The position numbers and the translations under genes were made by a program. This document shows positions 1 through 37,706 of a DNA stretch of 37,706 bases, in pieces. Numbering within the stretch: position 1 is the first letter of the stretch; each line of letters begins with the position of its first letter. The stretch spans positions 1 through 37,706 of the forward strand of contig JAOAPR010000249.1 in NCBI GenBank assembly GCA_025463005.1, given 5' to 3'. The notes under the pieces were generated by a model. The model worked only from the letters and a program-made list of their open reading frames with translations. It did no database searches and was not told the origin of the DNA. Source of the DNA: Bryobacterales bacterium. GTDB lineage: Bacteria; Acidobacteriota; Terriglobia; Bryobacterales; Bryobacteraceae.

Positions 1-10
1 GGAGCGGATT

Positions 11-829
11 TCAGCCGGTCGATTTCGGCCGCTTGTAACGCTGCGCAGTCTGAATCGACCAGCGCCGGATCAGTGCGTCCGGCGTCAGCCTGAGCATCCA
101 CACGATCAGCTTGTAGCGCCACCCGGGAATCACGAACAGCGCGCGCCGATCAAAGCCGCGCAGGCTCTCCTCGACTACGAAATCCGAGGTCATCCACAGC
201 GATGCCGGAATCCGCGAACGGTCCATGCCAATGGTGTCGTGAAATTCGGTTAGCGTGAAGCCGGGGCACAAGGCCTGCACAGTAACGGGGGACGATTTCG
301 CCGCCAGCTCCATCGCCAGGCCCTCGCTGAAGCGGTTCATCCACGTTTTGGTGGCGCTGTAGCTGACACTCTGAGGCGATACAACATAGGCCGCCACTGA
401 AGAAACGTTGATGATTCCGGTTCCCGCCGTAGCGCGTGGGATCAGATTCGTCAGGGCGGCATGCGAAAGCCGCACGGTTGCGAGCACGTGCAGCCGGTGC
501 ATTTGTTCCTGGACATTGGGGTCGGCTTCGAAGAAGTAACCCATGCTTCCGAATCCGGCGTTGTTAACCAGCAAGCCCAGATCGGCCGCCTCGCCGATTC
601 TGGACGCGGCCAGGTCGAGCGCGGCATCGTTGGTCAAATCGGTGGCCAGGATCTCCGTGCGAACGTGATACTGTTCGCGAACTTCATGTGCAATCGATTC
701 CAGCCGGTTCCCGCGGCGGGCGATCAGCAACAGGTCATAACCGCGAGCGGCCAGCTTTCGAGCAAATGTCGCGCCCAGACCGCTGGAAGCTCCGGTAATG
801 ACGGCCAGCATGTCCACATCATCGCGCAT
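11..829 (-). CDS. SDR family short-chain dehydrogenase
   Basis: Predicted NAD(P)-dependent short-chain dehydrogenase/reductase; the substrate cannot be told from sequence. The N-terminus carries the Rossmann dinucleotide motif TGASSGLG, followed by NNAG, a catalytic Ser in a VSSVAAY context and the YSATK catalytic Tyr/Lys pair. About 272 aa, normal to slightly long for a classical SDR; the C-terminal tail is hydrophobic then basic, which may associate with membrane. I chose the ATG at 829 because it overlaps the stop of the upstream YihY gene in a TGATG junction, giving translational coupling. An upstream extension to 883 would run into that gene, and an internal ATG at 811 sits right before the Rossmann strand. 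The YihY neighbour suggests a membrane or lipid-related role, but this is only inference. Confidence 0.9.
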   Translation of the reverse strand: MRDDVDMLAVITGASSGLGATFARKLAARGYDLLLIARRGNRLESIAHEVREQYHVRTEILATDLTNDAALDLAASRIGEAADLGLLVNNAGFGSMGYFFEADPNVQEQMHRLHVLATVRLSHAALTNLIPRATAGTGIINVSSVAAYVVSPQSVSYSATKTWMNRFSEGLAMELAAKSSPVTVQALCPGFTLTEFHDTIGMDRSRIPASLWMTSDFVVEESLRGFDRRALFVIPGWRYKLIVWMLRLTPDALIRRWSIQTAQRYKRPKSTG

Positions 830-1662
830 CAGTCCTTTGTAGGTGGATTCGCGTCCTTTAAACGATGTCCTCGCGCAGCCCACTCCGCTCCGGCCAGCAC
901 CAGCATCGAGGCGAAGAAACTCAGGAACAGAATCGTCGCGGAATAGCGAAATACGCCGTACTCCTTCTGGATGCGGGCATCCATCCAGGGCCAGATGAAT
1001 ATGTTCAGGTACTTCAGTGCTTCAAGCAGCAGTCCGACGCCGATCGCCGCGCCGATGACGCGATGCAGCGGCGGCCGTCCGTTGGGCAGATAGCGGTAAA
1101 TCAGAAACAGGATCAAGGAGGTCAGAGGCACCGCGGCCAGTTTAAAAAACAAGATAGAGGTCCACAGCTCAATCCGCAAACCGCCCGCGGATCCAACCCG
1201 CAGCTCGGTGATGCCGAGCGACAGCAGCGCCAGGCTGCCACAGCAGAAAATCAGCGCCAGGCTCACCACCTGATTGTGCAGATAGCTGCGGTTCTTGTGG
1301 ATGCCCCAGATCTTGTTGAACGCTACCTCCAGCGGTTCAAAAATTCCGTTCGACGAAAACAGCAGGAGCAACAGCGCTACCCAGTCGGTCAGGGGCCGCT
1401 GCGGAAGATTCTTGCTCAGGAATTCGCCGAGCGCGTCGGGGAAGTAATCGCGCAGCGCGAAATCGATCGCCGCCACGGTGGTTTGCCGGCTGAAAAACAC
1501 TTGCGAAAGCGACAGGCTAACGATCAGGAAGGGGAAGAATCCCAGCAGCACGTTGGCGGCGACGGAAAAGGCTAACGCGTGCACCTCCGTTTGGCTCCAG
1601 TAGCGCAGAGTCGGCAAAATCGCGTCCAGGATGGATCTCAGGAAGCCCCGTCGCGGTTGCAT
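829..1662 (-). CDS. YihY/virulence factor BrkB family membrane protein
   Basis: A 277-residue polytopic inner-membrane protein of the YihY/BrkB (formerly RNase BN) family. The biochemical role of the family is unsettled, and the old RNase BN assignment was withdrawn. About six hydrophobic segments are visible. The family-like features are an N-terminal ALAFSVAANVLLGFFPF segment, a central SSNGIFEPLEVAFNKIWGI stretch and the YRYLPNGRPP loop before the last helices. The start is ATG at 1662; no convincing Shine-Dalgarno precedes it. Only 32 bp separate it from the divergent gene starting at 1695. It ends in a TGATG overlap with the SDR gene, so the two are probably co-expressed. Confidence 0.88.
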   Translation of the reverse strand: MQPRRGFLRSILDAILPTLRYWSQTEVHALAFSVAANVLLGFFPFLIVSLSLSQVFFSRQTTVAAIDFALRDYFPDALGEFLSKNLPQRPLTDWVALLLLLFSSNGIFEPLEVAFNKIWGIHKNRSYLHNQVVSLALIFCCGSLALLSLGITELRVGSAGGLRIELWTSILFFKLAAVPLTSLILFLIYRYLPNGRPPLHRVIGAAIGVGLLLEALKYLNIFIWPWMDARIQKEYGVFRYSATILFLSFFASMLVLAGAEWAARGHRLKDANPPTKD

Positions 1663-1682
1663 GTATTTCTTAGGTTAACGGG

Positions 1683-1688
1683 TACACT
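1683..1688 (+). promoter_or_regulatory. Putative -10 box of a leaderless promoter
   Basis: TACACT lies six bases before the ATG at 1695 with no Shine-Dalgarno between them. Transcription would start at or next to the start codon. No good -35 box is present at 16-18 bp (TTGCAT is 20 bp away), so the call rests on the -10 and its position. Confidence 0.4.
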
Positions 1689-1694
1689 AGATTC

Positions 1695-2048
1695 ATGAAG
1701 ACCTCACTTTTCCGGCGATTGATTGCTCCCCTTATCGCCTGCGCGCTCATGACGGGTGTCGCGCTGGCGCAGACCAAGGATGCTCCGAAAACTGCCCCCA
1801 AAGCGGCGTCAAAGACGGCAGACACCGCCAAGAAGAGCGGCGACCTGGTGGACATCAACTCCGCCACCGCCGACCAGCTCAAGGCCCTGCCGGGAATCGG
1901 CGATGCGTATTCGCAAAAAATTATCGCGGGCCGGCCGTACGCGCGCAAAGATCAGCTGGTTTCGAAGAACATCGTTCCGAAGGCCACCTACGACAAGGTG
2001 AAGGATTCCATCATCGCCAAGCAGTCCAGCGCTCCGAAGAAGAAATGA
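1695..2048 (+). CDS. Exported helix-hairpin-helix (ComEA-like) protein
   Basis: A 117-residue protein with an N-terminal signal peptide (basic MKTSLFRR, hydrophobic core, cleavage probably after ALA near residue 25). A low-complexity Lys/Ala/Pro/Thr linker follows. The C-terminal domain begins at about residue 50 with [18 protein letters not shown], the typical ComEA-type helix-hairpin-helix DNA-binding start. Family members bind DNA outside the cytoplasm, for example in DNA uptake, but many small exported HhH proteins have no known role. Seven bp separate it from the radical SAM gene, so it may lead that operon. The start is ATG with no visible Shine-Dalgarno; a TACACT hexamer lies six bases upstream. 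Confidence 0.85.
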
Positions 2049-2055
2049 CCGAATA

Positions 2056-3393
2056 GTGAACGTTGTTCTCATTTCGACTTATGAGCTCGGCCACCAGCCG
2101 TTCGGCCTGAGCTCGCCCACGGCTTGGCTGGTCCGGGAAGGTCATGAGGTGGTGTGCCTGGACCTCGCGGTTGCTCAGTTGGACGAGGCCGCGATTCGCG
2201 CCGCCGACCTGGTCGCCTTCTATTTGCCGATGCACACGGCGACTCGGCTCGCGATACCGGTCATCGAGCGAGTGAAGCAGCTCAACCCGCGCGCCCGCTT
2301 GGCCTGTTATGGTCTGTATGCTCCGCTCAACGGCGACCTTTTGCGCGGGCTCGGCGTCGAAACCGTGATCGGTGGGGAGTTTGAGGCTGCGCTGGTCCAA
2401 CTCGCGACCGGTGCAGGCGCGGCGGAACCTGCGGAATCGATGCCGCGCCTCACCTTCCTGACACCGGATCGGCGAGGTCTTCCAGGATTGGCATCGTATT
2501 CACATCTGCGGCAGAACGGGACCAAGACGACCGCGGGATACACCGAGGCCAGCCGCGGCTGCAAGCATGTGTGCCGGCACTGCCCTGTGGTTCCGGTGTA
2601 CGAAGGACAATTTCGCGTGGTGCAGCGCGAGGTGGTGCTCGAGGACATCCGGCAACAGGTAGCAGCCGGCGCGCGCCACATTACCTTCGGCGATCCCGAT
2701 TTCTTCAACGGCCCGACCCACGCCATGCGGGTCGTGGAAGCGTTCCATACCGAATTTCCCGAAGTCACCTACGACGCGACTATTAAAATCGAGCATCTCA
2801 AACAGCATCGCGACCTGCTTCCGAAGTTGAAGGAGACCGGCTGCCTGTTTATCACCAGCGCGGTCGAATCCATTGACGATTCCGTGCTGGCCCGCTTGGA
2901 AAAAGGTCACACGCGTCAGGACTTCTTCGAGGTTGCCACGTGGTTGCGCGAGGCCGGCCTGGCCCTCCAGCCGACCTTCATCGCCTTCATGCCGTGGACC
3001 ACGATCAAAGGATACGGCGAGTTGTTGCGGGCGCTCGCGGAACTGGACCTGGTGGAGAACACCGCGCCGGTACAACTCGCTTTGCGATTGCTGGTCATGC
3101 AGAACTCGCGGCTGCTGGAGCTGCCGGAACTGCGAGCCGTGATCGGCCCATTTGACACCACAGCCCTCGTGTACCCGTGGAAGCATCCCGATCCTGAGGT
3201 CGACGCTCTGGGCGCCACGGTTTTTCAACTGGTAAGCCGGCGCCAGCAGGAAAATAAAACGCGCGCGGAAATCTTCGCCGAGCTTTGGGAGCTGGTTCTT
3301 CAAACGCCGGCTCCAGCCCTTCGGTCCCAGCCGCCCGTTCCCCATTTGGACGAGCCCTGGTATTGCTGCGCGGAACCTGCCCCGCAAGTGTAG
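2056..3393 (+). CDS. CUAEP/CCAEP-tail type radical SAM protein
   Basis: A 445-residue radical SAM enzyme. Residues 1-120 form a Rossmann-like N-terminal region resembling a B12-binding domain. The [4Fe-4S] motif is Cys169-x3-Cys173-x2-Cys176, followed by a TIM-barrel core to about residue 340. The C-terminus ends in WYCCAEPAPQV with Cys437-Cys438. This matches a family I recall as 'CUAEP/CCAEP-tail radical SAM (seleno)protein', in which the second Cys is selenocysteine in some species; here the codon is TGC, so it is the Cys form. The reaction is unknown to me. GTG start, seven bp after the HhH gene and six bp before the ATP-grasp gene, which is probably its functional partner. Confidence 0.85.
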   Translation: MNVVLISTYELGHQPFGLSSPTAWLVREGHEVVCLDLAVAQLDEAAIRAADLVAFYLPMHTATRLAIPVIERVKQLNPRARLACYGLYAPLNGDLLRGLGVETVIGGEFEAALVQLATGAGAAEPAESMPRLTFLTPDRRGLPGLASYSHLRQNGTKTTAGYTEASRGCKHVCRHCPVVPVYEGQFRVVQREVVLEDIRQQVAAGARHITFGDPDFFNGPTHAMRVVEAFHTEFPEVTYDATIKIEHLKQHRDLLPKLKETGCLFITSAVESIDDSVLARLEKGHTRQDFFEVATWLREAGLALQPTFIAFMPWTTIKGYGELLRALAELDLVENTAPVQLALRLLVMQNSRLLELPELRAVIGPFDTTALVYPWKHPDPEVDALGATVFQLVSRRQQENKTRAEIFAELWELVLQTPAPALRSQPPVPHLDEPWYCCAEPAPQV

Positions 3394-3399
3394 CTCAAC

Positions 3400-4617
3400 A
3401 TGAAAAGAGTGCTTCTGGTCGCGGCGACCACGGGCTATCAGGTGCGCGAGTTTGCCGAGGCAGCTCGGACCCTCGACGTGGAGCTGGTGCTCGCGACGGA
3501 CCGCTGCCACATTCTGGAAAATCCGTGGGGCGATGATGCCGCGGCGGTTCGTTTCGAGGATCCCGAGCCGGGCATCGAGGGGCTGGCCGCGCGCGGGCCG
3601 TTTGATGGCATCCTGGCGGTCGGCGATCGGCCTGCATGCGTGGCCGCGCAGGCGGCGGAGCGGCTGGGATTGCGCTTTCATCCTGCCGAAGCGGCTCGCG
3701 CGGCGGCGAATAAGCTGCTGGCGCGCGAACATTTTCGTGCCGGCGGATTGCAGGTTCCCGAGTTTCGGCGAATGGCGCTGGCAGATGCCGCTCTCGCGCA
3801 TGTCCGGTTTCCCTGCGTGCTGAAGCCGCTTGATTCTTCAGCCAGCCGCGGCGTCATCCGCGCCAATAACCAGGAAGAATTCCGTGCAGCGGTGGAGCGC
3901 ATCGCCCGCATCCAGGATGGCGATCTGCTCGTCGAAGACTATATTCCGGGACACGAATTTGCGCTGGAGGGAGTCGTCACCGGCGGAAAGCTCCACACCT
4001 TGGCGCTGTTCGACAAACCTGATCCATTGGAAGGTCCCTACTTCGAAGAGACGATTTACGTCACGCCTTCCCGCGAGCCGGAAGAAATCCAGCGGCAAAT
4101 TCGCGAAACCGCACAGGCCGCGGTGACCGCGCTCGGTCTCTCAGACGGGCCGGTCCATGCGGAAATGCGGGTGAACGATCACGGAGTATGGATCCTGGAG
4201 GCGGCGGCCCGGCCCATTGGCGGACTTTGCTCGCGTGTGCTGCATTTCGTGTCGCCCCATCTGACGGGCTCTTATTGGACACTTGAGCAACTGCTGTTGC
4301 GCCATGCGATGGGCGAAGACGTTTCGAGCGCGACTTTGGCCGCGGGAGCCCATGGAGTGATGATGATACCTATCCCGCACGCCGGGGTTTACCGCGGGGT
4401 CCGTGGACTGGAGGACGCTCGCCGGGTCCCGGGGGTAGAAGATATTGTGATCACTGCCAAAGAAGGACAGGAAATGTTTCCCTTGCCTGAAGGATCTGCA
4501 TACCTGGGCTTTCTGTTTTTCCGGGGGGCATCCGTCAATAAAGTAGAAAAGGGCCTCCGGGCGGCGCACCAGCAGCTGGAATTCATTCTTTCAGCGGCCC
4601 TTTCGGTCGTAAAATAG
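3400..4617 (+). CDS. ATP-grasp domain carboxylate-amine ligase-like protein
   Basis: A 405-residue ATP-grasp enzyme. An N-terminal pre-ATP Rossmann region (MKRVLLVAATTGYQ) leads to the ATP-grasp core: Lys142 in VLKPLD, a glycine-rich-loop equivalent (SSASRG), Glu179 in LVEDY, then metal-binding Glu255 (HAEMR) and Glu267 (ILEAAARPIGG). The family couples a carboxylate to an amine or similar nucleophile through an acyl-phosphate, as in L-amino acid ligases and BioC-carboxylase-like enzymes. The C-terminal 100 residues resemble the extra domain of L-amino acid ligases. ATG start, six bp after the radical SAM gene, eight bp before the UDP-glucose dehydrogenase gene. The substrate is unknown; the pairing suggests the two act on one small molecule or peptide. 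Confidence 0.87.
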   Translation: MKRVLLVAATTGYQVREFAEAARTLDVELVLATDRCHILENPWGDDAAAVRFEDPEPGIEGLAARGPFDGILAVGDRPACVAAQAAERLGLRFHPAEAARAAANKLLAREHFRAGGLQVPEFRRMALADAALAHVRFPCVLKPLDSSASRGVIRANNQEEFRAAVERIARIQDGDLLVEDYIPGHEFALEGVVTGGKLHTLALFDKPDPLEGPYFEETIYVTPSREPEEIQRQIRETAQAAVTALGLSDGPVHAEMRVNDHGVWILEAAARPIGGLCSRVLHFVSPHLTGSYWTLEQLLLRHAMGEDVSSATLAAGAHGVMMIPIPHAGVYRGVRGLEDARRVPGVEDIVITAKEGQEMFPLPEGSAYLGFLFFRGASVNKVEKGLRAAHQQLEFILSAALSVVK

Positions 4618-4625
4618 GAGACATT

Positions 4626-5984
4626 GTGAACGTTGCGATCCTTGGAACGGGCTATGTCGGATTGACCACCGGCGCCTGCCTCGCTTATCTCGGTCATCGG
4701 GTCACGTGCGTGGACCCGGATGCACACAAGATCGGCGCGCTGCAGCGCGGTGAGGTGCCCTTCTACGAACCGCATCTGGAGGACCTGTTGGTGGAGGCCC
4801 GCCCCAATCTGCAGTTCACTATGGACTATGCGGAGGCGATTCCCGAGGCGCAGGTGATTTTCATCGCCGTTGGCACACCACCTGGCAACGGAGGGGCGCC
4901 CGACTTGCGGTATCTGCAGGCCGCCGCCGAAGGTGTCGGGGAACGGATGGGCCCGCATTTTACTGTGGTCGTGAACAAATCCACCGTGCCGATCGGAAGC
5001 GGCAACTGGGTGGGCGCGCTGGTCCGTGACGCGGTGGAGCGCCAGGGACGAGGCCGCGGTTGTTTCTCCGTCGCGTCGAATCCCGAGTTTCTCCGCGAAG
5101 GCAGCGCCCTGCACGACAGCCTGTACCCGGATCGCGTGGTGATCGGCGCCGACGAGTCTCAGACCGCGGAAATACTCTATACGCTGTACCGCCCGATACT
5201 CGATCAGACCTTTCAGCCGCCCCCGTTCCTGCCCAGACCGGACCGGGTGGGCGCCGTTCCGCTTATTTCCACGGATCTCGCTTCGGCCGAGCTGATCAAG
5301 TACGCGGCCAACGCATTCCTTGCGCTCAAGATCAGCTACATCAATGAAATTGGACAGTTAGCGGAAAAGGTTGGCGCGGATATTGCGCAGGTCGCGCGCG
5401 GAATCGGCCTGGACGCCCGCATCGGCACGCGCTTTCTGCAGGCGGGCATCGGTTGGGGCGGATCGTGCTTCGGAAAGGACACCGCGGCCCTGGTGTCCAC
5501 CGCCTCCGAATATGGGCTCGAGATGTCGATCGTGAAGGCCGCCCGCGAAGTGAATCGGCGGCAGCGGGAACGCGTAGTCGAAAAGCTCCTCGCGGAATTG
5601 AAAATTCTCAAAGGCCGCACCATCGGCCTGCTGGGCCTGGCATTTAAGCCTCACACCGACGATCTGCGGGAAGCCCCAGCGCTAGACGTCGCCCGCCACC
5701 TTCTGGAACGCGGCGCGCGCGTGAAGGTCCACGATCCTGTCGCGATGGACCGGTTCAAGAAGGAACATGCGGGCCTGGATGTGATCCTCGCATCCGATGC
5801 ATATGAGGTGGCTCGCGAAGCCGATGCCCTGGTTCTGGTGACGGAGTGGCCGCAGTATCTGGAGCTGGACTGGGAACCGCTCGCGTCGTGCATGCGAACC
5901 CCTATCCTATTGGATGCACGGCACGTACTCGATCGCGCGCGAGTAGCAAGGGCAGGATTCCGCTACCTGACTTTAGCCGGATAA
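4626..5984 (+). CDS. ugd: UDP-glucose 6-dehydrogenase family protein
   Basis: Oxidises UDP-glucose to UDP-glucuronate with two NAD+, feeding exopolysaccharide or lipid A sugar synthesis; a GDP-mannose or other UDP-sugar substrate cannot be excluded. The 452 residues have the N-terminal Rossmann motif GTGYVGLTTG, the VAVGTPP-type segment (IAVGTPPGNGG), ELIKYAANAFLALKISYINE (central domain, Lys225) and the catalytic Cys281 in GWGGSCFGKD. A C-terminal UDP-binding domain has the LGLAFKPHTDDLREAPA motif. GTG start at 4626 with AGGAG at 4616-4620, overlapping the stop of the ATP-grasp gene. It is probably co-transcribed with it. Confidence 0.93.
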   Translation: MNVAILGTGYVGLTTGACLAYLGHRVTCVDPDAHKIGALQRGEVPFYEPHLEDLLVEARPNLQFTMDYAEAIPEAQVIFIAVGTPPGNGGAPDLRYLQAAAEGVGERMGPHFTVVVNKSTVPIGSGNWVGALVRDAVERQGRGRGCFSVASNPEFLREGSALHDSLYPDRVVIGADESQTAEILYTLYRPILDQTFQPPPFLPRPDRVGAVPLISTDLASAELIKYAANAFLALKISYINEIGQLAEKVGADIAQVARGIGLDARIGTRFLQAGIGWGGSCFGKDTAALVSTASEYGLEMSIVKAAREVNRRQRERVVEKLLAELKILKGRTIGLLGLAFKPHTDDLREAPALDVARHLLERGARVKVHDPVAMDRFKKEHAGLDVILASDAYEVAREADALVLVTEWPQYLELDWEPLASCMRTPILLDARHVLDRARVARAGFRYLTLAG

Positions 5985-5990
5985 TACAAT
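5985..5990 (+). promoter_or_regulatory. Putative -10 box before the SirB1-like gene
   Basis: TACAAT lies eight bases before the GTG at 5999, just after the ugd stop. No strong Shine-Dalgarno is seen, so a leaderless or very short-leader transcript is possible. No clear -35 was found. Read-through from ugd is also likely. Confidence 0.3.
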
Positions 5991-5998
5991 ATAAGCAG

Positions 5999-6811
5999 GT
6001 GAACGATCTGCGCCATCTGCATGAGGTCCTGGCAGAGGAGACTCCCCGGGTCCGCCTGGACCGCGCGGCGCTGGATCTGGCCAGTATTCACTTCCCGAAT
6101 CTAGAGCCGGAGCCGTTCCTGGACCGCTTGAACGATCTCGCCTCATCGCTCGGCGACCGGCTCCGTAACTTCAACGATGGACGCGACTTCGTCGAAAAGG
6201 CCAGCAGTTATCTGTTCGGCGAGCTGGGTTTCCATGGCAACGAGACCGATTTTTTCGACCCCCTCAACAGTTGCCTGAACCAGGTGCTGGAGCGGCGGAC
6301 GGGCATCCCAATCACCCTGGCCGTCATGTACATGGAGATCGCGCGACGCCTGCATATGCCTGTATTCGGCATCGGCCTGCCACGTCATTTCGTGCTCGAA
6401 TTCAACGACGGGAATTTCGCCACTTACATCGATCCATTTCATGGCGGCCGAACGATTACAGTCCAGGAGTGTTTCGCGCTGGCCGGGGCCAAAGTTGCCG
6501 ATCCGCTGCTTCTTCAGCGCGCGACCCCCAAGCAGATTGCCATGCGGATGCTGCAAAATCTCCACGGAGTGTACCTGCGGGCGCGGGATTTTGAGAAAGC
6601 GATCACCACGCTCGACTTGTTGCTCCTGGGAGCGCCTGAAACTCCGCCGTGGTACAAGCGGCGAGGGGTACTTTCACTCGAATTGCGGCGCTATCATGCC
6701 GCTCGGCGGGATCTTCTCAAATACCTGGAGTTAGAGCCGGAAGCCACCGATCGTGAGGCGATCCAGAAGCAGCTCCAGGCGATTCACTTGTGGCTGGCCC
6801 AGGTGAGTTGA
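5999..6811 (+). CDS. SirB1 family protein: transglutaminase-like plus TPR
   Basis: A 270-residue protein of the SirB1 family. The N-terminal half is the transglutaminase-like domain (DFFDPLNSCLNQVLERRTGIPITLAVMY split across the region, then PRHFV and IDPFHGG). No Cys sits at the usual transglutaminase nucleophile position, as in other SirB1 proteins, while His and Asp equivalents remain. The C-terminal part from about residue 190 is a TPR region (helical pairs around FEKAITTLDLLLL and YHAARRDLLKYLELEPEA). Function is unknown. I chose GTG at 5999; a longer reading frame starts inside ugd at 5846 but its first 51 residues are only the shadow of ugd. Confidence 0.82.
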   Translation: MNDLRHLHEVLAEETPRVRLDRAALDLASIHFPNLEPEPFLDRLNDLASSLGDRLRNFNDGRDFVEKASSYLFGELGFHGNETDFFDPLNSCLNQVLERRTGIPITLAVMYMEIARRLHMPVFGIGLPRHFVLEFNDGNFATYIDPFHGGRTITVQECFALAGAKVADPLLLQRATPKQIAMRMLQNLHGVYLRARDFEKAITTLDLLLLGAPETPPWYKRRGVLSLELRRYHAARRDLLKYLELEPEATDREAIQKQLQAIHLWLAQVS

Positions 6812-6854
6812 TCGCCAGCGTATGCTAATATTGCCTTCGAACTCTTAAAGTACG

Positions 6855-7154
6855 ATGCATGAATCCCTTCCAGATAGCGATGCGGTCCTCGCACAATTCA
6901 ACCGGCTGATTCAAGAATTGCTGCGGGGCAACATGCACCGCAACACGTTCCGGCCGTGGGAAGTCGAGCTGCTGCTGGACATCGAAGCCTGTAACCTGCG
7001 CGATTCTTCGCGGCGGGAAACCCTGCGCCGATACCAGCGCGCGGTGCAGCGGCATATGGAAAAAGGCGCGCGCCTGCCATTGAAGCTGTCCGAGTACCTG
7101 GACGCGGTGAAAGCCAAGAAGACCACTCCTAAGGCGGATCCGGCCGCGCTTTGA
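6855..7154 (+). CDS. Small hypothetical protein
   Basis: A 99-residue protein that I do not recognise. It is charged and mostly helical in appearance, with no signal peptide, membrane segment or Cys pair. It has a notable run of Arg-rich helix (RRETLRRYQRAVQRHMEKG) and a Lys-rich tail. The segment RPWEVELLLDIEACNLRDSSRRE looks like a small regulatory or dimerising helical domain. ATG start at 6855, 43 bp after the SirB1-like gene; no strong Shine-Dalgarno. Good codon structure and co-direction with its neighbours support it as a real gene. It ends 38 bp before yggX. Confidence 0.7.
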   Translation: MHESLPDSDAVLAQFNRLIQELLRGNMHRNTFRPWEVELLLDIEACNLRDSSRRETLRRYQRAVQRHMEKGARLPLKLSEYLDAVKAKKTTPKADPAAL

Positions 7155-7192
7155 CCACGGGCGCGCTATCCTGAAGGCGAGAGGAACTACAA

Positions 7193-7525
7193 ATGGGTTG
7201 CGGTAGCGGCATGCCAGGACCTCGCGTCGAAGAGGCCAACCAAAACGGGCGGAAAGTATTTTGCGTCAAGTTCCAGCGCGAGATGCCCGGCTTGGACGAG
7301 CCGCCTTTCGACAATCATCCGCTAGGCCAGCGCATCTACGAAAACGTTTCGAAGGAAGCCTGGAAGCTCTGGATCGAGCAGATGAAGATGATCATGAACG
7401 AATACCGCCTCAACCTGGGCACCCAAGAGGCGCAGGAGTTCCTGCTCAAGCAAATGGAAGAGTACTTCTTCGGGGAAGGCGCGGCGCTCCCGCCCGGATA
7501 CGTCCCGCCTCGGGCGAAAAATTAG
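7193..7525 (+). CDS. yggX: YggX-like oxidative damage/Fe(2+)-trafficking protein
   Basis: A cytoplasmic protein of the YggX family, linked to protection of Fe-S clusters and iron trafficking in Enterobacteria. Matches include VFCVKFQREMPGL (conserved Cys24 with the Q-R pair), GQRIYENVSKEAWKLW, MIMNEYRLN and a C-terminal PPGYVPP. The family is usually about 90 residues; here it is 110 with an N-terminal extension of about 20 residues containing another Cys (MGCGSG). The ATG at 7193 is preceded by GAGAGGAA, a good Shine-Dalgarno. A start at the internal Met7 is possible. It overlaps the convergent ridA-like gene by 4 bp. Confidence 0.88.
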   Translation: MGCGSGMPGPRVEEANQNGRKVFCVKFQREMPGLDEPPFDNHPLGQRIYENVSKEAWKLWIEQMKMIMNEYRLNLGTQEAQEFLLKQMEEYFFGEGAALPPGYVPPRAKN

Positions 7526-7911
7526 TCGCGCGGCTTGAACGCCACGCAGTCGATTTCTACCAGCATTTCGGCCTGGTGAAATTTTGCCTCGACAGTCGTT
7601 CTTGCCGGTTTGTGATCCCCGAAGAATTCTGCATATGCGCGGTTCATCTTCGGGAAATCGGCGATGTCACGCAGGAACACTGAACATTTGACGACGTCAC
7701 TGATCGCCGCGCCAGCCGCTGCCAAAATCCGGTGGATGTTCGAGAGCGTCAGTCGTGTCTGAAATTCAACGTCGCCGGGCGCGAGCTTGTCCGTGGCCGG
7801 ATCGATAGGACCCTGGCCGCTGACATAGACAAAATCGCCGGCGCGCAGTGCCGGAGTATAGTGTCCCCGAGGCGAGGCGCCGCCGGCGGGGACAATCTTC
7901 TCGATCCTCAT
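7522..7911 (-). CDS. RidA family enamine/imine deaminase-like protein
   Basis: A 129-residue protein of the YjgF/YER057c/UK114 (Rid) family. Active members hydrolyse reactive enamine/imine intermediates from pyridoxal-phosphate enzymes. Key features: YVSGQGPIDPATDK, NIHRILAAAGA, VKCSVFLRDI and the conserved Arg104 in KPARTTVEAK, which in RidA binds the substrate carboxylate. A C-terminal Glu (VEIDC) is also present. So it is likely an active deaminase, though subfamily is not resolved. ATG start at 7911 overlaps the NYN gene stop as TGATG, giving coupled translation. Confidence 0.9.
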   Translation of the reverse strand: MRIEKIVPAGGASPRGHYTPALRAGDFVYVSGQGPIDPATDKLAPGDVEFQTRLTLSNIHRILAAAGAAISDVVKCSVFLRDIADFPKMNRAYAEFFGDHKPARTTVEAKFHQAEMLVEIDCVAFKPRD

Positions 7912-9254
7912 CAGTTGCCGGGTTTTTTGCGGCCGCGAGGGCGGCGGCCCGCTCCGCCGGTTCCCGTGGGCTTGTTGGGCGTACGCCGGCGTGCGGCGGG
8001 AGCGCGCTTGGGCTTGGCCGGTGGCGGATTCGGCTCGAAGATGGTCGGCTGGCCTTCCACGTACGGCTGCGGCTCCTCTTCCTCTTCGACTTCCGGAGCG
8101 GCCTGCGGCTCAGGGGCAGGCGGCTCGGCCGGCGGATAAAACTCGGCGCCGAGATATACCATCATCACGCCCTGCTCCTCGTGCGGCTCCAGGCGAACCA
8201 CTGTCTTGTCCTGCGCGTAGTTCAGAAATTCACTGAACTGCTGGAATCCGTAGGACGTGGTGTCGAGATTGGGATGCTCCTCTTTGAACCACTGAGCGAG
8301 ATCTTCGACCGGGACGCCGTTTTCGATCTCCAGGCGGTGATTTTCGGCAACATCGCGCAGCGCCGGCAACAGGTCTTCAGGCTTAAGCGTGGCGCGCTCG
8401 GGCTGCGACGAACTCTTGCGCTCGATGACGTAGCGTCCGCCGGTTCCACTGACGTTCACCAGATCTTCGCGCTTGAGCTTCTCGACGAAGTCAGAGAAGC
8501 TCGAACCGCCGTAGGCGCGCTCGTTGAACGCGGGATCGAGCTGGAGCATGGTCGATTTGAGCAATCCGAGCTGCGGCTGCACACCACGGCGCTCCAGCAC
8601 CTGTAAGGCGCGCTCCACTAGCGGCATCGCTTGGGCCAGCTCCAGCGGAGCGGGCCTTTGGCGACGGTCGCCGCCTCGATCCTGGCCTCGGTCGGGCCGG
8701 TCGGTGCGTTCGGGCCGCTCACTTCCTTGCCGGTCGGGGCGCGGCCGCACTTGCCGGACTTCCTGTGCGAGGACGCTCGGCGGCAGATCCGATAACAGCG
8801 ATTCAAAGCTGATAAATTCGTGGCAATTCTGCTGGAGGATGGTGGAGGTGAACGCTTTGCCGCCCACCACGAACACCGTCTTCCCATACTCTTTCAATTT
8901 GTTCACCAGCGGAATGAAATCACTGTCGCCGCTGACGATGGCGAAGGCGTTCACATGCGTATGCGTAAACGCCATCTCCAGCGCGTCCAGGGCGAGGTTG
9001 ATATCCGCTCCGTTCTTATCGCCGCGCGGCGAAGGGATCCGCTGCACCATCTGTACGGCGTTTTCCGCCATCTGGCGCGTGGCTCCATCCTGGCGTCCCC
9101 AGTTGGCGTAAGCGAACTTGGCGACCAGGTCGCCGCGCTCCTTGAGCGCGTCCAGCGCGAGCGATACGTCGAACTCGCGACGCAAGGTCGACTTGAGTCC
9201 GATCTCGATGTTGTCGTAATCGACAAACACCGCAATATTCAATTTGTCCTGCAT
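7911..9254 (-). CDS. NYN domain protein with two LOTUS/OST-HTH-like domains
   Basis: A 447-residue putative ribonuclease. Residues 1-155 form a NYN/LabA (DUF88) PIN-like domain with the acidic residues Asp12 and Asp14 (VDYDN), Asp84 (ADINLALD), Asp110 and Asp112 (SGDSDF), consistent with metal-dependent RNA cleavage. A linker rich in Arg/Asp/Pro (165-200) follows. Two helical segments at about 203-278 and 292-370 resemble LOTUS/OST-HTH RNA-binding domains. The C-terminal tail after residue 375 is acidic, then Pro/Arg/Lys-rich. I chose ATG at 9254 because a GGAGAAG Shine-Dalgarno precedes it; the longer frame to 9323 would overlap the B12-binding gene. The arrangement resembles animal MARF1 and bacterial NYN-LOTUS proteins. 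Confidence 0.87.
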   Translation of the reverse strand: MQDKLNIAVFVDYDNIEIGLKSTLRREFDVSLALDALKERGDLVAKFAYANWGRQDGATRQMAENAVQMVQRIPSPRGDKNGADINLALDALEMAFTHTHVNAFAIVSGDSDFIPLVNKLKEYGKTVFVVGGKAFTSTILQQNCHEFISFESLLSDLPPSVLAQEVRQVRPRPDRQGSERPERTDRPDRGQDRGGDRRQRPAPLELAQAMPLVERALQVLERRGVQPQLGLLKSTMLQLDPAFNERAYGGSSFSDFVEKLKREDLVNVSGTGGRYVIERKSSSQPERATLKPEDLLPALRDVAENHRLEIENGVPVEDLAQWFKEEHPNLDTTSYGFQQFSEFLNYAQDKTVVRLEPHEEQGVMMVYLGAEFYPPAEPPAPEPQAAPEVEEEEEPQPYVEGQPTIFEPNPPPAKPKRAPAARRRTPNKPTGTGGAGRRPRGRKKPGN

Positions 9255-9276
9255 CAGTTTCTTCTCCAGTCTCGAG

Positions 9277-9678
9277 TCAAACTGTCTGTTTGACTGAGCT
9301 TCGGATGAACTCGACAATCTCATGAAGGGAGGCTCCCGGTTGAAAAACCGCGGCCACTCCCAGCCGTTTCAATTGCGCGGCATCTTCATCCGGTACGATG
9401 CCGCCTATGATGACCAATACGTCGGTCATCTTTTGTTGTTTGAGTAATTCCATCACGCGAGGCACGATGGCGTTGTGCGCTCCGGAAAGGATGGACAGGC
9501 CGATAACCTGCACATCTTCTTGAAGCGATGTGTTGACGATCATTTCCGGGGTCTGCCGGAGACCGGTATAGATGACCTCCATACCGGCATCCCGTAGCGC
9601 GCGGGCGATTACCTTGGCACCCCGGTCGTGGCCGTCGAGGCCGGGTTTGGCGACCAGCACCCGGATTCTATGATCCAT
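9277..9678 (-). CDS. B12-binding small subunit of acyl-CoA mutase
   Basis: A 133-residue cobalamin-binding subunit for a radical B12 acyl-CoA mutase. The motif Asp15-x-His17-x2-Gly20 ([10 protein letters not shown]) supplies the lower cobalt-ligand His; [11 protein letters not shown] and [11 protein letters not shown] complete the flavodoxin-like fold. Length fits the small (IcmB-type) subunits of split mutases. It probably pairs with the catalytic subunit at 13151-14737, although an AraC gene, a barrel gene and a glycosyltransferase-like gene lie between them. The neighbours downstream are the NYN and RidA genes, 22 bp and then TGATG apart. ATG start at 9678; no clear Shine-Dalgarno. An assignment as methylmalonyl-CoA mutase small subunit is an alternative. 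Confidence 0.88.
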
Positions 9679-9705
9679 AAAAGACTGCGATTGAGACTAC
9701 GATAC

Positions 9706-9797
9706 GCCGCTATTGCCTCCTAGGGCATGAGCGGTGCATCCACGACCTTGAGGATATCACGGCTGGGCACCCGGCGGTGGCTAGACACAATAGCGGC
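9706..9797. repeat. 10-bp perfect inverted repeat with 72-bp spacer
   Basis: GCCGCTATTG at 9706-9715 is the exact reverse complement of CAATAGCGGC at 9788-9797, with 72 bp between. It brackets the gap between the AraC gene and the B12-binding subunit gene; the right arm touches the AraC stop. It could form an extended stem or an operator pair, or be chance. Confidence 0.45.
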
Positions 9798-10723
9798 TAA
9801 AGGGGTTGGGTGGCTCCCACGGATCGGCGGTACTCCCCCGGCGCGATTCCCAGGACCCGCTTGAACGCCTTGTGGAAGGCGCCGTCCGAGTCGTAGCCGA
9901 CCGCCTGGGCCACATCCGCCAGTTTCCGGTCGCTCTCGCGCAGCAGGTCGCTTCCGCGATAGATCCGCCAGCGCGTCAGATACTCGAGCGGCGACTCGCT
10001 CATGACCGTCTTGAACCGTTGTGCGAAAGCCGAGCGGGACATACCGGCCTCCGAGGCCAGGGTAGCGACCGTCCATGGATGCTCGATACGCTTATGCATC
10101 GAGCTCAGCGCAGCGCCGATGTGGGCGTCGGAGAGCGCGTGCAGCCACCCGGTCCTTTCGGCCTGGGTGTCAGCTATGTGGGCACGCAGCGCCTGAATTA
10201 ACAGCAGGTCGGCCAGGTGGTGAACCGCTACTTGTGAGCCGGGCGTGGAGGCGTCAACTTCGGAAGCCAGCAGCTCCAGCGTCTTCTGCAACGCAAGTAA
10301 GTGCGGCTGCCCTGCGCGTATGAGAATTAGCAACGGCAGGAAATCCGTAAGCGGCCGGCCATGCGTTTCGTCAAAACTGAACCTGCCGGCGATGATTGCC
10401 GTGGGCGCACCGCCTCCGCCGAATCGGATCGGTTCGCAGCGTTTTTCTTTGAGCAGCTCGCTAAGCTGGCGGGGCGCCGTGTGAAGATCGTCCGACAAGA
10501 TGTATTCGCCGCCGGGCGCGAGCAGAAAGAAATCGCCGTGGGAAAGATGAATAGGGTCAGCCGTGCCAGGCAGGGTGAGCCAGGCTTGACCATACGAAAT
10601 TAATCCGAATCTCGCGTGCGATCCAGTTTCAGACTGCAGACCCCACGGAGCGGTTACTTGAATGCGTCCGTAACAGGCCCCTTGGACACGAACAGCGCTG
10701 AGAAAATCCGTAATGGCATCCAT
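9797..10723 (-). CDS. AraC family transcriptional regulator (cupin type)
   Basis: A 308-residue regulator. Residues 1-185 form a cupin-like sensor domain (typical of the AraC group with an N-terminal cupin_6 region). The C-terminal 100 residues are the double helix-turn-helix: LASEAGMSRSAFAQRFK and VAQAVGYDSDGAFHKAFKR, ending near PGEYRRS. The ligand is unknown. I chose the ATG at 10723 with an AAGGTGGG stretch upstream; a TTG two codons earlier is less likely. It is divergent from the outer-membrane barrel gene at 10864, so it may regulate that gene. This is an inference from position only. Confidence 0.92.
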   Translation of the reverse strand: MDAITDFLSAVRVQGACYGRIQVTAPWGLQSETGSHARFGLISYGQAWLTLPGTADPIHLSHGDFFLLAPGGEYILSDDLHTAPRQLSELLKEKRCEPIRFGGGGAPTAIIAGRFSFDETHGRPLTDFLPLLILIRAGQPHLLALQKTLELLASEVDASTPGSQVAVHHLADLLLIQALRAHIADTQAERTGWLHALSDAHIGAALSSMHKRIEHPWTVATLASEAGMSRSAFAQRFKTVMSESPLEYLTRWRIYRGSDLLRESDRKLADVAQAVGYDSDGAFHKAFKRVLGIAPGEYRRSVGATQPL

Positions 10724-10828
10724 GAACAACCCACCTTTTGCTTTGGACGATCGGATAGAATCTGCGGACTATCGATCAGGTCCAGTTTTAGCCCCAGTGC
10801 ATCCATAGGTCTGTAGATGCAATTGAAA

Positions 10829-10853
10829 GCCGGCCGGTTGCCGGCAAAGGAGG
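10829..10853 (+). promoter_or_regulatory. Hairpin next to a strong Shine-Dalgarno
   Basis: GCCGGC at 10829-10834 and 10840-10845 can pair over a five-base loop, directly abutting AAAGGAGG at 10846-10853, which is a strong ribosome-binding site eleven bases before the ATG at 10864. The hairpin could affect ribosome loading. The Shine-Dalgarno is clear; a regulatory role for the hairpin is not shown. Confidence 0.45.
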
Positions 10854-10863
10854 GAACTCGCAT

Positions 10864-11457
10864 ATGTTCGGAAATAAAGGTGTTGTTGCGCTTCTGCTAG
10901 GGGCGTCGGCTCTGGGGCTGCCGGCTTTCGCGCAGAGCGAGGAGTATAAGTCTGACGTGACAGTTCAAGCGTTGGGCAGTTTTGTAAAGGATACGACCGA
11001 TAACGGAGTGACTCATTCCGCCTCCAACAGCGGCGGCGTCTTGGGGACTTATCGTTACTATTTCGGCCGCCACCACGGCGTCGAGTTCAATTACGGCTAC
11101 ACGCTGAACTCGCAACGATACGCGCTGGACGGGAACATTTCCAGCACCAAGGCTTATTCGCATGAGGCAACAGCGGCCTACGTGTGGCGCCTGCCGCTCC
11201 ACCGGATTACTCCGTTTGCGCTAGCCGGAGCGGGCAGCCTGGTGTTCGATCCGAAGGACATCAGCGGCGATGTGCTGGCTCGTCCGACGTTCGTCTATGG
11301 CGCTGGCGCGGATTTCGATCTCGGCAGACGTTTCTTCCTGCGAGCGCAGTATCGCGGGCTGGTTTACAACAGTCCGACACTGGGAGCGTCTACGGTGAAT
11401 GCGGAGCTGCTGACCCATCGCGCCGAGCCATCGGCCGGATTCGGATTCCGGTTCTAA
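10864..11457 (+). CDS. Outer-membrane beta-barrel protein
   Basis: A 197-residue exported protein. A signal peptide (MFGNKGVVALLLGASALGLPAFAQ) is followed by alternating polar/aromatic strands typical of an OmpA/OprF-like eight-stranded barrel: GVLGTYRYYF, HGVEFNYGYT, SHEATAAYVWRL, ITPFALAGAGS, FVYGAGADFDL, FFLRAQYRGLVY. The C-terminus ends in Phe (GFGFRF), the usual signal for Bam-mediated insertion. Function beyond an outer-membrane barrel cannot be stated. ATG at 10864 with a strong AAAGGAGG upstream. Divergent from the AraC regulator; ends before a strong hairpin at 11475. Confidence 0.87.
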   Translation: MFGNKGVVALLLGASALGLPAFAQSEEYKSDVTVQALGSFVKDTTDNGVTHSASNSGGVLGTYRYYFGRHHGVEFNYGYTLNSQRYALDGNISSTKAYSHEATAAYVWRLPLHRITPFALAGAGSLVFDPKDISGDVLARPTFVYGAGADFDLGRRFFLRAQYRGLVYNSPTLGASTVNAELLTHRAEPSAGFGFRF

Positions 11458-11474
11458 CCGGATAGCCGCTTACT

Positions 11475-11521
11475 GGCGTTCGTGGTTCGGTGTAAGGCAG
11501 TGTCCACCGAACCGCGACGCC
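11475..11521. terminator. Hairpin between convergent genes, probable bidirectional terminator
   Basis: Arms 11475-11492 and 11505-11521 pair over about 17 positions, with a perfect nine-base core (GGTTCGGTG with CACCGAACC), one bulged base and one G-T pair. The loop is 11493-11504. It sits between the stops of two convergent genes. No T-run follows on either strand, so classic intrinsic termination is not certain. Confidence 0.55.
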
Positions 11522-11527
11522 GAGGGG

Positions 11528-13105
11528 CTAGAACAGGTGCGGCAAATGGCCTCCGGCTCGCGCCTGCGGAGCAGATTGACTCGCGGGCAACATCTCCATT
11601 AATTGAAAATCCGCCCATTCTTCCCTCCTCTGATAATTTTCCCGCACGAAGGCCTCGATTCCGGGCATTTGCAGCCGTCGCGGATCGCTGCTGGGCCAGA
11701 TTCGCAAATAGGCTTGCGGCGAAACCTGTGTATAAAAGACCCATCGCGGAGGATGCGCGCGCAACTCGCTCAATGCCTCCGATTCATCCTTCTCGGAAAA
11801 CATTCCCGGCTGCAAGAAGGAGTATCGTGTGGGATTATGCGCCCCGGTAACGAAGTACAGCAACGGCCGGTAGGGGAAGACGAATATAGTATCGGATGGC
11901 GTAACCCGCGCCTGGATCATCGCCAGGGTGTCGAGGTCGGCCTTCTGTCCGTGGACGCTTCCGACACCGCTGGCGCGTGTTGTTTCGCGAAGAGTTTCGC
12001 GAAGACGCTGCTGGATGCTAACCGTTAAGCAGGAGCCCGCGGCGATCAGTACAATGAGCGCCACAGCCTTTCGAATCGCCGAGGCCCTGGGAAATGAAGA
12101 TCGAGCGATCAACGCCGCCGCGAGCGCGTAGGACGGCGCTGAAACCAACGTCAGGTGACCGAGATCCCAACGAGGATAGGTTGAGAGAATCAACGCGAAC
12201 CCGAACGCCAGCAGGAATGCGACGCCCATCGAGGGGCGTTTCCACAACCAAATCGCGCTAAGAAACGGCAGCGTCGCAGGCAGGGTCAGGAATATCAGCA
12301 GCAGGATAGAAGTCGCCGTCTGATCCGGCGATGTTCCGCGCAAAAGGTTGGCGTAACCGCCGGTCACCGAGCCATACCAGGTCCGGTTGGGACCCGAGTA
12401 ATTGGACGCGCTCCATAGGAGCGAATCGAGCATCGCGGAAAGCGCTCCGGTGGAGGCGATCCACAATATTCCTATCGCCAACATGGCAGCAACACCACCC
12501 GCATAGGCCGCGAACAAGCGTCGCGTCGCACGATAGATAACGAGACAAGCGCCGAGCGCAGCGATCGCTAAAGCCACCGGCGGCGTACACCATGCGGCGA
12601 TTCCGCCCGCGATTCCCGCCGCAAAGCTGATCCAGATGGAAAGCCTGGCAGACGGATTCTCGGCAGCAGCAATGATCAGCGTTGCTGCTAGTACCGCCCA
12701 TCCGCTGGAATCCCAGCGATGGTTGGCGACCACCGCCGTTTCCCCGAGCGTCGCAAAAGCGAGGTAGGTGAAGGCCGCGAAGGCTGCCGTCATCGAATTG
12801 CCCAGCTTGGACACCAGCCAGAATAAGCACGCGGTGAGCACCGCGATGTCCCCCACCGCCGGCATTCTTCCCGCCGCGAGGGTCGTGCCGAACATACGAA
12901 AGCTTGCGGCCTCCAGAGCAAACGTTCCCGGCCCGGTAAGCGAAAAGAAATCTTTGTAAGGCACTTGGCCGTGCAAAACGCGGAGTCCGCCGTCGAGATA
13001 GATGCCTTCATCGTTCAAGGCGAGGAAGAATCGCGAGGCCGCCAGCCAGCCCAGATACGCAAAGGCGCACAAGAACACCACGCCGGTGCGCCGGGCCAGA
13101 GACAT
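11528..13105 (-). CDS. Polytopic membrane protein, GT-C glycosyltransferase-like
   Basis: A 525-residue integral membrane protein with about ten to eleven hydrophobic segments. After the first helix comes an acidic pair in a loop (LALNDEGIYLDGG followed by GQVPYKDFF), the usual position of the catalytic Asp/Glu in GT-C enzymes of the ArnT/PMT/GT39 type, which transfer sugars from polyprenyl phosphates. The C-terminal 150 residues form a soluble, extracytoplasmic domain (from about 390). The acceptor is unknown. ATG start at 13105, 45 bp after the mutase gene, no clear Shine-Dalgarno. Ends at a convergent hairpin shared with the barrel gene. Confidence 0.75.
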   Translation of the reverse strand: MSLARRTGVVFLCAFAYLGWLAASRFFLALNDEGIYLDGGLRVLHGQVPYKDFFSLTGPGTFALEAASFRMFGTTLAAGRMPAVGDIAVLTACLFWLVSKLGNSMTAAFAAFTYLAFATLGETAVVANHRWDSSGWAVLAATLIIAAAENPSARLSIWISFAAGIAGGIAAWCTPPVALAIAALGACLVIYRATRRLFAAYAGGVAAMLAIGILWIASTGALSAMLDSLLWSASNYSGPNRTWYGSVTGGYANLLRGTSPDQTATSILLLIFLTLPATLPFLSAIWLWKRPSMGVAFLLAFGFALILSTYPRWDLGHLTLVSAPSYALAAALIARSSFPRASAIRKAVALIVLIAAGSCLTVSIQQRLRETLRETTRASGVGSVHGQKADLDTLAMIQARVTPSDTIFVFPYRPLLYFVTGAHNPTRYSFLQPGMFSEKDESEALSELRAHPPRWVFYTQVSPQAYLRIWPSSDPRRLQMPGIEAFVRENYQRREEWADFQLMEMLPASQSAPQARAGGHLPHLF

Positions 13106-13150
13106 ATTTATCTATCGGGTGTCCGGCGCGGACGATTAGTACTCTTTCGG

Positions 13151-14737
13151 CTATAAAATGCTGGTTTCGGTGTAGCCGCCAAAAACGTCCTTCAGCGCCC
13201 CGCAGATTTCCCCCACAGTCGCATACGCGCGAACCGCATCCAGGATGTAGGGCATGGTATTTTCCGTGCCCTCCGCCGCACGCCGCAAATCGCTTAAAGT
13301 TCTGGCGACCTCGCTGGCGCTTCGGCGCTGTTTGACCCTGTTCAGACGCTCGATCTGCCTCTGCTCAGCAGTTTCGTCGATCTGCAAGACGTCGATGGGT
13401 TGTTCGGATTCCTCAGCGAACTTGTTCACACCGACGATCACCTGCTCGCCCTGCTCGATTTCGCGCTGGTATTCGTAGCTGGCCTGGGCGATTTCGGATT
13501 GCGGGAACCCCCGCTCGATAGCCGGAATCATCCCGCCCATTTCGTCGATGCGGCGGATGTAGTCGTTGGCAGCGGCTTCGACGTCGAGCGTCAAGCGTTC
13601 GAGGAAGTAGCTTCCGCCCAGGGGATCCGGCGTGGCTGTCACTCCGGTCTCGTAGGCGATCACCTGCTGCGTTCGTAACGCGAGAGTCACGGCCTCCTCG
13701 GAGGGCAGCGCATACGCCTCGTCGAGCGAATTGGTGTGCAGCGACTGGCATCCGCCCAGCACAGCGGCCATGGCCTGGAGCGCGGTGCGCACGATGTTGT
13801 TGCGCGGCTGCTGCCACGTCAGCGAGCACCCCGCGGTTTGCGCATGAAACCGCAGTTTCCAACTGTTTTCATTCGCAGCGTTGAACCGGTCACGCATCAC
13901 GTAAGCCCAAATCTTTCGGGCTGCGCGATACTTCGCGATTTCCTCGAAGAAATCATTATGTGCGTTGAAAAAGAAACTCAGGCGCGGCGCGAAGGAATCG
14001 ATCGGCAGCCCGCGAGCCAGAGCGTGCTCAACATACTCGATGCCATCGCGTAGCGTGAACGCGAGCTCCTGGACAGCCGTGGATCCGGCTTCACGGATGT
14101 GATAACCGGAAATCGATATCGGGTTAAACCGCGGCACTCGCTGGGTGGCGAACTCAATGGAATCCGTCACCAGGCGCATGGACGGGCGCGGCGGATAGAT
14201 GTACTCCTTCTGCGCGATATATTCCTTCAAGATGTCGTTCTGAAGCGTGCCCGACAGCCGCGTCCAATCGACGCCTTGCTTCTCCGCGACCGCCAGGTAC
14301 ATCGCCCACAAAACCGATGCCGGCGAATTGATGGTCATCGAGACCGTGACGTCGCCCAGCGGGATTCCCTCGAACAACGTCTCCATGTCGGCCAGCGAAG
14401 AAATCGCCACACCGCACTTGCCGACCTCGCCCAGCGCCGTAGGATGGTCGGGATCCAGGCCCATCAGCGTCGGCAGATCGAACGCAACCGATAAACCGGT
14501 CTGACCCTGCACCAGCAGATAGCGATAACGCGCGTTAGTATCCTCGGCGGTAGCGAAACCCGCGAACTGGCGCATGGTCCAGAGCCGGCCGCGATACATG
14601 GATTCGTGGATGCCGCGGGTATACGGGAACCGGCCGGGTGCGCCAAGCTCGAATTGATTCAGGCTTTGCGGCGTATAGACCGGATCGAGCGGCAACCCGC
14701 TCAGTGTGCGGTACGAAGTTGCTGTAATCGGCGGCAT
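13151..14737 (-). CDS. B12-dependent acyl-CoA mutase large subunit, isobutyryl-CoA mutase-like
   Basis: A 528-residue TIM-barrel catalytic subunit without its own B12 domain. It belongs to the methylmalonyl-CoA mutase family: [44 protein letters not shown] and the [10 protein letters not shown] region are all present. With an ungapped offset of 31 to the Propionibacterium methylmalonyl-CoA mutase numbering, Arg82, Thr85 and His244 fall on Arg51, Thr54 and His213. But Tyr89 is Phe58 and Arg207 is Gln176. In isobutyryl-CoA mutase those two positions are Phe and Gln, so a C4 branched/linear substrate is more likely than methylmalonyl-CoA. The partner B12 subunit is probably at 9277-9678. ATG start; 12 bp after the propeller gene. 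Confidence 0.88.
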
Positions 14738-14749
14738 TTCACGTACTTT

Positions 14750-17002
14750 TTAATGAACTACGATCTTGGCCAGCCCGGCGTTGCCGGCCGCGTCGTACAC
14801 GCGAATCACCACGAGATGCTCGCCTGGCGGAAAATTCTCGAGGCGCAGCAGGAACCGCTCGCGCGCGGAGTCCGTTACACCGTCGGCGGCTTCGACAGGC
14901 GTCCACGGGCCCGCGTCCACGGAATACTCGCAGCGGCGCAGCACGGAGCCGCGATCTTCCGCATCAACGTCCGCTTCGAACGATGTTCCGCGACGGCGCG
15001 GGATGCTCGCCGTCACTACCGGCGGCGTGTTGTCGATCAGCACCGGCGCGCTGACCAGCGCGGCCTCGCGCGCCAGATCCAGCGGGTTCGAAAGCCGGTC
15101 GCTGGCTGTCACGCGGAAAAAGTAGCGTCCGTCGGCCAGCACGTCGCCCTCAAGCGTGTAGGTGTTTTCGGTCATATCGCCGCGAAGAAGCTTCCACTGC
15201 GTTTCTTCTTCGCCGCGGAAGTAGAGGTTGTAGAGCAGCCGGTCGCCGTCGGGATCGTCGGCCTGCCAGGCGATCTGCATCTGCGATCCGGCCGACCGCG
15301 AGACCATTTGCGACGGAGTCCCCGTGGGCGTCGAAACATCGCCGGTATCGGTCACCGTGATCGAGAAAGCGGCGGTGCTGGCAGGCGTGCTGGTGGAACT
15401 CGCACCCGTTTTCAGTGCACCCACCGCGGCCTGCGAGCTTATGTGGATGCTGCGCACTACGGGGGGCGTGTTCTGCGGCAGATAAGCAACTGACACGTGG
15501 TCGAGCGCGGGGGACGCATTTGATCCGCCCGTGAATTCGGCGCGCCACTGGATATAGCGAGCGTTCGGACTGGTGATCGCGGCCCGCTCCGGATTGCTGA
15601 TCGGATCGGACCATTCGCTCCAGGTTCCGTCGGGACGAGCCGTGTTGCCGGTGCGCGTGCGAAACGCCAGCCCGCCAGGCTTTGCGCCCGATACCCCGGT
15701 CCATCCAATGCGCCCCCAGCGCGCCACCGTCCCCGCATCGTGCACGGGCGACTCAAACCAGCCGCTTGCTCCGGGATCGCTGCCGAGCCGGATGATCTTC
15801 GCCAGATTGCCGGTTGCGGCCAGTGTCCCGCCCGGCGCCGCGAGCAATCGCGTAGCATCGCCTTCCCCGGCCTGCGCCACTAGCGTGGTGGTCCGGTCCT
15901 GAGTCAACCCTTGATCCAAGCGGTAAATCCGTCCCTGGGCGTCGGTCAGAAACAGTATCGAGCCGCGATCGAGCGCCAGGTCGTAAATGTTCTCTTCCTT
16001 CGAGCTCCATAGCGTCTCGACGGTGTTATCGGGATGAATTTTGTAGAGCGCCGAGCGGTCATCGCCATAGCTGTATCCCGGCGACGAAAACGAAGTGGTC
16101 GCGGGCGGCGTGGTGGCGGCGGTAACCCTGGGCGCTTCGGCCTTGGGCGGTGCGATCAATCCAGCTTGCTGATCGGTAACCGTGATGGTGGTCGAAACCG
16201 TGGGCAAGACGCTGCTGGTGAGCGATGCGGCCGCGCTTGAGGCCGCGTTCATCTGGCGAGCAATTCCCCCGCCCAGCGCCGCTGCATAGATGGTGCCGTC
16301 GGGCGTGGGAACAATCGCCCGAATCTCGGGCAGACTCGCGTCGTAGAGCACGAACGCTTTCTGCCGGGCCGTGATGCGATAGAGAATGCCGTTGGGCTCG
16401 GTGCCCGCGAGAAGGCGACCCTGCGAATCCATCGCCAGCGCGGTGACATGCACCTGCCCGGTCTCATAATAGATCTCGCCCTTGCCCTCGCCGGTGACGC
16501 GATAAATCCGGCCCTTGTCTCCGGTCGCGACAAAGAGCTCGCCATTGGAAGCGATCGACAGCGCCCAGATGTAGCGAGCTTCGGGCGCGAAATATTCGGT
16601 GGCTTTGCCGTTCTCGATGCGGTACACCTTGCCCTCGGGCGAGGTTCCCGCGTACACCACGCCTTTGGGATCGACGGCGATAGCGAAGATCTCAGGCTGG
16701 TCCGCGGTCCACAGCAGCGTGCCGTGGCCAGAGGAGTCGAGCTTGAACAATCGTCCCCGATTGCCGGTACCCAGGTACAACGATCCATCGGGCCCGCGGG
16801 CGATGTTCCAGATCTCAGACTGATCGGAAGTAAAAAGCGTGTCGAGCTTCGGGCCTAGAACCAGACGCCCATCGCGGGTGAGAGCCAGCCCGCTCATCCG
16901 TCCGCGCAGGAAATCCTGGTACCCGTTCATCTCCCAGGTAGCAGTGCTCGCGCCCGAGGCGATTGCGACACTGAGGCAGGCGGCCAGTGTCAGCCGCTTC
17001 AC
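14750..17002 (-). CDS. Secreted beta-propeller protein with C-terminal Ig/Fn3-like domains
   Basis: A 750-residue exported protein that I cannot name further. It has a short signal peptide (residues 1 to about 20). Residues 25-270 contain regular repeats of about 45 residues with motifs such as YLGTGNRGRLFKLD, YAGTSPEGKVYRI and VATGDKGRIYRV, typical of a beta-propeller. A Ser/Thr/Ala/Pro-rich linker (about 255-310) follows, then a further propeller section and two to three beta-sandwich (Fn3/Ig-like) segments with NTPPVV motifs, ending at the stop. GTG start at 17002 overlaps the stop of the S55-like gene by 4 bp (GTGA), so the two are translationally coupled and may act together at the cell surface. 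Ends 12 bp before the mutase start. Confidence 0.78.
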   Translation of the reverse strand: MKRLTLAACLSVAIASGASTATWEMNGYQDFLRGRMSGLALTRDGRLVLGPKLDTLFTSDQSEIWNIARGPDGSLYLGTGNRGRLFKLDSSGHGTLLWTADQPEIFAIAVDPKGVVYAGTSPEGKVYRIENGKATEYFAPEARYIWALSIASNGELFVATGDKGRIYRVTGEGKGEIYYETGQVHVTALAMDSQGRLLAGTEPNGILYRITARQKAFVLYDASLPEIRAIVPTPDGTIYAAALGGGIARQMNAASSAAASLTSSVLPTVSTTITVTDQQAGLIAPPKAEAPRVTAATTPPATTSFSSPGYSYGDDRSALYKIHPDNTVETLWSSKEENIYDLALDRGSILFLTDAQGRIYRLDQGLTQDRTTTLVAQAGEGDATRLLAAPGGTLAATGNLAKIIRLGSDPGASGWFESPVHDAGTVARWGRIGWTGVSGAKPGGLAFRTRTGNTARPDGTWSEWSDPISNPERAAITSPNARYIQWRAEFTGGSNASPALDHVSVAYLPQNTPPVVRSIHISSQAAVGALKTGASSTSTPASTAAFSITVTDTGDVSTPTGTPSQMVSRSAGSQMQIAWQADDPDGDRLLYNLYFRGEEETQWKLLRGDMTENTYTLEGDVLADGRYFFRVTASDRLSNPLDLAREAALVSAPVLIDNTPPVVTASIPRRRGTSFEADVDAEDRGSVLRRCEYSVDAGPWTPVEAADGVTDSARERFLLRLENFPPGEHLVVIRVYDAAGNAGLAKIVVH

Positions 17003-18723
17003 TCTCGCACCTCGATCTGGATGGTCTTGGATCCGGTGACCACGTTCCCACCCGATGCCACCTCGATTTCCGTGAGCTCGGCGCCGCGGACATTCAAGAG
17101 GCCCGGCCCTCCTGGCTGTGCGCGTCCCAGAATCATCGCGATCGAAGTCGGCGGATCCGGCAAATCGCGACCTTCTACGGTATAGGAAGGGCCGGCGCGC
17201 CAGACGCGCAGATAGGCGCTGGTGTTGGTGCGCAGTCCGTTCAACATGTCCAGGACTTGCGATGGCGACCGGAACGCGGCGCCGGATGCGGCCTGCATCT
17301 CCATTAAATTCGCAGACGTTGCGTCCCCAGCAGTCAGGTACAGCGGACCGATTTCTGCACCCACCGGAACGCGGTAGCGGACCTTACGGATGGTCTCCGC
17401 GCCGTTCTCACCGGAAAGAACCACAGCGATTTCGAACTCTTCACCTGGGCGGATCCGCCGCGGCGCAATCACGTCCGCGATCTGCATCTGCCGGCGCTGA
17501 TCGAGCGCGCCGATCTCGATCGAAATGTCCTTCAGCTTCAGCGCATCGAAGCCGCTAGCCAGGGCGTAGCTGAGGGGGGTGGCGATCCCGGCCGAAGCGA
17601 ACGTCGAAACACTCACGTCGCCGCTATAGACGTTGTCCAGTTTGACGGACCCGCTCTCGAAATTGATTTTGCCGCGAACGGTGTAGCTGGCGGCGCCGAT
17701 GTTCCTGGCGGTCGCGTCGATGGCCGAAAACACCGCCATCTGGGCCACTAAAGGCGTCAGCACGCGATCCTGAATCATGCCCATGCGATAAGAATTCGAT
17801 CCGATCTTGATCTCGATCGGGGTCATGCGCGCGCGCCGTCCCGTCACGCCGGAGATGGCGCTGTTGCGATCTTCGGTGATGGTCCCCATCCACTCGCGCG
17901 GCTGAGAAATTTTGAAAGAGCTTGAAAGATTGGGCAGCAGCGCCAGCACGTCGGAGCGCGCGAAGGGCAGCTCAGTCTCGCCTGCCGAGAGCAACCGGTG
18001 GCCGAAGGCGTAAATCTTGTTGCCGTCGATCATGGTGACGGTTCCGTCGGCCCCGACGTTCATATCGCCGGAAAGAAGCTGTACCGATATCATGGATCCC
18101 GGCACGATCTTTTTGGGATCTCCCAACGCGTCGGGAAGCCGCCCGCCGCTGGAAACTCCCTGGCGCGGATCGAGTCCCAACTGGCGCAGCTGCGGAGCGA
18201 AATGTTCGAGGGTCGCGGCGGTGAATCCGGAAAAAGAAACCGGCGTGGCTATCTCGGTGAGTCGCGTTTCGCCGCTAAGGAACTGACCGCGCGGGCTGGC
18301 GTCCGGACTGGAAAAAGCGCGCTGCAGTTTCGCGTCTGCTTTGGGCTCCGGCTCCACGCGGAGCATTTCTTCAATCGGCCGGATGCCGCAGATCGGTTCC
18401 TTGGCCAGCTCGAACCCGAGCGCTACCGCGCCTATCAGCTTTCCCTCGATATACACGGGCGAACCGCTCATGCCCTGCATCACTCCGGTTTGTGCCAGCG
18501 GCCCACCCGAGAGACGTGCCAGAATAATCGATTGCTTGGGTCCGATATTCTCCAGGACACCTAGAATTTCGACCTGGAATTCCTCTATGCGGGATCCGGA
18601 AAAGACCGTACGACCTACTCCGTGCTGGCCGGCGCGGATGTCTTTGAGCGGAAAGATCGGAGGAGCGGCCCACACTGCGGACACACCAAGCAGCGCAGCG
18701 GCGAGGATACGAACAATCGCCAT
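16999..18723 (-). CDS. SpoIVB peptidase S55 domain-containing exported protein
   Basis: A 574-residue protein with an N-terminal signal peptide (MAIVRILAAALLGVSAVWA). The segment RTVFSGSRIEEFQVEILGV leads to VMQGMSGSPVYIEGKLIGAV; Ser86 in the GMSGSP motif matches the S55 nucleophile. His242 in IYAFGHRLL resembles the second S55 motif. The C-terminal half is beta-rich and of unknown type. In SpoIVB, as I recall it, the His precedes the Ser; here the order is reversed (see findings). I chose the ATG at 18723; the frame extends to 18846 but that part overlaps the divergent bactofilin leader. It overlaps the propeller gene by GTGA. Confidence 0.82.
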   Translation of the reverse strand: MAIVRILAAALLGVSAVWAAPPIFPLKDIRAGQHGVGRTVFSGSRIEEFQVEILGVLENIGPKQSIILARLSGGPLAQTGVMQGMSGSPVYIEGKLIGAVALGFELAKEPICGIRPIEEMLRVEPEPKADAKLQRAFSSPDASPRGQFLSGETRLTEIATPVSFSGFTAATLEHFAPQLRQLGLDPRQGVSSGGRLPDALGDPKKIVPGSMISVQLLSGDMNVGADGTVTMIDGNKIYAFGHRLLSAGETELPFARSDVLALLPNLSSSFKISQPREWMGTITEDRNSAISGVTGRRARMTPIEIKIGSNSYRMGMIQDRVLTPLVAQMAVFSAIDATARNIGAASYTVRGKINFESGSVKLDNVYSGDVSVSTFASAGIATPLSYALASGFDALKLKDISIEIGALDQRRQMQIADVIAPRRIRPGEEFEIAVVLSGENGAETIRKVRYRVPVGAEIGPLYLTAGDATSANLMEMQAASGAAFRSPSQVLDMLNGLRTNTSAYLRVWRAGPSYTVEGRDLPDPPTSIAMILGRAQPGGPGLLNVRGAELTEIEVASGGNVVTGSKTIQIEVRE

Positions 18724-18730
18724 CTTTTCT

Positions 18731-18736
18731 ATTGTA
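18731..18736 (-). promoter_or_regulatory. Putative -10 box of the S55-like gene
   Basis: On the minus strand TACAAT lies seven bases before the ATG at 18723. Only an A-rich stretch lies between, not a convincing Shine-Dalgarno, so transcription may begin at the start codon. No good -35 was seen. Confidence 0.38.
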
Positions 18737-18810
18737 GGGTAGTAACGTTTTTGGCCGCCTAAGCATCTCCCGAACTTAGCCGCCGTAGTAGGATTGTTAG
18801 AAGCACTTAA

Positions 18811-18819
18811 AGAAGGAGG
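18811..18819 (+). promoter_or_regulatory. Strong Shine-Dalgarno of the bactofilin gene
   Basis: AGAAGGAGG lies ten bases before the ATG at 18830. It decides the start: the in-frame TTG at 18794 lies upstream of it and would leave this site inside the gene. Confidence 0.8.
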
Positions 18820-18829
18820 CGCCCCGAAG

Positions 18830-19423
18830 ATGTGGAATCGGCGCAAAGAAGAAGAACAACCACCAGCACCCAGGCCGGCCGCGGCTCAGCCGCCATCGCA
18901 ACCTGCCAGACCGCAACCCGCCAAGGAGGCAAGTCCCATGTCGACCGTTCCGAGTCGTCCTACTGAGTCTTTTGATGCGCCGCGCACCGGCAATGCCGTG
19001 CTCGGAAAGTCGGTCGTCGTGAAAGGGCACATCCTCAGCCGCGAGGACTTGACGATAGACGGCGAAGTGGAAGGCACGATAGAAATGCAGGAACACCGCC
19101 TCACCATCGGTCCGAACGGAAAGGTTCGTGCCAGCGTGAAGGCGCGCGAGGTCATCGTGCTGGGCACCTTGAATGGCAATGTGGAGACCAGCGATCGTCT
19201 CGACATTCGCAAGGAAGCCAAGCTGGTGGGCGATATTCGGACCGCGCGCATCATGATCGAAGACGGCGCCTATTTCAAGGGCAACGTGGATATCGTGCGC
19301 GCAGAGGTTCCGAAGGCCGCTACGGCCTCCTCTGCATCAGCTCCCAGGCCCCAGGGCCCCGCGACGGCTTCGCCCGCGGCTTCTCCTGCCATGGCCGCCG
19401 GCGCTGGCGATATCAAGCGTTAA
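18830..19423 (+). CDS. Bactofilin (polymer-forming cytoskeletal protein)
   Basis: A 197-residue bactofilin (DUF583). The middle (about 60-150) is a right-handed beta-helix of short repeats: GKSVVVKGHILSREDL, IDGEVEGTI, LTIGPNGKVRASVKAREVIVLGTLNGNVE and ASGDIRTARIMIEDG-like turns. The N-terminus is Pro/Ala/Gln-rich and disordered; the C-terminus is Pro/Ala/Ser-rich. Bactofilins form nucleotide-independent filaments at the membrane and help shape the cell or anchor wall enzymes. It lies 6 bp before the methyltransferase-like gene and is divergent from the S55-like gene. Confidence 0.92.
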   Translation: MWNRRKEEEQPPAPRPAAAQPPSQPARPQPAKEASPMSTVPSRPTESFDAPRTGNAVLGKSVVVKGHILSREDLTIDGEVEGTIEMQEHRLTIGPNGKVRASVKAREVIVLGTLNGNVETSDRLDIRKEAKLVGDIRTARIMIEDGAYFKGNVDIVRAEVPKAATASSASAPRPQGPATASPAASPAMAAGAGDIKR

Positions 19424-19429
19424 ATCAGG

Positions 19430-20014
19430 TTGGAGACCCGCAGCAGCAGCGGTCTGGACCAATTCTGCTCTTTGTTGGTCGAGCGGCCCGGACTCACTCT
19501 TTTGGATCTGGCCGGCGTTAGCCAGAGTACCGTCGCTTTCGTCACCAATCAGGGGCATCGTATCTATTCCGACGATTTCCTATTGCAGATGGACCGTTGT
19601 TTCGGCAACAACGGCGATTTCTACGAGAACCAGTCGGATCCAGAAAAGGTGGCGCAGTTCCTGGCGACAGCGTTGGAATATCCCGCCCAGCACTTCGACG
19701 GAGCTCTGGTCTGGGACACGCTGGAGTTCCTCAGCGGCCCGCTGCTCGAAACGGTGGTGCAGCGCCTGAGTCACATGCTTCGCCCCGGCAGTTACATGCT
19801 GGCGTTGTTTCACTCCGAGGAACGGGCCGAGACGATCCCGACGTATTCCTACCGGATCTCGGACCGCAAGACCATTACGCTCGGTCCTCGCGGAAGACGG
19901 CGTCCGGCGCAGTACTTCAACAACCGCAGCCTGGAGAAACTATTTCAGGATTTCGAGTCGGTGAAGTTCTTTCTGACGCGGGACCACCTGCGCGAAGTGA
20001 TCGTCCGCCGGTAA
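19430..20014 (+). CDS. Methyltransferase-like protein with degenerate SAM motif
   Basis: A 194-residue protein with the general layout of a class I SAM-dependent methyltransferase. LTLLDLAGVSQSTVAFVTNQG occupies the position of the SAM-binding motif I but lacks a GxGxG loop. FDGALVWDTLEFL followed by VVQRLSHMLRPGSYMLALFHSEE matches the usual D-x-V-x(3)-D and R-x-L-x-P-G-G strand region of type-11 methyltransferases. It may be a pseudo-methyltransferase or a divergent active one. The start is TTG at 19430, six bp after the bactofilin stop, with no strong Shine-Dalgarno; the start is therefore less certain. The tight link with bactofilin suggests a shared process. Confidence 0.72.
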   Translation: METRSSSGLDQFCSLLVERPGLTLLDLAGVSQSTVAFVTNQGHRIYSDDFLLQMDRCFGNNGDFYENQSDPEKVAQFLATALEYPAQHFDGALVWDTLEFLSGPLLETVVQRLSHMLRPGSYMLALFHSEERAETIPTYSYRISDRKTITLGPRGRRRPAQYFNNRSLEKLFQDFESVKFFLTRDHLREVIVRR

Positions 20015-20021
20015 GCCGTGC

Positions 20022-20041
20022 GTACAGGTTTCCTGTACAAT
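20022..20041 (+). promoter_or_regulatory. Toxin-antitoxin operator/promoter with TGTACA core
   Basis: Arms GTACAGG (20022-20028) and CCTGTAC (20032-20038) form a perfect palindrome around TTT. TGTACA (20034-20039) is the core hexamer known for the E. coli yefM-yoeB operator, and TACAAT (20036-20041) is a likely -10 box. Antitoxin binding would thus block its own promoter. Confidence 0.65.
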
Positions 20042-20057
20042 GTAAGTGGGCGATCTT

Positions 20058-20351
20058 ATGGCGTTCGAAACTACCTATACCAACTTGCGAGGAAATCTGG
20101 CGCGCACGCTGGATCGCGTGGTCAATGACCAGGAAGTAGTCATTGTGCGGCGGAAAAGCGCCAGAGACGTCGCGCTGGTTCCCGCGACAGAGCTGACCGG
20201 GCTGATGGAAACCGCCCACTTGCTCCGTTCTCCGCGTAACGCGCGGCGCTTGCTGACAGCGTTGCAACGTGCCGAAAAAGGCGGCGGAACGCGCACTTCT
20301 GCGGAAGCTCTCCGGCGACGCATCAGCGATGGCCGCAAAAAGCGTTCGTAA
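20058..20351 (+). CDS. Antitoxin, Phd/YefM family
   Basis: A 97-residue antitoxin. The N-terminal DNA-binding/dimerisation region has the YefM pattern TNLRGNLARTLDRVVNDQEVVIVRRKSARDVALVPATEL. The segment METAHLLRSPRNARRLLTAL matches the toxin-binding part of YefM proteins. The C-terminal tail is basic and likely disordered. I chose ATG at 20058; a GTG at 20046 lies in frame but adds only four residues and would place the start within the promoter. It overlaps the toxin gene by 23 bp. Autorepression through the palindrome at 20022-20041 is likely. Confidence 0.9.
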   Translation: MAFETTYTNLRGNLARTLDRVVNDQEVVIVRRKSARDVALVPATELTGLMETAHLLRSPRNARRLLTALQRAEKGGGTRTSAEALRRRISDGRKKRS

Positions 20352-20601
20352 TGCGATTTTCCAGCTCGAATTTCTTCAAGACTTGCGATACTGGGTCAAA
20401 GAGGATAGAACCGTCGCGCTGCGGGTTCTCGACCTGGTGGAAGCGATTACTCGCGATCCTTTCCAAGGCATCGGCAAACCCGAACCGTTGCGCTATGTGT
20501 TGGCCGGTAGCTGGTCCCGGCGAATCACCCAGGAGCATCGGCTAGTGTACCGGGTGAGCAAGGACAGGATCGATTTCCTGCAAGCGCGATATCACTATTA
20601 G
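20329..20601 (+). CDS. Toxin, Txe/YoeB family mRNA interferase
   Basis: A 90-residue YoeB-type toxin, a ribosome-dependent endoribonuclease. Close match to E. coli YoeB over nearly the whole length: DPFQGIGKPEPL, SWSRRITQEHRLVY and the C-terminal ARYHY. The catalytic residues Glu46, Arg65 and His83 of YoeB correspond to Glu52, Arg71 and His89 here, all conserved, so it is probably active. I chose the ATG at 20329, inside the end of the antitoxin gene; the frame runs upstream to 20269 but the family starts here. Followed by lysS 47 bp later. Confidence 0.93.
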   Translation: MAAKSVRNAIFQLEFLQDLRYWVKEDRTVALRVLDLVEAITRDPFQGIGKPEPLRYVLAGSWSRRITQEHRLVYRVSKDRIDFLQARYHY

Positions 20602-20622
20602 GACGGCTCCGCGCGCGTCCTT

Positions 20623-20640
20623 TATACTCCATCTAAGGAG
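20623..20640 (+). promoter_or_regulatory. -10-like box and Shine-Dalgarno before lysS
   Basis: TATACT at 20623-20628 is a good -10 candidate, and AAGGAG at 20635-20640 is a clear ribosome-binding site eight bases before the TTG at 20649. No -35 was found at 16-18 bp, and the gene may also be read from the toxin-antitoxin promoter. Confidence 0.5.
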
Positions 20641-20648
20641 TTTCATAC

Positions 20649-22079
20649 TTGTCCCTGGAAGACGATCTGTTCGCTCAGCGCCTCCGCCGCACCGGTGAAA
20701 TCGAGGCGCTGGGCTTCCGCGCTTACGGCCAGAGATTCGACGCCAGCCATACAATCCCACAGATTCTGGCGCACTATGGATCCAAGACCGCGGAGGAATT
20801 GGCAGATCAGCCTCGCGTGCGCATCGCCGGCCGGATTCAAACTGTCCGCCGCATGGGCAAGGCCGGTTTTTTGCATCTGACGCAATCCGGCGAACGTCTA
20901 CAGGTATATATTCGCAAAGATGCAGTTCCGGAGCCGGACTACGCCCTTTACGAAGGATTCGACCTGGGCGATATCGTGGGTGTGGACGGCTACCTGTTTC
21001 GCACTCGGACTGGTGAACTTTCCGTGCATGCCGAGAAGCTGACGTTTCTTTCGAAGATCCTGCTGGCGATGCCTGAAAAATGGCATGGCCTGGAGGACGT
21101 CGAGATCCGCTACCGGCAGCGCTATCTGGACCTGATCGCGAATCCGGAATCGCAGAAGATTTTTGTGACGCGAGCAAAAATCGTTTCTTCGCTACGGCGC
21201 CAGCTCGAAGAACGCGGCTTTGTGGAAGTGGAAACGCCCATGATGCAGCCGGTTTACGGCGGCGCGGCCGCGCGGCCGTTCGTCACACATCACAATACAC
21301 TGGATTTGGACTTGTACCTCCGCATTGCGCCGGAGCTGTATCTCAAGCGGCTGATCGTGGGCGGACTGGAGCGCGTGTACGAAATCAATCGCAATTTCCG
21401 CAACGAAGGGGTCTCCACCCAGCACAATCCTGAGTTCACCATGCTCGAGTTCTATCAGGCCTACACGGATTACCAGGGGCTGATGGATTTGACCGTCGAG
21501 CTGCTGAAGCAGACCGCCATCGATGCGACCGGATCCGCCGTGGTCGAATACCAGGGAACCAAGCTCGATTTCGGGAATATCCGGCGTCTATCGATGCAGG
21601 AAGCCGTGGGCAATCCATCTCTGCGGGGGCACGCGCTGGTCGAGGCTTTCGAGCGTCAGATCGAACCGACCCTGTTCGAGCCCACCATCATCTACGATTA
21701 CCCGGTCGAGGTCTCGCCGCTCTCGAAGAACAAGCCAAGCGATCCGGCTTTCGTCGAGCGTTTCGAAATCTACGTGGCCGGCATGGAAATCGGCAACGCC
21801 TATACCGAGCTGAACGATCCTAAAGAGCAGTGCCGGCGCTTCGAATATCAGCGCACCTTGAAAGCCGCCGGCGACGAAGAAGCGCATCAGATGGATGAGG
21901 ACTATCTGCGCGCGATGTCTTACGGCATGCCGCCAACGGGCGGTGAAGGCATCGGCATCGACCGGCTCACGATGATCCTCACGAATTCCAAGTCGATCCG
22001 TGATGTGATTTTGTTTCCGTTGCTCCGGCCGGAGGGCGAAATTGGCATAGCTGAGAGGCTGCGCGGCGGCGATGTTTGA
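20649..22079 (+). CDS. lysS: Lysine--tRNA ligase
   Basis: A 476-residue class II lysyl-tRNA synthetase. The N-terminal OB anticodon-binding domain (about 50-150) is followed by the class II core: the motif 1 region [17 protein letters not shown], motif 2 [23 protein letters not shown] and motif 3 [11 protein letters not shown] near the end. Length is slightly below the usual 490-505. TTG start at 20649, supported by AAGGAG eight bases upstream and by the good N-terminus ([13 protein letters not shown]); an ATG is not available nearby. It overlaps the LolC/E-type gene by 8 bp, so translation is coupled. Confidence 0.96.
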
Positions 22080-23301
22080 GCTCTTCATAGCGCGGCGCTA
22101 CCTGCGTGCGAAACGCAAACAGGTGGTAATCTCTGTGATCACGCTAATCTCGGTAATCGGCGTGGCCGCGGGAGTGATGGCGCTGGTAATCGCGCTCGCG
22201 ATCAATAATGGATTCCGCAGCACGCTGGAACGTAATCTCTTGGGTCTGACCGCGCATGTCTCGATTCAGGAAAAGGAGCCCGGCCCAGGAATCGAGGGCT
22301 GGGAACAGCTCGCCAGCAAACTAGCGCGGCTGCCGCATGTCAAAACTGTTTCGCCGGCACTCTACGATGGCGGGTATCTCACCGGATTCGTCAACGGCGA
22401 CGGCGTTCAGATCAAGGGCATCTCAATCGCGAGTGGCGCAAAGGTCCCCGACGCGCTGGTGCATTTGAAGGCCGGCTCGATCAACGCACTGCATGCCGAA
22501 GAAGGCGAGCGCCCGGGAATCATACTGGGATATCGTCTGGCCGATCGGCTGGGAGCTGTCGTCGGCAAACCGGTGACGCTGACTATTCCCAATGGCCACA
22601 TGACTCCCCTCGGTCCTCGACCCAGCTTCGTGCCGTTGCGCGTCGCCGGAGTGTTTGAGTCCGGCTTCTACCAGTTCGACACTTCTCTGGGCTTCATGGA
22701 TCTCGCCACCATGCAGAAGACCTTCGGGTTGGGGGACGTGCTCAACAGCATCGAACTATACCTCGATGAGGTCGACGCCGCGCCCCAAGTCGCTGCGGCG
22801 GCCGAGCCGTTGATCGGGTCCAAACTGGCCGCCACTACCTGGCAGGAACAGAATCGGCAGTTGCTGAATGCCTTGCGAATGGAACGTGTGGTCACGGTGG
22901 TCACCATCGGATTGATTCAGGTGGTGGCCGCGCTGAACATCCTGATCGCCTTGGTGATGATGGTCATGGAGAAGCATCGCGATATCGCGATCCTGATGTC
23001 GATGGGCGCGCGGGCGAGGCAGATTCGCAGGATCTTCGTGTGGGAAGGCTTGATGATTGGGGCCGTCGGGACCATGATCGGCCTGGCAGCGGGCTACACC
23101 ATTTGCTTCTTCGCGGATAAATATCAGTGGCTGCGCCTGGACGAACAGGTGTACTCCATTTCGTTTGTCCCGTTCACGACACACTGGGTGGATGGCGTGT
23201 GGATCGCCGCCGCAGCCATGGCCGTCAGCCTGATCGCGACGTTGTATCCGGCGCGCAGCGCCACCCGGATCGCACCAGTCGAAGCCTTGCGCTATGAGTA
23301 G
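22072..23301 (+). CDS. ABC transporter permease, LolC/LolE family (FtsX-like)
   Basis: A 409-residue inner-membrane protein of the lipoprotein-releasing LolC/LolE group. The N-terminus [37 protein letters not shown] spans the first helix and is typical. A periplasmic domain (about 50-260) with [11 protein letters not shown] follows, then three C-terminal helices ending in [18 protein letters not shown], the FtsX/MacB-like end. In E. coli it works with LolD to move lipoproteins off the inner membrane. No lolD ATPase gene is adjacent; an SDR gene follows directly, so the ATPase must be elsewhere. ATG overlaps the lysS end by 8 bp. Confidence 0.88.
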
Positions 23302-24104
23302 TGGCGACTATGAATCTTAAGCTTGATAACAAGACTGCTCTGGTGACGGCGTCCACCGCGGGCATTGGCTATGCGATCGCCCTGGACTTGGCCCGCGAAG
23401 GCGCGCGCGTGGTCGTCAATGGCCGCACCGAGGCTCGCGTTGACCAGGCCCTCGCCAGCATTCGTTCCGAAGTGCCGGGCGCGACCGTCGTAGGCCTCGC
23501 AGGTGACCTCGGGACAGCATCGGGATGCCGGAGCATCGTGGACCGCCTCCCCAGTGTGGACGTGCTGGTGAATAATCTCGGGATCTTTGAGGCCAAGCCC
23601 TTCGAAGCCATTCCCGATGAGGACTGGCTACGCATGTTCGAAGTCAACGTCCTCTCCGGCGTGCGGCTGACCCGCGCCTACCTTCCCGGCATGAAGACAG
23701 GAAATTGGGGCAGAATCATCTTTATCTCCAGCGAAAGCGCGGTCCAAATCCCCCCGGAAATGATCCACTACGGCATGACCAAAACCGCCCAGGTAGCGAT
23801 CGCACGCGGTCTCGCAGAAACCTGCACCGGCACCGGCGTGACCGTCAACAGCGTCCTGGCGGGACCGACCGCATCCGAGGGAGTCACCACGTTCGTCCAA
23901 ACACTCGCCACACAACGCCAAACGACGCCGGCAGCATTCGAGCGCGACTTCTTCCAGACCATGCGCCCGACCTCGCTGGTCCAGCGATTCCTCCAACCGG
24001 AAGAAATCGCCAAGGTCGTGGTCTTCCTCTGCTCACCCCAAGCCAGCGCGATCACCGGCGCAGCAGTACGAGCTGACGGCGGCGTTGTCAAAGCCGCACT
24101 CTAG
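23301..24104 (+). CDS. SDR family short-chain dehydrogenase
   Basis: A 267-residue SDR. Cofactor motif TASTAGIG, then NNLG, the catalytic Ser in FISSESA, and the catalytic YGMTK pair. These fit a 3-oxoacyl-ACP reductase-like or related oxidoreductase, but the substrate is unknown. The GTG at 23301 overlaps the permease stop (TAGTG); the ATG at 23310 three codons later is an equally possible start, with no strong Shine-Dalgarno for either. No clear functional link to the permease. Confidence 0.88.
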   Translation: MATMNLKLDNKTALVTASTAGIGYAIALDLAREGARVVVNGRTEARVDQALASIRSEVPGATVVGLAGDLGTASGCRSIVDRLPSVDVLVNNLGIFEAKPFEAIPDEDWLRMFEVNVLSGVRLTRAYLPGMKTGNWGRIIFISSESAVQIPPEMIHYGMTKTAQVAIARGLAETCTGTGVTVNSVLAGPTASEGVTTFVQTLATQRQTTPAAFERDFFQTMRPTSLVQRFLQPEEIAKVVVFLCSPQASAITGAAVRADGGVVKAAL

Positions 24105-24127
24105 AAACCATCTCATCGGGCTCGGGC

Positions 24128-24133
24128 TACACT
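24128..24133 (+). promoter_or_regulatory. Putative -10 box before the cupin gene
   Basis: TACACT lies seven bases before the ATG at 24141 with no Shine-Dalgarno between, again the leaderless pattern. No clear -35 was found. Confidence 0.38.
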
Positions 24134-24140
24134 ATCTTCC

Positions 24141-24491
24141 ATGCCCGAACTTATCGCTGGACCCCACCTCATCCCGGTCCCAGGAAACAAGATCATCGAG
24201 GAATACATCGGCGGCGTCAACAACCGCGAATCCCAGGTCAGTATTGCCCGCATGCGGAGCCCGGCCGGCTGGTCCGAGCCCGGCCAGCGCCCCGATTTCG
24301 ACGAATTTACCGTAGTACTAAATGGAGCTTTGCACGTCCAACATGACAAGGGAATGTTGGAAGTCCGGGCGGGCCAGGCTGTGGTGGCCCGGAAGGGTGA
24401 GTGGGTCCGTTACAGCACCCCGCAGGGCGCTGAATACGTGGCCATTTGCGTGCCGGCTTTCTCGCCGGATACGGTTCATCGGGACGCCTAA
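24141..24491 (+). CDS. Cupin domain-containing protein
   Basis: A 116-residue single-domain cupin. The core region DEFTVVLNGALHVQHDKGMLEVRAGQ and WVRYSTPQGAEYVAICVPAF matches the two cupin motifs, with metal-ligand-like Glu and His. Many such small proteins are isomerases, dioxygenases or sensors; no substrate can be named. ATG at 24141. It is followed by 127 bp containing the promoter of the next operon. Confidence 0.85.
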   Translation: MPELIAGPHLIPVPGNKIIEEYIGGVNNRESQVSIARMRSPAGWSEPGQRPDFDEFTVVLNGALHVQHDKGMLEVRAGQAVVARKGEWVRYSTPQGAEYVAICVPAFSPDTVHRDA

Positions 24492-24541
24492 AACCCTTAC
24501 GAGTGAATAACATCCCGAATGGCCAGGATTTACAGACCCAA

Positions 24542-24571
24542 TTGACACCTCAGGCCTTCTGCCTCTATGAT
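24542..24571 (+). promoter_or_regulatory. Sigma-70-type promoter of the gld-nad operon
   Basis: TTGACA at 24542-24547 and TATGAT at 24566-24571 are separated by 18 bp. The -35 is perfect and the -10 differs at one position. Transcription would start near 24578, about 40 bases before the ATPase start at 24619. The region 24492-24618 holds no gene. Confidence 0.72.
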
Positions 24572-24618
24572 ATGTAGGGTTCATACGACCATCTCCGCTC
24601 GTCCTGAGTAAAACTTTT

Positions 24619-25623
24619 ATGATCAAAGTCGAAGGGCTTACCAAGCGATATGCCCGTAACGTTGCCGTCGATCACATTTCGTTCGAAGTAGAAAAGGGCC
24701 AGATCGTCGGCTTCCTGGGCCCCAATGGTGCGGGAAAAACCACCACCATGCGCATGCTCACTTGCTTTATGCCGCCCACGGAAGGCTCGGCGCAGGTGGC
24801 CGGGTTTGACGTGACCGAAAACCCGATGGAAGTTAAGCGGCGCATCGGTTACCTTCCCGAGACGCCGCCCGTCTACCCCGAGATGGAGGTCATCGAGTAC
24901 CTCGATTTCGTGGGGCGAATCAAAGGCGTACCCAAGGCCAGCCTCAACAGCAGGATCGACGAAGTGATGCAGAAGTGCGCCATCACCGACGTCCGCAACA
25001 AGGAAATCGGCAAGCTGTCGAAAGGCTACCGGCAGCGCGTCGGTCTGGCGCAGGCCATCGTGCATAATCCGGACGTACTGATCCTGGATGAGCCGACCTC
25101 AGGCCTCGACCCGCACCAGATTATCGAAACTCGCGATCTGATCAAGGGGCTGGCCGGCGATCACACCATTATTCTTTCCACGCACATCCTGCCGGAAGTC
25201 GAGGCGACCTGCCAGCGTGTCATGATCATCAACCGCGGCAAGCTGGTGGCCACCGACACGATGGAAAATCTGAGTAGCCGCCTGCATGGCGCCGAAACAG
25301 TGGGCGTGGAGGTGATTCCACGCGATGGAGCGTTTTCTCCCGAATGGGTGCGCAGCGTTCGCGAGAAGCTGGAGAAAGTGGCGGGTGTTAGCCGCGTGAT
25401 CGGGAAGGACGCCAAGGATGGACGCGCGCGCTTTACGGTGGAAAGCCAGACCGGCACCCACGTGCGGCCGGAGCTGGCCAGAGCCGTGATTGAGGCCGGC
25501 TGGCAGCTCAATGAGCTGCACGGCATGGGCCTGAGCCTGGAAGAGATCTTCCTGGAATTGACGGCTTCAAACTACGAAGACACACCCGAGCCCGCGCCGC
25601 AAGCCGCGGCGGAGGAGGCATAA
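24619..25623 (+). CDS. ABC transporter ATP-binding protein, GldA-like
   Basis: A 334-residue ABC ATPase. Walker A GPNGAGKT (34-41), Q-loop near LPETPPVYPEMEV, signature LSKGYRQRVGLAQAI, Walker B VLILDEPTSGLDP and the switch His in ILSTHILPEVE are all present. A C-terminal extension (from about 225) is found in GldA-type proteins. ATG start, first gene of a six-gene run. It ends in a TAATG overlap with the permease gene. GldA/F/G systems take part in gliding in Bacteroidetes but occur in many non-gliding bacteria, with unknown cargo. Confidence 0.93.
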   Translation: MIKVEGLTKRYARNVAVDHISFEVEKGQIVGFLGPNGAGKTTTMRMLTCFMPPTEGSAQVAGFDVTENPMEVKRRIGYLPETPPVYPEMEVIEYLDFVGRIKGVPKASLNSRIDEVMQKCAITDVRNKEIGKLSKGYRQRVGLAQAIVHNPDVLILDEPTSGLDPHQIIETRDLIKGLAGDHTIILSTHILPEVEATCQRVMIINRGKLVATDTMENLSSRLHGAETVGVEVIPRDGAFSPEWVRSVREKLEKVAGVSRVIGKDAKDGRARFTVESQTGTHVRPELARAVIEAGWQLNELHGMGLSLEEIFLELTASNYEDTPEPAPQAAAEEA

Positions 25624-26387
25624 TGAACACTTTTACTATCGCCCGCAAAGAACTTAGCAGCTACTTTCGATCGCCGATCGCTTACGGGGTGATGTGTTTC
25701 TTCGCCCTGATCACCGGCTTTTTCTTTTACTCCGCGGTTCGTTTTTTCCTGCAGCAAAGCCTGCAAAGCACGATGATGGGCCAGTCCGTACCGCTCAACG
25801 TCAATGAATGGGTGGTGCGGAATGTGCTTTCCAACATGAGCGTGGTGGGCCTGTTCATCATCCCCATGATCACCATGCGCCTGTTCGCCGAAGAAAAGCG
25901 AACCGGCACCATCGAACTGCTGGTAACCTCTCCACTGCGCGATTTCGAGATCATTCTCGGCAAGTGGCTGGCGGCGTTCATCCTGTATTTGGCGATTCTT
26001 GGCATCTCGGTGCTGAACATGCTTGTCCTGTTCGCTTACGGAAACCCGGACTGGCGGCCGATGGCAGTCGGTTATCTCGGCTTGATTCTGCAAGGCGGGT
26101 GCCTGCTGGCGATCGGTACATTCATTTCCACTGCTACCCGCAATCAAATCGTCGCCGGTGTGGCGACCTTCGGCGTTTGCCTGCTGCTGTGGGTGCTGGA
26201 CTGGGTGTCGTCATTTGAATCATCCAAACTTTTCTCTGTGATCAGTTATCTTTCGGTGACATCCCACTTCGAATCCTTCGCACGCGGGGTGCTCGACACC
26301 AAAGACGCCATTTATTACCTGAGCATGATCGTGTTCGGTCTGTTTATGACGGCGCGATCGATGGAATCGATCCGGTGGAGGGCGTAA
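25623..26387 (+). CDS. ABC-2 type permease, GldF-like
   Basis: A 254-residue membrane permease of the ABC-2/GldF type with about six helices. Features include FTIARKELSSYFRSPIAYGV at the N-terminus, EEKRTGTIELLVTSPLRDFEIILGKWLAAF in the central loop and a C-terminal helix ending in ESIRWRA. Works with the ATPase upstream and GldG-like protein downstream. Its ATG overlaps the ATPase stop (TAATG); its own stop overlaps the next start in the same way. Confidence 0.9.
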   Translation: MNTFTIARKELSSYFRSPIAYGVMCFFALITGFFFYSAVRFFLQQSLQSTMMGQSVPLNVNEWVVRNVLSNMSVVGLFIIPMITMRLFAEEKRTGTIELLVTSPLRDFEIILGKWLAAFILYLAILGISVLNMLVLFAYGNPDWRPMAVGYLGLILQGGCLLAIGTFISTATRNQIVAGVATFGVCLLLWVLDWVSSFESSKLFSVISYLSVTSHFESFARGVLDTKDAIYYLSMIVFGLFMTARSMESIRWRA

Positions 26388-27754
26388 TGGCGACCAAGAA
26401 AACACGTCGCGCCGCGAACTTCGCCCAGGCGGCAATCTATACTCTGATCATTGTTGCGATTCTGGGCATTCTGAATTTCCTCGCGCAGCGCTACAACAAG
26501 AGCTTCGACGCGACGGCCAACAAGAAATACACACTTTCCGATCAGACCGCCAAAGTCGTCAAGAATATGCAAGGCGACCTGACCATCACGTATTGGGATC
26601 GCCCCAACGGTTTCCCCAACGCGGAGGATCTGTTCAACCGCTACAAGGGACTGTCGCCCAAAGTCACGGTGGAGTATCAGGACGTCGACAAAAAGCGTAC
26701 CGAGGCAATCGCGGCAGGCGTAAAGAATCCGCTTCCGAATATCTTCGTCAAGGTCGGCAATAAAACCGAGCTCGCCAAGAGCCTCACCGAAGAAGAGGTC
26801 ACCGGCGCCATGGTTCGCGCGCTCAAGGGCGGCGACCGCACCGTTTGCTTCGTGAACGGTTATGGCGAAGCGTCGACGACCGATACCACGGCTGGAGACG
26901 GGCTGGGCAACGCCAAGGATCTCACCGAAAAGAACAACTATAAGACCAAGGTAGTCCCGCTAATCCCCAAGCCAGACATTCCGCTCGATTGCACCATCCT
27001 GGTTGTCGCCGGGCCCAAGCGGAATTACCTCCAACCGGCTGTGGACGCGATCAAGACCTACGTCGAAAGCGGCGGACGCGCGCTGATTATGCTGGATCCG
27101 CCGTTAAAATTCAAATCTGAGATCGATGAGAACCCCGAGCTGGTTTCGGTCCTCGATAGCTGGGGCGTGAAACTCCACAAGGACCTGGTCCTGGATCTGA
27201 GCGGTGTCGGACAACTCTTTGGGCTCGGACCCGAGCTGCCAATTGTGACTAAATACGAGGATCACGCCATTGTGCGCGAAATGAAGGATCTGCCAACAGG
27301 CTTCCCGATCGTGCGCTCGATGGAGGTCACGAAGGGCGACAAAACGATGGTGTCGCCCCTGTTTTCGACAACCGAGAATGCCGTGGCTACGGAAGATCTG
27401 AAATCGCCCCAGATCAATGTGAAGACGGCGAAGCCCGGCGCACGGATTCTGGGCGCAGCCGGAACCTACACCACCGGCAAGGAAAACGGCAACGGACGTT
27501 TTGTCGTAGTCGGCACCTCGCGCTGGATCGGCAATGGGTTTCTGTCTTTCAACGGAAATCGCGACCTGTACATGAACATGCTCAACTGGCTGAGCTCGGA
27601 TGAGGATTTGATCTCCATCCGGCCCAAGGATCCCGAGGATCGGCGGCTAAACATGAACCCGCGCCAGGCGACCATGGTGTTCTACGGTAGTGTGGTGGTG
27701 CTGCCGCTGGCGATTATTATTGCCGGTGTGGGCGTGTGGTGGCGGCGGCGATAG
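26387..27754 (+). CDS. GldG family protein
   Basis: A 455-residue protein with one N-terminal helix (about 20-40) after a Lys/Arg-rich start, a large extracytoplasmic domain, and one C-terminal helix followed by WWRRR. The domain is the GldG/IFT52-like region: YTLSDQTAKVVKNMQGDLTITYWD, VEYQDVDKK and GGRALIMLDPPL. Usually the partner of GldF in the ABC complex. I chose ATG at 26387, which forms TAATG with the permease stop; a start four codons earlier is less likely. Confidence 0.9.
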   Translation: MATKKTRRAANFAQAAIYTLIIVAILGILNFLAQRYNKSFDATANKKYTLSDQTAKVVKNMQGDLTITYWDRPNGFPNAEDLFNRYKGLSPKVTVEYQDVDKKRTEAIAAGVKNPLPNIFVKVGNKTELAKSLTEEEVTGAMVRALKGGDRTVCFVNGYGEASTTDTTAGDGLGNAKDLTEKNNYKTKVVPLIPKPDIPLDCTILVVAGPKRNYLQPAVDAIKTYVESGGRALIMLDPPLKFKSEIDENPELVSVLDSWGVKLHKDLVLDLSGVGQLFGLGPELPIVTKYEDHAIVREMKDLPTGFPIVRSMEVTKGDKTMVSPLFSTTENAVATEDLKSPQINVKTAKPGARILGAAGTYTTGKENGNGRFVVVGTSRWIGNGFLSFNGNRDLYMNMLNWLSSDEDLISIRPKDPEDRRLNMNPRQATMVFYGSVVVLPLAIIIAGVGVWWRRR

Positions 27755-27777
27755 GGACCCGAGGATAGGAAAAAGCC

Positions 27778-29112
27778 ATGAAGCTCGCGCGTTTGTTGAT
27801 CGCAGCCGCGGTTCTGGCCGGACTGGGCGGGTTGGTGTTGTGGTCGAATCGATCCGAAGAAGCGAAATCGACCAAGCCCGATCCCAAGGCCGCTCCGAAA
27901 ATCCTCGAACTGAAGGAAGCCGGCCTCAAGCAAATCGAAATCCGGCACCGTGACGGCGAGACCACCGTTGTCAAAAAGGACGACTCCGGTAAGTGGTCCA
28001 TCACCGCGCCGCGGCCTTTGGCAGCGGACCAGACGGCCGTCGGCGCCATCACTTCAGCCGTCACAAGTCTTTCGGCGGATCGGGTGGTGGATGAAAATGC
28101 CGCCAATCTTCCTTCCTACGGCCTGGATCCGCCGCGCATTGGCGTGACGTTCACGACGGCGGACGGGAAAACTCACGCGCTACGCATCGGCGAAGATACG
28201 CCCATCGAGGGCAACACCTACGCGATGCTCGACGGCGACAAGCGGCTTTTCACCATCGCCAACTCTGGCAAGAGCGCGCTGGACAAACAGTCCAAGGATC
28301 TGCGCGAAAAGCATCTTTTGGTGTTCGATCAGGATAAGCTAAGCCGCGTGGAGCTGGACGCCTCCGGAAAAACGCCTCTGGAGTTCGGCCGCGCAGGAAC
28401 CGATTGGCAGATCCTGAAGCCCAAGCCGATGCGCGCCGACGGCTTTAAGGTGGACGAACTCGTTCGGAAGCTGAAGGATGCTTCCATGGATGCCGAGACC
28501 GATCCGAAAACCGCGGCATCCGCTTTCGCAGGCGGCCAGAAAACCGCGATCGCCAAGGTCACGGGCGCGGAAGGCACCTTGACCTTAGAAGTTCGCAAGG
28601 CCAAGGACGACTATTACGCCAAATCCAGCTCGATGGACGGCCCCTACAAAGTAACGAAGGATGTCGGCGAAGGGCTCACCAAATCGCTGGACGATTTCCG
28701 CAACAAGAAAGTTTTCGACTTTGGTTTCAGCGATCCCACCCGCATCGAGATCAAAGAGGGCGGCCAGACCAAGGCGGTCGAAAAATCCGGCGAAAACTGG
28801 ACTTCCGGCGGCAAAACCATGGATTCGATCTCGGTCCAGAATCTCATTGATAAGTTGAGGGATCTGGCTGCCGCGAAGTTCGTCGACAGCGGGTTCACAA
28901 CGCCCAGTCTGGAGCTTACGGTTGTTTCGAACGATGGCAAGCGGACGGAGAAGGTCCAGATCGCTCCTGCGGGCGCAGACTTCCTGGCGCGCCGCGACAA
29001 CGACAGTTCGCTGTATCAGCTCAACGCCAACGCCGTGGCCGATCTGCGCGGAGCGGCCGCAAGCGTCCAGGAACCACCGCCCGTTCCGACCAAAGACGGA
29101 AAGAAGAAGTAG
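27778..29112 (+). CDS. DUF4340 domain-containing protein
   Basis: A 444-residue protein with an N-terminal membrane anchor (about residues 5-22), then a DUF4340 region made of repeated beta-rich modules (WSITAPRPLAADQTAVG, LGLDPPRIGVTF-like, LRIGEDTPIEG, then further similar modules). It is rich in Lys and charged residues and ends in KKK. DUF4340 proteins usually follow GldG genes and are thought to be part of the same envelope complex. ATG start, 23 bp after the GldG-like gene; its stop overlaps the next start as TAGTG. Confidence 0.9.
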   Translation: MKLARLLIAAAVLAGLGGLVLWSNRSEEAKSTKPDPKAAPKILELKEAGLKQIEIRHRDGETTVVKKDDSGKWSITAPRPLAADQTAVGAITSAVTSLSADRVVDENAANLPSYGLDPPRIGVTFTTADGKTHALRIGEDTPIEGNTYAMLDGDKRLFTIANSGKSALDKQSKDLREKHLLVFDQDKLSRVELDASGKTPLEFGRAGTDWQILKPKPMRADGFKVDELVRKLKDASMDAETDPKTAASAFAGGQKTAIAKVTGAEGTLTLEVRKAKDDYYAKSSSMDGPYKVTKDVGEGLTKSLDDFRNKKVFDFGFSDPTRIEIKEGGQTKAVEKSGENWTSGGKTMDSISVQNLIDKLRDLAAAKFVDSGFTTPSLELTVVSNDGKRTEKVQIAPAGADFLARRDNDSSLYQLNANAVADLRGAAASVQEPPPVPTKDGKKK

Positions 29113-30500
29113 TGGCCGATCGGCCCCAGCACGATCTACCTAAACCTGTCCAGCCCGCGTTTGGTGCCGCTCTCAACACGGATCTCTACGAGCTCACCAT
29201 GGCCGCGGGCTTCTTCGAGGCCGGCAAAGCGAGTAACCGTGCCACCTTCGAGCTGTTCGTGCGTCGTCTGCCGTGGAATCGCAATTTCGTTCTGGCCGCT
29301 GGATTGGCCCAGGCCGTCGAGTATCTCCAGAACCTCAAATTCACCGCCGCGGAGATCGCGTACCTACGAACGCTGCCACAGTTCGAGCATACGCGTCCGG
29401 AGTTCTTCGACATGCTCGCCGGACTGCGTTTCTCGGGCGATCTCTTCGCCGTTCGCGAGGGCACGCCGCTGTTCGCGGGCGAGCCGTTCCTAACCGTACG
29501 AGCGCCTTTGATCGAAGCGCAGTTGATCGAAACCTATTTACTGGCGACCGTCGGATTTCAGTCGACCATCGCCACTAAAGCCGCGCGTGTAGTGAGGGCC
29601 GCCCTGGGCCACGCCGTAGTCGAATTCGGAACGCGCCGCGCGCATTCGCCCGAGGCCGGCGTGCTGGCTGGGCGCGCGGCCTACATCGGCGGCTGCACAG
29701 GCACCAGTAATGCCGAGACCGGATTTCGCTACGGAGTTCCCGTATTCGGCACCGCGGCGCACTCCTGGGTAATGTCGTTTCCCAACGAACTGGCTGCCTT
29801 CGAACGGCTGCAGCACCTGTTGGGCGAAACGACGGTGTATCTGATCGATACTTACGACACGCTCGAAGGCGCCCGGCGCGCTGCGTCTCTGGGTCGTCCG
29901 CTGTGGGGCGTCCGCCTGGATAGCGGCAACCTGGGCGAGCTCGCCGCCGCCGTTCGGCGCATCCTCGACGAAGCCGGCCTGCGCGATGCCAAGATTATGG
30001 CCACCGGGGATCTGAACGAGTACAAGATTCAGGAGCTGATGGCAGCGCGCGCGCCGATCGACGTGTTCGGTGTCGGCACGGAGCTGGCGACCTCGGCCGA
30101 CGCGCCCTCGCTGGGGGTGGTCTACAAACTGGTGGAATTGGAAGAAGCCGGCAGCCACCGCTACCCTGTGAAGCTCAGTCATGAGAAGCAGACCCTGCCG
30201 GGAGCCAAGCAGATCTTCCGGTATCCCGATCACGACGTGCTGGCGCGCGCCAGTGAATGCTATGCGTGCGGCGAAGGCGGAGCCGCTTGCGAGGCGCTAC
30301 TGCGTCCTGTGATGATCGGAGGCCAGCTCGTGGAGTCGTTGCCGCCGGTCGCGGAAGCCCGGCGCTATGCTTCGGAATCGTTGGGCCGGTTGCCCGCGAC
30401 TTGTTTGAGCCTGTTCGCCGGCGAACCCGCCTGGCGCGTCGACATCAGCTCCGAGCTCTCCGCGTTGTATGAAAGTGTAAGTAAGGGCGCAGCGGTATGA
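29112..30500 (+). CDS. pncB: Nicotinate phosphoribosyltransferase
   Basis: A 462-residue enzyme that joins nicotinate to PRPP to give nicotinate mononucleotide in the Preiss-Handler NAD salvage pathway. Diagnostic parts: ALNTDLYELTMAAGFF near the N-terminus, EFGTRRAHSPEAG, GTAAHSWVM with the His that is phosphorylated in the family, LIDTYDTLEGA, LDSGNLGEL and GVGTELATSADAPSLGVVYKLV. GTG start overlapping the DUF4340 stop (TAGTG). Its stop overlaps the nicotinamidase ATG by ATGA. Presence in the gld run suggests co-transcription. Confidence 0.95.
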   Translation: MADRPQHDLPKPVQPAFGAALNTDLYELTMAAGFFEAGKASNRATFELFVRRLPWNRNFVLAAGLAQAVEYLQNLKFTAAEIAYLRTLPQFEHTRPEFFDMLAGLRFSGDLFAVREGTPLFAGEPFLTVRAPLIEAQLIETYLLATVGFQSTIATKAARVVRAALGHAVVEFGTRRAHSPEAGVLAGRAAYIGGCTGTSNAETGFRYGVPVFGTAAHSWVMSFPNELAAFERLQHLLGETTVYLIDTYDTLEGARRAASLGRPLWGVRLDSGNLGELAAAVRRILDEAGLRDAKIMATGDLNEYKIQELMAARAPIDVFGVGTELATSADAPSLGVVYKLVELEEAGSHRYPVKLSHEKQTLPGAKQIFRYPDHDVLARASECYACGEGGAACEALLRPVMIGGQLVESLPPVAEARRYASESLGRLPATCLSLFAGEPAWRVDISSELSALYESVSKGAAV

Positions 30501-31081
30501 CCGTATTTTTTGACGTCGACACGCAGTTGGATTTTATGTATCCCGCGGGAGCGCTGTATGTTCCCGGAGCGGAATCGATCGTCCCCCAGGTCGCCGCGCT
30601 CAACCGATTCGCCGCGGAACACGGTATTCCGGTAGTCTCGACCATGGACGCGCATACGGAAAACGATCCCGAGTTTCTCCAATGGCCCCCGCACTGCGTC
30701 GCAGGAACCGCCGGTCAGCAGAAACCCGCCGCTACCTTGCTCGAATCGCGCCTCGCGATTCCCAGTACGCCGCGGAATTTCGACGTCGAGGGCGCGCGTC
30801 AGATTCTGATCGAGAAACAATCCGTCGATTGCTTCACCAACCCCAACCTGCCGGCGCTGCTCGATCGTCTGGACGCGGAGCAGTGCGTCATCTATGGCGT
30901 GGTCACGGAGATTTGCGTGAGAAACGCCGCCCTGGGCCTGCTGAGATCGGGCCGGCGGGTGAAGCTGGTGACCGACGCCGTGCGCAACCTGGACGACACG
31001 AAATGCGCGCAGTTCCTCCAGGAGTTCGCGGCTGCCGGCGGCGAGCTGGCAACAGTGCGCGAGATCACCGGATTCGCGTGA
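30497..31081 (+). CDS. pncA: Nicotinamidase/isochorismatase family hydrolase
   Basis: A 194-residue cysteine hydrolase that would convert nicotinamide to nicotinate, the substrate of the preceding enzyme. The catalytic triad is Asp8 (DVDTQLDF), Lys107 (EKQSVDCF) and Cys140 (TEICVRNAALGLL). Metal ligands are likely Asp51 and His53 (MDAHTEND), with Glu59 and His66 (PPHC), the pattern of the streptococcal enzyme rather than the Mycobacterium one. ATG at 30497 overlaps pncB by 4 bp. An isochorismatase or other substrate cannot be excluded, but context supports nicotinamidase. Confidence 0.92.
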   Translation: MTVFFDVDTQLDFMYPAGALYVPGAESIVPQVAALNRFAAEHGIPVVSTMDAHTENDPEFLQWPPHCVAGTAGQQKPAATLLESRLAIPSTPRNFDVEGARQILIEKQSVDCFTNPNLPALLDRLDAEQCVIYGVVTEICVRNAALGLLRSGRRVKLVTDAVRNLDDTKCAQFLQEFAAAGGELATVREITGFA

Positions 31082-31231
31082 GAAATTTCCTCGCTTCTCC
31101 CCACTAATCAATTGCACCGGACGAACGATATTGTCCGAACCGTGGACACGGCGTTCCTCCTGACTCGCGCTACACTTATCCGGCGCGCTGAGGTGGAACG
31201 CCTATTTTCATTCACCCCCTAAATCGAATAC

Positions 31232-31248
31232 CCTGTAAATTACAGGAG
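31232..31248 (+). promoter_or_regulatory. Perfect palindrome overlapping the lpxD ribosome-binding site
   Basis: CCTGTAA (31232-31238) and TTACAGG (31240-31246) are perfect arms around a single A. The right arm runs into AGGAG at 31244-31248, the Shine-Dalgarno nine bases before the TTG at 31258. It looks like an operator or an RNA hairpin control element. The wider gap 31082-31257 (176 bp) holds no gene and no further clear promoter. Confidence 0.5.
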
Positions 31249-31257
31249 CCCAAAGGC

Positions 31258-32250
31258 TTGCGCGTCAAGGAACTGGCCGCTTGGCTGGAAGCGCCCTGGG
31301 AGGGCGAAGGAGACCGCGAAATCCGCCGTGTGGCGCCCCTCGAAGACGCTGGCGAGGAGGACCTGTCGTTCGTCTCGAACGGCCGCTCTGCGAAACTGGC
31401 TAGCGCATCCCGCGCGGCCTGCCTTCTGGTCCCGGACGATTTCGTAAACGAAACCCGCCGAACCGTTATCCGGACACGCGACCCCCGGTCCGCCGTTGCT
31501 CGCGCGATACCGAAGCTGCACCCCCGTCTCGAGCCTTCCCCGGGCGTTCACGCGACCGCTGTACTGGGTCCCGGCGCGGTAATCGGCAAAGGCGCCTCCA
31601 TCGGACCCCTGGTCAGCCTGGGCGCCGGCGTGCATATAGGCGAAGGCACCTCTATCGGAGCCGGAACGGTCATCGGCGACTATGTCCACATCGGCGGGCA
31701 TTGTGTGCTGCACGCGCGCGTGACCCTCTACAGCGAAGTGACCCTCGGAAATCACGTGATCCTGCATTCGGGCTGCGTTATCGGTGCCGACGGTTTCGGT
31801 TTCGTTCTCACCGACGGAGCCTGCGAAAAATTCCCGCAGGTAGGCCGTGTGATGATCGGCGATCACGTGGAAATCGGCGCGAATTCCTGCGTGGACCGGG
31901 CGGCTCTAGGCGTCACTTCCATCGGCGAAGGCGCCAAGCTCGACAATCTGGTGCACATCGCCCACAACTGCCGCATTGGCCGCCACGTGGTCATCGCTGC
32001 GCAGACGGGGCTCTCCGGCGGCGTGGTGGTGGAGGACTACGCCGTAATCGGCGGGCAGGTCGGAATCGGCGACAAGGCGCGGATCGAATCGCGCGCCGTT
32101 CTCGGGTCCGGAAGCGGCGTGCTGACTTCGAAAATTGTTCGCGCGGGGCAGGTGATGTGGGGCACGCCGGCACGGCCGCTTAAACAATACCTGGCGCAGC
32201 TTGCGGTACTCTCGCGCCTGGCAAAGAAGCGCTCACGCCCCGAAAATTAG
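31258..32250 (+). CDS. lpxD: UDP-3-O-acylglucosamine N-acyltransferase
   Basis: A 330-residue acyltransferase for the third step of lipid A synthesis, adding a 3-hydroxyacyl chain to the amine of UDP-3-O-acylglucosamine. An N-terminal uridine-binding domain (1-95) is followed by left-handed beta-helix hexapeptide repeats (VHATAVLGPGAVIGKGASIGP onward). The catalytic His is likely His236 in LVHIAHNCRIG, in the place of His239 of E. coli LpxD. Near the end, GTPARPLKQYLAQLAVL is typical. TTG start with AGGAG upstream. It overlaps the convergent gene by 4 bp. Confidence 0.92.
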   Translation: MRVKELAAWLEAPWEGEGDREIRRVAPLEDAGEEDLSFVSNGRSAKLASASRAACLLVPDDFVNETRRTVIRTRDPRSAVARAIPKLHPRLEPSPGVHATAVLGPGAVIGKGASIGPLVSLGAGVHIGEGTSIGAGTVIGDYVHIGGHCVLHARVTLYSEVTLGNHVILHSGCVIGADGFGFVLTDGACEKFPQVGRVMIGDHVEIGANSCVDRAALGVTSIGEGAKLDNLVHIAHNCRIGRHVVIAAQTGLSGGVVVEDYAVIGGQVGIGDKARIESRAVLGSGSGVLTSKIVRAGQVMWGTPARPLKQYLAQLAVLSRLAKKRSRPEN

Positions 32251-33284
32251 CGCGACCATCCCAGCTCTTCCGTCACACTTAATCCCGAGTCCAGGTAAAC
32301 CACCAGTCGAAAGTGAACCTTATCGGAAGCGTTTCGGTAAACCATGCTTCCGTTACTCAGGTTGGCGCGGTCGAGCTCCACACGTTTAAGTTCGCCTCCA
32401 TCGTCGATCTCCAGCACGCCGTTACTCGCTGCGCGCACCGCTGGCGCATTCGGATTCCAGTGAACCGTCAGGTTCTGGCCGGTACGGTCGACCGCAAGTG
32501 ACAGAGCGAAATCGGAAGCGCGTCGCGGCGCGGTGATGCGCGAGGCTTCATAACCCAACAAGACTCCCAACAATAAAAAGACGAACGCCGCAACCATCCA
32601 CATGCCGGCCCGCGATTTCGGCGCGCGTGCTTCCGGTTGCTGGTCGCGTCGTTCAGAAGGGGCCCGCGCCGCAGGTTCTGTTTCCTTCTGCTTGCTCTCT
32701 TGCAGTGTTGGACGCTGGGGCGGCTCTTGCCCAGTCATCTCCCATCGGCGAAACGGGAATTCCAGCGGGGTCGCGGCGGGGAACGCGCCGTTTTTCCGGA
32801 CGAAAAAGCCTCCAACGCTCGCCTTGGTCGCGTACGGTTTCACCACAAGCGCGACGTGGGTTGGCAATTGAAAATACCGGTCCAGCAGCGCCACATCTTC
32901 CGGCTCCAGCCCGAGACCATCGCGAGTGTGACTCCGATAGTAACCGACTGCATACGTGTGCCCGGCGCTTTCCGGACTCCGCCGTTCGCACACCTCGTCG
33001 AACAACATCCGTTCGTACTCGGTCAGCAGGTAGGAGGGGCCTCGGACATATTTGCAAGGGACCGCCTCAAAGTCCTCGATCCGGATGATACTGATATCCC
33101 CCGGTTCGATGTCACCCACCAGTATTCCGCCCACTTCCGCGCCGCGCTTGGGCACGGCTCCAAATCCGCGCAGGATTTCGGCTCCCAGGCGATCGACCAC
33201 GTCCAGGCGCAGATGGACCACCACCGGCTGGCCCGCGACTTCCCACACGAAGTAGCCGGGCGCGGCTTGTGTCGCTGGGTCCAT
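32247..33284 (-). CDS. Membrane-anchored JAMM/MPN-like protein with altered metal site
   Basis: A 345-residue protein. Residues 25-165 resemble a JAB/MPN (JAMM) domain: Glu50 in AEVGGILVGD, then YYRSHT (116-121) with His119, and Asp130 exactly 11 residues later, fitting E-x(n)-H-x-H-x(10)-D. However the first His is Arg117. Metal-dependent isopeptidase activity is therefore doubtful. A Pro/Glu/Arg-rich linker (185-225) leads to one membrane helix (about 228-246) and a C-terminal beta-rich domain, presumably outside. ATG start at 33284, 26 bp from the divergent rsmI start. Function unknown; overlaps the lpxD end by 4 bp. Confidence 0.72.
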   Translation of the reverse strand: MDPATQAAPGYFVWEVAGQPVVVHLRLDVVDRLGAEILRGFGAVPKRGAEVGGILVGDIEPGDISIIRIEDFEAVPCKYVRGPSYLLTEYERMLFDEVCERRSPESAGHTYAVGYYRSHTRDGLGLEPEDVALLDRYFQLPTHVALVVKPYATKASVGGFFVRKNGAFPAATPLEFPFRRWEMTGQEPPQRPTLQESKQKETEPAARAPSERRDQQPEARAPKSRAGMWMVAAFVFLLLGVLLGYEASRITAPRRASDFALSLAVDRTGQNLTVHWNPNAPAVRAASNGVLEIDDGGELKRVELDRANLSNGSMVYRNASDKVHFRLVVYLDSGLSVTEELGWSR

Positions 33285-33310
33285 TTCAGTTAAGGTTTCA
33301 TGGTACTACG

Positions 33311-34126
33311 ATGCCTGCTGCGCTCTATCTTGTCGCGACGCCGATCGGCAACCTGGAAGACATCACGCTGCGCGCACTGCGCGTGCTGCGCGAAGCCGAT
33401 CTGATTGCCTGCGAAGACACCCGGCAGACCGGCAAACTGCTCGCGCACTTCGGTATCGATAAACCGATGGTCAGCTATCACGAGCACAATGAAGCCGCGC
33501 GGACCCGTGAACTTGTGGCGAAACTCGAAGGCGGCGCGAGCATCGCGTTGGTCTCCGATGCCGGCACGCCGCTGGTGTCAGATCCGGGATACCGGCTGGT
33601 GACTGCGGCGATCGGCGCGGGAATCCCTGTGGTCCCGGTGCCCGGCGCGTCGGCCGTGCTTGGCGCGCTGGCTGCGTCCGGCCTGCCCACCGATGCGTTT
33701 CGCTTCTGCGGTTTTCTTCCGGTTAAAACGACCCAGCGCCGCAAGATTTTGGAGCAGCTTCGCGCGGAAACCTGCACGCTCGTCTTCTACGAAGCTCCCC
33801 ACCGCATTCTGGACACGTTGTCAGACATCTCGGCGGTGTATGGAGATCGTCCGGTGGCGGTGGCTCGCGAGCTTACTAAGCTGCACGAAGAATTCCTGCG
33901 CGGCACCGCGGACCAAGTTCGCGCCCAGCTCGCGGAGCGGCCGTCTGTGAAGGGCGAGATAACGCTTCTGATCGGAAAAGGCGCGCCGGTGGCCGCGTCG
34001 ACCCCTGTCGATGAAGCTGTGCGGGAACTGGAACAAAAGGGTGTGCCGCGCATGGATGCCATCAAGCAGGTGGCTCGTGAGCGCGGCCTGTCCAAGCGCG
34101 ACGTTTACAAACAAATCACCCAGTAG
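33311..34126 (+). CDS. rsmI: 16S rRNA (cytidine(1402)-2'-O)-methyltransferase
   Basis: A 271-residue tetrapyrrole-methylase-fold enzyme that 2'-O-methylates C1402 of 16S rRNA at the P-site. Family parts in order: LVATPIGNLEDITLRALRVLREAD, CEDTRQTGKLL, SYHEHNE, LVSDAGTPLVSDPGYRL, VPGASAVLGALAASGLPTD, FYEAPHRI and the ELTKLHEEFLRG region; the C-terminus has a helical RERGLSKRDVYKQ end. The upstream in-frame start at 33269 would overlap the divergent neighbour, and the family begins at PAALYLVATP, so ATG 33311 is chosen. It overlaps hemH by 11 bp at the convergent ends. Confidence 0.95.
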   Translation: MPAALYLVATPIGNLEDITLRALRVLREADLIACEDTRQTGKLLAHFGIDKPMVSYHEHNEAARTRELVAKLEGGASIALVSDAGTPLVSDPGYRLVTAAIGAGIPVVPVPGASAVLGALAASGLPTDAFRFCGFLPVKTTQRRKILEQLRAETCTLVFYEAPHRILDTLSDISAVYGDRPVAVARELTKLHEEFLRGTADQVRAQLAERPSVKGEITLLIGKGAPVAASTPVDEAVRELEQKGVPRMDAIKQVARERGLSKRDVYKQITQ

Positions 34127-35069
34127 GTCCGGCTTTGAGGCCGGACGGCACTGGCCGGCGTGGAGCAGGACAGCATCCCTCCGCGCATGGCGTGTGCTCC
34201 TGCTCTACCAGCTCCGCTATCATCTCGATCATGGCCGGATGCGTCCCCACGGTCCCTGCGCGGACCATCTTCACTCCCAGCTGCTCGCAGATGGCCCGTG
34301 CTTCCGTATCCAGATCGTAAAGCACTTCCATGTGATCCGACAGAAAACCGAGCGGTACAACAACCACGTCTGAACGAATCTCGCCCAAGTAGTCGCTAAT
34401 ATCGGGCTCGAGCCAGGGCTGCCCGGGCGGCCCGCTGCGGCTCTGGTAAACCATCTTCCAGTCAGTTCTACCGACGTTCTTCGCCACCGCGGCACATGCC
34501 CGCTCGAGCTCAGCCACATAGGGACTCGACTCGGCCATCGATACAGGCACGCTATGCGCGGTGAACACCAGCCGCCCATGCGGAAGCTCACCCAGCGCGG
34601 CACAGACGCGATCCGTCATCGCCTCAATGAACTTGGGATGCTCGGAAAACGGCCGGATTTTGTAGATTTGCGGCGCGCCCTCGCCCACTTCGGCCTGAGC
34701 GCGCGCAATGTCTTCGATGTACTGCCGGCACCCGGAGTACGACCCGAAGGCCGACGTCACGAACGCTACCGCCCGCCGGATTCCGTCACTCTTCATCCGG
34801 CTTACGGTCTCGGGAAGCATCGGGTGCCAGTTGCGATTGCCCCAATAAATGGGCATCTTCACCACAGGGCGCAACGCCTCAATCAATGCCCGATTCTGAT
34901 CATTGATCGGGCTGCGTCCGTCGAAGTGATAGTAATGCTCGGCAACTTCCAGCATGCGCTCGCGGGGAACATTTCTCCCGCGGAGTACGTTCTCCAAAAA
35001 CGGAACTACGTCCTCGCGTTTTTCGGGACCGCCGAAAGAGACAATCAAGAGTGCGTCGTATTGAGACAC
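34116..35069 (-). CDS. hemH: Ferrochelatase, probably coproporphyrin III type
   Basis: A 317-residue ferrochelatase that inserts Fe2+ into a porphyrin. Catalytic His172 (FTAHSVP) and the conserved Glu248 (SDHMEVLYDLD) are present, and GNRNWHP and SAFGSYSGCRQY match the family. The sequence looks closer to the actinobacterial/Firmicutes coproporphyrin type (HemQ pathway) than to the E. coli type. Cys114 plus Cys295, Cys299 and Cys300 could hold a [2Fe-2S] cluster as in Mycobacterium. GTG start at 35069; nine bp after rlmH, probably one operon. Confidence 0.9.
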   Translation of the reverse strand: MSQYDALLIVSFGGPEKREDVVPFLENVLRGRNVPRERMLEVAEHYYHFDGRSPINDQNRALIEALRPVVKMPIYWGNRNWHPMLPETVSRMKSDGIRRAVAFVTSAFGSYSGCRQYIEDIARAQAEVGEGAPQIYKIRPFSEHPKFIEAMTDRVCAALGELPHGRLVFTAHSVPVSMAESSPYVAELERACAAVAKNVGRTDWKMVYQSRSGPPGQPWLEPDISDYLGEIRSDVVVVPLGFLSDHMEVLYDLDTEARAICEQLGVKMVRAGTVGTHPAMIEMIAELVEQEHTPCAEGCCPAPRRPVPSGLKAGPTG

Positions 35070-35078
35070 AGCCTCAGC

Positions 35079-35480
35079 CTATCGCGGGTAGGGATGCCCC
35101 CGCAGAGTAGTCAGCGCGCGATAGATCTGCTCCGCGAGCACTACGCGGGCCAACTCGTGCGGCATTGTTAGTGCCGACAACGATACGAGAAGATCCGCCT
35201 TCGGCTTCCACGCCTCGGGTAATCCATCCGCGCCGCCGACAATGAACACCAGATCGCGATCGAACAACGCCGTCAGTTCCTTTGAGTCGAGCGTTCGGCC
35301 TGCAGGATCCAACAAAATCTTGCGCGCGGAAGGATGTTTCACCCATGGATCGAACCGTGCCGGCTGGATCTCGCGCATCTCGCAGGTGGCGAATCGGCCC
35401 GATCGCTTGATGTATTCCTCCGCCATGGCGTTGGCATGCGTATCGCGAGCTTTGCCGACGTAATAGAGGAAAAGCTTCAC
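35079..35480 (-). CDS. rlmH: 23S rRNA (pseudouridine(1915)-N3)-methyltransferase
   Basis: A 133-residue SPOUT-class methyltransferase that methylates pseudouridine 1915 in helix 69. MKLFLYYVGKARD at the N-terminus, FIVGGADGLPEAW in the knot, and LSALTMPHELARVVLAEQIYRALTTL near the C-terminus are typical. It is shorter than the usual 155 residues because of a shorter middle. The family's C-terminal Y-H-R/K is here Y-P-R. GTG start at 35480, 15 bp after the OB-fold gene. Confidence 0.92.
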   Translation of the reverse strand: MKLFLYYVGKARDTHANAMAEEYIKRSGRFATCEMREIQPARFDPWVKHPSARKILLDPAGRTLDSKELTALFDRDLVFIVGGADGLPEAWKPKADLLVSLSALTMPHELARVVLAEQIYRALTTLRGHPYPR

Positions 35481-35495
35481 GCGTAACGCCGGCTT

Positions 35496-35708
35496 TCAGC
35501 CTGCCAGTTTCCGGAAATAATGGGTTCCGTTCCGCTCCTCAGCCAGCTCCACCTTGTCGCCGATCTTCACGCGCTCTCCCGCGATCCGTACGGTTAAGCG
35601 GCCTCCGCCGTCGAGCGACACGATCGCCAACTGATAGGGCGCATCCGCCACAAACTCCGCCGGGGCCGCGTGAACCACGGTTTCGGTGTAGACCACCCCC
35701 GTGCTCAC
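35496..35708 (-). CDS. OB-fold only DUF35-like protein
   Basis: A 70-residue protein matching only the C-terminal OB-fold half of DUF35 proteins, which normally also have an N-terminal helix and zinc ribbon (about 130 aa). Matching features: STGVVYTETVVHAAPAEF, PYQLAIVSLDGGGRLTVRI and VKIGDKVEL. DUF35 proteins form complexes with thiolases and thiolase-like acyl-CoA enzymes, and this gene directly follows one. The GTG at 35708 overlaps the thiolase stop (GTGA). A longer frame runs to 35921 but that part is antisense-like, Arg-rich shadow of the thiolase. Confidence 0.75.
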   Translation of the reverse strand: MSTGVVYTETVVHAAPAEFVADAPYQLAIVSLDGGGRLTVRIAGERVKIGDKVELAEERNGTHYFRKLAG

Positions 35709-36865
35709 ATCCCCCCCAGCACAGTGACCACCGCAGTCGCTCCCGATCCGCCTAGGTTCTGTGCCAGCCCCAGTGAATGGCGATCCAGTTGAAGCTCGCC
35801 TGCCTCCCCACGAATCTGCATCGCGACGTCGCAGATCTGGCCGACGCCGGTCGCGCCGACCGGGTGACCTTTGGCCTTCAGCCCGCCGCTGGCGTTCACC
35901 GGACGCTCGGCGCGCAGACACGTGCGGCCTTCGAGCACATACGGTCCGCCTTCACCTTTCTTCACGAACCCCAGATCTTCCGTTGCCACAATCTCGGCGA
36001 TGGTGAAGCAGTCGTGCACTTCGGCGAACTCGATATCACGGGCGGTCACGCGCGCCATCTTGTACGCCTTCTCCGCGGCCTCGCGAACCGCCCAGAAGGT
36101 GGTGATGTCGGCTTTCGCATCCAGTGCGACGTAATCGGAAGTCTGCGCGATGCCCAGAATCCGCACCGGCTGATCGGTGAACTCAGACGCTCGCTCGAGC
36201 GGCGCGATGATCACCGCTGCCGCCCCGTCACTGATCAAGGAGCAATCGAACACCGTGAGCGGCTCCGATATCGGTTTGCCGGCCAAAGCCTGCTCCATAG
36301 TGATCACCTTGCGCATGTGCGCCAGCGGATTCTTCGCGCCATTAGCGTGATTCTTTACGGCTACCGCGGCCATATGCTCGCGCGTGGTTCCGTACTGCTG
36401 CATGTGCCGCCGGGCAATCATCGCGAAGAGCGCGGGAAACGTGGCCCCCGCGCGCCCCTCTCCGGCCATATCCCCTGCCCCAGCCAGGATTTCGGTGACT
36501 TTGGGGGTGGACTGCGAGGTCATCTTCTCGACGCCCGCCACCAGGACGATATCGTTCAGCCCGGCCGCTACGCTCGAAACCGCGTGGAAGAACGCCGAGC
36601 CGCTGGACGCGCACGCAGCTTCAAATCGGGTGCACGGGACGCCGGTGATCCCCAAGCTGTTGGAGATGTACGGAGCCAGGTGATTCTGGCCTACAAACGA
36701 CGGTCCGGCGAAGTTGCCGAGGTAAAAAGCCTCAATCTGTGAAGGACTTACGCCCGCGTCCTCCAGGCATTTTTCACCCGCCTCTACCGCTAACGAACGC
36801 AGCGTACGGTCCGGGAACGCGCCGAACGCCGTCTTGCCAATCCCCACAATCGCAACCGGCCTCAT
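35705..36865 (-). CDS. Thiolase family protein (SCP-x-like acetyl-CoA acetyltransferase)
   Basis: A 386-residue thiolase-superfamily enzyme of the sterol-carrier-protein-x type. Cys85 (EAACASSGSAF) is the acyl-accepting Cys, EVHDCFTIAE supplies the second region, and NASGGLKAKGHPVGATG has the GHPxGATG motif near the C-terminus. Such proteins with a DUF35 partner act in acyl-CoA condensation or cleavage; the chain length is unknown. ATG start at 36865. It overlaps the OB-fold gene by GTGA. First gene of a minus-strand run toward hemH. Confidence 0.92.
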   Translation of the reverse strand: MRPVAIVGIGKTAFGAFPDRTLRSLAVEAGEKCLEDAGVSPSQIEAFYLGNFAGPSFVGQNHLAPYISNSLGITGVPCTRFEAACASSGSAFFHAVSSVAAGLNDIVLVAGVEKMTSQSTPKVTEILAGAGDMAGEGRAGATFPALFAMIARRHMQQYGTTREHMAAVAVKNHANGAKNPLAHMRKVITMEQALAGKPISEPLTVFDCSLISDGAAAVIIAPLERASEFTDQPVRILGIAQTSDYVALDAKADITTFWAVREAAEKAYKMARVTARDIEFAEVHDCFTIAEIVATEDLGFVKKGEGGPYVLEGRTCLRAERPVNASGGLKAKGHPVGATGVGQICDVAMQIRGEAGELQLDRHSLGLAQNLGGSGATAVVTVLGGM

Positions 36866-36972
36866 ATATCATTAGGATATCGTGACCGCCGATAGACAAT
36901 AGACTGGCGGGCCAGACTGCACGTTCGGGCGTCCTTCCGCGTCAACCGTATGCGGGGTGAATCTGCCCCAGG

Positions 36973-37563
36973 ATGGCGATGACCAGTCTGTTAGCGGTCA
37001 CTGAACGCGTGATGAGCGAAACGCCCGGATCCACCCGGTACGACGAAGCTCCACTCTCCTCGGAGCAGCAGGGCCGATTTGTGACCGACAACATGCGCCG
37101 CGTGTTCCTGCTGATCTATCGCGTGGTGGGCAACGTGGCCGACGCGCAGGATCTTACCCAGGAAGCCTTCATTAAAGCGCTGCAGCGCCAGGATCAGTTG
37201 AAAGATCTGGACAAAGCCGCGCACTGGCTCTCGCGCATCGCCACCAACACCGCGATCGATTTTCTGCGCCGTTCGGGGCGGGTGAGTTTCTCCGACTTGG
37301 AGACGTTGCCAGAGCCCGTACTCCGGTCGCGCCTGGAGAGTCCGGAACAGCGCGTCTTGCGCAGAGAACACCGCGAGCGTCTGGAGGAGGGCCTGGAAGT
37401 CTTGACTGCGCGCGAAAAAATGGCGCTGCTGCTGCGCGACGTCGAGGATCTGCCGGCCGAGGAAGTGGCCCTGCGGCTGAACTGCTCGAAAGCCACGGTG
37501 CGTTCGCACATCGCGAATGCGCGCGTGAAGCTGCGCCGTTATATGGAGCGCAAAAAGATATGA
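36973..37563 (+). CDS. ECF RNA polymerase sigma factor
   Basis: A 196-residue sigma-70 family factor of the ECF group. Region 2: NMRRVFLLIYRVVGNVADAQDLTQEAFIKAL, with the DLTQEAF core; region 4: LTAREKMALLLRDVEDLPAEEVALRLNCSKATVRSHIANARVKLRRYM. The target promoters are unknown. Starts at 36973 and 36979 are both possible (AGGA overlaps the first), and 37012 is a further Met, so the N-terminus is uncertain. It overlaps the downstream anti-sigma gene by ATGA, the usual layout of a sigma/anti-sigma pair. Confidence 0.9.
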   Translation: MAMTSLLAVTERVMSETPGSTRYDEAPLSSEQQGRFVTDNMRRVFLLIYRVVGNVADAQDLTQEAFIKALQRQDQLKDLDKAAHWLSRIATNTAIDFLRRSGRVSFSDLETLPEPVLRSRLESPEQRVLRREHRERLEEGLEVLTAREKMALLLRDVEDLPAEEVALRLNCSKATVRSHIANARVKLRRYMERKKI

Positions 37564-37706
37564 ACCGGGGGCATTTTATCAAACATGTCGCCGAAACCGA
37601 TCTGGCTCTCTACGCTTCGGGCGACCTGCCTTTGGCTCGCAGGCTGGCAGCCGGATGGCATGTGCGCGGATGCGAAGAATGCCGCGCGCTGGTGCAAGCG
37701 TTCCGC
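37560..37706 (+). CDS. Zinc-finger anti-sigma factor, partial
   Basis: The first 49 codons of a gene cut by the window end. The N-terminus contains DLALYASGDLP followed by WHVRGCEECRALV, giving His-x3-Cys-x2-Cys, the zinc-binding ZAS motif of anti-sigma factors. It overlaps the sigma gene stop in an ATGA junction and probably binds and inhibits that sigma factor. The membrane part, if any, lies outside the window. Confidence 0.75.
   Translation, partial: MNRGHFIKHVAETDLALYASGDLPLARRLAAGWHVRGCEECRALVQAFR

Follow-up and report, generated by a model that had tools for sequence, protein, structure and literature searches.

What might a radical SAM protein that carries a Cys-Cys-Ala-Glu-Pro (CCAEP) sequence close to its C-terminus make together with the ATP-grasp ligase encoded directly behind it, and what would the product serve? 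Both genes lie in the window, by which we mean the whole stretch of 37,706 nucleotides analysed here (contig JAOAPR010000249.1 of assembly GCA_025463005.1, from a Bryobacterales bacterium of the phylum Acidobacteriota); the features under discussion are collected in Table 1. Our counts of ligase, YggX and Nfu genes refer to 141 loci: the window, 80 contigs of GTDB genomes (the best 80 of 576 confirmed, with a lean to Acidobacteriota), and 60 genome regions chosen by hand among the matches. Two of these loci (L115 and L187) are one record, which leaves 140 distinct ones, and other genomes may likewise recur in both collections. The tail was counted in 141 loci as well, without L187 and with the Thermomicrobium plasmid locus L118. 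The alignment of 137 sequences omits L085, L098, L246 and incomplete rows; the tree of 136 CUAEP rows (U for selenocysteine) omits L062, L085, L098, L110, L187 and L246. Clusters of stop-to-stop open reading frames contained antisense shadows and do not enter the neighbour counts.

Table 1. Features of the window and ligase genes of three plasmid loci used for comparison (positions are those of the window unless a locus is named)
Feature	Position	Strand	Evidence
HhH protein	1695..2048	+	PF12836
Radical SAM protein, CUAEP/CCAEP-tail, Cys form	2056..3393	+	NF040546 621.5 bits (curated cut-off 500), PF04055 48.9 bits
CX3CX2C motif, residues 169-176	2560..2583	+	invariant in 137/137 aligned relatives
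C-terminal CCAEP tail, residues 437-441	3364..3378	+	direct reading in 137/141 loci
ATP-grasp, L-amino-acid-ligase type (predicted)	3400..4617	+	PF13535 105.9 bits, LAL_C2 PF18603 53.6 bits
UDP-glucose dehydrogenase	4626..5984	+	
YggX / Iron_traffic protein, recurrent neighbour	7211..7525	+	PF04362 116.2 bits, cut-off 27
ATP-grasp, RCCLKC-tail plasmid locus, Priestia	L119 2635-3858		
ATP-grasp, RCCLKC-tail plasmid locus, Alicyclobacillus	L120 2436-3668		
ATP-grasp, RCCLKC-tail plasmid locus, Pantoea	L121 7461-8777		

The first gene of the pair (GTG start, 445 residues) encodes a member of family NF040546 by NCBIfam profile search. Both traits for which the preliminary description had singled it out were located: the three Cys of the CX3CX2C motif (residues 169, 173 and 176), which are the expected ligands of the SAM-binding [4Fe-4S] cluster, and the CCAEP tail, which ends four residues ahead of the stop. 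NCBI already lists this family but assigns it no function, and our search found no description of one; the window protein reaches the membership score and has the tail, and the name of the record makes no mention of a ligase, YggX or Nfu. The B12-binding domain (PF02310) falls just below its cut-off (29.8 against 32.1 bits). The AlphaFold2 model has a mean pLDDT of 92.5, with means of 80 and 58 in the tail region (residues 431-440 and 441-445), and Foldseek places AprD4 (6fd2; TM 0.70, 16% identity) first, followed by TsrM, MgmA and OxsB, all of them radical SAM enzymes whose N-terminal domain is of Rossmann type. By phylum, and with the centre genome counted, the gene was found in 50/297 Acidobacteriota, 24/396 Actinomycetota, 63/251 Chloroflexota and 1/398 Pseudomonadota. 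One locus labelled as a Bifidobacterium breve MAG (L068) is probably a mislabelled bin; its radical SAM protein groups with those of L106 (labelled Acidobacteria) and L237.

The tail does not vary freely among homologues; free variation is what the preliminary description had named as speaking against a shared system. Wherever it is directly legible it has the form W[Y/F]C[U/C][A/S]EP, and the four remaining loci are compatible with it: one reads W-Y-UGA-UGA-A-E-P, one holds CUAEP in a different frame, in one the bases that follow W-Y-C-UGA are undetermined, and one stops at the contig end. Both Cys/Sec positions, E440 and P441 are invariant across the 137 aligned sequences. In many relatives the second position is an in-frame TGA, and UGA and Cys codons have been exchanged at least 27 times on the tree of 136 rows (90 U, 46 C). 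The selenocysteine suggested earlier for some relatives fits the distribution of SelA, which scored over its cut-off in 23 of 23 genomes with a UGA tail and in 16 of 24 with a Cys tail, both groups chosen by hand among the matches and the latter including the genome of the window. Because SelA accompanies the UGA tail in all 23 genomes, we read this UGA as very probably a selenocysteine codon; a search of the window's own genome found no SelA, so its Cys form is as expected. In L098, two adjacent in-frame UGA codons (positions 7553-7558) stand where other loci show Cys-UGA, possibly a Sec-Sec pair or else a single base error in a metagenome bin.

The second gene starts with ATG 6 bp behind the stop codon of the first, as described before, and encodes 405 residues with ATP-grasp_4 and LAL_C2 domains that both score above cut-off. 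Its nearest relative of solved structure is BL00235 (PDB 3vot; E 7.7e-70, family profile), for which a passage of PMC6920838 gives Met-Gly and Met-Met as products. The LAL_C2 domain is found in the window ligase too; the ligases linked to CUAEP genes form a clade of their own when set against those linked to ArsL. From the enzyme class, an activity of the L-amino-acid-ligase type (ATP-dependent formation of a dipeptide) is predicted.

The pairing of the two genes recurs in distant phyla, which is what the earlier reading had proposed to look for. The distance from the radical SAM gene to an ATP-grasp gene of this single family is at most 300 bp in 78/141 loci and at most 3 kb in 95/141, and 98/141 have one anywhere in the locus; none is present in 25 loci whose flanks both extend 3 kb or more, nor in 18 with a short flank. 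In 71 cases the called ligase gene is the immediate neighbour and runs in the same direction, with a gap of -30 to 60 bp in 52 of these. The loci with a ligase within 3 kb are labelled, among others, Acidobacteria, candidate division NC10, Latescibacterota, Rhodospirillales and Catenulispora. The radical SAM gene is present in 63 of 251 Chloroflexota genomes (61 over the cut-off), the ligase in 82 and both in 62, so that the ligase occurs somewhere in 62/63 positive and 20/188 negative genomes (Fisher p 7e-40, a statistic that ignores relatedness). In a FastTree phylogeny built from the CUAEP-linked and ArsL-linked ligases only, 91 of the former fall on one side of a branch and three of the latter on the other (support 100, with a long-branch warning). 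The protein distances of radical SAM proteins and ligases are correlated (r 0.59; 0/2000 permutations as high), a correlation also to be expected from shared species history by itself. Together, the conservation of the tail over phyla and the recurrence of the partner ligase go far beyond chance.

The preliminary description had also placed the pair in one run with the exported HhH protein and the UDP-glucose dehydrogenase. Both are indeed there, on the same strand; as constant partners they do not hold up and are local to the lineage, the HhH gene falling in no neighbour cluster and the dehydrogenase cluster occurring in 6/146 loci. Since neither is recurrent, both were dropped as parts of the system. 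The earlier remark that no precursor-peptide gene is visible agrees with our wider survey: the 60 largest clusters of called genes (at least 45 codons) hold no precursor-like small family apart from YggX, and a RiPP system with a precursor of that size was rejected for want of a recurrent small gene, though a very short precursor peptide may still occur. An Rfam scan of positions 1-12000 of the window gave no match above the gathering score. Smaller associations, each with one annotated member, are DUF169, found in 14 loci, and a formyltransferase-type gene (PF00551), which 14 of the 20 Chloroflexota loci L207-L226 carry, usually beside YggX. In three actinomycetotal loci (L195, L197 and L198) a direct neighbour of the radical SAM gene belongs to the SaoD/DsrE family (NF040913, an annotation made for L197 alone). 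In Catenulispora rubra (L187, positions 3368-7704, the same record as L115), the radical SAM gene is followed by genes for DUF169, an ArsR-family regulator, the ATP-grasp protein and a PLP decarboxylase; the ATP-grasp protein here has 607 residues, with an extra C-terminal stretch and a Cys-rich end.

Two further families do recur as neighbours among the called genes of 146 loci: YggX/Iron_traffic proteins and Fe-S carriers of the Nfu/NifU type. YggX is present in 61/141 loci, Nfu in 32/141, and both together in none (0/141); one or the other lies within 3 kb of the radical SAM gene in 80/141. Their labels switch at least five times on the tree, or at least three times when well-supported branches are considered. 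The only YggX gene found in the window's genome is the one 3.8 kb downstream, on the same strand. Strong YggX genes were detected in 38/63 CUAEP-positive Chloroflexota genomes and in 2/188 negative ones, relatedness ignored, and 38 of these 40 are no more than 5 kb away from the radical SAM or ligase gene; strong stands for E 1e-27 or better and weak for 8e-18 or worse, a split set after the gap between them was seen. The weak YggX-like domain (29 Chloroflexota genomes) was rejected as a partner because it occurs in 2/63 positive and 27/188 negative genomes; it runs counter to the radical SAM gene and is perhaps a separate protein family. In Actinomycetota, a close relative of Nfu (E 5e-24 or better) is found in 22/24 positive and 0/26 negative genomes, class membership ignored and six of the negatives (G330-G335) being negative by absence among 24 radical SAM matches; weaker matches (3e-12 or worse) occur in 10 of the 26 negatives. 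In a locus from Latescibacterota an Rrf2-type regulator gene is followed by those for Nfu and the radical SAM protein, and the next gene, on the opposite strand, encodes the ligase. Of the 95 loci whose two flanks both extend 3 kb or more, 19 have neither ligase nor YggX nor Nfu within 3 kb, and the Thermomicrobium locus has none of the three.

Such neighbours could also belong to a radical SAM enzyme that inserts sulfur or otherwise consumes a cluster, which Nfu would reload as for lipoyl synthase, or to which YggX would feed iron, the ligase then using a sulfur-bearing amino acid. We consider this unlikely. Beyond CX3CX2C the strongly conserved Cys of the protein are C263 (132 of the 137 sequences) and the tail pair, few for a second cluster, and YggX, whose molecular role is still debated, is not known as a cluster carrier. 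On the other side stand the frequency of Nfu or YggX near the gene and the regeneration of the auxiliary cluster of lipoyl synthase by NfuA, as stated in a title cited in PMC8593673.

Of immediate interest for the chemistry is ArsL (NF040542), which belongs with ArsM/ArsQ to arsinothricin biosynthesis and is the second-best family of the window protein with 256.3 bits, the third reaching 48.8; this nearest relative had been overlooked in the preliminary description, as had YggX and Nfu as a recurrent third component. The score lies below the curated ArsL cut-off of 450, identity to the closest ArsL-family plasmid proteins is 33-34% over 87% of the query, and the window protein has CCAEP in place of the RCCLKC end of the four ArsL plasmid proteins compared. 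Many near-invariant residues are shared with these four in the alignment, among them G12, Q14, D36, R139, Y148, H171, D213, D215, D240, H247, E271, K283, W314, R344, W375 and the Cys pair of the tail; near-invariant positions unlike ArsL include 59-61 (MHT against LFD) and H285, and C263 has no counterpart in ArsL. E. coli with ArsL alone forms hydroxyarsinothricin from As(III), and ArsL is proposed to transfer the aminocarboxypropyl (ACP) group of SAM onto arsenic, according to passages of PMC8552651. Three of the four ArsL-type plasmid loci (Priestia, Alicyclobacillus and Pantoea, not Pseudomonas) carry an ATP-grasp gene as well, in keeping with a possible dipeptide form of arsinothricin; the open-access literature searched yielded no paper joining arsinothricin with ATP-grasp.

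The likeness raises the question whether the CUAEP pair itself makes an arsinothricin-like arsenical amino acid, which the ligase would convert into a dipeptide antibiotic. The common core residues, the Cys pair near the end and the ligase genes of the ArsL-type loci speak for such a pathway. When the proteins encoded at the four ArsL loci were compared by BLASTP (E 1e-8) with the surroundings of 142 CUAEP loci, however, one weak ArsM-like match and one ArsR-family gene (from a record present in duplicate) came up, and the ArsQ, ArsB, ArsN, MFS, aquaporin and COG0523 queries had no match. Arsenic was rejected as the obvious substrate on this near absence of ArsL-locus homologues, and the different tail, the separate ligase clades and the YggX or Nfu neighbours likewise set the CUAEP loci apart; we judge an arsenic pathway improbable. 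Taken together, the radical SAM chemistry may resemble that of ArsL, with a different atom and purpose. Equally improbable is that the genes make a natural product for secretion, an antibiotic or metallophore, and that the neighbouring iron proteins would only support the enzyme: the patchy spread over phyla and the Catenulispora locus, with its extended ligase and PLP decarboxylase, favour it, but no exporter was recognised in the largest recurrent clusters, some of which are annotated.

The reading that we tentatively prefer is a two-enzyme pathway to a small molecule, in which an amino acid derived from SAM is ligated into a dipeptide that serves iron or Fe-S homeostasis. A soft atom would be held by the tail pair and attacked by a SAM-derived ACP radical, a step we suppose by analogy with ArsL, to give a methionine-like amino acid; and the BL00235-like ligase would, judging from its enzyme class, couple this amino acid to a second one. 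The dipeptide would act inside the cell as a ligand of iron or Fe-S clusters or as a reductant, like low-molecular-weight thiols, alongside YggX or Nfu. To our knowledge the glutathione and bacillithiol pathways have no radical SAM step, in contrast to the one proposed here; the likeness concerns the proposed role, namely iron buffering and the overlap with Nfu. A review (PMC8593673) describes glutathione as able to buffer iron and the loss of bacillithiol as suppressed by nfu or sufA in multicopy. It is because of these reports, and of the recurrence of YggX and Nfu as neighbours, that we infer a role of the product in iron or Fe-S homeostasis. BshC was set aside as a test of thiol replacement, on which it is uninformative because it was found in 0/48 Chloroflexota genomes, 24 positive and 24 negative alike. 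Several observations count against the proposed pathway: loci with ample flanks that have no ligase, or none of ligase, YggX and Nfu, the 20 Chloroflexota genomes with the ligase alone, and the iron and Fe-S neighbours themselves, which could simply serve the enzyme's own cluster. A more specific and more doubtful form of the proposal is a new class of intracellular low-molecular-weight ligands of iron or Fe-S in Acidobacteriota, Chloroflexota and Actinomycetota. These SAM-derived dipeptides of the thiol or selenol type would be the product of a dedicated ligase and a radical SAM enzyme with a selenocysteine tail, and YggX and Nfu would be their interchangeable protein partners.

The enzyme families are of known kinds; as far as our searches go, their three-part association is undescribed in the open-access literature, where we found no paper linking YggX with radical SAM and ATP-grasp and none on the combination of selenoprotein, radical SAM, Acidobacteria and selenocysteine, the strings CUAEP and CCAEP occurring in papers with unrelated titles. 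The comparison also points to ATP-grasp ligases at some arsinothricin-type loci, and it raises the question why a Cys/Sec pair is kept at the end of the enzyme. The pairing with the ligase and with YggX or Nfu leads to a testable hypothesis for a metabolite in phyla common in soil: the two enzymes, whose genes recur as a pair in distant bacteria and often stand beside that of one of two iron-handling proteins, may make an unrecognised molecule for the management of iron. If true, this would give YggX a genetic partner outside the proteobacteria.
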